64,000 nucleotides of DNA from Nitrospirales bacterium (GTDB lineage: Bacteria; Nitrospirota; Nitrospiria; Nitrospirales; UBA8639): NCBI GenBank assembly GCA_029261355.1, contig JAJDBM010000024.1:1-64000 (forward strand), in the 5' to 3' direction. How positions within the stretch are numbered: position 1 is the stretch's first letter; every line of letters starts with the position of its first letter. The notes below the pieces were generated by a model that had not been told where the DNA came from, did not search any database, and saw nothing but the letters and a program-made list of their open reading frames with translations. Below, one piece after another: positions 1 to 64,000 of this stretch. The position numbers and the translations under genes were made by a program.

Positions 1-131
1 TACTGCGCCATGCCTTGATCGCCCATCACCTTCGTCAACGCTGAGGTGAGCGTCGTCTTTCCATGGTCGACATGACCCACAGTGCCCACATTTAAATGCG
101 GTTTCTTTCGCTCAAATTTCGCCTTCCCCAT
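1..131 (-). CDS. tuf: Elongation factor Tu, N-terminal part (cut by window edge)
   Basis: This is the first 43 codons of EF-Tu, the GTPase that brings aminoacyl-tRNA to the ribosome. The translation starts [20 protein letters not shown] and continues with the P-loop GHVDHGKTT, which is diagnostic for EF-Tu. The ATG at 129-131 is preceded by GGAGGCGAGG, a strong ribosome binding site. The rest lies beyond position 1. It follows tRNA-Tyr, tRNA-Gly and tRNA-Thr on the same strand, as in the well-known tRNA-tufB operon of enterobacteria, so it is probably co-transcribed with them. Confidence 0.97.
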
Positions 132-231
132 CCTCGCCTCCACAATTGCTTGTCAAAAAAAAATAAAAGCTTCTAGTAATTCACCGGGAAGTAATTACGC
201 CTTCAAACAACCAACTCGCCACTTCTTCCGA

Positions 232-307
232 TGGAGCCCACGACGCGAATCGAACGCGTGACCTCGTCCTTACCAAGGACGTGCTCTACCAACTGAGCTA
301 CATGGGC
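232..307 (-). tRNA. tRNA-Thr (anticodon GGT)
   Basis: A full cloverleaf is readable on the minus strand: acceptor GCCCATG pairs with CGTGGGC, the anticodon stem CGTCC/GGACG closes the loop TTGGTAA with anticodon GGT, and the T arm carries GTTCGATTC. The 3' CCA is encoded. It is the last tRNA before tuf. Confidence 0.97.
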
Positions 308-396
308 TTTCCCGTCGTAGATGACCATAAAGCGTCAAACGCAAACGAAGGATAAAAGACCACAAAATACTTCATCTTACGTCTCACGCCTCCGTC

Positions 397-471
397 TGGA
401 GCGGGCGATGGGATTTGAACCCACGACAGCCAGCTTGGAAGGCTGGAACTCTACCACTGAGCTACGCCCGC
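397..471 (-). tRNA. tRNA-Gly (anticodon TCC)
   Basis: Minus-strand cloverleaf with acceptor GCGGGCG paired to CGCCCGC, anticodon stem CCAGC/GCTGG around CTTCCAA (anticodon TCC), a GTTTGAATC T loop and an encoded CCA. It is the middle tRNA of the Tyr-Gly-Thr-tuf transcript. Confidence 0.97.
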
Positions 472-532
472 AATTACCTATAATACCTACACCGGCAAAA
501 ACCGCTTACGCCAGTACCACACAAATGCTATA

Positions 533-617
533 TGGTGGGCAGGCAAGGATTCGAACCTTGGAAGCCGATGGCAGCAGATTTACAGTCTGCCCCCGTTGTC
601 CACTTGGGTACCTGCCC
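533..617 (-). tRNA. tRNA-Tyr (anticodon GTA)
   Basis: An 85-nt class II tRNA with a long variable arm on the minus strand. Acceptor GGGCAGG pairs with CCTGCCC, the anticodon stem GCAGA/TCTGC encloses CTGTAAA (anticodon GTA), and CCA is encoded. It is the first gene of the tRNA-tuf operon. Confidence 0.97.
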
Positions 618-1004
618 GCTATAATTTTCTACAATCAACAATCTGAAACAGGGAAAAACTTACATGGAGGTGGGATTGTTGGCCACTTGCCCACGGACAA
701 AAACCCTGCCACTTTAGAAATTTAGAAACAAACATCATGACAGGAATTCATTGCCTCCGCCAGAACGGGCCTCCAATTGCCACAAGGCAAGGCAATAGCC
801 CTATTTATAAAGGACTCATTATACGGTCGACCATAGATGCAGTCAAGAAAATTATCACTCACTTTTCGAGGAACTTACAAGAGATTGAACATGATCCAAA
901 TTATGTGGTTACCCGCAACTTTTTTCTCTGTTGACAACATGCCCACCGCTTCCTAGGATCAAGGCTTCATCTACCCCCACTGTGAGTACTAAAAGGAAAA
1001 GACT
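618..1004. other. Intergenic leader of the tRNA-tuf operon; no gene seen
   Basis: This stretch lies between tRNA-Tyr (minus) and the DUF192 gene (plus). It holds the minus-strand promoter at 818-846 and about 190 nt of leader before tRNA-Tyr. Short open frames in it look like chance. No further tRNA was recognised. Confidence 0.6.
818..846 (-). promoter_or_regulatory. Sigma-70-type promoter of the tRNA-Tyr-Gly-Thr-tuf operon
   Basis: On the minus strand TTGACT (841-846) and TATAAT (818-823) are separated by exactly 17 bp, a near-consensus housekeeping promoter facing tRNA-Tyr. Transcription would start near 811. Strength and position fit a stable-RNA/tuf operon. Confidence 0.8.
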
Positions 1005-1508
1005 GTGCACCTCAACCAACACCTCGAGACCTGGCTCACAATTTTCATCATGGCGACTTCCCTCTTCCTTCTCCCTTCATTAGGGAACGGCAAGAGTCAA
1101 CTCCCCACCAACAGAAGCCTCGCGACAATCACAACCCCACAAGGAACGATTATTTCTGCTGAAATAGCGGATACTCCAGCGAAACGATCACAAGGGCTCA
1201 TGTTTAGAACGAATATGCCTCACAACCACGGCATGCTTTTTATTTTTAGAAAATCCAACTTTTGGACTTTCTGGATGAAGAACACGAAAATGTCACTCGA
1301 TATTATTTGGATTGATGCAAGCAAGAAAGTGGTGCACATTGAACCGAATGTCTCAATATGTACAAGAACAGACGAAGGATGTCCCAGATATCACACCTTA
1401 AAGGAATCGCTCTACGTCCTTGAACTCAAAGCTGGAATGGCGCAACATCATGGAATTTCGGTAGGCAGCCCCCTCACGATAGAATATCCCCTCTCTCAAT
1501 CGCCCTGA
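1005..1508 (+). CDS. DUF192 family exported protein
   Basis: A 167-residue protein of the DUF192 family, small beta-barrel-like exported proteins whose biochemical role is not established. The N-terminus has a hydrophobic segment (about residues 10-27) typical of a signal peptide or anchor. The family core follows: RSQGLMFR, GMLFIF, the FWMKNT motif, and the DIIWID/VVHIEPN strands. The GTG start at 1005 is preceded by AAGGAAAAG. An ATG at residue 16 is a less likely start because it would cut the signal sequence. It stands alone on the plus strand, ending 9 bp from the convergent spoT stop. Confidence 0.85.
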   Translation: MHLNQHLETWLTIFIMATSLFLLPSLGNGKSQLPTNRSLATITTPQGTIISAEIADTPAKRSQGLMFRTNMPHNHGMLFIFRKSNFWTFWMKNTKMSLDIIWIDASKKVVHIEPNVSICTRTDEGCPRYHTLKESLYVLELKAGMAQHHGISVGSPLTIEYPLSQSP

Positions 1509-1517
1509 GAATACGAA

Positions 1518-3686
1518 CTACCACCCCCTTACACGTTTCGCATTCACGATACCGCTTACCTGCTCAATGCCCTTTAGCATTCGCTCCAAATGTAGTGTAT
1601 TCGTAATTTCAATGACGAAGTCAAGAACAGCTTTGCCATCTTCACGAGTAGAAATATCTGCGCGAGTGATATTCGCCTGGCAATCTGAAATTGCAGAGGA
1701 AATATCGGCCAACACGCCAGTTCGATCTATGGACAAAACTGAAACTTTGACAGAATGCGTCCCCTCGATACTGTCATCCCAGTCAGCTTCCACTAAACGG
1801 TTATGGTCCCAATCTAGGGCCTGAAGATTCGGACATCCAATAGTGTGAATACTCAGCCCACGTCCGCGGGTAATATAACCCATAATTGAATCACCAGGCA
1901 CAGGGTTGCAGCACTTCGATAACTGCATAAGGACATCAGTCCCCCCTTTAACCATGACCAATTCCTCTAAATGTTTGGTGAGAATCTTTGCAGTTTTGGG
2001 CTCCGCAATCAACACATCTTCCGCTTCAACTTGATTAGTCGGCGGCTGTAGTTTATTCATGATCTGACTAGCAGAAAGACGACCATACCCCACTAATCGT
2101 ATAAAATCCTCAACAGCCTCACATCCGTGCTCCTTCGCAATAGCTACCAACAGATCAGACTGAAATGTTTGCGCAGAGGGAAGATCATTCCGTCGAAATT
2201 CTCTCTCTAAGAGACGGCGACCAATATCTAATGCCCGCTTCTGCTCTTCCCCCTTAAACCAATGACGAATTTTGGCCTTTGCTCGAGAGGTACGGACAAA
2301 CTTTAACCACCCCCGGCTTGGAACCTGCGTAGGGGATGTCAGAATTTCAAGCATATCACCGCTACTTAAATGATGACGCAAGGGGACAAGCTTGCTGTTA
2401 ACTTTGGCTCCAACGCAATGATCACCAATTTCAGTGTGAATCGCGTAGGCAAAGTCTACAGGCGTAGACCCAACAGGCATCTCCCTGACTTCCCCTAATG
2501 GCGTAAAAACAAACACCACGTCATGAAAGAGATCCAGCTTCACCGAATCCATAAATTGACGATTATCGGAAAGATCTTTATGCCATTCGACAAACTGCCT
2601 CAACCAACTAAAAATCTTCTCGTCTCTACCGGTAATGGCCCCAGGTTCCTTATACCGCCAATGTGAGGCAACGCCATATTCATTGATGCGATGCATCTCC
2701 TCTGTACGAATTTGAAATTCTACGTACTCACCTTGCGGGCCAACAACGGTCGTATGCAACGATTGATAGAGATTGGCTCGTGGCGTTGCAACATAATCCT
2801 TAAATCGCCCAGGAACAGGTGGCCACAGCGAATGAATGAGCCCGAGAATGGCATAACAGTTCATCTTGGAATCTGAAACAATTCTGACAGCCGTCAGATC
2901 ATAGACCTCATCAAAGGTAATGGATTGTCTCTCCATTTTTTGATAAATGCTGTAGAGGTTTTTGGGCCGACCTTGAACATCACCAGGAAGATGAGCCTGA
3001 ACTAACGCCTCCTTGGCCATATCAATGAGAACTTGCAGGAATTCCTGCCGATCTTCATCACGTTTGGCGACACGTAATTTCAGCATGGAATAGATATCAG
3101 GCTTCAGGTACTGCAAGCATAAATCCTCAAGTTTTTGCTTGATTGAACTAATTCCCAATCGATTAGCTAGAGGGGCATAGATTTCAAGAGTCTCTTGAGC
3201 AATCTGCTTCTGCTTACTTTCTGATAAATGCTCTAACGTCTCCATATTGTGAAGGCGGTCAGCAAGCTTGATGAAGACCACACGAATATCATCGGCCATG
3301 GACAGAACCATTTTCCGAAAGTTCTCCGCTTGCTTTTCTTCACGAGATTTAAACGGAATTTGCCCAATCTTGGTGACTCCATCAACCAGTCGTGCCACAT
3401 CTTTCCCAAATTCTGCTTCGACCTCAGAATTCGTGGCCAACGTATCTTCTACTGTGTCATGCAACAGTCCAGCAACAATCGCAGACACATCTAACTTAAG
3501 GAACGATAAAATACTCGCGACCGCGAGTGGATGCTGAAGATAAGGCTCCCCAGACTGACGCATTTGCCCTTCATGCGCCTTGGCAGAAAAAGCATAGGCC
3601 CGGCGAAGCATCTCCACGTCAGGCTCGGGATGGTACGTTTCAACTTGCTGGACAAGTTGTTCGATTTCTTTGATGGAAGACATCAT
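1518..3686 (-). CDS. spoT: Bifunctional (p)ppGpp synthetase/hydrolase (RelA/SpoT)
   Basis: A 722-residue Rel-type stringent-response enzyme making and degrading (p)ppGpp. Domains in order: an HD hydrolase (about 30-180) with H52, H76-D77 and E80-D81 (LLHDTVEDT) intact, so hydrolysis should be active; the synthetase (about 240-360) with NLYQSLHTT; a TGS domain beginning near VFVFTPLGEV; the CCNPVPGD zinc-finger-like region; and a C-terminal ACT domain. I start it at the ATG at 3686, whose ATGATG overlaps the recJ stop by 4 bp; longer frames would run deep into recJ. It forms an operon with recJ. Confidence 0.95.
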   Translation of the reverse strand: MMSSIKEIEQLVQQVETYHPEPDVEMLRRAYAFSAKAHEGQMRQSGEPYLQHPLAVASILSFLKLDVSAIVAGLLHDTVEDTLATNSEVEAEFGKDVARLVDGVTKIGQIPFKSREEKQAENFRKMVLSMADDIRVVFIKLADRLHNMETLEHLSESKQKQIAQETLEIYAPLANRLGISSIKQKLEDLCLQYLKPDIYSMLKLRVAKRDEDRQEFLQVLIDMAKEALVQAHLPGDVQGRPKNLYSIYQKMERQSITFDEVYDLTAVRIVSDSKMNCYAILGLIHSLWPPVPGRFKDYVATPRANLYQSLHTTVVGPQGEYVEFQIRTEEMHRINEYGVASHWRYKEPGAITGRDEKIFSWLRQFVEWHKDLSDNRQFMDSVKLDLFHDVVFVFTPLGEVREMPVGSTPVDFAYAIHTEIGDHCVGAKVNSKLVPLRHHLSSGDMLEILTSPTQVPSRGWLKFVRTSRAKAKIRHWFKGEEQKRALDIGRRLLEREFRRNDLPSAQTFQSDLLVAIAKEHGCEAVEDFIRLVGYGRLSASQIMNKLQPPTNQVEAEDVLIAEPKTAKILTKHLEELVMVKGGTDVLMQLSKCCNPVPGDSIMGYITRGRGLSIHTIGCPNLQALDWDHNRLVEADWDDSIEGTHSVKVSVLSIDRTGVLADISSAISDCQANITRADISTREDGKAVLDFVIEITNTLHLERMLKGIEQVSGIVNAKRVRGW

Positions 3687-5395
3687 GTCGACACAGCCCC
3701 ATTCTCTCGTACTTTCATGTCTCGAATACGCAACTGAATACGATCCATGCCTTTCCACCGATTCATTTCCGCAATAAATACCATATCAACCATCCGCCCT
3801 TGCAGTCCTTGAAATTCTTCCATCAATCCCATCCGAAACCCTATGCATTCTATCGGAACAGAATTCCCTTGACGCACCACCAACTTCAGATGATCTTCTC
3901 CAACAATACGCTGCTCCAGCACTTTAAGTTGCACTCCAAGAAACTGCGGTTCAGGATTACCAACACCATAGGGATGAAGCTGTTCAAGCTCACGAATAAG
4001 TGTGGGCGCAATCTGTTGAAGGGCGACAGCCGCATCCACCTTCAAGACCAGGGTACAAGTTCCCTCATCCATACCACCCGACGCCAAAGCAGCCATTCGT
4101 GCTTGAAATGCAGGAAACTGCATCTCACGAATTTGCAACCCTGCAGCCGCCGGATGTCCGCCGAACCCTTCCAAGAGATCTGCACATTGGGATAAGAGTT
4201 CACACACATTGACTCCAGGCACACTACGAACAGATCCACGACCAAATCCCTGCTCATCAAAGGAAATCACGACCGATGGCCGGTAAAACCGCTCGACAAG
4301 TCGCGAAGCCACAATGCCTAGAACACCAACATGCCACCCGCGGGCACCGACAACAATAGCACCAGGAACATTCGCGACATCAATCATCGTAATCGCCTCA
4401 GCAACGGTACCATGCTCAATCTTACGGCGCTGTCGATTGAGCTCAGCTAATTGTTTCGCGATACTGATTGTTCGATCCATAGATCCACTGGTAAACAGCT
4501 CTACGCCTAACCCAGCGTGCGCTAGCCGCCCAGCAGCATTGATCGTGGGAGCCAATCGAAATGCCACCATGCCTTCCGTACAATTCCCATTGATTTCCGT
4601 AGCCTGCTTGAGAGCGTAAACACCAAGCCGAGCCCCACGTGTTATCTGATGCAATCCTTCACGAACTAACCAACGATTTTCGTCTTCCAAAGGAACCATA
4701 TCGGCGATCGTCGCCAACGCGGCTAAATCAACCAGTGACGTCACATCAAAGTCAGGACTTCCATATTTTGAGGCGTAGGCCGTCGCAACCTTATAGGCCA
4801 GTCCTCCCGAACAAAGACCTTTAAAGGGATAGGCGCAATCAATTCTTTGAGGATTGAGAAAGGCATAAGCTTCTGGATGCTTGCCTAAAATTTGATGATG
4901 ATCTGTAATAATGACATCAAGACCCAGGGTATTCGCCAATTCGATTTTCTTATGAGAACTCGTCCCACAATCAATCGTGACAAGAACTTTCACTCCATCG
5001 CGAGCCAAGCGCCTCACAGCTTCTTCATTGAGACCATACCCTTCGCTTTTTCGATCAGGAATGTAATAATCAACCTGAGCTCCTTGTTGTCTCAGAAACA
5101 CAAGATAGAGGCTCGTAGCTGAAATCCCATCCACATCATAATCGCCATAACAACAAATCTGTTCTTGACGCAAAATGGCTTCATGCAAGCGAGCGATAGC
5201 ATGCTCCATGTCCGCCATCAAAAAAGGGTCATGGCCTCCAATCGAATCTTGCGCAAGCCACTGGCGTGCCTGCTCAACGTCAACATACCCTCGATTCACT
5301 AATACTGTCGCCGTAACAAGGGACAGGCCCAACAATTCGAGCAGTCGGGCAACATGGACAGCATCACTTTGGTGCAACTGCCACTTTTTGGTCAT
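3683..5395 (-). CDS. recJ: Single-stranded-DNA-specific exonuclease RecJ
   Basis: RecJ is the 5'-3' ssDNA exonuclease of the RecF recombination and mismatch-repair pathways. The 570-residue product has the DHH phosphoesterase motifs: YGDYDVDG (about 83-90), TDHH (about 164-167), and the DHHA1 signature GGHPAAAG near 400, followed by the C-terminal OB-fold region. The ATG at 5395 is preferred because GAAGGAATTGGC gives an AAGGA ribosome binding site just before it; a TTG 21 bp upstream is possible but has none. It overlaps spoT by 4 bp. Confidence 0.96.
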   Translation of the reverse strand: MTKKWQLHQSDAVHVARLLELLGLSLVTATVLVNRGYVDVEQARQWLAQDSIGGHDPFLMADMEHAIARLHEAILRQEQICCYGDYDVDGISATSLYLVFLRQQGAQVDYYIPDRKSEGYGLNEEAVRRLARDGVKVLVTIDCGTSSHKKIELANTLGLDVIITDHHQILGKHPEAYAFLNPQRIDCAYPFKGLCSGGLAYKVATAYASKYGSPDFDVTSLVDLAALATIADMVPLEDENRWLVREGLHQITRGARLGVYALKQATEINGNCTEGMVAFRLAPTINAAGRLAHAGLGVELFTSGSMDRTISIAKQLAELNRQRRKIEHGTVAEAITMIDVANVPGAIVVGARGWHVGVLGIVASRLVERFYRPSVVISFDEQGFGRGSVRSVPGVNVCELLSQCADLLEGFGGHPAAAGLQIREMQFPAFQARMAALASGGMDEGTCTLVLKVDAAVALQQIAPTLIRELEQLHPYGVGNPEPQFLGVQLKVLEQRIVGEDHLKLVVRQGNSVPIECIGFRMGLMEEFQGLQGRMVDMVFIAEMNRWKGMDRIQLRIRDMKVRENGAVST

Positions 5396-5612
5396 GCCAA
5401 TTCCTTCACTTGTCAAACCCCACGGCTTTGGATGAACTTCTTTTTCATAAGCTTTTTCCTCCAGGCTCTAAAAACCTGATAGGACTCCATACACATCATT
5501 ATACCGTAAATGCAAACCGTGGGAAAATCTGAGCTCAGAGGTTAAGACCTGTGATCAAGAAGAGAGAATTGATGGAGGGCACTGAATGAAATCTACCGCA
5601 AATCGTACAGAC

Positions 5613-5816
5613 TTATTGCCCCCCTTTTTGGACATAGTTTTTCACGAATTCTTCAGCGTTTGCTTCTAGCACCTGGTCTATTTCATCCACCAGATCATCA
5701 ATTTCTTCTTTGAGCTTTTCCCCGGTTTCAATCACCTTTGGATTTGCTTGCGTCTCATCTGACTCTTGAGGCGCGTCCGGTTTTTTGTGAGTCTCTTCTC
5801 GTTCATGTTTTTCCAT
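5613..5816 (-). CDS. pup: Prokaryotic ubiquitin-like protein Pup
   Basis: A 67-residue acidic protein that matches Pup, the small disordered tag attached to lysines by the ligase PafA and recognised by the proteasomal ATPase Mpa/ARC. The C-terminus ends AEEFVKNYVQKGGQ, the Pup hallmark; the final Gln implies the deamidase Dop must convert it to Glu before ligation. The central KLKEEIDDLVDEIDQVLE stretch is the expected Mpa-binding helix. The ATG at 5816 has GGAGG 8 nt upstream; a longer frame to 5921 adds residues with no Pup similarity. No dop, pafA, mpa or proteasome gene is in the window, so Pup stands alone here. Confidence 0.93.
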   Translation of the reverse strand: MEKHEREETHKKPDAPQESDETQANPKVIETGEKLKEEIDDLVDEIDQVLEANAEEFVKNYVQKGGQ

Positions 5817-5981
5817 AGACAAACCTCCGATCTCGTTCAAACTATAGGAGTCGTGGATAACACCATGCCTCACTAACGATGACGACAATCTCACCCTACT
5901 CCTCAAACAATAAACCGTCAAGGCACCTGGCTAACCATTTATTGATACATCCCAGATGGGTATGATAGAATTTTTTCTCTC

Positions 5982-6056
5982 GGGCGATTAGCTCAGGGGG
6001 AGAGCGCTGCCTTCACACGGCAGAGGTCACTGGTTCGATACCAGTATCGCCCACCA
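5982..6056 (+). tRNA. tRNA-Val (anticodon CAC)
   Basis: Plus-strand cloverleaf: acceptor GGGCGAT with ATCGCCC, anticodon stem CTGCC/GGCAG enclosing TTCACAC (anticodon CAC), T arm with GGTTCGATACC, encoded CCA. A TATGAT at 5961-5966 may be its -10 box. It stands between the divergent pup gene and a TPR lipoprotein. Confidence 0.97.
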
Positions 6057-6223
6057 GCCAAGACTAAGAGTCTCGGTTGGCCAACCAAAAGTGAGGAAAC
6101 CGAAGGCTGTCGCTCCAAACTCCAATATAGTTTGAAGCCTTCCATACATTCTGGTCACACCTCATCAATTATTCATTCCCCTTCTAAAGTTCAACAATAC
6201 GATTGCCTCCATCATATCCAGTC

Positions 6224-7357
6224 ATGAAGATTCACACGTGCATCTGGCTGCACATGACCATCCTCTTGCTGCTCTTTGGCTGTAGTAGCGGCCCTCCTAT
6301 TCCAACCTCAAATCTTCCACCCTCGGAAAGTGACCTTGATATCCTTGGCTCCACCCGTTTGTGCGATACACTAGAGACCATACGGAAAGAAAAGAAATCC
6401 ACGATAGCCAGAAAAGCTGACTGGGGTACCGGAAAAGAATGGACTATCGAAACAGCAAATCCTCTGCATAAAAAAAAATGGCTCTTCTTTGATGAAGATG
6501 AGACGCTGATCGCAGTCGTGTCAGCCTTTCCCCTAGGGTTAGACCTCTCACCATACCCCGTTTTACAGGAGACGTTGTCGCAACTCGTCCCTGCTCGCGA
6601 GTTTTTTGATAACAGCAACTCCCTGTTAGATGGGACGAAACCAGATACGATTCAACTCTTTCGAACAGGGGATGAAAAAAGCACGACTCAATATGTTATC
6701 CGGCAACACAAGAACCATACTGGCCAGCTACTCGTCGCCGTTGTCGTGCTCGATCCTTACGAACAACTCCTCGACGGTGCTCAACAACAATTCCTCTCAC
6801 AGGCCATAAAGGCTAGTCCGCCCTCTCAATCCCAAAAAGAATCGGCGACACAAAAAACACCATACTTTCTTGCCTCGCAACAATTTGCCAGAGGTGAAGT
6901 GGCGCTCTTTGAGTCCTGCCCTGGGGGAAAACCAGACGTTGCGATCCATGCATATCACCAGACCATTCAAATAGGGCTGGACGATACCAAACGCATGGCT
7001 GAAGCCCACCATCGCCTTGGACTGGCACTACGCAATACAGGAGAATTCGCACAAGCGCATGTGGCGCTAGAAGACTCATTGAAAATCAATCCCTATGCCC
7101 CACACGTTCTCAATAGTCTTGGCAGCGTCCTCACTCAAATACACAAGCCTTCAGAGGCTATTACCGCCTTCGAAAAAGCCATTGCCTTACAACCAAACTA
7201 TGCGCGCGCGCGATTCAATTTGGCTGAAGCCTACGAAGTGGTCGACCCTCGGCGGTCCATCGAAGAATACGAAACCTATTTAGCGCTAGTGGAAAATGTC
7301 CCAGAAGAAGAAAGTCGGGTCACTCTCGTGAAAGATCGCCTCGAAAGATTAAAGTGA
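6224..7357 (+). CDS. TPR-repeat lipoprotein
   Basis: A 377-residue predicted lipoprotein. The signal peptide ends in LLFGC, a usable if not ideal lipobox (Phe at -2), so the mature protein probably sits in the outer membrane or periplasm. The middle part matches no family I recognise. The last ~130 residues contain two to three TPR units (AHHRLGLALRNTGEFAQAHV, LNSLGSVL.., ARARFNLAEAYE..), which mediate protein contacts. The ATG at 6224 is preferred to a TTG at 6203 because it starts directly at the signal peptide. Its stop overlaps the next gene (GTGA). Confidence 0.8.
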   Translation: MKIHTCIWLHMTILLLLFGCSSGPPIPTSNLPPSESDLDILGSTRLCDTLETIRKEKKSTIARKADWGTGKEWTIETANPLHKKKWLFFDEDETLIAVVSAFPLGLDLSPYPVLQETLSQLVPAREFFDNSNSLLDGTKPDTIQLFRTGDEKSTTQYVIRQHKNHTGQLLVAVVVLDPYEQLLDGAQQQFLSQAIKASPPSQSQKESATQKTPYFLASQQFARGEVALFESCPGGKPDVAIHAYHQTIQIGLDDTKRMAEAHHRLGLALRNTGEFAQAHVALEDSLKINPYAPHVLNSLGSVLTQIHKPSEAITAFEKAIALQPNYARARFNLAEAYEVVDPRRSIEEYETYLALVENVPEEESRVTLVKDRLERLK

Positions 7358-7986
7358 AACAAAAGTATTATGCGGTCCGACGTGGACGCCAAGTCGGAGT
7401 CTTTTATAGTTGGCCAGAATGCCAACGACAGATTGTCAAATACTCAGGAGCCGAATACAAATCCTTTCCCACCGAAACAGAAGCTAAAGCCTATGCCTTC
7501 CCTGACTCTTTCGCCAACTCAGAACAGGCTGATGATCCCAACAGTATTGTCGATATTTGGGTAGACGGCTCGTGTATGCCACGGCCCGGTGGAGTCCTAC
7601 TTCTTGGATGGGCCTATCTCGCGCGCAGAGCTGGCAAAGAAATTCACAGGGATCGAGGGAATGATATTCCTGAAGACGCTCGCCGACACCGCAATGTGGC
7701 TGGTGAAATTATGGCTGTGCTCAAGGCAGTGGCCTGGTGCCAGGCACAAAATATTACCAACATTAGACTGTACTACGACTACCAGGGCCTCTCTAATTGG
7801 CCTACTCATGCCTGGAAACGAAACACTCCGTTCACACAAGGCTATGCAGAAACCGTTCGCGCCTCAGGAGTTGCGATTGAATGGGTGAAAGTCAAAGCTC
7901 ACAGTGGAGACCCCAATAATGACATCGTCGATGGAGAGGCGAAAAAAGCGGCCTTAGAACAAAAAAGCAACGGAAATGACGTATAA
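7354..7986 (+). CDS. Ribonuclease H with N-terminal viroplasmin-type domain
   Basis: A 210-residue type 1 RNase H, which cuts the RNA strand of RNA-DNA hybrids. Residues 1-50 (YYAVRRGRQVGVFYSWPEC...) form the caulimovirus viroplasmin/RNase H1 N-terminal domain that binds hybrids. The catalytic domain keeps the acidic residues D71 (WVDGS), E118 (AGEIM), D142 (YYDYQG) and D190/D193, plus the KAHSGD histidine (H183). The GTG start overlaps the previous stop by 4 bp, so it is translationally coupled to the TPR lipoprotein gene. Confidence 0.88.
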   Translation: MKQKYYAVRRGRQVGVFYSWPECQRQIVKYSGAEYKSFPTETEAKAYAFPDSFANSEQADDPNSIVDIWVDGSCMPRPGGVLLLGWAYLARRAGKEIHRDRGNDIPEDARRHRNVAGEIMAVLKAVAWCQAQNITNIRLYYDYQGLSNWPTHAWKRNTPFTQGYAETVRASGVAIEWVKVKAHSGDPNNDIVDGEAKKAALEQKSNGNDV

Positions 7987-8521
7987 CGATTCATCGCATC
8001 TTCTTAGTCTCAGAAGGAAGTTCAAGCTCTAAACTTACCTGTCCGTGAAAATAGGGGAAGCCTAGCGATCCAACTGAACTGAAGCAAAACCTCAAAGAGA
8101 TACTAGGAACCTAGATTCAATCAATTGAGAAACAGGAGCACTCATTGTAACCCAAAATGACAGAGGCTGACTCATCTCATACTGAACAAGATTGAAAAAG
8201 TCGATGGGGTTTTGTCAGTGAAAACAGAGACCTAAGGAGGCGATAAACGAGCAAGCAGGGGTAAAAACGTATTTAGGGCAATCAACCTGAGATCGAACAA
8301 ATCAACGAAAATTAAGGCTTTACAGCCCCATTGTTTCCTCTGGCTTAAACCCGTCTACAACTGAGAAAAATACTAAGGATAAGACCTGCGCTTCCTGCGC
8401 AACGCGTCCGTCCTTGGATTCAAAATATGATAAAGCTCAATAATAAAGTCGATCATACTCTCTTTAACGGAATCGGTCAATCCTCCCCATCTCTCCTTAC
8501 TTTAATCTGAATCAGACGGCA
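7987..8521. other. 535-bp intergenic region between convergent genes; nothing recognised
   Basis: It separates the RNase H gene (plus) from folE (minus). I found no open frame with credible codon structure, no tRNA and no clear intrinsic terminator. It could hold an unrecognised small RNA, but nothing in the sequence supports that directly. Confidence 0.4.
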
Positions 8522-9145
8522 TTAACGAATAAGCTTAAGAAATTCTTCGCGGGTTTGTTGTTGCTTTCGAAAGACCCCTTGCATTTCACTCGTAACGGCT
8601 ACGGTATTTTGCTTCTCAACACCACGCATACTCATACACAAATGACGTGCTTCAATCACAACGCCAACTCCGTGAGGGTTGAGTTTTTCTTGTAGGGTAC
8701 GGGCAATTTGAACGGTTAGCCGCTCTTGGACTTGGAGACGGCGACTAAACGCATCCACGAGTCGTGGAATTTTACTAAGACCCACAACATGCTTTCTTGG
8801 AATATATCCCACGTGGCATTTGCCAAAAAATGGCAGCATGTGATGTTCGCACAAACTGTAAAAATCAATATCTTTAACGATCACCATTTCATCATAATCA
8901 ATCGGAAATAATGCGCCATTCAATAATTCATCAATGTCTTGTTGATAGCCCTGCGTCAAAAAGGTAAAGGCTTTGGCCACTCGTTTGGGTGTGTTCTGAA
9001 GACCATGCCGCTCAGGATCTTCGCCAAGCTGCAGGAGCATCTTGTGTACCGTGGCTTCCAGAGGTGATTGCTTGGGCTCCTCTACTTGCTGACTCGACTT
9101 CACCTTGGTTTTACCAGATCGCATATCGACCTTTTTTTTTACCAT
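8522..9145 (-). CDS. folE: GTP cyclohydrolase I
   Basis: FolE converts GTP to 7,8-dihydroneopterin triphosphate, the entry to folate, biopterin and queuosine. The 207-residue product keeps the zinc ligands C99 and H102 ([10 protein letters not shown]) and C170 ([10 protein letters not shown]), the [16 protein letters not shown] core and the C-terminal FL..IR. The N-terminal 25 residues are lysine-rich and variable. The ATG at 9145 is preferred to a TTG four codons earlier that overlaps the GGGG purine stretch. The neighbouring PTPS-family gene uses the FolE product, so the pair is functionally linked. Confidence 0.95.
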
Positions 9146-9219
9146 AGACGTGCCCAACCCCTTTCTTCAACTCAGTCCGACTCAATACTATGGAACGATT
9201 AGACTACGATACAACACCT

Positions 9220-9639
9220 TTATGTATTCCCGATATATTCAAAGTAATTATCTCGTGTTTCGATCACACCAACTTTCTGCAACCTCCCGTCAGGAATCTC
9301 CTCGACCAGTATCTCCCAGACAATCCTGGCAAGATTCTCACCAGTGGTTGTGAGTCCATGGCTAAAAGCCTGATCATAATTTAAATGTTGATGGTCAAAC
9401 CGAGCAACAATCCGTTCATGGACAAGTCGGTCAAGCGCCTTCCGATCCCATAGGGTATCTGAAGAAGCATTGGCTTCCTCGTCTACTGTTACCAACACGG
9501 TATAATTATGCCCATGCCCGTTGGGATTATTGCACTTTCCAAACATCTTTCGATTAACATCATCATTCAACTGGAAAGAATGTAACCGGTGTGCGGCTGA
9601 AAAGTAATAGGCATGAGTGCTGGTTACCTGGGTTGTCAT
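9220..9639 (-). CDS. 6-pyruvoyl-tetrahydropterin synthase / QueD family protein
   Basis: A 139-residue T-fold enzyme acting on dihydroneopterin triphosphate. The zinc ligands are H17 (FSAAHRLHS), H42 and H44 (NPNGHGHNY); the candidate catalytic Cys is C36, and FDHQHLN supplies the next conserved Asp-His pair. The CNNPNGHGHNY form resembles biopterin-type PTPS more than classical QueD, but I cannot decide between tetrahydrobiopterin, queuosine and folate-bypass roles from sequence alone. No strong ribosome binding site precedes the ATG. It lies upstream of folE on the same strand. Confidence 0.85.
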   Translation of the reverse strand: MTTQVTSTHAYYFSAAHRLHSFQLNDDVNRKMFGKCNNPNGHGHNYTVLVTVDEEANASSDTLWDRKALDRLVHERIVARFDHQHLNYDQAFSHGLTTTGENLARIVWEILVEEIPDGRLQKVGVIETRDNYFEYIGNT

Positions 9640-9709
9640 CTATTGCGCATCAATCACTTACATTCAAACAGAAAACTCAATGACAGGGAATGTTGTTGAA
9701 AGAACGGAA

Positions 9710-10057
9710 CTATTTTGGCGTTTCCTGAGTGACATCTTCAGTACTCCCTTTCGTATCGCCCCACTTTTCCTCGGGCACTTGAACCATTACATCACCCAAG
9801 ACTCGAGCCTGACACCCTAACCGATGGTAGGATTCAGTCAGTGCCTCACGATCCAAAAGGTCTTGCTCCTCGAAGTCGATTTCAGAAAGATTCTCCTCAC
9901 CAACAGCGACATCCACCCGACAGGTAGTACAGGAGGCGTTTCCTCCACAATCATGAGTCAGTGGAAATCCAAGGACATCGGCAGCTTCCAGCAATGTCAC
10001 ATTTTCTGGAACATCTCCGCTTGTTCCTTCAGGATGTATAAAAGTCACACGAGGCAT
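9710..10057 (-). CDS. 2Fe-2S ferredoxin (adrenodoxin type)
   Basis: A 115-residue electron carrier with the CX5CX2C...C pattern at C37, C43, C46 (DCGGNASCTTC) and C82 (LGCQARV), the spacing of adrenodoxin/ISC-type and bacterial vertebrate-like ferredoxins. The 20-residue C-terminal tail is polar. Its start follows the stop of the NuoF-like gene with no gap, so the two are almost certainly co-translated and may be redox partners. Confidence 0.92.
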   Translation of the reverse strand: MPRVTFIHPEGTSGDVPENVTLLEAADVLGFPLTHDCGGNASCTTCRVDVAVGEENLSEIDFEEQDLLDREALTESYHRLGCQARVLGDVMVQVPEEKWGDTKGSTEDVTQETPK

Positions 10058-11371
10058 TTATTGCTCTTTATCTGTAACTGTGGCCGTTGAATGAAAGGGA
10101 CACTGCTGCTGCTTAATGTGTTCTTCGTATTCATGCTTAAACAAACGAAGGCTATTTTGCACTAAGATTGACGCCCCGGTTACCAATGTACAAAATCCGG
10201 TACCTTTAACAAACCCACAAATTTGCAACATCTGGTCAAGATCTTTCTGCGTCCCATTACCTTGCTCAATCTTCTCAACCAATTTAGCCAACTCCCCTGT
10301 CCCTATTCGACAAGGAGGACATTGCCCACAACTTTCAACTTCGAAGAATTTCGAGAGTTTCAATGTTTGAGCGACCATACAGGCTGAATCATCAATCACA
10401 ATGACCCCTGCAGACCCAAGCCCCGTGCCAGCCTTTTTGAGGGAATCAAAGTCCATAGGTAAATCAAGTTGATCAGGGCCAATCATGGCAAATGAAGGAC
10501 CACCAGGAAAGACAGCCTTAATGCCACGGCCTTCAGGAATGCCTCCACCACAGTCTTCAATAAGATATCGAATGGGTGTCCCCATGGGAAGTTCATAGAC
10601 GCCTGGACGATTCACAGCTCCACTGAGTGAAAACAACATGGTCCCTGGAGTCTTTTCTGTTCCAACTTGGATAAACCATCCAGCGCCATTTCTCAGGATA
10701 GCTGGAATATGCGACAAAGTTTCTACGTTGTTAACTAACGTGGGCTTGCCATAGAGACCGAATTCAGTTGGATAAAATGGTGGCTTTTGCTTTGGTTGAG
10801 CGGGCCGACCTTGCATAGATTCCAGCATAGCCGTTTCTTCTCCAGCTACGTAACTTCCATGCCCGTCAAAGATCTCAATATCAAGATCGAGACCTGTCCC
10901 CATTATATTCTTACCAATCAACCCTTTGGATCGCGCCTCCTCAATCGCTTGCTCAAAGTTCGCGCGCGCTTCTTTAAATTCAGCATTCAGATAGATAAAT
11001 GACTTTTTTGCATGAACGGTAAATGCGCCAATGAGACACCCCTCTAATAACTGATGAGGATGATGCTTAATGAGGTATCGATCTTTAAATGTCCCGGGCT
11101 CATGTTCACCTGCATTGCAGACAAAGTAACGCTCTTTCACACGATGATTGTAGACTTTTTCCCATTTAATCCCAGTTGGGAACCCTGCTCCACCTCGACC
11201 ACGTAAATGAGCATGCTTCAGAACCGCAATGATCGACTCGCGATCCTCTTTGAGCACACAGGTTTTCCAAGCTTCATACCCACCACGTCGAATATATGGT
11301 TCAATTTTCCATGGCTCTTTCTCAATACCGCCGGCAAGAACGCGTGGAGCAATCGTTTGTGATTCAGACAT
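10058..11371 (-). CDS. NuoF-like NADH-binding flavoprotein
   Basis: A 437-residue homologue of complex I subunit NuoF, which binds FMN and NADH and carries a 4Fe-4S cluster (N3). Visible motifs: GRGGAGFPTGIKW (NADH/FMN loop), GSYVAGEETAM, and the cluster motif ESCGQCPPCRIGT with a distal Cys in GFCTL. No other nuo genes are here; instead a 2Fe-2S ferredoxin follows directly. It may therefore be a stand-alone NADH:ferredoxin-type module, or the F subunit of a complex encoded elsewhere. The start is uncertain: ATG at 11371 or 11386, neither with a strong ribosome binding site. Confidence 0.9.
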   Translation of the reverse strand: MSESQTIAPRVLAGGIEKEPWKIEPYIRRGGYEAWKTCVLKEDRESIIAVLKHAHLRGRGGAGFPTGIKWEKVYNHRVKERYFVCNAGEHEPGTFKDRYLIKHHPHQLLEGCLIGAFTVHAKKSFIYLNAEFKEARANFEQAIEEARSKGLIGKNIMGTGLDLDIEIFDGHGSYVAGEETAMLESMQGRPAQPKQKPPFYPTEFGLYGKPTLVNNVETLSHIPAILRNGAGWFIQVGTEKTPGTMLFSLSGAVNRPGVYELPMGTPIRYLIEDCGGGIPEGRGIKAVFPGGPSFAMIGPDQLDLPMDFDSLKKAGTGLGSAGVIVIDDSACMVAQTLKLSKFFEVESCGQCPPCRIGTGELAKLVEKIEQGNGTQKDLDQMLQICGFVKGTGFCTLVTGASILVQNSLRLFKHEYEEHIKQQQCPFHSTATVTDKEQ

Positions 11372-11585
11372 TAGGTTCTCATTCATGTAAATCTGTGAGT
11401 GACACGTACCATTGAGGATCAACTATACGGCGGATTCTGCAAATCCGTCAAGGCGCTTCAATGAAAAACCATTGCATTCTCAATACGTTAGAGCCTAAGG
11501 CCTAGTAAAAGACACTCCATAGGCCTAATAGAGTCAGTAGGCAAAAAGCAGAAGAACTACGATTGAAGATCACTTGAGAAAATGA

Positions 11586-12527
11586 TTAAGGAACAAGAAG
11601 TTGATCAACCTTCTGACATAATTCCTGAACAGCCTTGCCAGAGACATTGAGAGCTATTTGCTCCTCAGGAGTGAGCTGATATTCAATAATTTCTTCTACG
11701 CCTCCTCCTCCCAATTTAACAGGCACCCCCATAATGACACCTTGAAACCCATATTCGCCTTCGCATAATGTGGCACATGGAAGAATTTTCTTTTGATCCC
11801 GAACAATTGCCTCAACCATCTCAACTGCGGAGGCCGCAGGAGCATAATACGCACTTCCTGTCTTGAGCAGGTTGACGATTTCGGCCCCACCCTCACGTGT
11901 TCGCTTCACAAGTGCTTCAAGTCGGTCTTGGGACATCCATTCATGAAGTGGTCGACCAGCAACGGTGGTATACCGAATCAACGGTACCATCGCATCACCA
12001 TGACCGCCGAGGACCATCGCTTGAACATTGTCCACGGACACTCGTAACTCAGACGCAATAAAAGTTCGAAAACGCGCTGAGTCCAATACGCCAGCCATGC
12101 CAATAACGCGCTGCTTTGGGAATTGACTCGCTCGATAAGCCACATAAGTCATCGCATCAAGTGGATTAGCCACAATAATGATAATAGCTTCAGGGGAGCG
12201 CTGCACGATTTCCTTAACCACTGACGACACAATCTTCGTATTCGTTTCAATGAGTGCGTCACGACTCATGCCAGGCTTTCGTGCGATACCTGACGTGATC
12301 ACCACCACGGAAGACCCTTTCGTCTCATCATAGTGATTCGTCCCACTCATCTGAGAATCATATCCACATACAGGGCCTGCTTCAGCTAAGTCCAAAGCCT
12401 TGCCTTGAGGCATGCCATCAACAATATCGACTAATACCACGTCGTACCAATTTTTCTCAGCCAGTCGCTGAGCAATAGATCCTCCTACATTTCCAGCACC
12501 CACCACTGTGACTTTCAGTCTTTTCAT
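11586..12527 (-). CDS. mdh: Malate dehydrogenase
   Basis: A 313-residue NAD-dependent malate dehydrogenase of the LDH-like group, interconverting malate and oxaloacetate in the TCA cycle. It has the Rossmann motif [10 protein letters not shown], the NPLDAMTYV loop, the [10 protein letters not shown] segment with catalytic Asp/Arg, and the [10 protein letters not shown] catalytic histidine. The ATG at 12527 begins directly before [10 protein letters not shown]. It is separated from the NuoF-like gene by about 215 bp and may have its own promoter. Confidence 0.95.
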
Positions 12528-12685
12528 CGTTCTACCTTCATTTCGAAATTATGGGCACCTCTATTTTTCGTAAGTGCCAAAGAATCCACCCGCGCAAAAC
12601 CGAAATGTAAAAGCGCATACATCAAGGTTTGAGCACGAGGGTGACGCCGCACGGCGTTGTAGAGGTAGCCTTATGTGAGAGTCTA

Positions 12686-13093
12686 TTAATCATCATTATG
12701 ATCGACCCACCCATTCACTTTGAAATTTATCGTGCACACAAAGTTATCACCTTGATAAAAATTTATTTTGATTTTCTTTTTACCATATTCCCGAGCGAGA
12801 AACTCTTCGGGGCCATCAACAAGTTCTTGATAGGTCCCTGGCTCATAGGCTCCCAACTCAATAAAGCTCACAATCATTCCAGTTTTAACTTCTTGGAGAA
12901 CCTTGACCCAACAATGAGGGTAAATCTCCCAAAACTTCTCGTCAATTTCTTCACGGGTGGGCTCTCTTGACTCCTCGCCAGGCTGACGGACTCGCCCAAA
13001 TTTCGCTTGTCGGCGAATAAAAGGATATTGATGCCCTGTAAATAATTTATACAGCCAAGGTGGCACTTGTCGTTCTGATGTTTCTTTGTGCAT
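12686..13093 (-). CDS. Conserved-looking protein of unknown function
   Basis: A 135-residue soluble protein that I do not recognise. It is rich in charged and aromatic residues (PPWLYKLFTGHQYPFIRR, EIYPHCWVKVLQEV) with no signal peptide or membrane segment. It starts 22 bp downstream of the NorD-like gene on the same strand, so it may be its operon partner. Codon structure looks genuine. Confidence 0.65.
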   Translation of the reverse strand: MHKETSERQVPPWLYKLFTGHQYPFIRRQAKFGRVRQPGEESREPTREEIDEKFWEIYPHCWVKVLQEVKTGMIVSFIELGAYEPGTYQELVDGPEEFLAREYGKKKIKINFYQGDNFVCTINFKVNGWVDHNDD

Positions 13094-13114
13094 AGAGGAA
13101 TAGATTTCTCTTAC

Positions 13115-16100
13115 TTATGAGGTAAGTCGTTGATAGATTTGAGGAAGGCGAGTCGGCAACCCGGCCACATCATCGACAACGACAAACCCAACATCGCCAT
13201 ACATGCGTGTAAGATAATCGCCTGCGGCCTGATCTACCGTGATACAGAATGGATGAATTCCCTTAATTCGAGTTTCTCGCAAGGCCCTTTTTGTATCTTC
13301 TAAAGAATATTCATCCCCATAGCCATCATCAAGTGGCTTTCCATCGCTAATAATCACCAACAACCTGGTCCGTGCAGGCTGCTGAAGTAATCGATACCCC
13401 GCATGACGAATGGCCGCTCCATCACGATTCTGCTTCTGAGGAACAATCGCACCAATACGTAACGCTGTGCGGCTTGGCGACGCATCATCAAAATCTTTGA
13501 TAATAGTCATGTCTATCTGACCACGTCCCTGACCAGAATATCCATATAACGCATACTCATCGCCAATAGCACTCAATGCTTCCGATAATAGAATCAGCCC
13601 TTCTTTTTCAACATCAATCACTCGTCGGGCACCAGAACCAAGTTGTCGCCCCGTTGACCCACTCATATCGATCAGAAAAGCCACGGCCACTTGACGATCA
13701 TGTCGTTCCCGGCGGAGATAGACTCGATCAGATGGCTCACGTCCAGCTCGCTTATCCACCACACGACTGACAACAGCATCGACATCAATATCATCTCCCG
13801 CATCTTGGCGGCCAAGTCGACGAAGGGCCGTGGGGCGAATCGTTTCGAAATACCTCCGTAGTAGACGAATTTCCTGTGCATAGGAGGCAAGCGTATTCTC
13901 TACAAATTCGGAATTCCCCTCTTGACCCATTTGCTCAGTTACTCGACACCATCGAGGGCGGTAATCATGCAACGTCCCATCCCATTCATCGTAGAACACC
14001 TGTTGAGGGCTGTCCTGCATTGAACGTTGACTCCGTTGTTGTCCCACATCAACTTCCAGCCACTGTTCAAGAGGGGACTGCCCAAATTCTTGCTGACTGT
14101 GTCCTGGTTCATGTTGATGCATCTCTTTTCGTGCAGACGGATCTATTGGACCAGGTTGAAGAGAAGGGCTCCCCTCCTCCAAAGTGCCTTCATTCATCTC
14201 AAGACTTTGCTCGGAGCCTGCTGGACCACCACCAGCACTATCGTCTCCTTGCCCCTGAACCATGTCAGGGTCCATCGCTCCACGATACGAGAGATTAGTA
14301 ATGGGACGATACTCTCCAGCAATTTCTTCCGCAGCGCGAGGACCAGCTCCTAATTCAGGTGTTTCGTCTCCTGAAACCTCACGTAACTCAGCATGGTCAG
14401 TACGAGCTAACTTGGCAATCATCTCATCTAAGACTTGATAAATGCGATCAGCGAGAAAAATGACTTCTTCCGCGGTCGCCTTTGGATGCAAAATTGCTTG
14501 AGCCAATTCCCATGCTCGCGCGACAACGTCTTGAAGGTCACGCTGTTCGCCAATTCCTGAAGGTTCTCCTGCAAAGCGAAGGAGAAGTGCATCAAGCACA
14601 ATTTCTCGAACCGTCATTCCATGAAGAAAGGAACGGGTCTTCACGGCTTCCTGAGCCATGTGGGCAAGGTCCTGACGCAATCCAGGATATTCATGCTGTA
14701 ACAAATATTCAACACGGGCATCTTCGAGAATTTCCCATAAATCCTGAATAACTCCTCGTTGAGGGTAGAGGCTAAATAACTCCCCTAACGTCGTCAGAAT
14801 TGCTTGAGTCTTCACTTCAGATTCAGATTCTCCAGATTCATCAGAATAGCGCGCCCCGATGGCTTGGGCCAGACGTTGAAGTTGTGAAAGGGCCACATGA
14901 TAGGTCCCAAACTCTAGATGTCCGGCTTCATGAGCAGTCATCACCATATAGTGCCGAATATTGTCGTCACGTGACGACTCACGAATCAAGTTCGGCAAAA
15001 AAATAGTTTGTCCATCTGCACTCACCTTCGCACGACAAGGGACCCCACCCGCTTGCACTGAATTCGAGGTCAGCGTTGCGTCAGGTAAGGCTTCGATCGA
15101 GACATCCCTTCCACACATGCCTTGTGCGAATAATTTCAATGTCCGAGCAATCTGACGAAGTGGAACCCCTTGCATCGATTGCTCAATCGCAGTCAAGGCC
15201 TTTCGTGTTTCAAGAGAAAAATACGCTCGAGCTCCCTCAGGACTGTATTCTAATATTTCCATCCCACTTCGATACCATTCCTCAAAAACCGTAACTGCCT
15301 CATCGGATGTTCCTGCTAGCTGCAAAATTTCAGACGCACGCGTCATATAGGACCATGCAGATTCAGCATCTTTATCAGCCAACAGCACCCCATACTTCAG
15401 CACGCGTAACTTCCAGTCGGTCGATGGCAAGACCTTAAGCAATCGTGGGCAATCAGCCAAAAACGAAATGGCTATTTCAGGTGAATGTTCCGCGAGGGCG
15501 GCTCCCATTTTCACAACCCATTGCTTCACATCCGCTGCAGGAATATCATTCAGAATTCGTGGGCTTGAACGAAAGTATTCAATCGTTCCGACATAATCAG
15601 TATTTCCTAAACTATTTTTCGTGACCAGTTTCATCCCAAAACCAATCCAGTCTCGAACGAGATCACGTGGAATGGCATGGGCAATTGACGGACTTTCTCG
15701 AAAAAATTCACTGCCGAGGACATAGTCCCATTCTGCTAACTCCATCCCGATTTCTGCCCAAGGAACAAGCTCTGACACAGAAATCTCCAGCAAGAGTTCT
15801 GGCGCTTTCTTGAAGAATTCAAAGGCGCAATTCGGTGCAACGTCTGCCCCCCCATCAGCCACCTCCATAATCAATTTCAAAAGAGCGAGCCGTTGAGCTG
15901 ACGTATCAAGCACGCCCAACACCAAAGGACTTTCCTTAAAATAACGTAATCCCAGCGCACCTTTTGTTTGAGTCAGCGTGATGCCAAGGTCAAGCCAAGG
16001 GATAACCGTATCAAACGTACATCGGCGACGATATTCTTCTAAAGCCCACACGGCCTCGCCCGCAATCTTTGATGAAGCGTCTTTCAGCTCTTCAAGGAGT

Positions 16101-16225
16101 TCAATGACAGCTTCCGCCATCCCTGATAGAACAAGATCTTCAGAAAGACTCTTGGCCGTCGCTGGATCATGGCGATCTAAAAGCCAGTCAAGTAATACGG
16201 TATCGTGTGAAAAAGGTGAATTCAT
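13115..16225 (-). CDS. NorD/CbbO-like VWA-domain protein with N-terminal helical repeats
   Basis: A 1036-residue cytoplasmic protein. NorD and CbbO proteins work with MoxR-type AAA+ ATPases to activate metalloenzymes such as nitric oxide reductase or Rubisco. Residues ~90-300 contain five or six degenerate repeats of ~40 residues around 'YFRxSPxxL' (for example YFKESPLVL near 95, FFRESPSI near 175, YFRSSPRIL near 217). An HEAGH motif occurs near 437, an acidic Gln-rich linker follows, and the C-terminal VWA domain keeps the MIDAS motif DMSGSTG near 845. No MoxR/CbbQ gene is next to it, so the partner must be elsewhere. Confidence 0.85.
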   Translation of the reverse strand: MNSPFSHDTVLLDWLLDRHDPATAKSLSEDLVLSGMAEAVIELLEELKDASSKIAGEAVWALEEYRRRCTFDTVIPWLDLGITLTQTKGALGLRYFKESPLVLGVLDTSAQRLALLKLIMEVADGGADVAPNCAFEFFKKAPELLLEISVSELVPWAEIGMELAEWDYVLGSEFFRESPSIAHAIPRDLVRDWIGFGMKLVTKNSLGNTDYVGTIEYFRSSPRILNDIPAADVKQWVVKMGAALAEHSPEIAISFLADCPRLLKVLPSTDWKLRVLKYGVLLADKDAESAWSYMTRASEILQLAGTSDEAVTVFEEWYRSGMEILEYSPEGARAYFSLETRKALTAIEQSMQGVPLRQIARTLKLFAQGMCGRDVSIEALPDATLTSNSVQAGGVPCRAKVSADGQTIFLPNLIRESSRDDNIRHYMVMTAHEAGHLEFGTYHVALSQLQRLAQAIGARYSDESGESESEVKTQAILTTLGELFSLYPQRGVIQDLWEILEDARVEYLLQHEYPGLRQDLAHMAQEAVKTRSFLHGMTVREIVLDALLLRFAGEPSGIGEQRDLQDVVARAWELAQAILHPKATAEEVIFLADRIYQVLDEMIAKLARTDHAELREVSGDETPELGAGPRAAEEIAGEYRPITNLSYRGAMDPDMVQGQGDDSAGGGPAGSEQSLEMNEGTLEEGSPSLQPGPIDPSARKEMHQHEPGHSQQEFGQSPLEQWLEVDVGQQRSQRSMQDSPQQVFYDEWDGTLHDYRPRWCRVTEQMGQEGNSEFVENTLASYAQEIRLLRRYFETIRPTALRRLGRQDAGDDIDVDAVVSRVVDKRAGREPSDRVYLRRERHDRQVAVAFLIDMSGSTGRQLGSGARRVIDVEKEGLILLSEALSAIGDEYALYGYSGQGRGQIDMTIIKDFDDASPSRTALRIGAIVPQKQNRDGAAIRHAGYRLLQQPARTRLLVIISDGKPLDDGYGDEYSLEDTKRALRETRIKGIHPFCITVDQAAGDYLTRMYGDVGFVVVDDVAGLPTRLPQIYQRLTS

Positions 16226-16479
16226 GCGTTACATAACCACAAGTACAAAAAGTAGCGTTTTCTTATTATGCAAGCGAACATGTTTCCTAGCCTCAAGACC
16301 TTAACACCTTCGGATATGAAATTCACACCTGCCTTCATAACTCTACATTTGAAATCCGGAAATATCCTGGCTCAAAAACAGTATATCAATTGAAATGAGA
16401 ACCCAGGGTTACCATAAACTGGATCATTACCCGTTTCTACCAATTACCTTTTACTGAGAATCTTCCATCCCGCCTTCTT

Positions 16480-16821
16480 TTAATCCACAGACCCTCTCTC
16501 TTTTGGTCTCAGACTCGTTCCATCAAGACAGTTGAATTTCTGCTTCACTCGCTCTCCCGATTCTCCCTTAAGAAGAACTCGCTTTTGGCGACTTCCTGTC
16601 CCAGATATAATCACAACAGCATTCTTCGGCAATCTCAAATACTTCGCAAGAAATTGACAGAGGGCCTCATTGGCGGCGCCATCTACCGGTGGCGCTACAA
16701 CTCGAATCTTCAACGCCGATTCACCATACAGGCCCACATACTCTGTCTTAGCAGCACGTGGTTGCACATGGACAGTTAACACCACTCCCTCATGCGTTTC
16801 TTGTATCCACTTACCTAACAT
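16480..16821 (-). CDS. DUF167 / UPF0235 (YggU-like) protein
   Basis: A 113-residue member of the widespread YggU family of unknown function. The signature is clear: LTVHVQPRAAKTE, ALKIRVVAPPVDGAANEAL and VVIISGTGSRQKRVLL. The product is a small alpha-beta protein with no signal peptide. It stands alone on the minus strand, divergent from bfd. Confidence 0.9.
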   Translation of the reverse strand: MLGKWIQETHEGVVLTVHVQPRAAKTEYVGLYGESALKIRVVAPPVDGAANEALCQFLAKYLRLPKNAVVIISGTGSRQKRVLLKGESGERVKQKFNCLDGTSLRPKERGSVD

Positions 16822-16977
16822 AAGAAATATTTAAGGGTTTTCCACCGAAGATGCTTAGCATCCGAATAAATTCTCCACCACAACGAACAATAATCTACAT
16901 AATATTCAATTAAAATGATCATATATTTCAATAATATACAGATATCACGTCACCACAATCACCTTATGAACAAAGGG

Positions 16978-17035
16978 TTGACAGCCTCAGCCTTAATGAG
17001 TACAATTATTTATATTGAAAATGGTTATCAATATC
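16978..17035 (+). promoter_or_regulatory. Sigma-70 promoter with overlapping Fur box (bfd promoter)
   Basis: TTGACA (16978-16983) and TACAAT (17001-17006) are separated by 17 bp. Directly downstream, at 17017-17035, lies GAAAATGGTTATCAATATC, which matches 15 of 19 positions of the Fur consensus GATAATGATAATCATTATC and covers the expected transcription start. Iron-loaded Fur would block transcription. The target, bfd, is a classic iron-starvation gene. Confidence 0.85.
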
Positions 17036-17076
17036 GTATTTAAATAATCGTATAACCAAGAAAAAAGAGGGAAGCC

Positions 17077-17283
17077 ATGTACATCTGTGTTTGCAAAGGC
17101 ATTAAAGAGTCAGATGTTCGATCATTAGGCCGTGAGGGGATCACATGCCCAAAACTCTTGGCTTCCACGCTTGGAATCAATGATAAAGACAGTTGCTGCG
17201 GTCGCTGTCTGAAAAATGTTTCAAACTTCGTCACAATTGCTATCGACGAACGTGCCCGCTCACAGTCTTCAGTCGAAGCCTAG
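17077..17283 (+). CDS. bfd: Bacterioferritin-associated ferredoxin (Bfd-like)
   Basis: A 68-residue [2Fe-2S] protein. Bfd donates electrons to bacterioferritin to release stored iron when iron is scarce. The cluster ligands follow the Bfd pattern: C4 and C6 (CVC), then C41 and C44 (CGRC), with an extra C40. The ATG has GAGGGAAGCC just upstream. The promoter carries a Fur box at 17017-17035. No bacterioferritin gene is in the window. Confidence 0.92.
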   Translation: MYICVCKGIKESDVRSLGREGITCPKLLASTLGINDKDSCCGRCLKNVSNFVTIAIDERARSQSSVEA

Positions 17284-17452
17284 TCTTCCCATCTCGCCGC
17301 CATTTTTCCTCTGGCATTCCTGACCGCTGTCATTTCTTAAAAGTGGCTTCGGCTGTCGTTATCAGCCATATTTGCTACTATCAGGACCGGTTCAATCCAA
17401 ACTTTGCTTTGCGTAATGTTGCAGTTCCATAAAAAGAGAGTCGACCCCACAA

Positions 17453-19405
17453 ATGAAAAAACCTCAACCTGCACCATTTGGCTCATGGAAATCCCCGATT
17501 ACATCAAATTTAATTGTTTCTGAAGCCGTCAAACTCGGACAACTCCACGTCGACGGTCATGATCTGTATTGGGTTGAGGGACGACCCACCGAAGGGGGAC
17601 GAAGTGTGATTGCCAGACAGTCACCCAACTCCCCAATGACTGACCTTACGCCCTCCCCTTTCAATGTTCGCTCTTGTGCACATGAATATGGAGGTGGTGC
17701 GTATTATGTTTCACAAGGAGTCCTCTATTTTTCAAATTACGCAGATCAACGTCTCTACCGGCAGAGTCAGGAAGACTCTGTTCCAACACCCATCACACCT
17801 GAAGGCCCGTACCGTTATGCCGACTACCGAACCGACCTCGCTCGAAACCGATTGCTTAGTATACGAGAAGACCATTCCAATTCAATCAGTGAACCAACGA
17901 ATACCATCGTCAGTATTCCAATCAATCCAGACCTCCCTCACGCACAGGGACACATTCTGGTTACTGGGCATGACTTTTATGCTTCCCCGCGAATCAGCCC
18001 CAATGGGAAACAATTCGCTTGGCTAGCCTGGAATCATCCTAATATGCCTTGGGACGGTACGGAGCTATGGATAGCCAACATAGAAAGAGATGGTTCTTTG
18101 TCAAATGCAACCTGCGTGGCCGGAGGAATTGAGGAATCCATCTTCCAACCTGAGTGGTCTCCTTCAGGAGTCCTTCATTTTGTATCTGATCTTACTGGCT
18201 GGTGGAATCTTTACTACATTTATGAAAACGAAACGCACCCAGTCTATCCAATGGAAGCCGAATTTGGAAAACCGCAATGGGTGTTTGGCTTATCAACCTA
18301 TGCCTTTGAATCTTCAAACCACATTATTTGCTCCTATACACAGCAAGGACACTGGTACCTGGGACGCATTGAGGACAAATCAAAGACTCTAACGACATTT
18401 GATCTGCCCTATACTGATATCGACGACATTCAAGTCACACTCAACCAGGTATACTTCATCGGAAGCTCTCCCAAAGAACCCACCTCAATTATCCAGATAG
18501 ACCTGACAACCCTTCGCTCAACAATTCTTCATCGCTCACTGAACTGTCCAGTCTCGCACGAGTATCTCTCACTTCCGGAAGTCTTGGAATTTGAGACGGA
18601 GAACGCTCAACAGGCTCATGCCTTTTTCTACCCACCCAAAAACCTCGATTTCCGTTCATCTCCAGATGAACGTCCACCACTCATCGTCAAAAGCCACGGA
18701 GGCCCGACTGGAGCATGTGGACAATCATTTAACTTAATGATCCAATATTGGACTAGCCGTGGATTTGCAATCTTCGATGTAAACTATGGCGGAAGCACAG
18801 GTTATGGCCGAAGCTATCGAGAACGTTTAAACGGACAATGGGGCATAGTGGACGTGGCCGACTGCATCAGTGGCGTCCAACACCTCATCACTCAGGGGAA
18901 AGTTGACCCTAAACGTGTAGCGATTACCGGTGGCAGCGCTGGTGGCTACACCACACTATGTGCGCTCACCTTCCATAATGTCTTTACTGGGGGCTCAAGC
19001 TACTACGGGGTGTCGGACCTTGATGCTTTAGTACAGGACACTCATAAGTTTGAATCACGCTATTTAGATCGATTGGTTGGACCATACCCGGACACAGAAG
19101 AAGTATACCACCAACGTTCGCCCATACATTTCGTCAACTTATTATCTTGTCCCATCATTCTTTTCCAGGGGAAGGAAGACAAGGTCGTCCCTCCAAACCA
19201 AGCCGAAAAAATGGTAACTGCCGTAAAAGAAAACAAACTCCCAGTTGCCTATCTCACATTCGATGGAGAGCAGCATGGATTTCGAAAAGCGGAAACTATA
19301 AAACGAGTCCTCGATGCTGAATTATATTTTTACTCAAGAGTTTTTTCATTCTCTCCAGCCCAACCAATAGAGCCAATACACATATTCAATGCACCAGAAG
19401 AATAA
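17453..19405 (+). CDS. S9 family prolyl oligopeptidase / acylaminoacyl-type peptidase
   Basis: A 650-residue serine peptidase with an N-terminal beta-propeller (about 30-400; WD40-like strands such as SPNGKQFAWLAW) and a C-terminal alpha/beta-hydrolase domain. The catalytic triad is visible: Ser495 (GGSAGGY), Asp576 (GKEDKVVPP) and His608 (GEQHGF). No signal peptide is seen, so it is probably cytoplasmic and cleaves short or acylated peptides. It is monocistronic on the plus strand. The ribosome binding site is weak. Confidence 0.93.
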   Translation: MKKPQPAPFGSWKSPITSNLIVSEAVKLGQLHVDGHDLYWVEGRPTEGGRSVIARQSPNSPMTDLTPSPFNVRSCAHEYGGGAYYVSQGVLYFSNYADQRLYRQSQEDSVPTPITPEGPYRYADYRTDLARNRLLSIREDHSNSISEPTNTIVSIPINPDLPHAQGHILVTGHDFYASPRISPNGKQFAWLAWNHPNMPWDGTELWIANIERDGSLSNATCVAGGIEESIFQPEWSPSGVLHFVSDLTGWWNLYYIYENETHPVYPMEAEFGKPQWVFGLSTYAFESSNHIICSYTQQGHWYLGRIEDKSKTLTTFDLPYTDIDDIQVTLNQVYFIGSSPKEPTSIIQIDLTTLRSTILHRSLNCPVSHEYLSLPEVLEFETENAQQAHAFFYPPKNLDFRSSPDERPPLIVKSHGGPTGACGQSFNLMIQYWTSRGFAIFDVNYGGSTGYGRSYRERLNGQWGIVDVADCISGVQHLITQGKVDPKRVAITGGSAGGYTTLCALTFHNVFTGGSSYYGVSDLDALVQDTHKFESRYLDRLVGPYPDTEEVYHQRSPIHFVNLLSCPIILFQGKEDKVVPPNQAEKMVTAVKENKLPVAYLTFDGEQHGFRKAETIKRVLDAELYFYSRVFSFSPAQPIEPIHIFNAPEE

Positions 19406-19835
19406 TCGAAATACCCAGTGCTATGAATCCCCCCTGCCCTTCGAACTTCTATCAGGCAATTTGAAAGGGGTTCATCACCTTGACTCGATTATTTCTTGAA
19501 GACTATTGAATATTACGATATTCCCTGAGAATTCAAACACCTTGCCAAAATCATTAGAAAAAACAAGATATAACAGCAACCACTGTCGATTAACTTTACT
19601 GAAAATTTACATCCTAAAGTCCCGAGTTTTTTACAATTTTTTATCACCACTTTTGACAAGCAATACATTTGAATCCTTTTTGCTTCATAATTGTTACATA
19701 TTTTTACGATTTCAAAGGCGTTACGGTTCATTGTTGAAGCTATTTAGTAGAGAGCAATCCTTCGGTTCTATGCAAATGATAAAAAAATAAATAAAATTAA
19801 TAGGTTACAGCTTTCGAAACGATTTCAATAAAACT
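19406..19835. other. AT-rich intergenic region; no gene seen
   Basis: An AT-rich stretch between the S9 peptidase gene and the sigma-54-type promoter of the first PEP-CTERM gene. An imperfect hairpin at 19424-19474 (TGAATCCCC... with ...GGGGTTCA) just after the peptidase stop may act in termination. A 94-codon open frame at 19506-19790 has low-complexity composition and no ribosome binding site, so I do not call it. Confidence 0.4.
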
Positions 19836-19851
19836 TGGCCTTAATGTTGCT
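19836..19851 (+). promoter_or_regulatory. Sigma-54 (RpoN)-type promoter before first PEP-CTERM gene
   Basis: TGGCCTTAATGTTGCT carries the -24 GG and -12 GC dinucleotides at the required spacing, with TGGC and TTGCT matching the RpoN consensus TGGCACG-N4-TTGCW. The predicted start near 19863 leaves a leader of about 150 nt. The second PEP-CTERM gene has the same element. Confidence 0.65.
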
Positions 19852-20010
19852 TTAGTTTAGCAAGCATGCAGGTCACGCAGCTCATTATAAACATTTGAAG
19901 TCATTATCAATAATTGATTTTTCATTCAAAAATGTCTCAGCTATAACGGTTGAAGCAGTATTGAATAATGCTAAGAAATACGGTCAATGAGACCAAGGAA
20001 GGACTAGACC

Positions 20011-20643
20011 ATGAAGATCGTAACGGGAAGCAATAAAGCAGCATTGATCACTGTCCTATGTGGAACCCTACTCTTTCCCCTCACTTCACTGGCCACATCA
20101 GTATTAGGAGGAGACCTGCGCGTGCAGCATGATGGCAATGTCACAGCCACCTTTCAGGGAAGTAACGCAGGATATACCAGTTCATTGTACTTGGGAGAGA
20201 CAAAGATCTTTACATCCAACCAAGCAAGTGGGACAACCTTTGACCTAGGAAACTTTACAGCTGGAGCAGAACTCAACTTCCGCCTTGAGGTTCACAACAC
20301 TGGACATACCTTTTATTCTGGAAATGGTTCAAATAATAGTGATGGCCTGGCACATGCCCTTGTGAGTGACTCCCTTGGGAATGGTGAGACCCTAGTGAGC
20401 TTTGAAGACCTTCTTGGTGGAGGTGACCAAGATTACAATGATTTGCTCTTCTCCTTTTCCAACACCAAAACCGAAGCTGCCGTGGTCGTGACGCAACCTA
20501 ATCTAGGTGATACACCTGGAACTAACTCAGGAGATGGACTCATTCAAAATCCTGAACCATCAACGGTCATATTACTAGGGTCAGGGTTACTAGGATTAGC
20601 TGCGTTACGTTGGAAAAGACAAGCGACTGAGACAATTCGGTAA
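20011..20643 (+). CDS. PEP-CTERM surface protein with DUF4114-type domain (paralogue 1)
   Basis: A 210-residue exported protein. It has an N-terminal signal peptide (about 1-30), a beta-rich core with FEDLLGGGDQDYNDLLFSF, characteristic of DUF4114 domains, and a C-terminal sorting signal: PEPSTVILLGSGLLGLAALR followed by basic residues. PEP-CTERM tails are recognised by exosortase in EPS-producing Gram-negatives, so the protein is probably processed to the surface or matrix. AAGGAAGG precedes the ATG. It is followed by a terminator, so it is monocistronic. A close paralogue lies 580 bp downstream. No exosortase gene is in the window. Confidence 0.92.
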   Translation: MKIVTGSNKAALITVLCGTLLFPLTSLATSVLGGDLRVQHDGNVTATFQGSNAGYTSSLYLGETKIFTSNQASGTTFDLGNFTAGAELNFRLEVHNTGHTFYSGNGSNNSDGLAHALVSDSLGNGETLVSFEDLLGGGDQDYNDLLFSFSNTKTEAAVVVTQPNLGDTPGTNSGDGLIQNPEPSTVILLGSGLLGLAALRWKRQATETIR

Positions 20644-20680
20644 AACTCAGTCCTCTCTAATATTGTTGAAAAACTACTGT

Positions 20681-20716
20681 GCCCTCTCCATGAGAATGGA
20701 GAGGGCATTTTTTTTA
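20681..20716 (+). terminator. Rho-independent terminator of PEP-CTERM gene 1
   Basis: GCCCTCTCCAT (20681-20691) and ATGGAGAGGGC (20696-20706) form a perfect 11-bp stem with a GAGA loop, followed by a run of nine T residues. Confidence 0.95.
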
Positions 20717-21145
20717 ATATTACTATTCATGAAATATGTATCTCCATACTAGATAAGAACCTCCACCAACCTAAGATGAAAAATGACTAAATCTCTAAAA
20801 AGTCTGCCGCGCATACCCTAAGTCCCACATTCCTCTAGATATTCCCAATAATGGTCAGCATTGCTTCCTCGTTGCGAGTAATGGTTACGTGTCATTTTTT
20901 TTATCACCTAAAAACCGTCCCAATAAATAGAGTACTTATCTAATCCAATCACTCACCCTCTGTTTATGCAGATTCATTTTTATTCTTTACGCAGTAAGAG
21001 TCGAAGTTTCTTGCAAATTTCTCTTGCTCTTTATCGCAAACGGTGAACCGCTAGAGGTCACAAGACAATCAACAATAACCATGAACCTATAAGAATAATT
21101 ATATACGGAAGAAAATAGCCCATTGATATTGGCATCGCCTTCTAT
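20717..21145. other. Intergenic region upstream of PEP-CTERM gene 2
   Basis: About 430 bp without a credible gene between the first terminator and the sigma-54 element at 21146. It is a natural place for an RpoN activator (enhancer) binding site, but I could not identify a palindrome shared with the upstream region of gene 1. Confidence 0.4.
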
Positions 21146-21161
21146 TGGCCTCGCTTTTGCT
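21146..21161 (+). promoter_or_regulatory. Sigma-54 (RpoN)-type promoter before second PEP-CTERM gene
   Basis: TGGCCTCGCTTTTGCT has GG and GC at -24/-12 spacing and matches TGGC and TTGCT of the RpoN consensus. The start would be near 21172, about 55 nt before the ATG. The first six bases (TGGCCT) and the TTGCT are identical to the element before paralogue 1. Confidence 0.72.
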
Positions 21162-21226
21162 CATCCCTTAGGCAAATCATTAGTAAGTCATAAAGAATTA
21201 ATCATTACGAGTGAGGAGGCGTGAAG

Positions 21227-21832
21227 ATGAAAACAAGAATACCGCTCAAAAAACTAGTATTTACCTTAATAGGATGTGGAATCTTTTTGATCCCCACTAC
21301 CTCAATGGCAACTTCGGTCTTGGGAGGCTCTCTCGTTGTTCAAAATAACGGCAATGTCACAGCGACCTTTCAGGGAAGTAATGCGGGATATATCAGTTCA
21401 TTGTACCTGGGCACTACAAAAATTTTTCAGTCCAATCAAAAAAGTGGGACAACCTTTAACCTAGGAAACTTCAAAGCTGGAAAAGAACTCAATTTCCGAC
21501 TAGAGGTCCACAACACTAAGCAAACATTTTATTCCGGTGATGCCTCAAGGAATGTTGATGGTGTGGCACATGCTATAGTGGATGACTCATTCGGGAACGG
21601 CGAGACTTTAGTCAGCTTTGAAGATTTGTTGGGTGGGGGAGACAAAGATTACAACGATCTGCTTTTCTCATTTTCCAATACCAATACTGAGATAGATATT
21701 ACAGACGGTGGCCCATCTGGAGATGGGTTAGTACAAAGCCCCGAACCATCAACTGTTATTTTATTTGGGTCAGGAATCATGGGGTTAGCGGCATGGCGAT
21801 GGAAGAAAAAACCAACCCATGACGAAAAGTAA
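21227..21832 (+). CDS. PEP-CTERM surface protein with DUF4114-type domain (paralogue 2)
   Basis: A 201-residue paralogue of the protein at 20011-20643, sharing long identical stretches (NVTATFQGSNAGY, SGTTF.LGNF, ELNFRLEVHNT, ETLVSFEDLLGGGD). It has a signal peptide, the DUF4114-like core, and the tail PEPSTVILFGSGIMGLAAWR plus basic residues. The ATG at 21227 sits 7 nt after GGAGG; the GTG at 21221 is too close to that site. It is followed by its own terminator. The spacer before the PEP tail is shorter than in paralogue 1. Confidence 0.92.
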   Translation: MKTRIPLKKLVFTLIGCGIFLIPTTSMATSVLGGSLVVQNNGNVTATFQGSNAGYISSLYLGTTKIFQSNQKSGTTFNLGNFKAGKELNFRLEVHNTKQTFYSGDASRNVDGVAHAIVDDSFGNGETLVSFEDLLGGGDKDYNDLLFSFSNTNTEIDITDGGPSGDGLVQSPEPSTVILFGSGIMGLAAWRWKKKPTHDEK

Positions 21833-21862
21833 TTCCTTCCTAGACAGGTTCAACTAATGATA

Positions 21863-21899
21863 CGCCCTCTCCATTTGTAAGGAGAGGGCGTTTTCCTTT
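21863..21899 (+). terminator. Rho-independent terminator of PEP-CTERM gene 2
   Basis: CGCCCTCTCC (21863-21872) pairs with GGAGAGGGCG (21881-21890) around an 8-nt loop, followed by a T-rich tract. The stem core GCCCTCTCC is the same as in the terminator of paralogue 1, showing that the duplication included the 3' end. Confidence 0.92.
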
Positions 21900-21946
21900 G
21901 TGCCAATAACACTACATCCTCTTATCGAATTGGAAAGGCTTTGATT

Positions 21947-22720
21947 TCATAGGTGTATCCCCTTTATCCTCAGCCAGCAACTCACCACAACACACAGCAT
22001 CGTGATCAAAATAACTCCATAATCTCGAAGCCCCATGCGTGACTGATGATAAGCATGACGACGTCGCTCTGGGCTAAACCCTTTTGACTCCAAAGCCATG
22101 GCCAGAAAATTTGTCTGTCGTAATGTATGGCCAATGAGAGGCACCACCAAGGGAGCATACCCACGAATTTTTGCAACAAGAGTTCCCTTCGATAGATCCA
22201 GCCCTCGAGATCGTTGAGCCTGCACAATCACCCCACTTGATCCTAGCAACGTGGGTACCCAGCGAAAGGCCAGGGAAAAGGCAAAGCCCATGGACGACGG
22301 AACCCCAAATCGTTGGAGACCTGAGGTAAAATCCTCAAGCCGGGTAGTTGAGAGTAAGAGTACTCCACTGATCACCATCACATTCAGTCTTATTCCCATT
22401 GCAAGGCCAAACCACACACCCTCTGAAGTTATCACGACAGAAGACCATTGAAAGAGAAGGGTCTGTCCTTCCACAAAAAATGGCCAGAGTATGGCACTAT
22501 ACAAAAATAACAATAGAAGTATAAACCAGATTTTCTTGATGTTTTCCAACACATGAGCATGTGCCGACCCAAGGATCACGACAATGAACAGTGTTGCAAG
22601 AAATGATGGATCATCATACAGTAAGGCAAGCAGAAATAACCCCAATACAGCGAGGATCTTTGTCCGTGCATCTAGCTGATGAATCCAAGTGCTTCGATCG
22701 AGATAGAGTGAAAGGTTCAT
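21947..22720 (-). CDS. ecfT: ECF transporter transmembrane subunit EcfT (CbiQ family)
   Basis: A 257-residue integral membrane protein with about five hydrophobic segments. EcfT couples the ATPases of energy-coupling-factor vitamin transporters to the S component. The family's cytoplasmic coupling motifs are visible as the Ala-Arg-Gly-type signatures AQRSRGLD and MALESKGFSP. The start overlaps the stop of the S-A-A fusion gene by 4 bp (ATGA), so both are made together. The substrate is not clear. Confidence 0.9.
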   Translation of the reverse strand: MNLSLYLDRSTWIHQLDARTKILAVLGLFLLALLYDDPSFLATLFIVVILGSAHAHVLENIKKIWFILLLLFLYSAILWPFFVEGQTLLFQWSSVVITSEGVWFGLAMGIRLNVMVISGVLLLSTTRLEDFTSGLQRFGVPSSMGFAFSLAFRWVPTLLGSSGVIVQAQRSRGLDLSKGTLVAKIRGYAPLVVPLIGHTLRQTNFLAMALESKGFSPERRRHAYHQSRMGLRDYGVILITMLCVVVSCWLRIKGIHL

Positions 22721-25128
22721 AAGGTTCGAAACGCGGCTTTCACCTCTTCTACCGTCAGTAAAGTATGTCCCCAGCGTTGGCCAAATTTCGTCAACGGTGG
22801 CACTTCCAGCGAGGCCGCATGGAGAAGCGAGGGATCTGAAAACACCTCACGCGTAGCACCATCAGCGAGCACGTCCCCTTCATTCATCAAGACACAACGT
22901 GTGGCATATTCTGAAACAAGTCGGAGGGTATGGGTAATCATGATGATTGTATGGCCACAGTGATGAAGAGCCTGAATCATTTCCATCATTCGATGTGCTT
23001 CTCTTGCATCAAGACCTGTTGTTGGCTCATCAAAAATCAACATTCTAGGTTGGGCAGCAAGGACTGAAGCGACGGCAACTCGCTGGCGATCCCCTTTGGA
23101 TAAAGAAAACGGATCTTGAGATTTACTGGCTTCAATATCTAAACCAACAGCCGTCAACGCCTCACTAATCCGTTGCTCACATTCGTCAGTCGGACATCCA
23201 AAATTTTTCGGACTAAACCCGACCTCTTCCCACACAGTTTCTGCAAAAATTTGGTGATCTGGATTTTGAAAGACATAGCCTACAATTCGAGAAACCTCAC
23301 TCGTCGTCGCAATCTTCGTATTATATTCCCCCACAACGACATTTCCTGAAGTCGGTATTAAAAGACCATTGAAAAGCTTACCTAAGGTACTTTTCCCTGA
23401 CCCATTTTCCCCTAAGACAGCCACAAACTCACCTTGAAAAATAGACAATGACACCGAATGAAGCACACAAGCCTCTTGAGTATATCCAAACGAGACCTCG
23501 TCCATACTCAGCAATGGCACTAGTTCAGATATTTCTAAATACCAATCATGTAATGCGTGACCTCGTTCTGCCACGCCCTTGGCAGGGTCAAGGGTCAGCC
23601 CCAGCGTATCCGTGGCCTCCCAGGCCTCTTCCACAGAAACCGGCCAGCAAGAAAGAGGAAAGTCTAAAAAACATTCTGTCAGTGGCAATGGAGAAATTCC
23701 ATATTGTTTGACTAAGTGTGGTTGTCCAAACAAGTCGTGTGGAATACCCTCCCACGATACAGAACCATGCTGAAGGACATAAAGACGATCAGCTTTAAGC
23801 ACCTCCTCAGACTCATGCTCAGACAGAACAATCGTGATTCCTTTCTCCGACAATGAGACCAATAACTCTTGCATGTTATTTCGAGCTTTCGGGTCGAGAT
23901 CCGTCATTGGCTGATCCAAGACCAACAACGAAGGATGACTCACGAGGACAGAGGCCAACACCAACCGCTGCCGTTGCCCACCAGACAATGACAAAGGATC
24001 ACGGTGAGTGAAATGTGCTAAGCCAACTTGCTCACTCACCCGTTGAATTCTTTCCCTCATCTCAGCTTCCGATAATGGAGGAACAACATACTCCAAAGGA
24101 AATGCCAACTCTCGCTCAACATTTGTTGAGATCAATTGAGTATCAAAATCTTGAAACACCAGTCCGACCCGTCCCGCTTGACTCGACACGGGAAGACGGG
24201 CACTCTCTACTCCATTCACCTTCACGGTTCCAGAGAATGAACCCGGAACAAATCGGGGAATAAGACCATTGAAACAGTGACATAACGTAGACTTCCCTGA
24301 TCCGCGTTCGCCCATCACGACAACCCATTCTCCCTTCTGAATCTGAAGAGAGAAGTCGCGCAATGCCGGTTCATCATGAGCCCGATACTGAAATGTCACA
24401 TTCTCAATATTCACCATAGGTAGTGGCTCGTTGAGCGATCTATCTTCATAGCCATGCTCGATCCTACCAGGCGCTAACCCTGTCCTCCATTTTTTCGTGT
24501 GACATAGGTCCTCAGAAAGATCCTGATAGTACAAGCCCCACCGATGGACCCGCGGATAGAGGAACAACAACAGTGGCGGCCCCAGGACCAGTCCCATGAT
24601 CACATTATTAAAAAAAATAGCTGGCGCAAGAACCCAAAAAGGAAGCAACCCCAACAACTCAACGCCCCACGCAATTGTCGCAGCACAGACTCCAGAGGCC
24701 ACAAGACAAATCACCAAAAACTCCAATCCTTGCCTCCACGATTTCATCTGAGGGGGATGCTGAGATGACAGGGGACCGAGATGCCCCCACATGAGGTAAG
24801 GGATATACCCAAGAAAAAAGTTACCGAGAAAGCCAAACACACTGGCAGGGCCCAATGTCCCAAAGCAATCACCAATAATATTCCCAATACCTGCCCCCCA
24901 TGCCGCAGCAGGGCCAAAGAGAAGAGAGGTCACTAGAGGAATGGCGTTGGCAGGACGAAGCTCAACAAAGCCAGGGATAAGTGGAATGCCTACCTTGAAA
25001 GGAATAAGAATCGCCGCGTAGATAGCCGCGATTTGGGCTGTTAACACGATCAGCCTCGTATCATGCCACACTGACATAATTTCCGAGACCCAACCAAACG
25101 GGGACCAATTCCATCTCTCAAGCTTCAT
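22717..25128 (-). CDS. ECF transporter fusion: S component plus two ATPase domains
   Basis: An 803-residue single chain combining a membrane S component (about 25-195, five to six helices, with LRPANAIPLVTSLLFGP) and two ABC ATPases. NBD1: Walker A GERGSGKST (273-281), signature LSGGQ (381-385), Walker B ending D405-Q406, where the catalytic Glu is Gln. NBD2: Walker A GENGSGKST (573-581), signature LSKGD (676-680), Walker B D700-E701. Together with EcfT this makes a complete two-gene ECF importer. The S domain looks like the QueT/CblT-type group, but the substrate cannot be named. No riboswitch was recognised upstream. Confidence 0.9.
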   Translation of the reverse strand: MKLERWNWSPFGWVSEIMSVWHDTRLIVLTAQIAAIYAAILIPFKVGIPLIPGFVELRPANAIPLVTSLLFGPAAAWGAGIGNIIGDCFGTLGPASVFGFLGNFFLGYIPYLMWGHLGPLSSQHPPQMKSWRQGLEFLVICLVASGVCAATIAWGVELLGLLPFWVLAPAIFFNNVIMGLVLGPPLLLFLYPRVHRWGLYYQDLSEDLCHTKKWRTGLAPGRIEHGYEDRSLNEPLPMVNIENVTFQYRAHDEPALRDFSLQIQKGEWVVVMGERGSGKSTLCHCFNGLIPRFVPGSFSGTVKVNGVESARLPVSSQAGRVGLVFQDFDTQLISTNVERELAFPLEYVVPPLSEAEMRERIQRVSEQVGLAHFTHRDPLSLSGGQRQRLVLASVLVSHPSLLVLDQPMTDLDPKARNNMQELLVSLSEKGITIVLSEHESEEVLKADRLYVLQHGSVSWEGIPHDLFGQPHLVKQYGISPLPLTECFLDFPLSCWPVSVEEAWEATDTLGLTLDPAKGVAERGHALHDWYLEISELVPLLSMDEVSFGYTQEACVLHSVSLSIFQGEFVAVLGENGSGKSTLGKLFNGLLIPTSGNVVVGEYNTKIATTSEVSRIVGYVFQNPDHQIFAETVWEEVGFSPKNFGCPTDECEQRISEALTAVGLDIEASKSQDPFSLSKGDRQRVAVASVLAAQPRMLIFDEPTTGLDAREAHRMMEMIQALHHCGHTIIMITHTLRLVSEYATRCVLMNEGDVLADGATREVFSDPSLLHAASLEVPPLTKFGQRWGHTLLTVEEVKAAFRTL

Positions 25129-25203
25129 GATGAATTGAAAAGCATACCCTTAGATTATAAGAGAAGAAACAGAACCATCGAGCGATAGGACTTCATGACA
25201 TGG

Positions 25204-26415
25204 CTAATTCTGAACACAGCGAAATCCCGTATGAGCATATGGGTAACTCGGACGAAACCAATTCCGAAATGATCGACGAAGAAAACACGTCGCTGTTTGC
25301 GGTCCAGCTCCCTTCACGACATAATGATCTTGATCAAAGAAATTTGCAGAATAACCTGGATATGTAGGATAGGGTGTAAATCCTTCAAATGGAGAAAAGA
25401 CCGTCGAGGTCCATTCCCATCCATTTCCAAGCAATTGAGCCACCCCAAAGTCACTGTCTCCAGCTGGATTGGCTGTCACTGGCAAAGGATCCCATCGGGT
25501 AAATCCAAAGTTCCCATGCATGGCTCTTGGCGGTTCGCTTCCCCATGGATACTCCTCTTCCTTACCAATCCATGTACCATAGGCCGCCCGATGAAACTGT
25601 GCTTCTGTAGGAAGTGTCAGCCCAGCCCACGTCGCATAGGCTTGCGCCTCTCGCTGGGAAACATACACAGGCCAATCAAGCGGTAAAGCACATTCACCAA
25701 ACATTGTCCTAAGCCACCACGTTTCTCCTCGTCGAATCCACAAGGATGGCGAGGACGCCCCGTCTTTCACAAATTCAAGATACTGCCCATTGGTTACCAT
25801 ATACTTACTTATTGAAAATTCAGGGACAGAGACCTCGCCTTTCTCAAATTCATTATCCCATCCAAATGTTGCTTGCGAATCACCTCCTAGAGTCGCCAGG
25901 CCCTCAGGAATCTCAATCATCTGATGGACGGGAGAAGGACTCACGGGAGGGAGCAACAATCGTGGTGCAGCTTTACTCCCTTGGGACAAACGATGAAGAA
26001 TATAAGCCGTCGTCTCGACATGCATCCACCTATGCTCAATAGCCATATGCCGAATATGTGAAGGAACGTCATCGAACACTTGATCAACCTCATCTCGTAC
26101 TTGATCATTGTACTGCCTGACCTCATCCACAGAAGGCCAATCGGAAGGCTGATCTTGAGGTAACATCCCATTTTGAGGATCAATCCCTGCTTCAAATAAT
26201 TCATCGAATGATGGATGGAACGAGGGCTTACCTAATGTCCAACGACAAATCTGATTCCAATCAAATGCCTCTACATGACCAAGATAAAAAACTAATCGGT
26301 GTCGCTCTGGAACCCCTCGTTCATAAAAAAATTCTGGGCGGATTAACGAAAATAATGAATCCATTTGCACACGAGCTTGGTGCAGCGCTTCCTGTCGTGC
26401 AGATGAAGTAACCAT
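25204..26415 (-). CDS. egtB: EgtB-like sulfoxide synthase (ergothioneine biosynthesis)
   Basis: A 403-residue non-haem iron enzyme. EgtB joins hercynine to a thiol donor (gamma-Glu-Cys or Cys) with oxygen to form the sulfoxide intermediate of ergothioneine. The N-terminal DinB-like domain has the iron ligands H47 (YLGHVEAF) and the HX3HXE motif H128-H132-E134; the C-terminal half (about 170-403) is a formylglycine-generating-enzyme/SUMF1 fold ending in RRSFRNWFRP and TGFRC. The ATG at 26415 has AAGGAG 8 nt upstream. It diverges from an ABC transporter, beyond which lies egtD. No egtA, egtC or egtE is present. Confidence 0.92.
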   Translation of the reverse strand: MVTSSARQEALHQARVQMDSLFSLIRPEFFYERGVPERHRLVFYLGHVEAFDWNQICRWTLGKPSFHPSFDELFEAGIDPQNGMLPQDQPSDWPSVDEVRQYNDQVRDEVDQVFDDVPSHIRHMAIEHRWMHVETTAYILHRLSQGSKAAPRLLLPPVSPSPVHQMIEIPEGLATLGGDSQATFGWDNEFEKGEVSVPEFSISKYMVTNGQYLEFVKDGASSPSLWIRRGETWWLRTMFGECALPLDWPVYVSQREAQAYATWAGLTLPTEAQFHRAAYGTWIGKEEEYPWGSEPPRAMHGNFGFTRWDPLPVTANPAGDSDFGVAQLLGNGWEWTSTVFSPFEGFTPYPTYPGYSANFFDQDHYVVKGAGPQTATCFLRRSFRNWFRPSYPYAHTGFRCVQN

Positions 26416-26736
26416 AATACACTCCTTCACAACCAATACATAAAGACAATCTTAAAGCCGTCAATAAAAAACCCCACAAGGGGGGTAGTCGCAACTCTCA
26501 TTAATCAGTATGATCACACCAAAGAGGAATCATATAGAAGAGACTAGCAAAGGCGGGAATATGGTGACAATATTTGAGACAAGATATTGCATTTCTCTCT
26601 CACCTGATTCACCAGAATACGATATTGGTTGCTCACATAAGATCACTCTTGAAATCGAATGCCAGAGTATCACGTACAAGCGCATCACCATCCTCTATAG
26701 TGTCTAAACAGTACTCTTAGCGAATTTTTTTTGCCT
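26416..26736. other. Divergent regulatory region between egtB and the ABC transporter
   Basis: About 320 bp holding the 5' regions of both divergent units. On the minus strand a short G/C hairpin (26472-26483) followed by six T residues lies in the egtB leader. A 65-codon open frame at 26510-26707 has no ribosome binding site and no recognisable features and is not called. Confidence 0.5.
26466..26485 (-). terminator. Terminator-like hairpin in the egtB leader
   Basis: On the minus strand CCCC-TTGT-GGGG is followed by TTTTTT, an intrinsic-terminator-like structure about 50 nt before the egtB start. The 4-bp stem is short, so it may be a weak attenuator or chance. Confidence 0.35.
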
Positions 26737-27495
26737 ATGTCGACAACCAGCCTTGCACTAGAAGCCTGTCATGTCACAAAACAATTTCACAATGGAACCT
26801 ATGCGCTTCACGATATCAATTGGGATGTGAAGGTTGGGGAAACCATGGTGCTCATTGGAGAAAGTGGTTCAGGAAAAACAACGCTCTTGCGTTTATTAAA
26901 CAAACTCGATGAGCCAACTTCTGGAAAGATTCACATTCACATCATGGCCTGCAGGAAGGAAGACCCCATTTCCCTTCGACGACATCTCGGATATGTTCAA
27001 CAAGATGGCGGACTTCTCCCTCATTGGACTGTCGCTCGAAATGTCGGTCTGGTCCCAACGCTTCTTCAATGGCCTTCCCAGCGATGCCAAGAACGCATTC
27101 ACACGGTGCTTCAACTTGTGAACCTTGATCCAGAACAGTATCTCAATCGCTATCCCTCTGAGTTATCTGGTGGACAACGACAACGAGTCGCCGTCGCTCG
27201 TGCCTTAGCAGGCGACCCCGACATTGTCCTGTTGGATGAGCCATTTGGCGCTCTCGATGCCTTGACGCGAATCGACGTACAAAACCAATTTTTAGACCTC
27301 AAACATCGCCTAAAAAAAACAATGGTTCTTGTCACACACGACCTAAGAGAGGCCTTCCGACTAGGAGACCGAATAGCCGTCCTCAAACAAGGTCAACTCC
27401 TTCAAATTGGGTCACCCAAGGAACTAATCGAAAGCCCTGCAAACGAATACGTGCATAACCTCGTGCAGCACGTCGCCTGCTCCGAGACGACCTAG
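26737..27495 (+). CDS. ABC transporter ATPase, OpuCA/EgtV-like
   Basis: A 252-residue ATPase of the quaternary-amine/glycine-betaine transporter class: Walker A GESGSGKTT, Q-loop YVQQDGGLLPHWTV, signature LSGGQRQR, Walker B VLLDEPFGALD, and switch His in VTHDLREA. It has no C-terminal CBS domains, unlike OpuCA. The next gene, 5 bp downstream, encodes its fused solute-binding/permease partner. It sits between egtB and egtD, so ergothioneine or a precursor such as a betaine is the most economical substrate; this is inference. The ATG at 26737 is preferred to a TTG two codons earlier. Confidence 0.9.
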   Translation: MSTTSLALEACHVTKQFHNGTYALHDINWDVKVGETMVLIGESGSGKTTLLRLLNKLDEPTSGKIHIHIMACRKEDPISLRRHLGYVQQDGGLLPHWTVARNVGLVPTLLQWPSQRCQERIHTVLQLVNLDPEQYLNRYPSELSGGQRQRVAVARALAGDPDIVLLDEPFGALDALTRIDVQNQFLDLKHRLKKTMVLVTHDLREAFRLGDRIAVLKQGQLLQIGSPKELIESPANEYVHNLVQHVACSETT

Positions 27496-27500
27496 TCATC

Positions 27501-29087
27501 ATGAAATATCGACTTTTCTTCTTCGTCAGCATCCTGTCGCTCAGCCTAGCGACAAACGAGATACATGCGTCTGACTCCTCATCCTCATCGACTAATGCTC
27601 GTATTGTTGTCGGATCGAAGAACTTTCTGGAAAACAGACTCCTCGCTGAAATATTTGCTCAACTCATTGAAGCGCGAACCGAAATAACCGTCACACGGCG
27701 GTTAGGACTAGCGGGCACGCAAGTGACATTTGAAGCACTCAAGACCGGAGCCATTGATATTTATCCTGAATACACGGGAACGGGGCTTGTCAGTATCCTG
27801 GGGGAAACGCCAACGGATAGCGCTCGAACAACATTGAATCAAGTCCGGTCAGAATTTTTGACTCGATGGAACTTGGTTTGGATCAGCCCGTTAGGATTTG
27901 AAAACTCCTACGCATTAGCAGTTCCCACGTCCCGCGCAAAGAAATTGAACATGCGAACCATTTCTGATCTCGCAAAAGTTTCAGCAACCATGAGGGCAGG
28001 ATTGGGGTATGAATTTATTCAACGCCCTGATGGGATACCAGGATTACAACGTGTATACGGACTAGAATTCAAAGAAATTTCCGCCATGCAGCAAACTATT
28101 AAATACCAAGCCGCGAATACGGGTGAGATCGACGTCTTAGATGTGTATACGACTGATGGACGACTGGCGGTCTATGATTTTACCGTCTTAGAAGACGACC
28201 TTAACTTTTTTCCACCCTATGAAGCCGCAGCATTAGTTCGAGGCTCCACCCTTGAGCGATTGCCACAACTCAGTCATGTCCTCACGTTACTGAGTAATTC
28301 CCTTGATAATGAAGTGATGCGAAGCTTAAACCTCCGGCTTCAAGAACAAGGAGATTCACTCGATCATGTGGCTCACGATGCCCTAGTGGATATCGGGCTA
28401 TTACACCAAACGAAACATGCGCGTTCACAGACAGCTCCCTCAAATAATCTACTCCAATACCTCTGGGAACAGAAAAAAATTCTCATGGCCCATATTCTCG
28501 AACATATAAGCCTCGCAGGAATAGCCTTAATTCTAGGCATTGTTGTCGCGCTCCCGCTTGGACTCCTTCTGGAACGGCAGCGAGCGATAGCGGAACCGCT
28601 CATTCGCCTGATTAGCATGACACAAACCATCCCGTCTATTGCCCTGCTAGCCTTTATGATCCCGTTATTTGGAATTGGGGTACTCCCTGCAGTGATGGCG
28701 TTATGGGTGTACTCCTTATTTCCTATTCTCCGTAATACCTATTCTGGATTACGGGATGCCGCGCCATCAACAGTCGATGCCGCTCGAGCCTTAGGCATGA
28801 CAGAATGGCAAATCCTCGCTTGGGTCAGATTACCCCTTTCAGCTCCAGTCATAATGGCAGGCATTCGGACATCTGCAGTTATGACCGTCGGTACAGCCAC
28901 TCTTGCAGCATTCATTGGTGCCGGTGGGTTAGGCGTCCCGATCGTCTCTGGGCTGCAATTAGCCAATACCACGATCATACTCTCTGGGGCATTGCCAGCC
29001 GCGATTTTAGCTCTCTTTGTCGATGGTGCTCTCAGCATTATCGAACGTTGGATAAAACCAAGAGGGCTTGAAATTCAGCGTTCATAA
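27501..29087 (+). CDS. ABC transporter fused solute-binding protein and permease, OpuC/EgtU-like
   Basis: A 528-residue fusion. After a signal peptide (about 1-24), residues 33-300 form an OpuC/OpuAC-type solute-binding domain (VVGSKNFLENRLLAEI, DIYPEYTGTGL, then DVYTTDGRL). Residues ~328-520 form the permease with about five helices and the EAA-like motif DAARALGMTEWQ (426-437). The known ergothioneine importer EgtU is also a permease/binding-domain fusion, but there the permease comes first. Flanked by egtB and egtD, it is a candidate ergothioneine or betaine transporter. Whether it imports ergothioneine, histidine betaine or an osmolyte cannot be read from sequence. Confidence 0.88.
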   Translation: MKYRLFFFVSILSLSLATNEIHASDSSSSSTNARIVVGSKNFLENRLLAEIFAQLIEARTEITVTRRLGLAGTQVTFEALKTGAIDIYPEYTGTGLVSILGETPTDSARTTLNQVRSEFLTRWNLVWISPLGFENSYALAVPTSRAKKLNMRTISDLAKVSATMRAGLGYEFIQRPDGIPGLQRVYGLEFKEISAMQQTIKYQAANTGEIDVLDVYTTDGRLAVYDFTVLEDDLNFFPPYEAAALVRGSTLERLPQLSHVLTLLSNSLDNEVMRSLNLRLQEQGDSLDHVAHDALVDIGLLHQTKHARSQTAPSNNLLQYLWEQKKILMAHILEHISLAGIALILGIVVALPLGLLLERQRAIAEPLIRLISMTQTIPSIALLAFMIPLFGIGVLPAVMALWVYSLFPILRNTYSGLRDAAPSTVDAARALGMTEWQILAWVRLPLSAPVIMAGIRTSAVMTVGTATLAAFIGAGGLGVPIVSGLQLANTTIILSGALPAAILALFVDGALSIIERWIKPRGLEIQRS

Positions 29088-29555
29088 CACACATGGATTC
29101 CTCTAACAATTTGCTTCATTCTTTATATCGTGAAAACCATTTATTGCCCCCCCACCTCACAAAACACCATTCACCCATGCATGTCAAAGAGGGACAGCAT
29201 GCACACGCGAACAAATCAATTATGTGAATATTTCTGGGGTTGCGCCAATGTGAAAACCCTTTTATACTAAGCTTTTATTCAACACCCCCGATCATAGTTT
29301 TTCCCCTAAGGACGTATATCCGCGTATTCTCAGATTACGGCTCTTCATATTAATTCAAAATGGAAAACTCAGTGTTCACGACTAACTCAATGTATGTCCA
29401 TTCATATGAGACATTGGAATCATCTTTCACATTTCCATGCCTACATACCAACATCTCTCTTTTACGTCTATTTCTCCTCAATATACCGGCCACCCCTAAA
29501 CGCCTAAACTAAGTCGTCTACAACCGAGATCAAATACCCTTCTGGAGGAGGAAGA
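29088..29555 (+). other. 468-bp gap before egtD; possible promoter
   Basis: No gene is visible. TTGCGC (29240-29245) and TATACT (29263-29268) with a 17-bp spacer form a possible sigma-70 promoter, which would leave a long leader of about 280 nt before egtD. It implies that egtD may be transcribed separately from the transporter genes. Confidence 0.35.
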
Positions 29556-30542
29556 ATGGATTGCACCACAGAGCCACATAATATAATTGTTGATGTACAT
29601 GTCACTGGAGAAACTCCAGAATCCGCTCGAGCAGAGTTACGTGCGGGCCTTCTTGCCACACCACGTACGCTGCCAACGAAATACCTCTACGATGATCGTG
29701 GCTCAGAACTCTTTGAAGCCATCTGTGAACTCCCAGAATATTATCAAACTCGCACAGAACGCCAACTACTCATAGACTGCGCTGACCAAATTGTTGATTT
29801 AACCAAAGTCGAAGAACTCGTTGAACTGGGTTCAGGGGCAGCCACAAAAACACGAGTCTTACTCGATGCCATGGCACGAGCCAACCAATTGAGATTTTAC
29901 GTGCCCTTTGATGTCAGCGAAGGAATTGTCAGACGTGTGGCACAAGAATTAGTCAATGAATACAAAGGCCTTCAGGTTCATGGTGTGGTAGGAGACTTCT
30001 TGGCCCATCTAGAACATATCCCTGAAGGTGGCCGTAGACTCGTGGTCATCTTAGGTGGAACCATTGGGAATTTAGCTCCACAGGCTGCACGAACATTTAT
30101 CTCATCCATTCATAGTGAGTTGACTTCTGGAGATTTTTTCTTGTTAGGTGTCCAACTTGAAACGAATATCAAACGCATCGAAGCCGCCTACAATGATTCA
30201 GCCGGTGTCACAGGGGAATTCAATAAGAACATTTTACACGTCATGCAAGAGATGGTAGGCGCGACACTTAACCCTGACAGCTTCGAACATGTCGCACGCT
30301 ACAATACGACCGACCATCGAATTGAAATGCGACTGCGCTCAAACGAACATCAAACCATCCGGATCCCAGGCCTAGACCTCTCGTTCGATTTAGAGAAAGG
30401 GGAGGAGATTCTTACAGAAATCAGTACCAAGTATGACCATCCTCGCGCCGAAACCCTCTTAGAGGACTCAGGCTTTGATATGATCAAATGGTACACCGAC
30501 CCAGACGAACTCATCGGACTCGCGCTTGCCAGAAAGCCATAA
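29556..30542 (+). CDS. egtD: L-histidine N-alpha-methyltransferase EgtD
   Basis: A 328-residue SAM-dependent enzyme that trimethylates histidine to hercynine (histidine betaine), the first step of ergothioneine synthesis. Family motifs: KYLYDDRGSELFEAI (42-56), LVELGSGAATKTR (89-100, SAM site), VPFDVSEG (116-123), ILGGTIGN (165-172) and the C-terminal FDLEKGEEILTEISTKY. GGAGGAGGAAGA directly precedes the ATG. Together with egtB, 3.1 kb upstream and divergent, it supplies the two core enzymes of the pathway, and the genes between them encode the transporter. Confidence 0.95.
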   Translation: MDCTTEPHNIIVDVHVTGETPESARAELRAGLLATPRTLPTKYLYDDRGSELFEAICELPEYYQTRTERQLLIDCADQIVDLTKVEELVELGSGAATKTRVLLDAMARANQLRFYVPFDVSEGIVRRVAQELVNEYKGLQVHGVVGDFLAHLEHIPEGGRRLVVILGGTIGNLAPQAARTFISSIHSELTSGDFFLLGVQLETNIKRIEAAYNDSAGVTGEFNKNILHVMQEMVGATLNPDSFEHVARYNTTDHRIEMRLRSNEHQTIRIPGLDLSFDLEKGEEILTEISTKYDHPRAETLLEDSGFDMIKWYTDPDELIGLALARKP

Positions 30543-30728
30543 ATGGCTAAGAACTGGTCCAATGCCCAGCTCCCATAAGTTCTCATACACTGAATTTCCG
30601 CTCTAACTTTTTCAATATTTGATCAGCCCAGGGAATGGATTTATTTCTTTTTTTGGCAGGCTTCTAGGATAAGACGAAGATTGCGGGCAGTGGGTTCAGG
30701 TAAAACAGGGCGGAAAAGAAGAATGTGG

Positions 30729-31718
30729 TTACAGTTTGCCTTCGCCTTTGAGATACTTTCTGAATTTCCCCATGAGTTCTTCACCAAGAACGCCGACATC
30801 GGGTTTGGTTTGCATGTAATCCCTAATTTCTTCTAGCCGATGTTCAGCTTGATCATTACCCTTGAGACGCTTGACCTTCTCTAAAGCATCATCAAATGCA
30901 TCGAAGGTCAGTTCTTTATAACCAAAAGCACGTATACGCTTAACGGCCTTCATCATGGCTTCGTTACGAAATACGGTGAGATGTTCTGAGTCAATTTCTT
31001 TGAGTCCGAGCTTTCTCGCTCGACGTTCAGCGGCTTTTCGAATCCCACTTCTGACAAAATCTGGTGAGGTCTGCAAACGTTTCCACGCCTCATCCCCCCA
31101 CGTCACTTGTGATTGCGGCGCTTCCCACAAACGAACCAACGACTCGGCATCAATACGACTCATGCCTTGCTCGCGAGCGAGATCTTCAGCATCATGCTTT
31201 AACATATCCGAAACAAATTCCTTCGCCATTGGTGGAGAATCTTGAATCTTTTTCGCGAGCAACTCCAGTGCATCTTCGGTCCATTCTAGAGGTGCACCAC
31301 CCGCTTGATCTTTCAGGTCGCCTAAGGCTTCAACCTTTTCGAATAGCTCAACATTGACTTCCATATGCCCGCGTTCTTTGGCAATATCTACGGCAATTCG
31401 CTTAATCATATCTCGCATGAATTCAGGAACGGTCTCTAATCGTTTTTTGGCTTCAGCTGTCCATGGAAGATTACCCTTTTCCATTTCCTCAGCCGCTTCA
31501 CTTAAACTGGCCTCTCCCCCCATTGACCCCATCATTTTCTTCTTAAATTGATCCAACACCTCAACCGTTATCTCTGAGTATCCCAGTTCTTTTGCCTTTT
31601 TGATTGCAAGGCGTTTCACCATTCCACGTAAAAAAAATGGCGCCCGTTCTAAGTGTTGCAATGCCTCGGCCGTCCATATGACATCTTGATCGATTGTTTC
31701 TTGGTCAGGGGTACTCAT
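30729..31718 (-). CDS. Protein of four PCP_red (protochlorophyllide reductase C-terminal-like) repeats
   Basis: A 329-residue soluble protein built from about four copies of a ~45-65-residue helical module: 'WTAEALQHLERAPFFLRGMV', 'WTAEAKKRLETVPEFMRDMI', 'WTEDALELLAKKI...', 'WGDEAWKRLQTSPDFVRSGI', each with a downstream 'A.ERG..E(I/V)..E' helix. The module resembles the small domain at the C-terminus of light-independent protochlorophyllide reductase BchB, yet no photosynthesis gene is present. Function is unknown. The ATG overlaps the HU/IHF stop by 4 bp, so they are translationally coupled. Confidence 0.75.
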   Translation of the reverse strand: MSTPDQETIDQDVIWTAEALQHLERAPFFLRGMVKRLAIKKAKELGYSEITVEVLDQFKKKMMGSMGGEASLSEAAEEMEKGNLPWTAEAKKRLETVPEFMRDMIKRIAVDIAKERGHMEVNVELFEKVEALGDLKDQAGGAPLEWTEDALELLAKKIQDSPPMAKEFVSDMLKHDAEDLAREQGMSRIDAESLVRLWEAPQSQVTWGDEAWKRLQTSPDFVRSGIRKAAERRARKLGLKEIDSEHLTVFRNEAMMKAVKRIRAFGYKELTFDAFDDALEKVKRLKGNDQAEHRLEEIRDYMQTKPDVGVLGEELMGKFRKYLKGEGKL

Positions 31719-32017
31719 GATGATTTCTCTATCCCATTTTCTTGATTGAGCAATTCTTTAATTTCTTTTCCTGCCTTAAAAAACGGCATTCGCTTCTCTG
31801 GAACCTCGACACTTTCTCCAGTTTTAGGATTTCGGCCTTCCTTGGTTTGCCGAATTCGTAGACGAAAGCTCCCAAAACCACGAATTTCTGTTTTTTCCCC
31901 ATTTTTCAAGGAATCACGTATGGAGTCAAACAAGGTATTGACGACAAGTTCTGCTTGCCGATGACTTAAGGTTGGGGCTTGTTCACTTAATTTTTCAATA
32001 AGGTGAGCTTTGGTCAT
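31715..32017 (-). CDS. HU/IHF family DNA-binding protein
   Basis: A 100-residue histone-like protein that bends DNA. It starts MTKAHLIEKLSEQAP and has the typical ELVVNTLFDSIRDSL helix, the IRGFGSFRLR beta region and RNPKTGESVEVPEKR arm with the intercalating Pro, then FFKAGKEIKELL. The resemblance is closest to IHF beta-like members, as expected next to rpsA. GGAGGG just before the ATG at 32017 decides the start. It overlaps the PCP_red-repeat gene by 4 bp. Confidence 0.92.
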   Translation of the reverse strand: MTKAHLIEKLSEQAPTLSHRQAELVVNTLFDSIRDSLKNGEKTEIRGFGSFRLRIRQTKEGRNPKTGESVEVPEKRMPFFKAGKEIKELLNQENGIEKSS

Positions 32018-32093
32018 CCATCCCTCCGTCAAGTATTCAAAACATACACCCACGCTAGTGTGGGTGAGAGTAGCAGCATACCAAACAAACTCT

Positions 32094-32993
32094 TCAAAAA
32101 ACCATTAAGTACATAAGGGGTGTCCAGGATGATTGCAATGCCATAGAAGAGGCTTTCCCCAAAAATGAACTTTCAATCATATCTCGAAAAGAAAACTCCT
32201 TCACTGGTTCCACCACTTGTGGGGTACCCTGAATGCCACCCAACTTACTGGCTAACTGAATCGCATCCGAGAGGTCTCCCAACTCATCAACAAGAAGAGA
32301 ATCCTTGGCCTGGCGTCCGGTAAAAACTCTTCCATCAGCAAGCAGTTCAACGTCCGCTATGTCTAATGATCGTCCATCGGCAACTGCTTCAATAAATTGA
32401 CGATGCACATCATCCATCACCGATTGCAACAATTGGATATCATCATCTTTCATAGTGCGAAACGGTGAACCAATGTCCTTATAACGCCCACTTTTGATCA
32501 CAGAGTTCTTGACACCAACTTTCTCAAGCAGTTCTTCAAAATTCGTCATTTGCATGATGACACCAATACTTCCGGTGAGAGTCCCTGGATTGGCCAAAAC
32601 CCGATCACTCGCAACAGCGATATAGTAGCCACCTGAAGCAGCAACGGTACCCATCGAGGCAACGACAACTTTATTGTATTCCGACTTTACACGTTTGACA
32701 GCATTGTAAATTTCTTGAGATGGAGCAACCCCTCCTCCTGGACTATCAATTCGAACGACAATCGCTTTGACAAGAGGGTTTTCGCCAAAGTTCTGCAACT
32801 CACCCACAATCTTCCTGGAATCGAGAATAGGGCCCTCCACTCGAACCACCGCCACTTGCTCTTTCCCATACGAAGCAAGATCCGGCAAGATCGACTTGCC
32901 AATCCAGGTCAGCACAACCGCAGCCATGAAAATCCAGAAGACTCGCCTCCACCACGACGTTCGTGGTGGAGGCTGTGTATAAGAATCAGACAT
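32094..32993 (-). CDS. sppA: Signal peptide peptidase SppA
   Basis: A 299-residue membrane-anchored serine protease that degrades cleaved signal peptides. There is one N-terminal transmembrane helix (about 17-34), then the Clp/crotonase-like protease domain with nucleophile Ser120 (VAASGGYY) and general base Lys172 (KSGRYKDIGSP); RIDSPGGGV lies at 81-89. This is the short single-domain type. It lies 28 bp downstream of rpsA and upstream of the HU/IHF gene, the common rpsA-sppA-ihfB type arrangement. Confidence 0.94.
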   Translation of the reverse strand: MSDSYTQPPPRTSWWRRVFWIFMAAVVLTWIGKSILPDLASYGKEQVAVVRVEGPILDSRKIVGELQNFGENPLVKAIVVRIDSPGGGVAPSQEIYNAVKRVKSEYNKVVVASMGTVAASGGYYIAVASDRVLANPGTLTGSIGVIMQMTNFEELLEKVGVKNSVIKSGRYKDIGSPFRTMKDDDIQLLQSVMDDVHRQFIEAVADGRSLDIADVELLADGRVFTGRQAKDSLLVDELGDLSDAIQLASKLGGIQGTPQVVEPVKEFSFRDMIESSFLGKASSMALQSSWTPLMYLMVF

Positions 32994-33021
32994 TAGATTT
33001 GGCGTTTATCCTTTTCAGGCA

Positions 33022-34728
33022 TTAGGCCTCGTCTTGAGATTCAGCATTTTTTTCCTGCGTCATCCGTCCTAAGCTTTGATCAATTTCACCCTGTGCCGCA
33101 TGAAACTCTTGCAGCTGATCCTGCCCAGCCGCACGTGCATGCTCTGATAAACTCAGAGCTATTTTTCGTTCATCACAATCCACTTTGACAATTTTCGCTG
33201 TGACTTCTTGCCCGACTTCAAACTTTTCTTCCATACGCTCTTGCGGGTCAAGACTAATTTCGCTGACATGAATCAGACCTTCTACTCCACCCTCTAGCTC
33301 AATAAACACACCAAAGTCGGCAATCTTGGATACCTGCCCTGTCGCCTTCCCTCCAATTTGAAAACGAGAAGGAATATCAGATTCCCACGGGTCTTGCATG
33401 AGCTGTTTATACCCCAATGACAAGCGTTCCTTTTCCTTATCAATGCGTAAAATCACAGCTTGAACCGATTGCCCCTTTTTAAAGAGTTCAGATGGGTGCT
33501 TGATATGTTTGGTCCATGACATGTCTGAAATATGAATCAGGCCATCAATGCCCTCCTCAAGTCCCACAAACGCACCAAAGTCCGTTACGCTTTTGACTTT
33601 CCCTTCAATCTGAGTCCCTTCTGGATATTTGGACTCAATCACATCCCAAGGATTTGGGGCCGTCTGCTTCATGCCTAAGGAAATTTTTCGGCTCTTCTGA
33701 TCCACATGAAGTACTTGTGAATCAATCTGATCACCAATGGAAACGACCCGTGAAGGATGACGCACTTCATGAGTCCATGACATTTCAGACACATGAACAA
33801 GCCCTTCTACGCCAGGCTCCAACTCAACAAATGCCCCATAATCGGTCAAACTCACAACTTTCCCAGGGACGCGGCTTCCCTCTGGGTACTTCTCTTCAAC
33901 TTGGCTCCAGGGATCTGCAGTCTTCTGTTTGAGTCCAAGCGAGATTCGTCCGGTCTCACGATCATATTTCAATACGAGAACTTCAATGCGATCACCAATG
34001 GAGAACATGTCCGAGGGGTGACCAACACGGCCCCAAGAAATGTCGGTGATATGAAGCAAACCATCAATGCCTCCGAGGTCCAAGAATGCGCCGTAATCGG
34101 TGATATTCTTCACGGTACCAGTAATGAGCTGCCCCTCGGTCAACGTCGACAAGGTCGTCTGACGTTTCTTGTCTCTGGTTTCCTCAAGCAAGGCCCGACG
34201 AGAGACCACCACATTGCCACGACGATGATTGACCTTGATAATCTTAAAGTTAAAGCTTTTCCCAACCAGCCCATCCAAATCTCGAACAGGCGTCAAATCT
34301 ATTTGAGAGCCAGGGAGAAACGCTTTCACCCCAATATCAACCATCATGCCGCCCTTGATTCTTGAGAGCACCTTCCCTTCAACTTCCTTATCATCACGGT
34401 GGGCCACTTCAAGGTCTTCCCACACCTTCATCTTATCTGCTTTTTCTTTCGATAAAAGCAGGTTGCCGTCTGAGTCTTCACATTGTTCGATATAGACCTG
34501 TATCGTATCGTCTACTGCGAGGGTCTCAAGTTCTTCGCTGGAAAATTGATCAGCTGGAATCATGCCCTCAGATTTATAGCCAATATCAATCACAACCCGT
34601 TCACGCTGGATGTTGACGACCCGTCCTTCCGTGATGGTGCCTTCTTCTATATTACGAAAGGTTTCTTCATACAAGGCTGCAAGAGCCTCACGATCCATGA
34701 CTTCGGGTTGTTCTGAAACTGTATCCAT
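33022..34728 (-). CDS. rpsA: 30S ribosomal protein S1
   Basis: A 568-residue S1 with six S1 RNA-binding domains spanning about 32-530. Repeats 3-6 show the usual 'DYGAFVELE.GVEGLVHVSEMSW' pattern, and repeats 1-2 are the divergent ribosome-docking ones. It mediates mRNA binding to the small subunit. The length is normal. It is part of the cmk-plsC-rpsA-sppA set, here downstream of aromatic amino acid genes. Confidence 0.97.
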   Translation of the reverse strand: MDTVSEQPEVMDREALAALYEETFRNIEEGTITEGRVVNIQRERVVIDIGYKSEGMIPADQFSSEELETLAVDDTIQVYIEQCEDSDGNLLLSKEKADKMKVWEDLEVAHRDDKEVEGKVLSRIKGGMMVDIGVKAFLPGSQIDLTPVRDLDGLVGKSFNFKIIKVNHRRGNVVVSRRALLEETRDKKRQTTLSTLTEGQLITGTVKNITDYGAFLDLGGIDGLLHITDISWGRVGHPSDMFSIGDRIEVLVLKYDRETGRISLGLKQKTADPWSQVEEKYPEGSRVPGKVVSLTDYGAFVELEPGVEGLVHVSEMSWTHEVRHPSRVVSIGDQIDSQVLHVDQKSRKISLGMKQTAPNPWDVIESKYPEGTQIEGKVKSVTDFGAFVGLEEGIDGLIHISDMSWTKHIKHPSELFKKGQSVQAVILRIDKEKERLSLGYKQLMQDPWESDIPSRFQIGGKATGQVSKIADFGVFIELEGGVEGLIHVSEISLDPQERMEEKFEVGQEVTAKIVKVDCDERKIALSLSEHARAAGQDQLQEFHAAQGEIDQSLGRMTQEKNAESQDEA

Positions 34729-34847
34729 TCTCTTCCTACGCCTCCACTCTGCTCATATGCACGGCTGATAATACGAATAAAACTTCTGACCCACCCATCA
34801 GCATTTGGTGAGAAAGAAGGTCTTGAGTACAAATAACTTGATCATAT

Positions 34848-35483
34848 TTAGCGATTCGTTGTAGGTGCAGATACGTGGCCTAACTCGGCGATACGGTTCA
34901 TCACAGCTGCACTCACTGAATGGTAGTAATCCTTTTTATCTTGTCCCTCTTCATAAGGAAACGTCATTGGCTCTCCAAAATATATGGCAATCGGCTTCAA
35001 TCCTAGCCGAGCCGACCCAATTGGAAGCACGTCATAGGTTCCAGCAATATAAGCTGGCACCACCGGACATTGGACTTCAGCGAGTATAACACCAATTCCA
35101 GGCTTTCCGGATTGGAGCGCACCATGTGGAGTCCTTGTCCCTTCAGGGAAAATGACGACAGACTTCCCTGCTTTCAATCGTGCAACAGTATCCTTCAAAG
35201 CTTGCCGGTCTAACCGGTTGGTCTTGAGAGGAATCCAGGCAATTTTTCGGAACATCCAATTAAGAAGCCGAGGAGAGAAAAGATTCGCTCGCCCCAGAAA
35301 TGCTACGCGTCGTGGTATGCCACAACCTAAAAACGGGATGTCAACATAGCTCGCATGATTAGCTGCGAACAGGACACCCCCCTGTTTCGGAATGTGCTGA
35401 GCCCCATGTGCACGATACCGAAAAAGCACTCGCCCAATAACGTTAAAAAACGCCCAAATACAGGCGTATATGAGCCCACTCAC
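34848..35483 (-). CDS. plsC: 1-acyl-sn-glycerol-3-phosphate acyltransferase
   Basis: A 211-residue membrane acyltransferase that makes phosphatidic acid from lysophosphatidic acid. It has the HX4D catalytic motif H43-ASYVD48, the FPEGTRT substrate motif, and the proline-rich PVVPAYI block. An N-terminal hydrophobic helix anchors it in the inner membrane. The start overlaps the cmk stop by 4 bp. Confidence 0.92.
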   Translation of the reverse strand: MSGLIYACIWAFFNVIGRVLFRYRAHGAQHIPKQGGVLFAANHASYVDIPFLGCGIPRRVAFLGRANLFSPRLLNWMFRKIAWIPLKTNRLDRQALKDTVARLKAGKSVVIFPEGTRTPHGALQSGKPGIGVILAEVQCPVVPAYIAGTYDVLPIGSARLGLKPIAIYFGEPMTFPYEEGQDKKDYYHSVSAAVMNRIAELGHVSAPTTNR

Positions 35484-36202
35484 AGGTGTGCTGCAACAAC
35501 TTCTGTCATTTTTGCCAAAACTTGGTCAATCGATAAATTGGAGCTATCAATCATCATGGCATCAGCAGCAGGGAACAACGGAGCGACTTCACGGGATCGA
35601 TCGCGGGCATCTCGGATAGCCATTTCACGTTGGACATTGTCTCGATTCTTATCTTGATCACCTTCTTGCAGTTCATGATACCGTCGATTAATTCGAACCT
35701 CAGGATCTGCATCAAGAAAAAATTTAACTTGCGCATGTGGGAAAACATTGGTCCCCATGTCACGGCCTTCGGCAACCACTCCCCCCTTATCTGCAAAATC
35801 CCTCTGAATTGACAAGAGCCACTCACGAACCGGAGGATGGGCCGCTACGGTCGAAGCCAGTTGACTCACAGCCAGATTTCGAATTTCATGGGTCACATCC
35901 TGGGAATCAACATGTACAGAGAGTATATCTTCCCCTGAGTGCAAGGCTAGCGTTGTTGTCTCCAGCAACGCGGCAACTTGATTCAAGTCTGTGGCATCTA
36001 CGTTACGAGCATTCACTTTCCACGCAATACCACGGTATAACGCGCCCGTATCCAGATAGGTATAGCCTAAATGTGCAGCTAGCCGCTTGGCAACTGTACT
36101 TTTCCCAACCCCAGCCGGGCCGTCAATTGTGACAACTAATCGGCTAGTCTGAGAATTCAGGCTACCACTATGGTCCTGCCATTCCGGTATTATAGTGTTC
36201 AA
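35480..36202 (-). CDS. cmk: Cytidylate kinase
   Basis: A 240-residue CMP/dCMP kinase with the P-loop TIDGPAGVGKST, the YLDTGALYRGIAWK substrate loop, AEGRDMGTNVFP, and the lid region RDARDRSREVAPL. The only usable start is TTG at 36202, which overlaps the aroA stop as TTGA; there is no ATG or GTG before the P-loop. This gives about 24 extra residues ahead of the kinase core. Translation therefore probably depends on coupling to aroA. It is followed by plsC and rpsA. Confidence 0.94.
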   Translation of the reverse strand: MNTIIPEWQDHSGSLNSQTSRLVVTIDGPAGVGKSTVAKRLAAHLGYTYLDTGALYRGIAWKVNARNVDATDLNQVAALLETTTLALHSGEDILSVHVDSQDVTHEIRNLAVSQLASTVAAHPPVREWLLSIQRDFADKGGVVAEGRDMGTNVFPHAQVKFFLDADPEVRINRRYHELQEGDQDKNRDNVQREMAIRDARDRSREVAPLFPAADAMMIDSSNLSIDQVLAKMTEVVAAHL

Positions 36203-37500
36203 GGGGAATTTGTCAATAAATCCAATAACTTGTCTTTAAAGCCTGGAAATGAGGTTTCAATACAATCTGTGTCATCAATATGAATAGCGGAGTCCGCACG
36301 TAATCCAGCAACCGCTAGTGACATGGCGACACGATGATCACCGTAGCTTCGGCATTCGGCTCCACGAAAGGATAACCCACCAGTTATGTTAAGGCCACCC
36401 TGGTTTTCCTCAATGGGAATACCAATTTTTGACAGTTCAATAGCCATAGCACGGATTCTGTCAGTTTCTTTTACTCGAAGCTCTTGAGCATCCGTAATTC
36501 GAGTCTCCCCTGTTGCCGCCGCCGCGGCGACACATAAAATAGGAAATTCATCAATAGTTTTTGGAACAAGCTCAGCTCCAATCTCCACTCCATGAAGGGA
36601 TGCAGACTTCACAACTAAATCAGCAACGGGTTCTCCCGAAACTACTTGAAGATTCATAATTTGAATATCTGCTCCCATATTCGTCAACACCTCAAGAATG
36701 CCAGTTCGCGCAGGATTCATCCCGATATTGGGCAAAAAGACTTCAGAATCAGGAACAATCGATGCCGCAACTAGAAAAAATGCGGCAGCTGAGAGATCCC
36801 CTGGAACCGAAAGCGGTTTTCCCGTAAATGCCCCACGCCCCGTCACAGAGACAGCAGTCCCTTCCACCTCCACATCGACACCCAAATATTGCAACATCCG
36901 CTCAGTATGATCTCGAGACTGCATAGGTTCTGTGACGCATGTCGTCCCTTCGGCGAGAAGTCCAGCCAACAACATCGCAGACTTGACTTGCGCACTCGCG
37001 ACAGGAGAATGATAGTCAACCCCGGTTAACCTCTGTCCTGAAATAGCCAATGGCGCATACTCACCAGCCATTCGACCAGCGATTGAAGCTCCCATCGTTC
37101 GAAGAGGATTAGCCACCCGCCCCATCGGGCGGTTCCGCAACGATGTATCACCAGTTAATACAGAAAAAAAATCTTGCCCAGCCAACACCCCAGCAAGTAG
37201 ACGAAGCCCGGTACCAGAATTTCCACAATCGAGGACAGTCGAAGGCTCAGTTAAACCCCATAGTCCTTTACCAAATACTTTCAGGTTGGTGTCACCCACC
37301 TCTTCGACCTGAACGCCCAATGCACGAACTACTCGAAGCGTATTGAGACAGTCTTCTCCGAGACAATAGCCAGAAACAGTTGTTTCTCCATTCGCTAAAG
37401 CCCCAAGAATAAGGGCTCGATGAGTAATGGACTTATCACCTGCAACGTGCACTGTTCCGCGAAGGGGCTTTAGGGCGGCTGTCGTGGACCAAGCACTCAC
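36199..37500 (-). CDS. aroA: 3-phosphoshikimate 1-carboxyvinyltransferase (EPSP synthase)
   Basis: A 433-residue enzyme of the shikimate pathway, joining phosphoenolpyruvate to shikimate-3-phosphate. Motifs: GDKSITHRALILGALA, LDCGNSGTGLRLLAG, SLRNRPMGR, SAQVKSAMLLAGLL, DEFPILCVAAA, RVKETDRI and YGDHRVAMS. The length is normal. It overlaps tyrA and cmk by 4 bp at each end and so sits in the middle of a coupled operon. Confidence 0.96.
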   Translation of the reverse strand: MSAWSTTAALKPLRGTVHVAGDKSITHRALILGALANGETTVSGYCLGEDCLNTLRVVRALGVQVEEVGDTNLKVFGKGLWGLTEPSTVLDCGNSGTGLRLLAGVLAGQDFFSVLTGDTSLRNRPMGRVANPLRTMGASIAGRMAGEYAPLAISGQRLTGVDYHSPVASAQVKSAMLLAGLLAEGTTCVTEPMQSRDHTERMLQYLGVDVEVEGTAVSVTGRGAFTGKPLSVPGDLSAAAFFLVAASIVPDSEVFLPNIGMNPARTGILEVLTNMGADIQIMNLQVVSGEPVADLVVKSASLHGVEIGAELVPKTIDEFPILCVAAAAATGETRITDAQELRVKETDRIRAMAIELSKIGIPIEENQGGLNITGGLSFRGAECRSYGDHRVAMSLAVAGLRADSAIHIDDTDCIETSFPGFKDKLLDLLTNSP

Positions 37501-38363
37501 TGAAAACTCTCCCTAGCATGTTTAGCTTTCCCCATAATTTCCTCTATCCCAGCGCTATCACCTGCTTCAAGACATCCCCTAAATTGCTCAAGATGTTGCA
37601 TATAGACTTCAATCATTTTTATGAGGTTTTCTTTATTGGCCAAACAAATATCTCGCCACATTTCAGGAGAACTCGCGGCAATCCTTGTGGTATCACGTAG
37701 CCCCCCACCTGAATACTCCAAAAGCTTTGAAGAATTAGTAAGTTGCCCTTCCAATTCAGTAAGCGTTTGCATCAACGCAAAGGCAGCCACATGAGGCAAA
37801 TGACTGACTGCCCCTAAGATAAAGTCATGGCTCAGTGGGTCAATCTGGCTCACAACAGAACCGACAGATTGCCAAAGCTGGCACATCTTCTCCAAAGCCT
37901 CAGGATCAGTCCGCTTTGTTGGTGTAATAAGACAGCGAGCTCCCTTAAATAAATCATGTGTGGCGAAGGCGACCCCTGATTTCTCCTTACCAGCAATTGG
38001 GTGAGCCCCGACAAAACGAACATGTGGTGAAAGTAGCTGTTCAACTTCCTCAACCAGGCGTCCTTTCACACTGCCGACATCACTCACAATAGCCCGCGCC
38101 GGAAGACGACCACCCCACTCCTTCAAATGAGCAGAATAAGTGTCGACAGGCGTTGCCAAAATAACTAAATCAGCATCGGTCACTGCGTCTAAGGCCTGAG
38201 ACTCATAATGGTCAATAGCTCCGAGCTTGACCGCTAAGTCAAGATTCTCAATGCGACGCCCCACACCAACGACCATTCCAGCGAGACGCTTCTGCTTGAG
38301 AACTAGACCAAGGGAACCACCTATCAGACCAACGCCAACAATGACAACTTTATTGAAAGACAT
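37497..38363 (-). CDS. tyrA: Prephenate dehydrogenase
   Basis: A 288-residue NAD(P)-dependent enzyme of tyrosine synthesis, with the Rossmann motif VGVGLIGGSLGL, the GAHPIAGKEKSG substrate loop and HLPHVAAFAL helix. It could accept prephenate or arogenate, which the sequence does not decide. It has no chorismate mutase or ACT domain. The stop overlaps the aroA start by 4 bp, and aroF lies 100 bp upstream. Confidence 0.93.
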   Translation of the reverse strand: MSFNKVVIVGVGLIGGSLGLVLKQKRLAGMVVGVGRRIENLDLAVKLGAIDHYESQALDAVTDADLVILATPVDTYSAHLKEWGGRLPARAIVSDVGSVKGRLVEEVEQLLSPHVRFVGAHPIAGKEKSGVAFATHDLFKGARCLITPTKRTDPEALEKMCQLWQSVGSVVSQIDPLSHDFILGAVSHLPHVAAFALMQTLTELEGQLTNSSKLLEYSGGGLRDTTRIAASSPEMWRDICLANKENLIKMIEVYMQHLEQFRGCLEAGDSAGIEEIMGKAKHARESFQ

Positions 38364-38465
38364 GGGTACGCTGACTCACTTGATAACGTAATAAGTATTT
38401 GATGTTGCCACGAAAGTAAATAGTGAGACCTAAAGCAGAGAGAGGCAGCATGGTCAGCACCTGCA

Positions 38466-39479
38466 CTATAAGTCTCGACCGACGGCTTGAGCTATGAGCT
38501 TTAAGCTTGCCATGAGGTCTCTAAATCTCGATGGCTTTAGAGATTCTTCTCCATCACAGAGAGCACATTCCGGATTAGAATGCACCTCAATGAGCAAGCC
38601 GTCTGCACCACAAGCAATGGCTGCTTTGGCCATTGGCGCAACCAAGTTCCATTTACCTGTCGCATGACTCGGATCAACAATGACAGGAAGATGCGTCATT
38701 TCTTTGAGAGTAGGAACAGCAGTGAGGTCTAAGGTATTTCGGTATTGCGTTTCGAAGGTCCGAATGCCACGTTCACAGAGCATCACATTTCGATTGCCAC
38801 GAGACATGAGGTATTCCGCGGAAAGTAACAGTTCTTTAATCGTAGCGGACAGTCCCCGTTTCAACAAGACTGGCTTATCATAATCGCCAACCTCCTTGAG
38901 CAACTCAAAATTCTGCATATTTCTGGCGCCAATTTGAATGATATCAGCCTTCTCTAAAAAATGACCAAGATCCCTAGCATCCAAAATTTCACTCACGACG
39001 GGCAAGCCGGTTTGCTTCCGAGCTTCGACTAAATAGTCGAGGCCCTCTTGCCCTAGACCTTGAAATGAATAGGGTGATGTTCGCGGCTTATAGGCACCAC
39101 CTCGTAAGATAGACGCACCAGCGGATGAGACCTCTTTGGCTATTCCAACCGTCAATTCCTTTTTTTCAACGGCGCAGGGACCAGCCATAATGGCGATTTT
39201 AGTCCCTCCGACCTTGACTCCATTGACATCAATGACACTGTCATGTTTCTGAAACTCACGACTCACTAACTTCCAGGGAGCCAATACCGGCGTGACGCTT
39301 TCCACGCCTGGAAATACAGTGAGTGGCTGATTCTGAAGAATGCGATCATCCCCAATCACCCCAACCACGGTCCGCTCTTCCCCAGTTGAAATCTGTGATT
39401 GCAGGCCTAATTCACGAAGACGCTCAACAAGATGCTCAACATCCTGATCAGTCACTCCTGGTTTCATGACAATAATCAT
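38466..39479 (-). CDS. aroF: 3-deoxy-7-phosphoheptulonate synthase (DAHP synthase, AroF/type I beta)
   Basis: A 337-residue enzyme for the first shikimate-pathway step. Residues ~1-70 are the ferredoxin-like regulatory domain typical of the Thermotoga/Bacillus-type enzymes. The TIM barrel follows with [65 protein letters not shown] and IEVHSNPE. The metal- and PEP-binding motifs are intact. It lies between hisC (16 bp) and tyrA in the aromatic operon, and feedback control through the N-terminal domain is likely. Confidence 0.95.
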
Positions 39480-39494
39480 CGTAAAAAATCTGCC

Positions 39495-40580
39495 CTACAC
39501 GAGACGAGCAAGCACTCCATCAAATACCTCGAGAAAACGTCGGTTTTCCTCAGGTTTACCAATGGTCACACGAATCATGGAACCTTTAATATGACGAACA
39601 ATGACACCTTCTCGTAGCAAGGCATCAAAAACTTGTCGGCCCTCACGCTTGGTGTCGAAATAAATAAAGTTTGCCTGACTGGGAATAACCACCATTCCCA
39701 ACTTCGTCAGCCCCTGCTCAAGAATGTTCATCTCGAATTCATTGTTTGCTCGGCTCTTGGCCACGTGCCCCTCATCCTCCAGAGCACCAAGTGCGGCTAG
39801 CTGCGCAAGGCTATTAGCATTAAATGGAGGACGAATCCGATTCACATAGTCGACAATCTCCGGGGTGGTAATTCCATATCCAACCCGCAAACCAGCTAAC
39901 CCATAAATTTTAGAAAATGTGCGCAACACCACAACGGGCCGTTGCTGCTTCACATACTGCAGGCTATCGGGATATTCCGCCGACCGAACATATTCATAAT
40001 AGGCTTCATCAAATACAACAATCACGTGCTCGGGTAATGAAGCCAGAAAAGCATCCACCTCAGCCGTCGACACCATCGTTCCCGTGGGATTATTAGGATT
40101 ACAGAGAAATAAAAGGCGTGTTTTGTCAGTCACGGCCTTCGCCATAGCAGAAAGATCATGTCGCCAGTCTTTCAACGGGACTTCAACCGGCACACCATGT
40201 GCTCCCTGAACAGACAGTTTGTACATTACAAACGTGTGGTCAGCCATCACCGCTTCTTCGCCGGGCGCGATGAACGCCTTAATCAACAGACTAATCACCT
40301 CATCCGAGCCGTTACCCACAATCACTTGGTCAGCCGAAACCTTCCATCGTTCGGCAAGAGCTCGCCGCAAATAATGCGCGCCACCATCAGGGTACCGATG
40401 CAGGGTAGCCACACCACCGGCCAAAATAGCCTGGGCTTTTGGCGAAGGGCCTAAGGGATTCTCATTCGAGGCCAGCTTAATCGCATTGGAAATACCTAAT
40501 TCACGCTCCAATTCGTCCAGCGGCTTGCCGGGTGAATACGGAACGAGAGAGGAAATATTAGGATGCACTTGCAATGACAT
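39495..40580 (-). CDS. hisC: Histidinol-phosphate / aromatic aminotransferase
   Basis: A 361-residue PLP-dependent class I/II aminotransferase. It has IKLASNENPLGPSP, the NPNNPTGT motif, DEAYYEY, and the PLP-lysine segment RTFSKIYGLAGLRVGY. By sequence it belongs to the HisC family, but its place between pheA and aroF suggests that it transaminates aromatic keto acids (phenylpyruvate or prephenate), alone or besides histidinol-phosphate. This functional choice is inference from context. Confidence 0.93.
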   Translation of the reverse strand: MSLQVHPNISSLVPYSPGKPLDELERELGISNAIKLASNENPLGPSPKAQAILAGGVATLHRYPDGGAHYLRRALAERWKVSADQVIVGNGSDEVISLLIKAFIAPGEEAVMADHTFVMYKLSVQGAHGVPVEVPLKDWRHDLSAMAKAVTDKTRLLFLCNPNNPTGTMVSTAEVDAFLASLPEHVIVVFDEAYYEYVRSAEYPDSLQYVKQQRPVVVLRTFSKIYGLAGLRVGYGITTPEIVDYVNRIRPPFNANSLAQLAALGALEDEGHVAKSRANNEFEMNILEQGLTKLGMVVIPSQANFIYFDTKREGRQVFDALLREGVIVRHIKGSMIRVTIGKPEENRRFLEVFDGVLARLV

Positions 40581-40604
40581 AGGGCTATGAACTCACCAGA
40601 AATA

Positions 40605-41690
40605 CTAGGAAATTGCAGAAGGATACGAACCAAGAACCTTTAAAAAGAGACACCGTCCCTTCACTTCCTCAATCGCTTTCTTCACTCGATCGTCATCTTG
40701 ATGCCCTTCTAGATCCATGAAAAAGAGATATTCCCATACTTTTCTTCGAGTTGGTCGAGACTCGATCTTCGTCATATTAATACCATATGACGAAAAGGGA
40801 CGAATCATGTCATACAAGGCTCCAACCCGATCCTTGGCCGACACAATGATCGAAGTCTTATCTTTTCCCGTTCGTTCAGACCCTCGTTGCGACAGAATCA
40901 AAAATCTTGTGGAGTTATGAATATTGTCTTCAATACGTGATCGAAGAATCTTCAATCCATAGAGTTCTGCGGCTATTTCTGAGGCAATGGCTCCGGCAGT
41001 AGGGTCACCGACACATCGTTCAGCCGCGCGAGACGTGCTTGTTTCCTCAGAAATAAAGGCCTCAGGTAGATTCGCCTCTAACCACTGACGACATTGCGCA
41101 ATCGCTTGCGGATGAGAATACACAGTCTTGATCTGTTCCAGAGAATCTGCCTTGGACAAAACATTGTGTATAACCTCAAACCGAATTTCGCCATAAATGA
41201 GCAAGGGTGAATCCACTAACAAATCAAGCGTGTGGTTAACGACCCCCTCCGTTGAGTTCTCTACTGGAACGATCCCAAACCGAATTCGCCCACGTTCCAC
41301 CTCATCAAAGACTTCTTTAATGCTACTCATGGGAATATACTCAGCCGACTCACCAAACTTTTTAACTGCAGCTAAATGGGTAAACGTCGCAGGCGGACCA
41401 AGGTAAGCCACCGTTTGTGAGCCCTCTAATGAGAGCGAAGCCGACATAATTTCACGATAGACAGGTCGAATGGCCGAACTTGGAAACGGCCCAGGGTTCT
41501 TACCGGCTAATCGTTCAAATATCGCGGTCTCTCGACCTTGAGTATGCAAATGGGCAGTCGCATCTTTCTTCTTCTTTAAATGTCCAACCTGAATAACGTA
41601 TTGCGACCGCTCGTTCAGAATGCGAAGGATCTCGTCATCCAAGCGGTCTATATTATCTCGGCAAGAAGGAATATCGTCAGGAAGTTCCAC
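40605..41690 (-). CDS. pheA: Bifunctional chorismate mutase / prephenate dehydratase
   Basis: A 361-residue enzyme of phenylalanine synthesis. Residues ~8-90 are an AroQ-type chorismate mutase (ERSQYVIQVGHLKKKK). The prephenate dehydratase core (about 93-275) includes VAYLGPPATFTHLAA, VPVENSTEGVVNHTLD and the STRFLILS motif. The C-terminal ACT domain (about 280-355) has the phenylalanine-binding ESRP(T) motif, so the enzyme is probably inhibited by Phe. It is the first gene of the operon running to the PCP_red-repeat gene. Confidence 0.95.
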   Translation of the reverse strand: MELPDDIPSCRDNIDRLDDEILRILNERSQYVIQVGHLKKKKDATAHLHTQGRETAIFERLAGKNPGPFPSSAIRPVYREIMSASLSLEGSQTVAYLGPPATFTHLAAVKKFGESAEYIPMSSIKEVFDEVERGRIRFGIVPVENSTEGVVNHTLDLLVDSPLLIYGEIRFEVIHNVLSKADSLEQIKTVYSHPQAIAQCRQWLEANLPEAFISEETSTSRAAERCVGDPTAGAIASEIAAELYGLKILRSRIEDNIHNSTRFLILSQRGSERTGKDKTSIIVSAKDRVGALYDMIRPFSSYGINMTKIESRPTRRKVWEYLFFMDLEGHQDDDRVKKAIEEVKGRCLFLKVLGSYPSAIS

Positions 41691-41895
41691 AAGATCACTC
41701 CAGCATTGGGGTTGCGTAATAGCTCAGCATAGCCGGAAACCTAGGGCTTTTCAAGAAGAATGGACCCTCTAAATAAGAGGTCGATCATATAATCTCACGA
41801 AAAATGCCAGATGGTCACAAAGAGAAGAAGATAAAGTGGCTAGCCTCTAAGAGATCTGAATTCTCTAGTTCATTTTAACGAATTTTATCTAGGGG
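41691..41895. other. 5' region of the aromatic operon
   Basis: An imperfect inverted repeat (GACCCTCT-AAATA-AGAGGTC) at 41763-41782 lies about 75-90 bp upstream of the pheA start. It may be an operator or leader hairpin. I could not identify a convincing -35/-10 pair. Confidence 0.35.
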
Positions 41896-42177
41896 TCATT
41901 TCTCATTTGGATGTGGAATCAAATCTGCATCCAGTTCTGCATTATATCTTTCGACTACTTTCTTGAAAGTCCCTGCATGGGTGCTTCTGGTGAACTCAAT
42001 ATATTCATTAGTTTGCTGTCATTCTCCTACAAAATTCGAATCAATACCCTCTTCGACTAAAAAGTGAGGGGTTTTGCCTAATATAACCAAGCACTCGAAA
42101 CTTGGCATTCGCACAGCTAACACATGTTCAGCACAGCTCAAAATCTCAGTAATCCTCTGCCTCGCACAAGAACTCAT
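41896..42177 (-). pseudogene. Broken small gene with one in-frame TGA
   Basis: On the minus strand a frame of 93 codons runs from ATG (42177) to TGA (41896-41898) with one internal TGA at 42019-42021. The part before it reads MSSCARQRITEILSCAEHVL and ends DSNFVGE; the part after starts QQTNEYIEFTRSTHAGTFKK and ends DLIPHPNEK. Both parts look coding in residue use. I do not recognise the family. A TGG-to-TGA (Trp) nonsense change would explain it; selenocysteine is possible but no SECIS hairpin was recognised. No ribosome binding site precedes the ATG. It lies downstream of speD on the same strand. Confidence 0.5.
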
Positions 42178-42305
42178 ATGGACAAAAAATTATGATTTCT
42201 CTCTATCTGGAAAATGTGTGTGAGGAGCTACTGGGAGAGAAGACTTTCGGCATTTCCCACAGGAATCCGACGATCTAGAACTGTGGACTGAACATCTTTA
42301 ACGGA

Positions 42306-42593
42306 CTAGGGGGCTAATACATGCTCAAGGACGTCCTCTAAATTGATTTCTGCATTACAGACAAACAAATCAAGAGAAAGATAGCTATGCTCGGGGTAGG
42401 TGTGAATCACACAATGAGATTCGGAAAGAACGAGGACTTTGGTGATGCCATGGGGGGTATATTCGTATTCACAATCTTTCACAACTGTAAATTCCCGTCG
42501 AATGACGTCCTCAATACTGGCCACCATTTGGCTGGTCGGCTTTTCATGCAGGGAAATATCGGCAATTAATAGACGTGATTGCGGTTCCATCAT
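42306..42593 (-). CDS. speD: SpeD-family S-adenosylmethionine decarboxylase-like proenzyme
   Basis: A 95-residue member of the bacterial SpeD family, which self-cleaves to create a pyruvoyl cofactor. The predicted cleavage is E58-S59 (LSESH). H64 (IHTYPE) and C79 (FVC) follow S59 by 5 and 20 residues, exactly the S63/H68/C83 spacing of Thermotoga SpeD. The protein stops about 30 residues earlier than typical SpeD. It begins just after the stop of the spermidine-synthase-like gene, so it should supply decarboxylated SAM for it. Some SpeD relatives decarboxylate ornithine or arginine, so the substrate is not certain. Start: ATG 42593 or the next codon. Confidence 0.85.
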   Translation of the reverse strand: MMEPQSRLLIADISLHEKPTSQMVASIEDVIRREFTVVKDCEYEYTPHGITKVLVLSESHCVIHTYPEHSYLSLDLFVCNAEINLEDVLEHVLAP

Positions 42594-42600
42594 TTTGTTC

Positions 42601-44142
42601 TCAATTCCAATATTTCCAGCCATCTAAGTAATACTGAAGAATTGTTGGATTATCTAACGAGCTAGGAAGAATATCGGCAACCATGAGATCCCTAGAAAAC
42701 CCAAAGAGGCCTTGTACATTGCCCGAGCCGACAAACCTCGTGGGAACTGTAATCGTGAGCGCATCCTTTGAAATAGGCACGTGCGAAGCAAGAATAAAAC
42801 CCCAGTCACCGAATGAAGGCACATAGGCATGGTAGGGTGCCACAAATGGAAATCCAGCTGTTTCCAACGTCTTATGAATGGACCAAAATGCCTGTTTAGC
42901 AAAAAATGGACTCGTCGACTGCGTCACAAAGATACCCTGTTTTGCCAAACGGCGCTTGGCCAATTTATAAAATTCTCTACTGTACAGTCGTGATAACCCT
43001 GAATTTTTTGGATCAGGTAAATCGGCAATAATGACATCAAAATAGTCCGTTCCTTCCAACAGATATTGATAGGCATCATGGTTGACCACTTTGATGCGTT
43101 CATCACCAAAACTTTCATGATTGATATGCCGAATCATCTCATGGGTCGAAGCCAATTCCGTCACGAGCGGGTCTAAATCGACAAGCGTAATAGCTTTCAC
43201 ATCGGCATACTTCAACACTTCCCGTGCCGCCAGTCCGTCCCCCCCGCCAAGGATCAAAATGTTCTCGCGATGCGAGGTCAGCCCCATGGGCACATGCACA
43301 AGGGCTTCATGGTAGCGATATTCATCAATGGATGAAAATTGAAGATTCCCATCTAAATAGAGGCGAACATCGTCCCGGTGTTTTGTAATCACTACTTTTT
43401 GATAGGTGGATTGTTGGGAATAAATAACACGATCTTCATAAATAGTGGTTTCCCAGGCATGAATGAGGCTTTGTGACCCCCAAAACATCCCCACCAGAAT
43501 AATCGCGGCGACCGAGGCCGCAATGGGAAGCATTCTCAAATTCCGAAGGTCAAGAATTGACCGAAAACACCAGAGAGTAAACATGCCGACCGCCACATTA
43601 AGTCCGCCAGCAATCAATGAGCTCTTAAAGATTCCAAAAAATGGGAGGAGAATGAATGGGAAAAGCAATGTCGCCGCAAAGGCGCCAAAATAATCGAGAG
43701 ATAAAACATTCGATATATTCGCTCGAAGGGCATAATGTTTTTCCATGATACGGGTCAGGAGGGGAATTTCTAACCCAATGAAAATGCCAATCACCAGAAT
43801 CAGGGACACCATGATGGGGTAATACATCGAGGTATAGGAATAGGCCGCAAACAACACGGGCACACTAAAGCCCCCGACCACCCCTAAGAGAATTTCAATC
43901 GTAATAAACCATCGCAGAAGATGCTCTTGAATATAGCGAGATAACAACGTCCCTATACCCATGGCAGTCATCGTCAGACCAATGGTGATAGAAAATTGCT
44001 TCACACTATCGCCGAGAAAATATGACGACACACTGCCAATCAACAGCTCATAGATAATCGTGCAAAGACCCACGACAAAAACGGTCATGAGAAGGACCGC
44101 AGATTCAAATGTCGGGGAAGGCGCGTGCGCCTTATTTTCCAC
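42601..44142 (-). CDS. Membrane-anchored spermidine-synthase-like aminopropyltransferase
   Basis: A 513-residue protein with about seven transmembrane helices in residues 10-210 followed by a cytoplasmic spermidine/spermine synthase domain (about 230-480). The SAM-type fold shows ILILGGGDGLAAREVL, VDLDPLVTEL and DVIIADLPDPKNSGLSRLYS, where classical SpeE has 'DSTDP'. The polyamine acceptor is unknown. It is followed by speD and preceded by small membrane proteins, DUF350, DUF4178 and PspA genes. Membrane-embedded aminopropyltransferases are known from PspA-linked operons, so a role in envelope stress is inferred. Confidence 0.88.
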   Translation of the reverse strand: MENKAHAPSPTFESAVLLMTVFVVGLCTIIYELLIGSVSSYFLGDSVKQFSITIGLTMTAMGIGTLLSRYIQEHLLRWFITIEILLGVVGGFSVPVLFAAYSYTSMYYPIMVSLILVIGIFIGLEIPLLTRIMEKHYALRANISNVLSLDYFGAFAATLLFPFILLPFFGIFKSSLIAGGLNVAVGMFTLWCFRSILDLRNLRMLPIAASVAAIILVGMFWGSQSLIHAWETTIYEDRVIYSQQSTYQKVVITKHRDDVRLYLDGNLQFSSIDEYRYHEALVHVPMGLTSHRENILILGGGDGLAAREVLKYADVKAITLVDLDPLVTELASTHEMIRHINHESFGDERIKVVNHDAYQYLLEGTDYFDVIIADLPDPKNSGLSRLYSREFYKLAKRRLAKQGIFVTQSTSPFFAKQAFWSIHKTLETAGFPFVAPYHAYVPSFGDWGFILASHVPISKDALTITVPTRFVGSGNVQGLFGFSRDLMVADILPSSLDNPTILQYYLDGWKYWN

Positions 44143-44392
44143 CTCTCACTCCGCCTCCACGATGATTGGGGCCACCCACACTTCCCGTTCTCACACTAGG
44201 ACCGTAGTACATAGGGGGTCCACCCCAATACATAAAAGATGGGCCAGAACGATACCCGTTATACCCCGTGTAGCCCCAACCTCGTTGTCCTAAATAGAAC
44301 GCCCCCATATAAACAACCCCTAGAATCAACAACATGGAAAGCAGCACTCCACCTCGTTGATTTCCCATTTCCCTCGAATGCTTATTCGGCAT
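44132..44392 (-). CDS. Small Gly/Tyr-rich membrane protein
   Basis: An 86-residue protein with one transmembrane helix (GGVLLSMLLILGVVYMGAFY) and a C-terminal tail rich in Gly, Tyr, Pro and Trp. The ATG at 44392 follows GAGGGG; a GTG six codons upstream is less likely. Its end overlaps the start of the spermidine-synthase-like gene by 11 bp, so the two are coupled. No family recognised. Confidence 0.65.
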   Translation of the reverse strand: MPNKHSREMGNQRGGVLLSMLLILGVVYMGAFYLGQRGWGYTGYNGYRSGPSFMYWGGPPMYYGPSVRTGSVGGPNHRGGGVRGGK

Positions 44393-44461
44393 ACCACCCC
44401 TCTTTGTCACAATCCACTCCTTGCCTTTGTCCCAACGATCAGTCTTTTATTCGAGCCCATG

Positions 44462-45058
44462 CTACCACTCATCATCAATCATCCTCGAGCGTCTATCCGT
44501 GGGAGCATTTTGGGCATTGACCCACATCCAAAGACCAACAGCTCCGATAAGAGACAGAATCCCCAAAATAAAATGGGCTAAGGAGCTTCCCTGCTTGGGC
44601 GTCACCTTCACCCTCACCGAACCCGCTCCAGAGGCATGGTTGGTCTCAATACTGAAACGAAGAAAGTACGCGCCTTTTTTGGGAAACGTGACCTTCAAGT
44701 CAAATGTCGTATCTTGCTCCGACCATGCATAGCCTTCATAATCACGACCAGATTCCTTCCAGAGCTCTTTTCCAAATCCGTACAGATATTCTTTTTGTTC
44801 ATCTAGTACTTCCCCTCCGACAAAGCTCCACACACCAGAGGCATTGAGTGTTTGTGCCACCGCAATACGGTACACCGAATAGTCCTCAGTCACTTCAATC
44901 GGACCCACATCTCCCCCTGACAGCGGAATCGTTTGCTCCACATTCTTCCCCACATCCATATTCAGGAAAAAAGAAGTGAGGAAACAAAGCCCAGCAAATG
45001 CCAGTAAGGCATAAGAAGCGTTGGTCCATTCCGCCAATTTTTCAGAATCGTGAGCCAT
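44462..45058 (-). CDS. Membrane protein of unknown function with extracytoplasmic beta domain
   Basis: A 198-residue protein with an N-terminal membrane helix (about 12-33), a beta-rich middle domain of about 120 residues (VYRIAVAQTLNASGVWSFV, GAYFLRFSIET) probably in the periplasm, and a C-terminal helix (about 163-183). I do not recognise the family. It lies 12 bp downstream of the DUF350 gene, inside the PspA-polyamine operon. Confidence 0.7.
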   Translation of the reverse strand: MAHDSEKLAEWTNASYALLAFAGLCFLTSFFLNMDVGKNVEQTIPLSGGDVGPIEVTEDYSVYRIAVAQTLNASGVWSFVGGEVLDEQKEYLYGFGKELWKESGRDYEGYAWSEQDTTFDLKVTFPKKGAYFLRFSIETNHASGAGSVRVKVTPKQGSSLAHFILGILSLIGAVGLWMWVNAQNAPTDRRSRMIDDEW

Positions 45059-45070
45059 GAGGAAAGGCCT

Positions 45071-45931
45071 TTAAAATTTCAAGTCGAAATCAATGGAAAA
45101 AAAGAGGATCACGGCGAAGGACACCGCCACAGTCATTTCCAATAAACCGACCGCCAAGTTCTGGTCGTGGGCAATGGCCTGATTCACATCAATTTTTGGC
45201 AAGAGAATCTTGTCTAATAACGTTCGAATGAGAGGAAGAAACAGCAGACCGCAGACCACACTGAGACCAAAACTCACTAAATTATACGGCCAACTTACAA
45301 AATCTCCCACCGCGCCCTTCATTAAAATTATGCCCAATGCCACTAACGTGCCCCCAAACGCGACCCCCGCCGAGACATTATTACGTTCGATTTCATCATG
45401 CACATTGAACGGCGTAATCCGGTCATAAAAAAACGTGAACGCAATTAACGCCACTTGACTCAACCCAAAAAAGGCAAGTGCCGTATGGACGCCCCCACCT
45501 TCCCCATGGATGGCACCGGCCACCACGAGCCCTGAGGCAATATAGGCACCAGCTTCAACTGCCCCAGCTCCGACATTTTGATCATCAACCAATTCTTTGA
45601 CGTTGCAAAACTTGCGCAAGAGGAATCGATCATTAATCACACGAGAAACATTCAACAAGGCAATACCGAAGAGGCCATAGCCCACAAACGCATAGAAGTC
45701 GTTGAGTAAATGTTGAGAAGGACCCACATGAGCGCCAATCAACACCATGATCACCGCGAACTGATACCCTGCCAGGCTCATGGCGACGGCCACATTTTTC
45801 TTGGGCCCAAGCTGTTCGTAGATACTGTAAGGCGTCAAAAAATCTTTAATGAACTTGGCCGCCACAAACAAACACACGGAAAGCCCAAGAAAGATCATGC
45901 CTTCAATGAATGCTCCTGAAAAAATATCCAT
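45071..45931 (-). CDS. DUF350 family membrane protein (tandem)
   Basis: A 286-residue integral membrane protein with seven or eight helices, made of two DUF350 units (about 10-140 and 145-280), each with a conserved 'NVAVAMSLAGYQ'/'NVSAGVAFGGTLVALG'-type helix. DUF350 proteins (YjfL in E. coli) occur next to PspA-like and polyamine-related genes, and their transport or signalling role is not established. It lies 14 bp after the DUF4178 gene. Confidence 0.85.
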   Translation of the reverse strand: MDIFSGAFIEGMIFLGLSVCLFVAAKFIKDFLTPYSIYEQLGPKKNVAVAMSLAGYQFAVIMVLIGAHVGPSQHLLNDFYAFVGYGLFGIALLNVSRVINDRFLLRKFCNVKELVDDQNVGAGAVEAGAYIASGLVVAGAIHGEGGGVHTALAFFGLSQVALIAFTFFYDRITPFNVHDEIERNNVSAGVAFGGTLVALGIILMKGAVGDFVSWPYNLVSFGLSVVCGLLFLPLIRTLLDKILLPKIDVNQAIAHDQNLAVGLLEMTVAVSFAVILFFSIDFDLKF

Positions 45932-45945
45932 ACCTAATTGGTGGG

Positions 45946-46581
45946 CTAGCTTAAACTGTAAACGGTGACTTGAGAGGGCTTGATCGTTTCGCTATAGCTC
46001 ACATCATAGGACCCATCGGTCCACTTTTCGACACCAATGAATTTCTTGCCGTTTTCAGCTTCGAAATCCCAATAATAAAATTTCTCCGCATTTTTATCAT
46101 CACTATAACGATAGAAGATGGCAGAATCGGAATCCTCCAACCAATAGGTCTGTCCTTCAAATTCGAATTTCCCTTCTTCATCATCATCCATTCGGATCAA
46201 ATCATCTTTGGACAAGCCAATATCCCTAAGCTTCAATTGACGGAGAGTAATTGCCAACTCAAGCTCATCATCTTCTTCCAGATCAATCCATACTTTTTCT
46301 TCGCCCTTGTCGCACTCCAGCTCATACCAACTCGACTCCCCTTCACGATAGGTATGCTTCGCGATGACCTTCAGGTCACAGTCGTCCATGTCCGACCCAA
46401 TACCCGTAAGCTGAATAACCGCCCCAGCCCCTACATTTTCTATACGCAGTTCGTCCTTGCTGTAGGGCTTAAACGGTTCCTTGGCCTTCAGTAAGGCCTC
46501 CTGCCCCTTTTGCTGATGTTGCCAAAAGAAATACCCGATTCCCGCAATCACGAGAAGAAGGATAAGCGTTGCAAATTCCAT
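45946..46581 (-). CDS. DUF4178 family membrane-anchored protein
   Basis: A 211-residue protein with one N-terminal helix (TLILLLVIAGIGYFFWQ) and a cytoplasmic beta-rich domain with the DUF4178 pattern: ENVGAGAVIQLTG, ESSWYELECDKGEEKVWIDLEEDDE, KFEFEGQTYWLEDS and FYYWDFE. The family is regularly encoded beside PspA, DUF350 and spermidine-synthase-like genes. The biochemical function is unknown. It is 11 bp downstream of the pspA-like gene. Confidence 0.85.
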   Translation of the reverse strand: MEFATLILLLVIAGIGYFFWQHQQKGQEALLKAKEPFKPYSKDELRIENVGAGAVIQLTGIGSDMDDCDLKVIAKHTYREGESSWYELECDKGEEKVWIDLEEDDELELAITLRQLKLRDIGLSKDDLIRMDDDEEGKFEFEGQTYWLEDSDSAIFYRYSDDKNAEKFYYWDFEAENGKKFIGVEKWTDGSYDVSYSETIKPSQVTVYSLS

Positions 46582-46592
46582 CGCGCGTCTCC

Positions 46593-47300
46593 TTACGACA
46601 TGCCCATTTTCTTTTTCAGTTCAGCCAGAGAGTCAGAGTGACTCGGGTTGACCTCACCAGCCAGCGCCTTATTAATTTCCGCATCAACATTGGTTTCCAA
46701 CATCGCCATTTCGCCATAGGACTCTGCAAGAGCTTCATCTTCCTGGACTTTGGATTTCATCTTTTCCAGCATCGAAATGGTGCTATCCGACCCAACGTTC
46801 GCCAATTGTTGATTCAGCTTTTTAGTGGCATTCGCCACCTTTGAACGTGCCCGAAGGGTGGTCAACTCGTTTTCCCACATACCAATCTGGGACTTTAATT
46901 TTTTGACATTCGCTTCAAGCTGAGCCACCATTTTATCCTGATTGCCAAGATTGGCCGAAACCGTTGTCGCTTGCTGAATAGCACTATCCTTTTTGCCTAA
47001 CGCTTCGCCAGCCAATCGATCAGCATCCGCCGCCGGCAAACTCCCTTTTTGCCCTTTTTCGAGGAGCAACATCGCCTTCCGCTCATAGTCTGTGGCTAGT
47101 TGTTTTTTCTCAGCCTGTTCCTTTTTGAGCTGAATGGTCAGAGCTTTGACTTCTGCCAAACTTTTCATGCTTCCTTCCAGATCTTTTTTTAAATCTCGAA
47201 TCCCTTGTTCGGTCATTTTAATCGGGTTTTCGAGCTTATCCATCGCCGAATGGGCTTCGGATTCTGCAACTTTAAACAGTCGTTTAAACACACCAAACAT
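46593..47300 (-). CDS. PspA/IM30 family membrane-stress protein
   Basis: A 235-residue, almost wholly helical coiled-coil protein of the PspA/Vipp1 superfamily, which binds and repairs damaged inner membranes by ESCRT-III-like assembly. The N-terminal MFGVFKRLFKVAESEAHSAM is the amphipathic membrane-binding helix. Long heptad regions follow, then a C-terminal SDSLAELKKKMGM. It resembles the YjfJ-type branch more than classical PspA. It is transcribed with a YbjN-like and a J-domain gene upstream and DUF4178-DUF350 downstream. No PspF-type regulator gene is nearby. Confidence 0.9.
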   Translation of the reverse strand: MFGVFKRLFKVAESEAHSAMDKLENPIKMTEQGIRDLKKDLEGSMKSLAEVKALTIQLKKEQAEKKQLATDYERKAMLLLEKGQKGSLPAADADRLAGEALGKKDSAIQQATTVSANLGNQDKMVAQLEANVKKLKSQIGMWENELTTLRARSKVANATKKLNQQLANVGSDSTISMLEKMKSKVQEDEALAESYGEMAMLETNVDAEINKALAGEVNPSHSDSLAELKKKMGMS

Positions 47301-47314
47301 TCCTCAGCCCTCCT

Positions 47315-47713
47315 TTATTCAGCTTTTGCCAAAGATATGAGTTCATCCACATTCTCGGCCATGGCCACACTCAAGGCATTGATCGAACCCTCAAGTTCAT
47401 TCAGATCGAGGTTTTCCAATTGTAAGGTATCTCGAAATAAGACCTTCGTCCCGGAATCATCGATGGCAAAGGCCCCATGAACTAAGGTGCGATTCAGTTG
47501 CAATAGCCGCTTCAGCATATTCACCTGTGGATCCTTCTTGATCTCAAAAATAAACTGTTCAAGAATAAGAATAGGATCTTCGCAATCAATCACCAAATGA
47601 TTGATCCCTTGGTCCTCATCATCGATCACCACAAGCTCTTGGCTTGGGTCTTCTTTGGTAATCGAAAACTCGAGTTCTTGAAGATAGGCTTTCACCTGTT
47701 CAAAATGCGTCAT
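47315..47713 (-). CDS. YbjN/CesT-like (type III chaperone fold) protein
   Basis: A 132-residue acidic protein. The pattern LLQLNRTLVHGAFAIDDSGTKVLFRDTLQLENLD matches the YbjN/CesT-like or DUF2170-type proteins often encoded beside PspA homologues. These small chaperone-like proteins are thought to bind partners, possibly PspA, but this is not shown. It lies 14 bp upstream of the pspA-like gene. Confidence 0.75.
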   Translation of the reverse strand: MTHFEQVKAYLQELEFSITKEDPSQELVVIDDEDQGINHLVIDCEDPILILEQFIFEIKKDPQVNMLKRLLQLNRTLVHGAFAIDDSGTKVLFRDTLQLENLDLNELEGSINALSVAMAENVDELISLAKAE

Positions 47714-47718
47714 GCGTT

Positions 47719-48069
47719 CTACACTCCTTTCCCCAACAGAGATTCGAAATAGTCCATAGCTTCATTTAACCGTTGCGCAATGGCATGAGCCATCTCCCGT
47801 TTTTTCAAATCCGTCGCATGAAAATCGGGATGATATTGTTTCATCAGTCGTTTATAGGATAAGCGAATGTCAGCAAGAGTCGCATGAGGGCCGACCTCTA
47901 AATTGGCGCGATACTGCTCTTCTTGTGATGACGAGGTCGTAGACGGAAAGTCCTCAGAACCATTCCGCGCATCAGAATGAGCAGAAGCCGACTGAACAGA
48001 ATCACCGCGAAAGGGAACATCGCCTAAATAACTCGTAACAATTCTACCAAAACGGCGAAAGAGCGACAC
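47719..48069 (-). CDS. J-domain (DnaJ-like) protein
   Basis: A 116-residue protein with a C-terminal J domain (about 58-112) containing the HPD motif (MKQYHPDFH) that stimulates DnaK ATPase. The N-terminal half is polar and Ser-rich. The GTG start at 48069 follows GAGGT. It is the first gene of the PspA-polyamine operon, suggesting that DnaK is recruited to the PspA system. Confidence 0.85.
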   Translation of the reverse strand: MSLFRRFGRIVTSYLGDVPFRGDSVQSASAHSDARNGSEDFPSTTSSSQEEQYRANLEVGPHATLADIRLSYKRLMKQYHPDFHATDLKKREMAHAIAQRLNEAMDYFESLLGKGV

Positions 48070-48845
48070 ACCATACCTCTACAAAGCAATTCGATAATGA
48101 AACATGCCCAGACACATCACGACCATCTTTCGCCCGACGATTCGGCGAACCTTGCAAGAGCAGCGTTGATGAATCAAAAGATACTAACAGAAGAACACTA
48201 AAGAACAAGAGCTTGGATATCGGCTCAAGTTGCAGGAAGTGACAAGATGACGTAAAGCATCAAGCATTTGAGTCGAATCAAAGGAACAACATGACGCGAA
48301 AGCCCAGCCAAGCGTCCCCTCTCTCTTGTGTCCGCCTACGTGGTCAACCTCGACCCAGAAAGCACACAATGGTCTGCCGCACTATAACGATCAAACGGAC
48401 ATCTCGCTATTCTCACATCTACCAAAATCAGGGTAGATGATTTTTCCGTCATTCCGATATTGTCATCGAAAAACCATCCTGGATCTTACCTACCGCACTC
48501 CATCACATTAAATATGCAAAGAACGTCTTCCACATTCGCCTTTATTGAATCAAGCATCGCCTAGGATAGGTCTCTGTTGCCGGGTCACACGCCCCGAGAA
48601 GCGAAACCGTTTTGCTTCTGCAAAAGGGAAACAAAAACATAACAAAACAACCTTAACGTTCCACCAAATTAGCCGACTAGAAATGGACAGCTCGAAACTG
48701 CATGCTTGGAATCCGATGTAACACTTTGGGGTAGTCGGATACATTTCCCCATAAATGTTGTACATGAATATGCCTGTAAAGCCTGGCGACACAAAACCTA
48801 ATCCTCACAGTATTACTTAAAGATGATTTCATCTGCCTTTTTTGT
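48070..48845. other. 776-bp intergenic region; no credible gene
   Basis: It precedes the J-domain/PspA operon, so it should contain that promoter. I searched by eye for a sigma-54 element, as many psp operons have, and saw none. A near-perfect hairpin (AGAAGCGAAAC...GTTTTGCTTCT) lies at 48598-48621. Short frames (48184-48369, 48550-48792, 48677-48862) lack ribosome binding sites and family features. A hairpin AGATG-ATTT-CATCT at 48821-48834 followed by T residues on the plus strand closes the region. Confidence 0.4.
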
Positions 48846-49346
48846 TTATCCCTCATGTTCAATTGGCATTAACTTGACTGTCCCTCCCAATAGTTTTTCA
48901 AAAGGTTCCTTAATAAACGTTTGTGACATTGGAATTGTTTTTAAGACCCGTTGAATATTGGCGTGATTACTACATCGTTGAGATAACTTTTCATCATTAA
49001 GATCAAATGGAGAGAAAACTACAGCCTTGTATCCGTCTTTCCAGATTGCAATATGGTGCATAGGTACAGGTAACCCTCCAGGGGCCGGCATGTAGACCCC
49101 CCACTCTCTTTTATTATCAAGGTGAAATTCCCTACCATTTTCGATTATTCCTTCTTCTAGAAATGGCTTAATGCATCTAAAATCATGTACATCAATAACA
49201 ATTCGTACATAGTGTATATTGACAAGTTCTTTCCCTGTTCGTGCATCGATAACCGTTATTTCTACTGGCATGACTGTTTCCAATGGAAAAACAAAGCAGC
49301 TTGTCGTACATAGAATCAAAACCAGTAAACCTAATAGTTTCACCAT
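48846..49346 (-). CDS. Putative lipoprotein of unknown function
   Basis: A 166-residue protein with a lipoprotein signal peptide ending LCTTSC, so it is probably membrane-anchored in the periplasm. The remainder shows beta strands (VEITVIDARTGKELVNIHYV) typical of a carboxypeptidase-regulatory-like or transthyretin-like fold, and I name no family. GGGAGGG just before ATG 49346 decides the start. The gene is more AT-rich than its neighbours and stands alone, which may point to recent acquisition. Confidence 0.7.
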   Translation of the reverse strand: MVKLLGLLVLILCTTSCFVFPLETVMPVEITVIDARTGKELVNIHYVRIVIDVHDFRCIKPFLEEGIIENGREFHLDNKREWGVYMPAPGGLPVPMHHIAIWKDGYKAVVFSPFDLNDEKLSQRCSNHANIQRVLKTIPMSQTFIKEPFEKLLGGTVKLMPIEHEG

Positions 49347-49396
49347 TTTCCCTCCCATGTAACACTATGCCATATTTGGTTACATTCAAATTGACG

Positions 49397-50752
49397 TCAG
49401 CTGCCCAGCAATACCCGACAAACAATTTTGGGGTGCAGTAAGCTTGTAGGCGGGGCCATGAGGTTCATGACTTTTAAAAACTGTGAGTAGACAACTGTGT
49501 CATGCTGGGTGGCACGGTGAACTTTGGCGAGATAGGCGTTTGTGAGGTCCGTCATGATAGGTTTATCGCCCACCGTTTCGGGATATCGGAAATCCTCACA
49601 GGCCGCGATTTGCCAGGGAATGTCGACGACCTTGCCGATTCTCTGAAAAAATTGTCGCCAGAGACCTGCTAGAGTCGACTGCTGACGCAAGAGACCATCA
49701 AGGACTTTGACCTGCATGGCCGCGGAAGTCATGCCTTGCCCATAAATTGGGTTGAAGCTCGCGATGGCATCGCCCAAAACCAGGTAGCCTTCGGGAAACC
49801 TCACCAGCTTTTCATAGCGACGGCGAAGACTTGATGGGAATTTATAGGTGTAGATATCAGAAAGCGGCTCGGCGTGACTAATGACATCGTAGATATCAGG
49901 AGCTGGCAGATGACGGATAAATTCAAGGTACCCCGACTCATCAGTTGGTGGATGATCGCCCAAGCACCCGCCTGCTGACACAATCCATCTATCGTTCTCA
50001 ATGGGAAAGAGAAAGGTCATGTGTTTTTGAGTGGGCGGTGTTGGAGAGATCATCACAAGCTTGGCTCCAAGCAAATCATTCGGACGACGGTGGTAGAGGC
50101 GAGTGGCATACCCGATTCCAACGGTAATTTCATCTTCTTGTGGTCGTTTAAAACCCAAACCCTCTAGCCATTGACCAGATTTCGATCCACGCCCGCTCAC
50201 ATCAACAACAAGATCCGCAGCTATGGTCGTTTCGGATGCTCCGTCGTTTCCCGACACCACATACACACCGCGAACCTGCATCTGGTCTTTGCTCATCGCC
50301 AATCCGCGGACAACACATGCGGGCTCTATCGTCACATTGGGTAATCGTGAAACATAGTTCAGAATTTTCCATTCTAAAAATATGCGACTGACCGACACAG
50401 CAGGAAGCCCGCTCGTAAATTGCCTTTTGTATCCATCAAAGTGATACCAGCGTATCGCTTCGCCCATATCAGAAATAGTGGCTCCCCCCTTAAGTAAATC
50501 ATTCTCAAGAGCAGGGAACAATTCCTTGATCATGCGGAATCCCTGTGCCAGAAGGCCATGGAGATGACGGGTGTGGGACTGACCACGACGAGATTCAGGG
50601 TGATCACTGACTGGATCACGTTCGACAATCGTGACTTGCTCAAAATGGTCACTCAAAATACGAGCTGCAAACAGCCCAGCGAGACTACATCCGATGACCA
50701 CCGCATGTTTTCGCATATTCTGTGAATCCTGAGTGATGTCAGGCATTGGCAT
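49397..50752 (-). CDS. FAD-dependent oxidoreductase (hydroxylase/halogenase-like)
   Basis: A 451-residue flavoprotein of the p-hydroxybenzoate-hydroxylase superfamily. The N-terminal dinucleotide motif is VVIGCSLAGLFAARIL followed by TIVERDP, and a second FAD motif GYLVLGDAIASFNPIYGQGM lies near 320-340. Substrate unknown; members of this class hydroxylate or halogenate aromatic or isoprenoid compounds. Its neighbours are a lipoprotein gene and, beyond a gap, panB, neither of which suggests a pathway. Confidence 0.85.
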   Translation of the reverse strand: MPMPDITQDSQNMRKHAVVIGCSLAGLFAARILSDHFEQVTIVERDPVSDHPESRRGQSHTRHLHGLLAQGFRMIKELFPALENDLLKGGATISDMGEAIRWYHFDGYKRQFTSGLPAVSVSRIFLEWKILNYVSRLPNVTIEPACVVRGLAMSKDQMQVRGVYVVSGNDGASETTIAADLVVDVSGRGSKSGQWLEGLGFKRPQEDEITVGIGYATRLYHRRPNDLLGAKLVMISPTPPTQKHMTFLFPIENDRWIVSAGGCLGDHPPTDESGYLEFIRHLPAPDIYDVISHAEPLSDIYTYKFPSSLRRRYEKLVRFPEGYLVLGDAIASFNPIYGQGMTSAAMQVKVLDGLLRQQSTLAGLWRQFFQRIGKVVDIPWQIAACEDFRYPETVGDKPIMTDLTNAYLAKVHRATQHDTVVYSQFLKVMNLMAPPTSLLHPKIVCRVLLGS

Positions 50753-50966
50753 CTACAAATCCCACTATGCAGAGACAAAAAGCCGAATTATGCCCACTAT
50801 GTCCACATACGAGACAACGCTTACAGCCACAAATATGGCCTTGAGCATGGCAGAGATCTGAATTTCTCAATTTCTCCAAATACTGACATGATAAATGCTA
50901 ATTGTCAGGCTATTACCAAAAATACGAATTACACACGAGGCGCGGACTCAAACGTTTTGATTTAGT

Positions 50967-50984
50967 CAACGTGTGAACACGTTG
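50967..50984 (-). terminator. Inverted repeat downstream of panB
   Basis: CAACGTG and CACGTTG form a perfect 7-bp stem with a 4-nt loop, about 55 bp beyond the panB stop. No T-run follows, so a role in termination or mRNA end formation is only possible. Confidence 0.4.
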
Positions 50985-51039
50985 TTTGGAAGTCATTGCA
51001 CAGAGGGGTGATTGGATACAATCAGGAGTTACCGTTTGC

Positions 51040-51828
51040 TTAATGGTAGCTCTCTGAATCGGAAGGGAATTTGTCGCATTCGACTTCTGCTTTAAATTGT
51101 TTCAATGCTTGAAGCGCATCGGACTTGAGATGAGCATATGGCTTGACAAACTTGGGAACAAAATCATCAAAGAGCCCGAGCAGATCGTACAGCACCAGCA
51201 CTTGCCCATCACAATGTGGCCCCGCGCCGATGCCAATGGTCGGAATCGAGAGACTGTCCGTAATCGTTTTAGCCACATTCACAGGCACCGCTTCGAGCAC
51301 CACTGCAAAGGCACCGGCCTCTTCAAGGGCTTTCGCATCGGCGAGTATAGCCTCAGCTTGCTCCTCTTCCTGTCCCTGAACTTTAAAGCCGCCATATTGA
51401 TTGACCGACTGCGGGGTCATTCCAATATGTGCCATGACCGGTATACCAAAACGCGTCATGGCTTCAACACGATCTACAACATGACTCCCGCCTTCAAGCT
51501 TAACGGCTGCGGCTCCCGCTTGCAGAAACAGGCCAGCGTTCCGCACGGACTCACCCACGCTCGTATGATAGGACAAAAATGGCATGTCTCCAATCACCAA
51601 TGCTGTTTCCGAGGCTTGCGCCACAAGTCTGGTGTGATACAACATGTCTTCCATTGTGACTGAAAGCGTATTGGGCTTACCCTGCACAACGACCCCGAGC
51701 GAATCTCCCACCAAGATGGCTTCAATCCCAGCTTGCTCCACAATTCGTGTAAACAACGCATCGTAGGCTGTCACGACGGTCAGCTTCTTACCTACGGTTT
51801 TGCGTTGTGTGAATTCTGGGACGTTCAT
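51040..51828 (-). CDS. panB: 3-methyl-2-oxobutanoate hydroxymethyltransferase
   Basis: A 262-residue TIM-barrel enzyme of pantothenate (coenzyme A) synthesis. It transfers a hydroxymethyl group from methylene-tetrahydrofolate to ketoisovalerate. Motifs: VTAYDALFTRIVEQAG, LVGDSLGVVVQG, GDMPFLSYH, AAAVKLEGG, VMAHIGMTPQSVNQYGG, TIGIGAGPHCDGQVLV. It lies 24 bp downstream of folD, which supplies its folate cofactor. Confidence 0.96.
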   Translation of the reverse strand: MNVPEFTQRKTVGKKLTVVTAYDALFTRIVEQAGIEAILVGDSLGVVVQGKPNTLSVTMEDMLYHTRLVAQASETALVIGDMPFLSYHTSVGESVRNAGLFLQAGAAAVKLEGGSHVVDRVEAMTRFGIPVMAHIGMTPQSVNQYGGFKVQGQEEEQAEAILADAKALEEAGAFAVVLEAVPVNVAKTITDSLSIPTIGIGAGPHCDGQVLVLYDLLGLFDDFVPKFVKPYAHLKSDALQALKQFKAEVECDKFPSDSESYH

Positions 51829-51852
51829 GGGTTTTCGCTATTCAGCTCGTCA

Positions 51853-52713
51853 TTAAGAGGGTGTCACTGATCGTTTGGCCGATTCCAATGTGTTTTGTAA
51901 GAGCATGGCGATGGTCATAGGCCCCACTCCACCAGGGACGGGGGTAATCCAGCCTGCTTTTTCTTTGACCGGTTCAAAGTCGACATCCCCGACTAAACTT
52001 CCATCTTCGCGTCGATTAATACCGACATCAATCACAATCGCCCCTTCTTTAATCATATCAGCTGTCACAAATTGTGCACGACCAATTGCCGCAACAACGA
52101 TATCAGCTTCTCGACAAACTGCTGGCAAATCTTGTGTTCGGGAATGACACACGGTGACGGTGGCATGACGATGCATGAGTAACAATGCAACCGGTTTCCC
52201 GACAATATTACTCCGACCAATGACCACTGCGCGCTTTCCAGACATGGATTGCCCAGTCGACTCAATCATGTGAATGACGCCTTTAGGAGTGCACGCGGTA
52301 AAGACCGGATCCCCTTCCACTAGTCGTCCAACATTATATGGATGAAAACCATCGGCATCTTTATGAGGTGAAACCGCTTCTAAAATAATTTTGCTCTCAA
52401 TGTGGTTGGGCAAAGGAAGTTGCACCAGGATGCCATGGATTTTAGGATCGTTATTTAGTTTTTGAATGAGCGCATATAGGTCCTCTTGCGAAGTCGAGGA
52501 AGGCAATTTGTATTCTTCAGGATACAACCCGGCCTTTTCACATGCGATTTTTTTATTCCTGACATAAATTGCTGATGCCGGGTCATCGCCGACTAATACA
52601 GCAGCGAGGCCCGGGCGAATACCGCTATGTTCATGAAACTGCTCCACTTCACGGGCAATCTCTGCCCGTACGCTCAAGGCTAATGCTTTTCCATCAATAA
52701 TCTGAGCCGCCAC
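51853..52713 (-). CDS. folD: Bifunctional methylenetetrahydrofolate dehydrogenase/cyclohydrolase
   Basis: A 286-residue enzyme interconverting methylene- and formyl-tetrahydrofolate. It shows YVRNKKIACEKAGL with the catalytic Lys, VQLPLP, DGFHPYNVGRL, VIGRSNIVGKPVA and the C-terminal TPVPGGVGPMTIAML. The start is GTG at 52713, preceded by AAGGAGG; the overlapping ATG is out of frame. It probably forms a two-gene operon with panB. Confidence 0.96.
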   Translation of the reverse strand: MAAQIIDGKALALSVRAEIAREVEQFHEHSGIRPGLAAVLVGDDPASAIYVRNKKIACEKAGLYPEEYKLPSSTSQEDLYALIQKLNNDPKIHGILVQLPLPNHIESKIILEAVSPHKDADGFHPYNVGRLVEGDPVFTACTPKGVIHMIESTGQSMSGKRAVVIGRSNIVGKPVALLLMHRHATVTVCHSRTQDLPAVCREADIVVAAIGRAQFVTADMIKEGAIVIDVGINRREDGSLVGDVDFEPVKEKAGWITPVPGGVGPMTIAMLLQNTLESAKRSVTPS

Positions 52714-53030
52714 ATGCCCTCCTTGATATCGTAAGGTTTCTTTACAAATAACAATATGCTCTCACGATATCAGGCTTGAAAAAACGACGTCAATCGGACC
52801 GACATATTGAGGCTTAGTTGATTCGATGAATTTTCAATGTCGAAAATGGGTTATCACCTTAGATTATTTGAAACCTATCTGGACACCCATGTCGATTCTC
52901 TCGTTTCCTTGACAGCTTGAGAAATAGTCACTTACCATGCCTTGTGAATCCTAAAATGAGCAATCTTCCTTCCAATTTCTTTCCAAGTTCTTTTTTGTCC
53001 CCTTTCCATGGTACATCGAGGTCCCGTTAC
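52714..53030. other. Divergent intergenic region, folD / NHL-like gene
   Basis: About 317 bp between divergent genes. It must hold both promoters but no clear motif was identified. An in-frame upstream extension of the plus-strand gene to 52917 has no ribosome binding site and is not signal-peptide-like. Confidence 0.4.
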
Positions 53031-54008
53031 ATGATGTTCTCTAGGCGAGCTTTTGCGTACAGCTTGTTGTGCCTAGTCACCGCCGCCTGGCTGCTCATAC
53101 CACACCTGGCCTTTTCCCAAGCAATCATTAACGACCTTGCGGCTCCTCAGAGCATCATTGCCGACCCAGGATATGGCTATTTAGTCGCGAATGCGAACGG
53201 GGAACCCGGAAACCGAAATAACAAAGGATTCATTTCACGACTGGACCTCAAAGGAAAATTAACCAATCTTCGCTTTATTCAAGGTGGCAATCAGACTACG
53301 GTCCTAAACGCCCCAACGGGTATGGTGTTGATTGGAGAGACATTGTACGTTGCCGACATCGATACCATTCGAGGGTTTGCTCGAACCACGGGACAACCCA
53401 CCGATTCCGTCTCAATGGCCCGTTACAACTGTGTCTCACTCACCGGCTTGACCGCCAACAAAGCTGGACAACTCTTGGTTTCTGATACGGAGACCAACGC
53501 GATCTACCAGATTGACCCAAACAAAGAGTTTGCGGTGTCACTTGTCATTCAAGATGATGCCCTCGCAAACCCGCGTGGCATTGCCATTAATCCACGTACT
53601 GAGCGTCTGACAGGGGTCAGTTGGGACGGCGGAAAAGTCTTTGAAATCAGTGAGCAGGGAACCATACACGAGCTCATCTCCAATTCATTTTTCTCTCGCC
53701 GATTTCACAACCTTGACGGGATCGCCTTTGACCGATTTGGCAGCATGTATATTTCTGATATGACAGCAGGAAAAGTGTGGAGAGTTCTCGCGAGTCTCAA
53801 GAAGCAAGTGATTGCAGAGTTTCTGATTTCCCCAGCTGGCATCGGAGTCGATCGTGAAAAACATTTGATCTTGGTTCCCTATCTCTATGCTAACGGAGCC
53901 GAAATTAACGGGCTGGAAATACCCTCTAACTCCGACCACAAAAAGAAACCTCGAGACCTCTCTCAATATGGACTCGGATGGACAAAGAAAGACCAACTCA
54001 GTGAGTAA
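53031..54008 (+). CDS. Secreted NHL/SMP-30-like beta-propeller protein
   Basis: A 325-residue exported protein. The signal peptide MMFSRRAFAYSLLCLVTAAW continues to about AFSQA. The rest is a series of propeller blades of the NHL/gluconolactonase type (SIIADPGYGYLVAN, GLTANKAGQLLVSDTETNAIYQID, DGIAFDRFGSMYISD, PAGIGVDREKHLILVP). It probably binds ligands or proteins in the periplasm. GAGGT lies 10 nt before the ATG at 53031. It overlaps the next gene by 8 bp if that starts at 54001. Confidence 0.8.
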   Translation: MMFSRRAFAYSLLCLVTAAWLLIPHLAFSQAIINDLAAPQSIIADPGYGYLVANANGEPGNRNNKGFISRLDLKGKLTNLRFIQGGNQTTVLNAPTGMVLIGETLYVADIDTIRGFARTTGQPTDSVSMARYNCVSLTGLTANKAGQLLVSDTETNAIYQIDPNKEFAVSLVIQDDALANPRGIAINPRTERLTGVSWDGGKVFEISEQGTIHELISNSFFSRRFHNLDGIAFDRFGSMYISDMTAGKVWRVLASLKKQVIAEFLISPAGIGVDREKHLILVPYLYANGAEINGLEIPSNSDHKKKPRDLSQYGLGWTKKDQLSE

Positions 54009-54669
54009 GTGCAGCTATTGCGATCAACGAAAAGGGAAACGCCCATGCCCGGCATTGAGTGGATTTATCTGTAGCCAATGCTGCGGGACTTTCCGCATGA
54101 ATAAAATTACCTGTCCACCCGACTGCGTATACCTTAATTCCAATAATGAATATCAACAAAAACGCGTAGGGGTTCACTTTGAACAAGACCGCCGAACGTT
54201 TTACCGTGAATTATTGGATTTAGGAGGAGAGCGGGCAACTGAGGTTTTCTATGTCCTAGAAGCGTTGACCTACCGATTTTTTCAATCGCGACCTGATGCC
54301 CAAGACGCCGAAGTCATTGATGGCCTGAAGCATCTTCGCCAATCGTTTAGCCCAATTCATATACCTGGGGCTGCGCCGACAGCATTTGCAGAAGAGCTGA
54401 AGAAAGAATATAAAACCCTCGAAGACCGACAGCCCCTTGATACGACCATGGTGACCCAAGTGCTTGACCGAGCCAGTCAATTCATTCAAGGGTTTTCAGG
54501 AGAGGGACTTCGCTCTAACCGCTTCCTGAACGGCCTCATTGGATACATCAAACTTCGTCATCCAGACGTTGCCGAACAACTCGCCCGTCAGGCTGGTGCC
54601 GGTGGACGCATTATCATCCCCAGTGGAGCCCCACTCGAAGACCCCCCCCCCATTGTTCAGCAACCCTAA
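54001..54669 (+). CDS. Cysteine-rich, putative zinc-binding protein
   Basis: About 222 residues. The N-terminus carries closely spaced cysteines: CSYCDQRKGKRPCPAL, then ICSQCCG and KITCPPDC, most likely a zinc-binding module resembling SEC-C- or ribbon-type fingers. The remainder is helical with no membrane segment. I do not recognise the family. The start is uncertain: GTG at 54001 places the cysteines at the N-terminus, while ATG at 53968 would add 11 residues and overlap the upstream gene by 41 bp. It is coupled to the NHL-like gene. Confidence 0.7.
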   Translation: MSKCSYCDQRKGKRPCPALSGFICSQCCGTFRMNKITCPPDCVYLNSNNEYQQKRVGVHFEQDRRTFYRELLDLGGERATEVFYVLEALTYRFFQSRPDAQDAEVIDGLKHLRQSFSPIHIPGAAPTAFAEELKKEYKTLEDRQPLDTTMVTQVLDRASQFIQGFSGEGLRSNRFLNGLIGYIKLRHPDVAEQLARQAGAGGRIIIPSGAPLEDPPPIVQQP

Positions 54670-54705
54670 CTCATTTCCCCTAAAGGTTGTTTAAGGAAAA
54701 CGTGA

Positions 54706-54783
54706 GTCGTTCCCCTTATTCCTCACTTGCAAGAACAAGAAAAGAATGAGGGGTCTCCTGAGGAGATACGAATCAGGAACGAC
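54706..54783. other. Structured RNA-like element between convergent genes
   Basis: An outer stem GTCGTTCC/GGAACGAC (54706-54713 with 54776-54783) encloses two hairpins: CCTTATTC/GAATGAGG (54714-54721 with 54744-54751) and TCTCC-TGA-GGAGA (54754-54766). This is a three-way-junction shape. It may be a bidirectional terminator or an RNA. No T-run is present. Confidence 0.4.
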
Positions 54784-54796
54784 GAGATACGCCTCA

Positions 54797-55414
54797 TCAT
54801 TCCACGATTTCTATTGTCATTTCAATTCGTTCAAGGGGATTATCACGTGAGTTGCGAGGTTGACTCACAATTTTGTCAGTGACTTCAAGACCCTTAATAA
54901 TTTCACCAAAAACAGTGTACTGTCCATCTAAATGTGGCGCCTTATCAACCATGATGAAAAATTGTGAACCAGCACTATTTGGATCAGCTGTTCGAGCTGC
55001 GGATAAAATCCCTTTGACATGCTCAATCTTGCTAAATTCCGCTGGCAAGGTATAGCCAGGACCACCTGTGCCATACGATTGCATTTTACTCGGATCTTTT
55101 GTATTCGGGTCACCTCCCTGAATCATGAACCCTGGTATGACACGATGAAAAATTGTGCCATTATAAAAGCCAGACTTTGAGAGCTTAATAAAACTTTCAA
55201 CATGTTTGGGGGCCAATTCTGGGAAAAAGACTATCTCCATTTCTCCAAACTTGGTTTTCATTATGGCATGAGGTGCCTTTGTGGACTTGTCCTCATCACC
55301 AACAAGGATGACATTCTCAGCAGCTCCCCAACTCACAGTGCACAAACCAGTCCATATGAACCCCATTATCAGCAATGTCATTGAAACCCAACCTACCTGC
55401 CTTGCCTTCTTCAT
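54797..55414 (-). CDS. Secreted peptidyl-prolyl cis-trans isomerase (cyclophilin)
   Basis: A 205-residue cyclophilin that speeds proline isomerisation during folding. The N-terminal signal peptide (about 1-30, ending near SWGAA) suggests periplasmic action. The core shows FHRVIPGFMIQGGDP, GTGGPGYTLPAEF, SAARTADPNSAGSQFFIM and YTVFGEIIKGLEV, with the catalytic Arg in FHRV. It lies 34 bp downstream of rnc on the same strand. Confidence 0.93.
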   Translation of the reverse strand: MKKARQVGWVSMTLLIMGFIWTGLCTVSWGAAENVILVGDEDKSTKAPHAIMKTKFGEMEIVFFPELAPKHVESFIKLSKSGFYNGTIFHRVIPGFMIQGGDPNTKDPSKMQSYGTGGPGYTLPAEFSKIEHVKGILSAARTADPNSAGSQFFIMVDKAPHLDGQYTVFGEIIKGLEVTDKIVSQPRNSRDNPLERIEMTIEIVE

Positions 55415-55448
55415 AGACCTGACTCCTCTCGCCTAGTAAATAAATGCT

Positions 55449-56159
55449 CTATGATGCTGCATTTTGTCCAAGTCCTGCCTCCAAGGCTTGGCGCGCCGCG
55501 ACCTGTTCTGCTTCTTTTTTTGTTGTTCCTTTTCCTCGCCCTCGGACTTGTTCCCTCACAAATACCTCGACTTCAAAAACTTTTCGATGATCTGGTCCAG
55601 ATTCGTGAACCAGACGATACTCAGGATTTTCCTCAAACTGCCTATGTACTACTTCTTGCAAATGACTTTTATAGTCACCTCTTGGACCATCATCTGCACC
55701 CATCGAGCCAAGATCATCAAGCTCAGGCTTGAGGATTTTCAAAATACATGTCTTGGCGGCATCACTCCCTCCATCAAGATACACCGCTGCTATCACGGCC
55801 TCTAAGGCATTGGAGAGTAAGGAACTTTTTTGACGCCCATGCGTGGCCTCCTCTCCTCGACCAAGTCGCAAATACTTACCCAAATGCAACCGCTTGGCTA
55901 CAGTGGCTAGCGATGAACGACTAACGAGAAATGCCTTAACTTTTGAAAGTTCGCCCTCACTCGCATGAGGGAAAGTTGAGACAATATAATCACACACAAC
56001 GAATGCTAAGACCGCATCACCTAAAAACTCTAACCGTTCATTATCTTGTTGCGCGACATCGTGACTTCCTTGCAAGAAGGATTTATGGGTCAGTGCAAGG
56101 TCTAATAAATCAGGGTTCTGAAAGACGTATCCAAGTTTTGATAAAACATCTGAAAGCAC
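55449..56159 (-). CDS. rnc: Ribonuclease III
   Basis: A double-strand-specific endoribonuclease for rRNA and mRNA processing. The catalytic domain has NERLEFLGDAVLAFVV with the metal-binding Glu and Asp, followed by LLSNALEAVIAAVYLDGG, and the C-terminal dsRNA-binding domain (GRGKGTTKKEAEQVAARQAL). The start is uncertain: an extended -10 promoter lies at 56226-56234, so the frame's first TTG at 56237 cannot be translated from it. GTG 56159 (236 residues, nine residues before LGYVF) fits the family; GTG 56177 is the alternative. Confidence 0.93.
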   Translation of the reverse strand: MLSDVLSKLGYVFQNPDLLDLALTHKSFLQGSHDVAQQDNERLEFLGDAVLAFVVCDYIVSTFPHASEGELSKVKAFLVSRSSLATVAKRLHLGKYLRLGRGEEATHGRQKSSLLSNALEAVIAAVYLDGGSDAAKTCILKILKPELDDLGSMGADDGPRGDYKSHLQEVVHRQFEENPEYRLVHESGPDHRKVFEVEVFVREQVRGRGKGTTKKEAEQVAARQALEAGLGQNAAS

Positions 56160-56225
56160 AGGAGCGCCACTTTCCACAGCAAGAAGTCTTGAATTTCTCT
56201 GTTCGCCCAGATTGAAAACTATGGA

Positions 56226-56234
56226 ATTATACCA
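56226..56234 (-). promoter_or_regulatory. Extended -10 promoter of rnc
   Basis: On the minus strand TGGTATAAT matches an extended -10 (TGn-TATAAT) element with transcription starting near 56218. A -35 box is not clear. It separates rnc-cyclophilin transcription from the fab operon upstream. Confidence 0.6.
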
Positions 56235-56320
56235 CAAAAGAAGAATGGGGTGGGTATACTTGATTCATTGTGCAAACGACATCCTAGCCATAAAAAATAG
56301 CGTTCATCTCACCGTTCTCG

Positions 56321-57574
56321 CTATGAATCGGCTACCCCTTTGAATACCAGGCAGGCATTCACACCTCCAAATCCAAACGCATTGGACACAGCAGCAGAAA
56401 TATTCACGTCACGAGCCTTCCCTGATATATAATCCAAATCGCAAGCAGGGTCAGGCGTCTCAAGATTCATCGTTGGTGGCAACCGGCCCTCTCTCAATGC
56501 TAGTGCGGTAAAAATAGACTCAATACCCCCAGCAGCCCCCAACAGATGCCCTGTCATGGATTTTGTTGAACTAACGGGAATGTTATAGGCTCTCTCACCA
56601 AACACGCGCTTAATAACATTAGTCTCGACGACATCTGCCATGGTTGAGGTCCCATGGGCGTTAATATATCCAATGTCTTCTTTGTTCACTCCCGAATCCT
56701 GAAGTGCACGCTCTAAGCATTTCACTGCCCCACTCCCATTTTCAGAAGGTGCGGTAATATGAAAGGCATCGCTATTCATGGCATATCCGGCCACTTCAGC
56801 ATAGATATGCGCACCTCGGGTACGAGCCTGCTCCATCTCTTCTAATACCAGCACCCCAGCACCTTCACCAATCACAAACCCGTCTCGATCCTTATCAAAC
56901 GGACGACTGGCATGTTCCGGATCATCATTACGCCTCGACAAAGCCTTCGCTGAAGCAAACCCAGCTAAGGCCGTTGTACAAATCGTGCTTTCTGCTCCTC
57001 CCGCAATCATCGTATCGGCTTCTCCATATTGAATCAGACGAAAGGCATCACCAATACAATTGTTTCCTGAGGCACAGGCTGTGACAGCAGAAGAATTTGG
57101 GCCCTTCGCTCCAAATCGAATGGCTACCTGACCCGATGCTAAATTAATAATCACCATCGGGATATAAAAAGGCGTAATTCGATCTGGCCCCTTCTCCAAC
57201 AACACTTTATGATAGTGTTCAATCGCAGGCAGCCCACCAATGCCCGACCCAATGTACACTCCGACGCGATCTTCATTCTCTTCGGTAATCTTGAGTTTTG
57301 CGTCATCTACAGCTTCTTGACTGGCCGCCAGAGCATAGTGGATGAAGGTATCCATCTTCTTGATTTCCTTCTTTTCGATATAATCAGCTGGATTAAAGTC
57401 CTTGACTTCGCCAGCAATTCGAGAAGGAAAGTTTGTCGCATCAAAGCGAGTGATTGGACCAATCCCAGATTGCCCCGCACAAAGATTCGTCCAAGTCTGA
57501 GTCGCTCCAACTCCTATTGGAGTGACCAATCCCACACCAGTGATAACCACACGCCGTTTATGGAAATTCGACAT
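56321..57574 (-). CDS. fabF: 3-oxoacyl-ACP synthase II
   Basis: A 417-residue condensing enzyme elongating fatty acids. The catalytic Cys is in [11 protein letters not shown]; the two histidines are in NAHGTSTM and [18 protein letters not shown] precedes the ATG at 57574; an in-frame GTG four codons earlier is less likely. It closes the fab operon, downstream of acpP. Confidence 0.96.
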
Positions 57575-57710
57575 GACGCAATACACCTTCTATCTTCACA
57601 ACAATGATTGAAGAATAACTAGGTAGGAACACACCATAAAGAGATTGATACTGGCTTCTCTGAATAAAGCTCTAAAGAGAAAATGGACTTATCCCATCCA
57701 TAAATTACTA

Positions 57711-57941
57711 TTAGGCTTTTTCTTTAATAAAGTCGATGGCTCCACCCACTGTCTGAATTTTCTCCGCATCTTCATCTGGAATCTCAACATCAAATTCTTC
57801 TTCCAGCGCCATGACCAATTCAACGGTATCTAAAGAATCTGCTCCAAGATCATCGACAAATTTAGCATCCGAAACAACTTCTTCTTCTTCAACCCCTAAT
57901 TGTTCAGCGATTATTTTCTTAATACGGTCTTGCACTTCCAT
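57711..57941 (-). CDS. acpP: Acyl carrier protein
   Basis: A 76-residue acidic carrier protein with the phosphopantetheine site Ser36 in [27 protein letters not shown] directly before the ATG at 57941 fixes the start. It lies between fabG and fabF, its usual place. Confidence 0.98.
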
Positions 57942-58016
57942 AGCCCCTCCTCCTATTGTCATATTTTATTTCCGCTCTTATCCATTCAAAGCTTCGTTAT
58001 ACCATTTTAGCGTTCT

Positions 58017-58760
58017 TCATGCCATGTGCATGCCACCGTTCACATGAAGAACCTGCCCAGTCATGTACCCAGCCACGTCGGAGGCTAAAAAGCACACCGC
58101 AGCTGCAACATCAGCAGGGGTTCCAAGCCGTCGTAGGGGAATTTGATTCAGCAAGGCATCTTTCACATCTTGGGTAAGACCTTGTGTCATCGCTGTATCA
58201 ATAAAACCTGGGGCAACGGCATTGACGGTAACCGTTCGACTGGCATATTCACGTGCCACAGTTTTCGTAAACCCAATGACTGCAGCCTTTGAGGCCGCGT
58301 AGTTAGCTTGCCCGACATTCCCAATAGCCCCAACAATGGAAGCAATATTAATGATACGACCTGAACGCTGCTTACTCATCGACGACAGACAGGCTTTCGT
58401 ACAATGGAACGTGCCGTTTAAGTTCACTTGAAGCACGGCATTCCAATCATCCTCTTTCATACGCATCAAAAGGCCATCTCGGGTGATTCCCGCATTATTG
58501 ACCAAAATATCAATATGGCCCCATTCTTTCAAAGCCTGATCCATATTCGTTTTCACAGAGTCCCACTCGGCCACATTCACCGGAAGCGCCAAAGCTCGTC
58601 GGCCTTCTTTCTCAATGGCATCGATCGTCTCCTTGCATCGCGCAACATCAAGGTCCATGACCACAACATCTGCACCATCTCGTGCCAGGCTTGTCGCAAT
58701 GGTTTGGCCAATCCCCTGGGCAGCACCTGTTACAATAGCGACTTTTCCATCTAATGACAT
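58017..58760 (-). CDS. fabG: 3-oxoacyl-ACP reductase
   Basis: A 247-residue short-chain dehydrogenase reducing beta-ketoacyl-ACP with NADPH. Motifs: VTGAAQGIGQTIA, NNAGITRDGLLMRM, NIASIVGAIGN and the catalytic YAASKAAVIGFTK, ending VLHVNGGMHM. Two ATGs lie 6 bp apart; the second (58760) has GGAG at good distance. Confidence 0.96.
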   Translation of the reverse strand: MSLDGKVAIVTGAAQGIGQTIATSLARDGADVVVMDLDVARCKETIDAIEKEGRRALALPVNVAEWDSVKTNMDQALKEWGHIDILVNNAGITRDGLLMRMKEDDWNAVLQVNLNGTFHCTKACLSSMSKQRSGRIINIASIVGAIGNVGQANYAASKAAVIGFTKTVAREYASRTVTVNAVAPGFIDTAMTQGLTQDVKDALLNQIPLRRLGTPADVAAAVCFLASDVAGYMTGQVLHVNGGMHMA

Positions 58761-58805
58761 ACGCATTTCTCCAAGCTCAGTGTTCCCAAATTTTCAATCA
58801 CTTAC

Positions 58806-59744
58806 TCAGATAGCAAGCGCTGAGCGAACAGTCAAAAACGATTCAACATCATGAACATTATAAATAGCCGCTTGAGGAAGTATCCGTTTGACAAGCCCAG
58901 CTAAAACTTTTCCAGGCCCAATCTCAATATAAGTATTAACACCCATTTCAGACATCGTACGAATCGACTTCGTCCATTGAACAGAAGACGGCAATTGACG
59001 AATTAATGAGTGACGAATGTCATGAGCCTTCGACAAGACCCGCGCCTCTGCATTATTGATGATCGGCGTCTGCAAGTCAGACAAGTCAACAGAATCAATA
59101 TCGGCTTGCAATCGATCAGCCGCCACTTTCATGAGCGAGGTATGGACAGGCACACTTACAGGAAGAGGCATCACTCGTCGTGCCCCTCGTTCTTTTAATA
59201 ACGTGATTGCTTGCTCAACCGCGACCTTCTCGCCAGCGATCACTGTTTGCCCTGGGCAATTGAAATTGGCTGGCGCAATTACCCCGAATGATTGGGAATC
59301 CTTGCATGCGCGAATCACATCTTCTTCAGATACGCCAATTACTGCGGCAACAAGTCCCGTCCCAGGCTCTACGGCTTCCGCCATATATTGCCCACGCTTT
59401 TGAACAAGCTTGACAGCATCAGGATAGGTCAACCCTTTTGCTGCCACAAGCGCTGAATATTCTCCAAGACTATGCCCTGCAACAACCGTAGGCTTAAGCT
59501 GAGTTTGATCAAATAAGGATAAGGCAACCAGACTGCTCACAAGAAGGGCTGGTTGGGTATACTCAGTCAAATTAAGTTGTTCCGCGGGACCATCAAAGCA
59601 GAGGCTTGCCACATCAAAACCCAATACTTCACTGGCTTCTGAATATAGCCTGCGAACATTGTCGTCGGCATCAAACAGTGAACGCCCCATACCGACGGAC
59701 TGAGAACCTTGTCCTGGAAAAAGTAGGCCAACTGAATGGGTCAT
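58806..59744 (-). CDS. fabD: Malonyl-CoA:ACP transacylase
   Basis: A 312-residue enzyme that loads malonyl groups on ACP. It has FPGQGSQSVGMG near the N-terminus, the nucleophile motif GHSLGEYSALVAA, and the catalytic His in PVHTSLM. The ATG at 59744 begins MTHSVGLLFPGQG; a GTG 15 bp upstream is possible. It lies between the enoyl-reductase-like gene and fabG. Confidence 0.95.
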   Translation of the reverse strand: MTHSVGLLFPGQGSQSVGMGRSLFDADDNVRRLYSEASEVLGFDVASLCFDGPAEQLNLTEYTQPALLVSSLVALSLFDQTQLKPTVVAGHSLGEYSALVAAKGLTYPDAVKLVQKRGQYMAEAVEPGTGLVAAVIGVSEEDVIRACKDSQSFGVIAPANFNCPGQTVIAGEKVAVEQAITLLKERGARRVMPLPVSVPVHTSLMKVAADRLQADIDSVDLSDLQTPIINNAEARVLSKAHDIRHSLIRQLPSSVQWTKSIRTMSEMGVNTYIEIGPGKVLAGLVKRILPQAAIYNVHDVESFLTVRSALAI

Positions 59745-59788
59745 AGACGTATTGCGCACAACTCGGGAAGTGATAAATGGCTAAACAT

Positions 59789-60604
59789 TTAATCGACGAT
59801 AAATTCTCCACCATCGACACAGATGACATTTCCTGTAATCCATTGCCCCTTGGGTTGGCTTAAGAGGCCAATCGCTTCAGCAACGTCTTTAGGTAAGGTT
59901 AACCGACCAGAAGGGTTTTTACGTTTGGCAAGATCAATCATTTCGGTTGAGCCAGGAATTTTCCTCAAGGCTGGAGTATCCGTTACCCCGGCCATAATCG
60001 CATTCGCTGTAATTCCTAACGGAGCAAGTTCCAGCGCAAGCTGTCGCGTATGAGACTCTAATGCAGACTTTGCGGCAGAAACAGCTCCATAAGTACGCCA
60101 CACTCTGGCCCCTCCTGCACTCGTCATCGAAAAAATTCGACTACCACGCCCCATAAACTGCTTCGCGACTAAATCCTGTGTCCAATAGACTAAGCTATTT
60201 GCCATAACATCTAAGGTCATGTCCATTTGAGGCTTTGAAATGGCTTCCGCCTGCGATGGTGCGATAAACGGTTTCAATGTCCCAAATGCTAAAGAATGCA
60301 AGAGCACTCGGATCACAATAGGAGAGCCTAACTCCTCTGATTTCGATTGCATGGCTGAAAGGATTTCACTTCGTTTCTCAGGGTCGGCCGCATTCGCATT
60401 AAAAAATATAGCTGATCGCCCTAAATCATGAATCTCTTTGACTATTCGATCAACATTTGGAAACGTCGACTTTCGATCCAAATGCACTCCAAAAATATTT
60501 AACCCTAAGGAAGCCAATTCCAAAGCAACAGATTCGCCAAATCCACTGGAGGCTCCCAAAATCAGCGCCCATTCACCGTCTAATGGCTTAATGTTTTCAC
60601 TCAT
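59789..60604 (-). CDS. Enoyl-ACP reductase-like short-chain dehydrogenase
   Basis: A 271-residue SDR protein. Its active site is Tyr172-X6-Lys179 (YGAVSAAK), the FabI/FabL spacing, rather than the YX3K of ordinary SDRs such as FabG. The N-terminal glycine motif GASSGFGES is closer to FabL-type reductases than to FabI (GxxxxxSxA). Other features: LLHSLAFGTLKPF, and the C-terminal WITGNVICVDGGEFI. Set between fabH and fabD, it most likely does the last step of each elongation cycle. The exact subclass (FabI, FabL or a relative) is uncertain. Confidence 0.8.
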   Translation of the reverse strand: MSENIKPLDGEWALILGASSGFGESVALELASLGLNIFGVHLDRKSTFPNVDRIVKEIHDLGRSAIFFNANAADPEKRSEILSAMQSKSEELGSPIVIRVLLHSLAFGTLKPFIAPSQAEAISKPQMDMTLDVMANSLVYWTQDLVAKQFMGRGSRIFSMTSAGGARVWRTYGAVSAAKSALESHTRQLALELAPLGITANAIMAGVTDTPALRKIPGSTEMIDLAKRKNPSGRLTLPKDVAEAIGLLSQPKGQWITGNVICVDGGEFIVD

Positions 60605-60689
60605 GACTCCCTCACTATAATCAATAGATTTAGACTCATTTCTCTATGCAACAATCTCTTTTGTCCGATATCACTCATACTAGATATCC

Positions 60690-61664
60690 CTACCATCGAA
60701 TGAGGCTAGACGCCCATGTGAGGCCAGCACCAAATGCTGCGAGGAGGACATAGTCACCACATCGAATCCGACCAGAAGCCACGGCCTCATCTAGTGCCAA
60801 GGGAATGGATGCCGCAGACGTATTCCCCAAACGATCTAGATTGATGACCGTTTTTTCTAATGGGAACTTCAGCCTTTGAGCAACCGCTTTAAGAATACGA
60901 ATATTCGCCTGATGGGGAACAAAAACATCGACATCTTCAATAGAGTGACCATTGAAAGTCAAGACTTCCCTCACGGCTTCTTCCATTGTTTTTACCGCGA
61001 CCTTAAAGGTTTCATTCCCCTTCATTTGAACAAACTGTAATTTATCGTTCAGCGTTTGCTCTGAGGCTGGAAATCGTGAACCACCTCCAGGAACTTGGAT
61101 GAGTTCAGAATGCTCCCCATCCCCATGTAGATGGATTGATAATATCCCATCATCTCCTTCGGCCTTTCCAACAACTACAGCGCCAGCGCCATCACCAAAC
61201 AAAACACAGGTGTTGCGGTCTGTCCAATCAATAATAGATGACATAACCTCTGCGCCAATTACCAACACATACTGCAAGCCCGTTTTCACGTAGGCATCGG
61301 CAAGGGCAAGCGAATAGACAAATCCGCAGCAGGCAGCGTTGAGATCAAAGGCAGCCGCTCGCGTGGCACCAATTTTCTGTTGAACGAGACATGCCGTGGA
61401 TGGAAGGGGGGAGTCTCCAGTACAGGTGCCGACAATAATAAGATCAAGTTGGGATGCCAAAACTCCAGCCTTGGCTAACGCCTTCTCTGCAGCTTTCATG
61501 GCTAAGTCGGAGCAGGCTTGATCCTGCCCCACTATTCGACGCTCACGAATCCCGGTTCGTTCAATGATCCAGGAGTCTGACGTATCAACCATTTTTTCAA
61601 GGTCAGCATTCGTCAGAATTCGATCTGGAACATAAGCCCCTGTCCCTAGAATTCGACTTCTCAT
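60690..61664 (-). CDS. fabH: 3-oxoacyl-ACP synthase III
   Basis: A 324-residue initiating condensing enzyme using acetyl-CoA and malonyl-ACP. The nucleophile is C112 in DLNAACCGFVYSL; the His and Asn are in VPHQANIRI and NTSAASIPLAL. The start overlaps the plsX stop by 4 bp (ATGA). Confidence 0.96.
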   Translation of the reverse strand: MRSRILGTGAYVPDRILTNADLEKMVDTSDSWIIERTGIRERRIVGQDQACSDLAMKAAEKALAKAGVLASQLDLIIVGTCTGDSPLPSTACLVQQKIGATRAAAFDLNAACCGFVYSLALADAYVKTGLQYVLVIGAEVMSSIIDWTDRNTCVLFGDGAGAVVVGKAEGDDGILSIHLHGDGEHSELIQVPGGGSRFPASEQTLNDKLQFVQMKGNETFKVAVKTMEEAVREVLTFNGHSIEDVDVFVPHQANIRILKAVAQRLKFPLEKTVINLDRLGNTSAASIPLALDEAVASGRIRCGDYVLLAAFGAGLTWASSLIRW

Positions 61665-62692
61665 GGTTGGACAACTGCTGACGTGTCAGGCATCGTCACT
61701 TTCAGACCATCGGCAATATCAGTACGAAGCCGTTCAACAAATCCACCCTCAGCCAATTTATGAGCTCGACAAATCGCATTCTTGATCGCTTTGGCAGACG
61801 AACGGCCATGGCAAATCATGCTAATCCCATTCACTCCAAGTAATGGAGCCCCACCAAATTCCGCATAATCTGTCTTACGACGTAGGCGCAGTAAGGGACC
61901 GGCAATAAACAGATAGGACAACCGACCAAGGCTAGATGCCGCAATTTCTTTCATCAACATTTTCTTAATAGCATCAGCAAGACCTTCAGAAATTTTTAAC
62001 GCTACATTGCCAAGGAATCCATCACAAACAATGACATCAGCATTGCCGCTATACACATCACGCCCCTCGATATTGCCAATGAAGTTTATCGAACTGGCTT
62101 TCAAGAGTCGAAAAGCTTCCTTCGTCACTTCATTTCCTTTCGTGTCCTCTTCCCCTATACTTAAAAGTCCCACTCGTGGTCTTGCCACTTCCAAGATATG
62201 CTTACCATATTCGCTTCCCATGATTCCAAACTGATACAATTGTTGAGCCGTACAATCAACCGTAGCCCCAACATCAAGCATGACCGCATTGCCTTGCCGT
62301 GTTGGCAAACTAGCCGCAATTGCGGGACGCTCAACCCCCTCAATAGAGCCAAGAAGAAAAAAAGCAGAAACCATCGTAGCGCCAGTATTCCCTGCGCTCA
62401 CTACAGCTTGAACATCACCAGTTTTGGCCAGTTTCGTGGCAATCCAAATTGATGAGTCACGCTTTTTTCGTGCTATGGAGGCTGGTAACTCGTGCATCTC
62501 AACGGTTTGAGAGGCATGGCAAATACTTAAGGAGGATTTCTTGCCTTTGATGGAATCAAGGTGGGCTTGAATTTTATCTTGGTCGCCGACTAAAACAATC
62601 TCATCACCAAGCTCTTTGGCGGCTTGCATTGCTCCGTCGACAAGAGGGGTTAATCCAAAGTCTCCCCCCATCGCGTCAAGTGCAATTTTCAT
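61661..62692 (-). CDS. plsX: Phosphate acyltransferase PlsX
   Basis: A 343-residue enzyme making acyl-phosphate from acyl-ACP for phospholipid synthesis. Family signatures: MKIALDAMGGDFG, AVVSAGNTGATM, VDCTAQQL, LLSIGEEDTKGNE, GNVALKISEG and GGAPLLGVNGISMICHG. It is followed by fabH with a 4-bp overlap and preceded by rpmF. Confidence 0.96.
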   Translation of the reverse strand: MKIALDAMGGDFGLTPLVDGAMQAAKELGDEIVLVGDQDKIQAHLDSIKGKKSSLSICHASQTVEMHELPASIARKKRDSSIWIATKLAKTGDVQAVVSAGNTGATMVSAFFLLGSIEGVERPAIAASLPTRQGNAVMLDVGATVDCTAQQLYQFGIMGSEYGKHILEVARPRVGLLSIGEEDTKGNEVTKEAFRLLKASSINFIGNIEGRDVYSGNADVIVCDGFLGNVALKISEGLADAIKKMLMKEIAASSLGRLSYLFIAGPLLRLRRKTDYAEFGGAPLLGVNGISMICHGRSSAKAIKNAICRAHKLAEGGFVERLRTDIADGLKVTMPDTSAVVQP

Positions 62693-62737
62693 AGTCCTTG
62701 TGAAAATCGTGGGTCACAAGATTGGAAAGAGAGGGCC

Positions 62738-62920
62738 TTAACCCTCTTCAACTGCAATAATTGCCATTCCCTTATACGTACCACAATTAAGGCAGGTAGT
62801 ATGCGGAAGCTTAGGTTCGTGACATTGTGGACAGAGAGAGAGATTGGGCGGGGAAAGCTTAATCTGACCTCGCCGTTTATCACGACGAGCCTTGGAAATT
62901 TTATGCTTTGGATTAGCCAT
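62738..62920 (-). CDS. rpmF: 50S ribosomal protein L32
   Basis: A 60-residue L32 starting MANPKHKISKARRDKRRGQI. Four cysteines, C30, C33, C43 and C46, make a zinc ribbon, so this is the zinc-binding (C+) form. It sits between the DUF177 gene and plsX, the usual arrangement. A longer frame overlapping it at 62689-62931 is a shadow. Confidence 0.97.
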   Translation of the reverse strand: MANPKHKISKARRDKRRGQIKLSPPNLSLCPQCHEPKLPHTTCLNCGTYKGMAIIAVEEG

Positions 62921-62992
62921 TCTAAATTCACCTTCCTAAATCAAAATACTTAAGACACAACTGAGAGAAAAACATTCACTCTTTTTCTACGG

Positions 62993-63577
62993 TTACAACT
63001 TTTCCTTAAATTGCCGTAGAGCTGTTGCCATTGGAGAAAACCTGATCGTTTCGTGACATGTACACGTTGATTGATTGAAGCTAACCCCACAATGTTGGCA
63101 TAGCCCAAGACAATCAGAATGACATATTTTCTGTATAGGAACTAAGAGAATGACTTGTTCACGCAACATGACATCCAACTCAATATAGCTATCTTGATAC
63201 TGGTAAACTTCTTCAATCTCATCAAGCCCTAAATCATAGGACTCCTCGTCAAACTCTACCACGGTTGATTGCTTTTCAGCCTGGTCACCTTGAAAGAGTC
63301 CAAGGCATGGCACTTCAATGTGCTCTTGAAACTCAGATAAACACCGAACGCATACTCGCATGACGGTGCCAGCAAGGGTTCCTTTCACACACACACCCTC
63401 ACTGCTGTGCCGGATATCACAATCAAGTTGAAGCTCCCCCTGAATACGACCCTCATCAGGAGTAAGCTCGAGGTCTACTTGCGTAACCGCATACCTTAAA
63501 TGAAATCCCTCTTGAGGGATATCCTCAACCAGAAACTTCAAAGAGGATGGTGGGGACACCACTTTCTTCTCAACCAT
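62993..63577 (-). CDS. DUF177 (YceD-like) protein
   Basis: A 194-residue protein of the DUF177 family, commonly encoded before rpmF and linked to 23S rRNA or L32 expression. The core has CVRCLSEFQEHIEVPC and acidic DEIEEVYQYQDSYIELD, ILLVPIQKICHSDCLGLCQHCG with CxxC pairs probably binding zinc. The ATG at 63577 has AGGGTG upstream; a GTG four codons earlier is possible. Confidence 0.88.
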   Translation of the reverse strand: MVEKKVVSPPSSLKFLVEDIPQEGFHLRYAVTQVDLELTPDEGRIQGELQLDCDIRHSSEGVCVKGTLAGTVMRVCVRCLSEFQEHIEVPCLGLFQGDQAEKQSTVVEFDEESYDLGLDEIEEVYQYQDSYIELDVMLREQVILLVPIQKICHSDCLGLCQHCGVSFNQSTCTCHETIRFSPMATALRQFKEKL

Positions 63578-63637
63578 CACTAAAAACACCCTATTCCTTC
63601 GTCATTGACAGATTTTGCATAACAAGCATGTCTATCA

Positions 63638-63862
63638 TCATTCTTCTGCAAATGATAACAAGGCAATTTGCCGTGCTCGCTTAATTGCAACAGTCAAACG
63701 TCGCTGATGCCGTAAGCAATTCCCGGATGTACGCCGAGGAATAATTCGCCCACGCTCAGTGAGAAAGTTTCGTAGCAATCCCGCATCTTTGTAATCTAGC
63801 GGTGTACTGTCATGACAGAACCGACATACCCGACGTCGTTGAAACAATCGTCCACGTTCCAC
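63638..63862 (-). CDS. rpsR: 30S ribosomal protein S18
   Basis: A 74-residue S18 with the family core [19 protein letters not shown] and [27 protein letters not shown]. The N-terminal CRFC with a later Cys suggests a metal-binding form. The GTG at 63862 lies 8 nt after AGGAG and is preferred to the GTG at 63868. It follows ssb, giving the usual ssb-rpsR order. Confidence 0.95.
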
Positions 63863-63884
63863 AAACACCTCTCCTAATCTACCC

Positions 63885-64000
63885 TCAAGAAGAATAATAT
63901 TCCGAATCGTACGAGGGCTCCTCGACCATATCAGACTCTCCAGTTCCTTGCTGTTGACTGCGCTTCGGCATGAAGGTCACATTTTGAGCTACCACTTCAT
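63885..64000 (-). CDS. ssb: Single-stranded DNA-binding protein, C-terminal end (cut by window edge)
   Basis: The last 37 residues of [16 protein letters not shown] is the conserved final beta strand of the OB fold. A short tail follows that ends [12 protein letters not shown] and lacks the DDDIPF-type tip that recruits repair proteins in most SSBs. The stop at 63885-63887 is 22 bp before rpsR. The 5' part is outside the window. Confidence 0.85.

What the first reader, a model, noticed from the sequence alone, without database searches (positions are those of the whole stretch)
42306..48069. PspA-polyamine membrane-stress cluster led by a J-domain protein
Nine same-strand genes with small gaps: J-domain protein, YbjN/CesT-like, PspA/IM30, DUF4178, DUF350 (tandem), two small membrane proteins, a seven-helix spermidine-synthase-like protein, and SpeD. 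Combinations of PspA-like, DUF350, DUF4178 and aminopropyltransferase genes are known from comparative genomics but have no defined biochemistry. Here the decarboxylase and the J-domain cochaperone are also included, which suggests a complete unit: make a polyamine at the membrane, assemble PspA, recruit DnaK.
Basis: partly seen in the sequence, partly recalled or inferred. Interest (0 to 1): 0.7.

Follow-up and report, generated by a model that had tools for sequence, protein, structure and literature searches.

The report
PspA operon with dedicated J-domain co-chaperone
A nine-gene membrane-repair operon, acquired as one block, contains a small helper protein that seems made to bring the cell's Hsp70 machine to the PspA membrane-repair scaffold; the polyamine part of the operon was already known, but this conserved helper appears not to have been described and could explain how bacteria take PspA scaffolds apart.

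Summary
In detail: nine tightly packed minus-strand genes at 42306-48069. Seven (CesT/Tir-like, PspA, DUF4178, DUF350, two small membrane proteins, 7TM spermidine-synthase-like) match an operon type published in 2024; SpeD linkage is also known. The J-domain gene appears undescribed. Its protein belongs to a sharply bounded family: an N-terminal amphipathic helix resembling helix alpha0 of PspA/Vipp1, a variable linker, and a J-domain with HPD. In 117 Nitrospinota and Calditrichota genomes all 32 members lie directly upstream of CesT and PspA; in 394 genomes of a third phylum, 10 of 11 strong hits do, and the eleventh still neighbours PspA and SpeD. J and PspA distances correlate (r = 0.84). 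J also occurs without polyamine genes, so it belongs to CesT-PspA. The cassette was acquired horizontally as one block: two congeners keep the flanking genes but lack it, while another Nitrospirales genome carries it at 89% nucleotide identity. SpeD here, the genome's only copy, loses 25 C-terminal residues to a TAG, so 'complete polyamine unit' is doubtful in this strain. Best explanation: a PspA module with its own Hsp70 recruiter, analogous to chloroplast CDJ2-HSP70B-VIPP1, plus a known module aminopropylating an unknown acceptor.

The parts
47719..48069 (-). Small J-domain protein (116 aa): alpha0-like amphipathic N-terminal helix (about residues 2-18), disordered linker, J-domain with HPD (about residues 45-113), no zinc or C-terminal client domain
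47315..47713 (-). CesT/Tir-like (YbjN-fold) chaperone, Pfam CesT_Tir_1
46593..47300 (-). PspA/IM30 (bacterial ESCRT-III), the only PspA in the genome
45946..46581 (-). DUF4178 protein with an N-terminal hydrophobic segment
45071..45931 (-). Tandem DUF350 (YjfL-like) membrane protein
44462..45058 (-). 198-aa membrane protein: helix, about 120-residue beta-sandwich (probably extracytoplasmic), helix; no Pfam family; weak fold similarity to GOLD domains
44132..44410 (-). 92-aa protein with one hydrophobic segment and a Gly/Tyr-rich tail; conserved in seven-gene clusters
42601..44142 (-). 7TM-spermidine-synthase-like fusion (PRK03612); the transferase domain keeps GGGDG and the DLPDP aspartates; closest solved structure is a thermospermine synthase
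42306..42623 (-). SpeD (class 1b AdoMetDC), catalytic E-S-H/H/C kept, C-terminus cut by TAG; only SpeD in the genome
42228..42305 (-). Same-frame continuation of SpeD after the TAG (25 codons and a stop), still recognisable against L056
42152..48349 (.). Extent of the block shared with Nitrospirales OFTM42 (L056) at 89% nt identity and absent between the same neighbours in two congeners: the transferred cassette

Best explanation
The locus is a horizontally acquired PspA envelope-stress operon of the published CesT-PspA-DUF4178-DUF350-7TM/spermidine-synthase type, led by a dedicated J-domain co-chaperone. Proposed mechanism. PspA polymerises on stressed inner membrane through its alpha0 helix. 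CesT holds PspA (perhaps its alpha0 or N-terminal segment) in a non-polymerising form. The J protein docks at the same membrane patches or on the PspA polymer through its own alpha0-like helix, recruits DnaK through its HPD J-domain and drives ATP-dependent disassembly and recycling of PspA, as HSP70B-CDJ2 does for chloroplast VIPP1. The membrane-bound aminopropyltransferase, fed by dcAdoMet from SpeD where SpeD is intact, adds an aminopropyl group to an unknown acceptor that changes the envelope. Shown: gene content, conserved order and co-occurrence, family boundaries, alpha0-like helix, intact HPD, block transfer, SpeD truncation. Inferred: every physical interaction, the direction of DnaK action, and the acceptor.
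For: J-family hits score 97-158 bits over the whole model and all other J proteins in the same 18 genomes score 48 bits or less, with one member per genome. In 77 Nitrospinota and 40 Calditrichota genomes, 32/32 hits are followed by CesT and (31/31 testable) PspA. In Nitrospinota all 26 J genomes carry PF22550; of four CesT-only genomes two are weak hits, one a fragment and one begins at the contig edge. In 394 further genomes 10 of 11 hits above 90 bits have the same order and the eleventh is PspA-DUF4178/PspC-J-SpeD. Distances correlate: J-CesT r 0.79, J-PspA r 0.84. HPD in 49/50. N-terminal helices are amphipathic (mean moment 0.55, shuffled 0.28), and a J N-terminus profile ranks cyanobacterial Vipp1 alpha0 above all 1589 background N-termini. 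J occurs without polyamine genes. HSP70B/CDJ2 assembles and disassembles VIPP1 (PMC10602608). Block transfer.
Against: No experiment here or in the literature found. Most CesT-PspA loci lack J, and about 20 loci have an RCK K+ channel gene upstream of CesT, usually where J is missing, so J is optional. The alpha0 resemblance is a short amphipathic match and could be convergent. AlphaFold gave low confidence to the N-terminal helix. L209 has HQD and one of the 50 aligned members, L123, also lacks HPD. J could serve CesT or another client rather than PspA.
Confidence: 0.55

Rival explanations
1. The J protein serves CesT, not PspA: J and CesT form a holdase/transfer pair that hands membrane-protein clients (DUF350, the 7TM synthase) or PspA subunits to DnaK during assembly, with PspA merely the scaffold.
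For: J is nearly always immediately next to CesT, typically about 12 nt apart. CesT-type folds are peptide-binding chaperones (Pfam names; BacA structure in PMC10948618). J-CesT distances correlate.
Against: J-PspA correlation is at least as strong (0.84 against 0.79). L209 keeps J next to PspA with no CesT within 1.5 kb. The J N-terminus resembles PspA alpha0.
Confidence: 0.25
2. The operon is mainly an envelope-modification pathway: SpeD plus the 7TM aminopropyltransferase make an aminopropylated lipid or other acceptor, and PspA/CesT/J only protect the enzyme complex.
For: Published clusters without PspA keep the polyamine genes (PMC11237479). SpeD follows the synthase in many Bacteroidota clusters. 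Catalytic motifs of both enzymes are conserved.
Against: SpeD is truncated here and is the genome's only copy. Many CesT-PspA and J-CesT-PspA loci lack the polyamine genes.
Confidence: 0.15
3. The J gene is a bystander: an ordinary DnaJ-like gene that happens to be first in the operon.
For: J is missing from most CesT-PspA loci.
Against: 43 of 43 strong hits in 511 genomes, 35 of them outside the model's seed set, lie next to CesT and/or PspA; there is a clean score gap to other J proteins.
Confidence: 0.03

Closest known systems
CesT/Tir-PspA operon group 2 of Ravi et al. 2024 (PMC11237479), Shewanella AAN56744-AAN56747
   Same: CesT/Tir-PspA dyad, DUF4178, 8TM DUF350 and 7TM-spermine/spermidine-synthase fusion in one operon; an extra uncharacterised envelope protein
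   Different: That paper's text contains no DnaJ, J-domain, Hsp70 or CDJ2; here a J-domain gene leads the operon and SpeD ends it; the 198-aa protein is TM-beta-TM, not an obvious lipoprotein
AdoMetDC / MFS-spermidine-synthase / DUF350 clusters (Li et al. 2019, Biochem J, cited in PMC11237479; content recalled, paper not held)
   Same: speD next to a membrane-fused spermidine-synthase domain and DUF350
   Different: SpeD here has lost its C-terminus; PspA, CesT and J are added
Chloroplast CDJ2-HSP70B-CGE1 acting on VIPP1 (Liu et al. 2005, 2007; PMC10602608)
   Same: A dedicated J protein that hands a PspA-family ESCRT-III protein to Hsp70
   Different: Homology between CDJ2 and this family beyond the J-domain was not tested; here the PspA-like element is an alpha0-like N-terminal helix and the pair is linked by operon; no biochemistry yet
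E. coli yjfIJKLMC and Pseudomonas bac operons (DUF2170/CesT-like BacA next to a PspA-like protein; PMC10948618; yjf gene content partly recalled)
   Same: CesT-fold protein next to a PspA homologue in a multi-gene operon, linked to biofilm in Pseudomonas
   Different: Different CesT subfamily (DUF2170); no J-domain gene is described in the passages read

Membership tests
Group-2 CesT/Tir-PspA operon (Ravi 2024) | CesT/Tir-PspA dyad adjacent | tested here: met
Group-2 CesT/Tir-PspA operon (Ravi 2024) | DUF4178 and DUF350 genes in the operon | tested here: met
Group-2 CesT/Tir-PspA operon (Ravi 2024) | Spermine/spermidine-synthase domain fused to an N-terminal 7TM domain | tested here: met
   (PRK03612, residues 4-512)
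Group-2 CesT/Tir-PspA operon (Ravi 2024) | Lipoprotein with Ctha_1186 domain | tested here: inconclusive
   The 198-aa and 92-aa proteins match no Pfam or NCBIfam family and show no obvious lipobox
J-domain co-chaperone | J-domain fold with HPD | tested here: met
J-domain co-chaperone | Stimulates DnaK ATPase | not testable with these tools
   needs biochemistry
PspA-linked J family proposed here | Full-length match including the N-terminal helix, separated from other J proteins | tested here: met
PspA-linked J family proposed here | Genomic linkage to CesT-PspA in genomes not used to build the model | tested here: met
   35/35 non-seed strong hits next to CesT and/or PspA
CDJ2 (VIPP1 J protein) | Direct binding to PspA/VIPP1 and control of its oligomeric state | not testable with these tools
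   inference only
CDJ2 (VIPP1 J protein) | Sequence homology outside the J-domain | not tested
   no CDJ2 sequence was compared
Functional SpeD (AdoMetDC class 1b) | Pyruvoyl Ser, His and Cys of the active site | tested here: met
   residues as named in PMC10407285
Functional SpeD (AdoMetDC class 1b) | Full-length domain | tested here: not met
   36 residues after the pyruvoyl Ser, against 62 in L056 and 41 or more in the other cluster SpeDs; TAG inside the Pfam match
Spermidine synthase | dcAdoMet site and catalytic Asp pair | tested here: met
Spermidine synthase | Makes spermidine from putrescine | not testable with these tools
   needs an assay

The most novel reading that the evidence does not exclude
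A widespread, previously undescribed bacterial system in which an Hsp70 chaperone, recruited by a J protein whose N-terminus mimics PspA's own membrane-binding alpha0 helix, disassembles a bacterial ESCRT-III polymer: a functional counterpart of Vps4, with CesT as the subunit holdase.
Probability: 0.35. Interest if true: 0.82.

Novelty: new variant of a known kind. Interest (0 to 1): 0.6.

Why it matters
Eukaryotic ESCRT-III needs the ATPase Vps4 for disassembly. For PspA/Vipp1 only chloroplast HSP70-CDJ2 has a described role, and how the polymers assemble and disassemble is described as poorly understood (PMC11520248, PMC13051332). A J protein genetically tied to PspA across several phyla, carrying an alpha0-like helix, gives a concrete candidate and a simple reconstitution test. 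It also separates the chaperone part of these operons from the polyamine part.

Tried and rejected
A search of 148 Nitrospirota genomes with the J protein alone gave mostly ordinary DnaJ, so a profile built from linked homologues was used. Viral contigs encode no close PspA relative; one plasmid carries a CesT relative. A sigma-70 promoter and terminator scan was at chance level. The upstream region is only patchily conserved among four genomes and no promoter was assigned. No direct or inverted repeats of 10 nt or more were found at the cassette borders, so the transfer mechanism is unknown. Foldseek of the 198-aa model gave only weak beta-sandwich matches. An altered putrescine pocket was considered but not claimed, because the P-S-F/Y motif also occurs in thermospermine synthases.

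Full report
OBSERVATION. Nine minus-strand ORFs run from 48069 down to 42306 with gaps of 51 nt or less or short overlaps. Pfam and NCBIfam confirm the named families. The second gene is CesT_Tir_1 (PF22550) rather than YbjN proper. The genome has one PspA, one SpeD and seven DnaJ-domain genes.

WHAT WAS ALREADY KNOWN. Ravi et al. [quoted passage not shown] 2019; not held). They already propose that PspA-based membrane dynamics is coupled to polyamines or to aminopropylation of other substrates. The words DnaJ, J-domain, Hsp70 and CDJ2 do not occur in that paper, and no held paper combines PspA, CesT and DnaJ. The J gene is therefore the part that looks new.

DISTRIBUTION OF THE CORE. In 246 Nitrospirota genomes only five carry CesT_Tir_1. 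Three class-level relatives have the same seven genes in the same order, with an RCK-type K+ channel gene where the window has J and, in the two whose contigs continue, without SpeD next to the synthase. A scan of 84,980 species genomes with a CesT alignment gave 75 loci. PspA is found beside CesT in 74, DUF4178 in 50, the synthase in 41, DUF350 in 40, SpeD in 15 and the complete seven-gene core in nine. SpeD follows the synthase in many Bacteroidota clusters, so its presence here is not exceptional.

THE J FAMILY. In 18 of the 75 loci a small J protein (mostly 110-136 aa) lies directly upstream of CesT, in genomes labelled Nitrospirota, Nitrospinota, Syntrophobacteria, Trueperaceae, Calditrichota, Chloroherpetonaceae, Latescibacteria, Bacteroidetes and Chloroflexi. 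Aligned, they share an N-terminal helix (M-x-x-F/I-x-R-I/L-x-x-I/V-x-R-A-N/E), a variable linker and a J-domain with the signature YYANLE...AWKRLMKKYHPDLH. A profile of the family separates cleanly: 97-158 bits for one member per genome, 48 bits or less for all other J proteins. AlphaFold models the J-domain confidently; the helix and linker have low confidence.

LINKAGE TEST. In 77 Nitrospinota genomes 26 carry the family and 30 carry CesT_Tir_1; all 26 are among the 30. Of the four CesT-only genomes two matches are weak, one is a fragment, and one begins 79 nt from the contig edge, where an upstream J gene could not be seen. In 40 Calditrichota genomes six carry it. All 32 hits have CesT immediately downstream, and PspA follows in all 31 where the contig continues. 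In 394 genomes of a third phylum, 10 of 11 hits above 90 bits have the same order; the eleventh (L209) lies in PspA - DUF4178+PspC - J - SpeD order. In sum 43 of 43 strong hits, 35 of them outside the seed set, neighbour CesT and/or PspA. Mantel correlations are 0.79 (J-CesT), 0.84 (J-PspA) and 0.88 (CesT-PspA), partly reflecting shared species history. J occurs in loci with no synthase nearby (L070, L078, L079, L090), so it belongs to the CesT-PspA module.

ALPHA0-LIKE HELIX. J N-termini have a mean hydrophobic moment of 0.55 against 0.28 for shuffles. A position-specific profile of 43 J N-termini scores two cyanobacterial Vipp1/PspA N-termini (sequences as printed) at 23.5 and 32.5, above every one of 1589 background N-termini, and all 105 PspA proteins from the loci exceed the 99th percentile. 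This may be common descent of the helix or convergence. In PspA, alpha0 is the helix required for membrane engulfment (PMC12358876).

BLOCK TRANSFER. Two genomes of the same genus have tyrA-aroF-hisC-pheA and FAD-oxidoreductase-panB-folD in the same order without the cluster. The window matches the cluster contig of Nitrospirales OFTM42 (L056) only from 42152 to 48349, at 89% nucleotide identity, with the genes at 86-93%, whereas pheA of the same genome pair is 73% identical. All nine genes therefore moved as one unit. No border repeats were seen.

SPED. The pyruvoyl serine, histidine and cysteine are kept, but a TAG ends the protein 25 codons before the same-frame stop. In L056 that position is a sense codon, and the Pfam match continues through the TAG. 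Whether the shortened enzyme works is unknown.

MECHANISM. [quoted passage not shown] The simplest reading is that this J protein directs DnaK to PspA. The alpha0-like helix would place it on the same membrane patches, or let it compete for the same CesT surface. This is inference; the report claims only the genetic linkage, family definition, helix resemblance, block transfer and SpeD truncation as shown.

Noticed in passing
42228-42308: In-frame TAG in speD with 25 recognisable codons after it; the only speD of the genome. Possibly a recent loss of dcAdoMet synthesis.
   Followed up: yes
L210:1489-1869, L211:1489-1863, L212:1360-1809, L213:1483-1851, L214:1483-1884: A second set of small J proteins (54-72 bits) with the same kind of N-terminal helix, several with an ELRRIIEEL-like motif; not next to PspA. 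In L210, L212, L213 and L214 a sigma-54 activator without an obvious receiver domain (PspF-like by eye) lies nearby, in L210, L213 and L214 with a rhodanese-like gene.
   Followed up: partly
L209:1501-1866 (and L123): L209 has HQD instead of HPD in the J-domain, beside a DUF4178-PspC fusion; L123 also lacks the HPD string (HQD by a loose pattern match).
   Followed up: partly
L059, L060, L064-L068, L071-L076 and others: An RCK-type K+ channel gene lies just upstream of CesT-PspA in about 20 loci, usually where J is missing; L076 has channel - J - CesT. Possible ion or voltage input to the PspA system.
   Followed up: partly
L078:9086-9616, L083:2951-3484, L087:4995-5633: In Nitrospinota a DUF2617 gene lies directly upstream of J; DUF2617 is otherwise listed in polyamine/DUF350 operons (PMC11237479).
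   Followed up: partly
44462-45058: 198-aa protein with a confident TM-beta-sandwich-TM model; best Foldseek match is the p24 GOLD domain (E 2.6e-5, TM-score only 0.34 on the query), so only a fold-level hint.
   Followed up: partly
41710-42150 and 48350-49390: The same intergenic site holds different unrelated ORFs in two congeners (L197, L198), so the pheA-oxidoreductase interval looks like an insertion-prone spot.
   Followed up: partly
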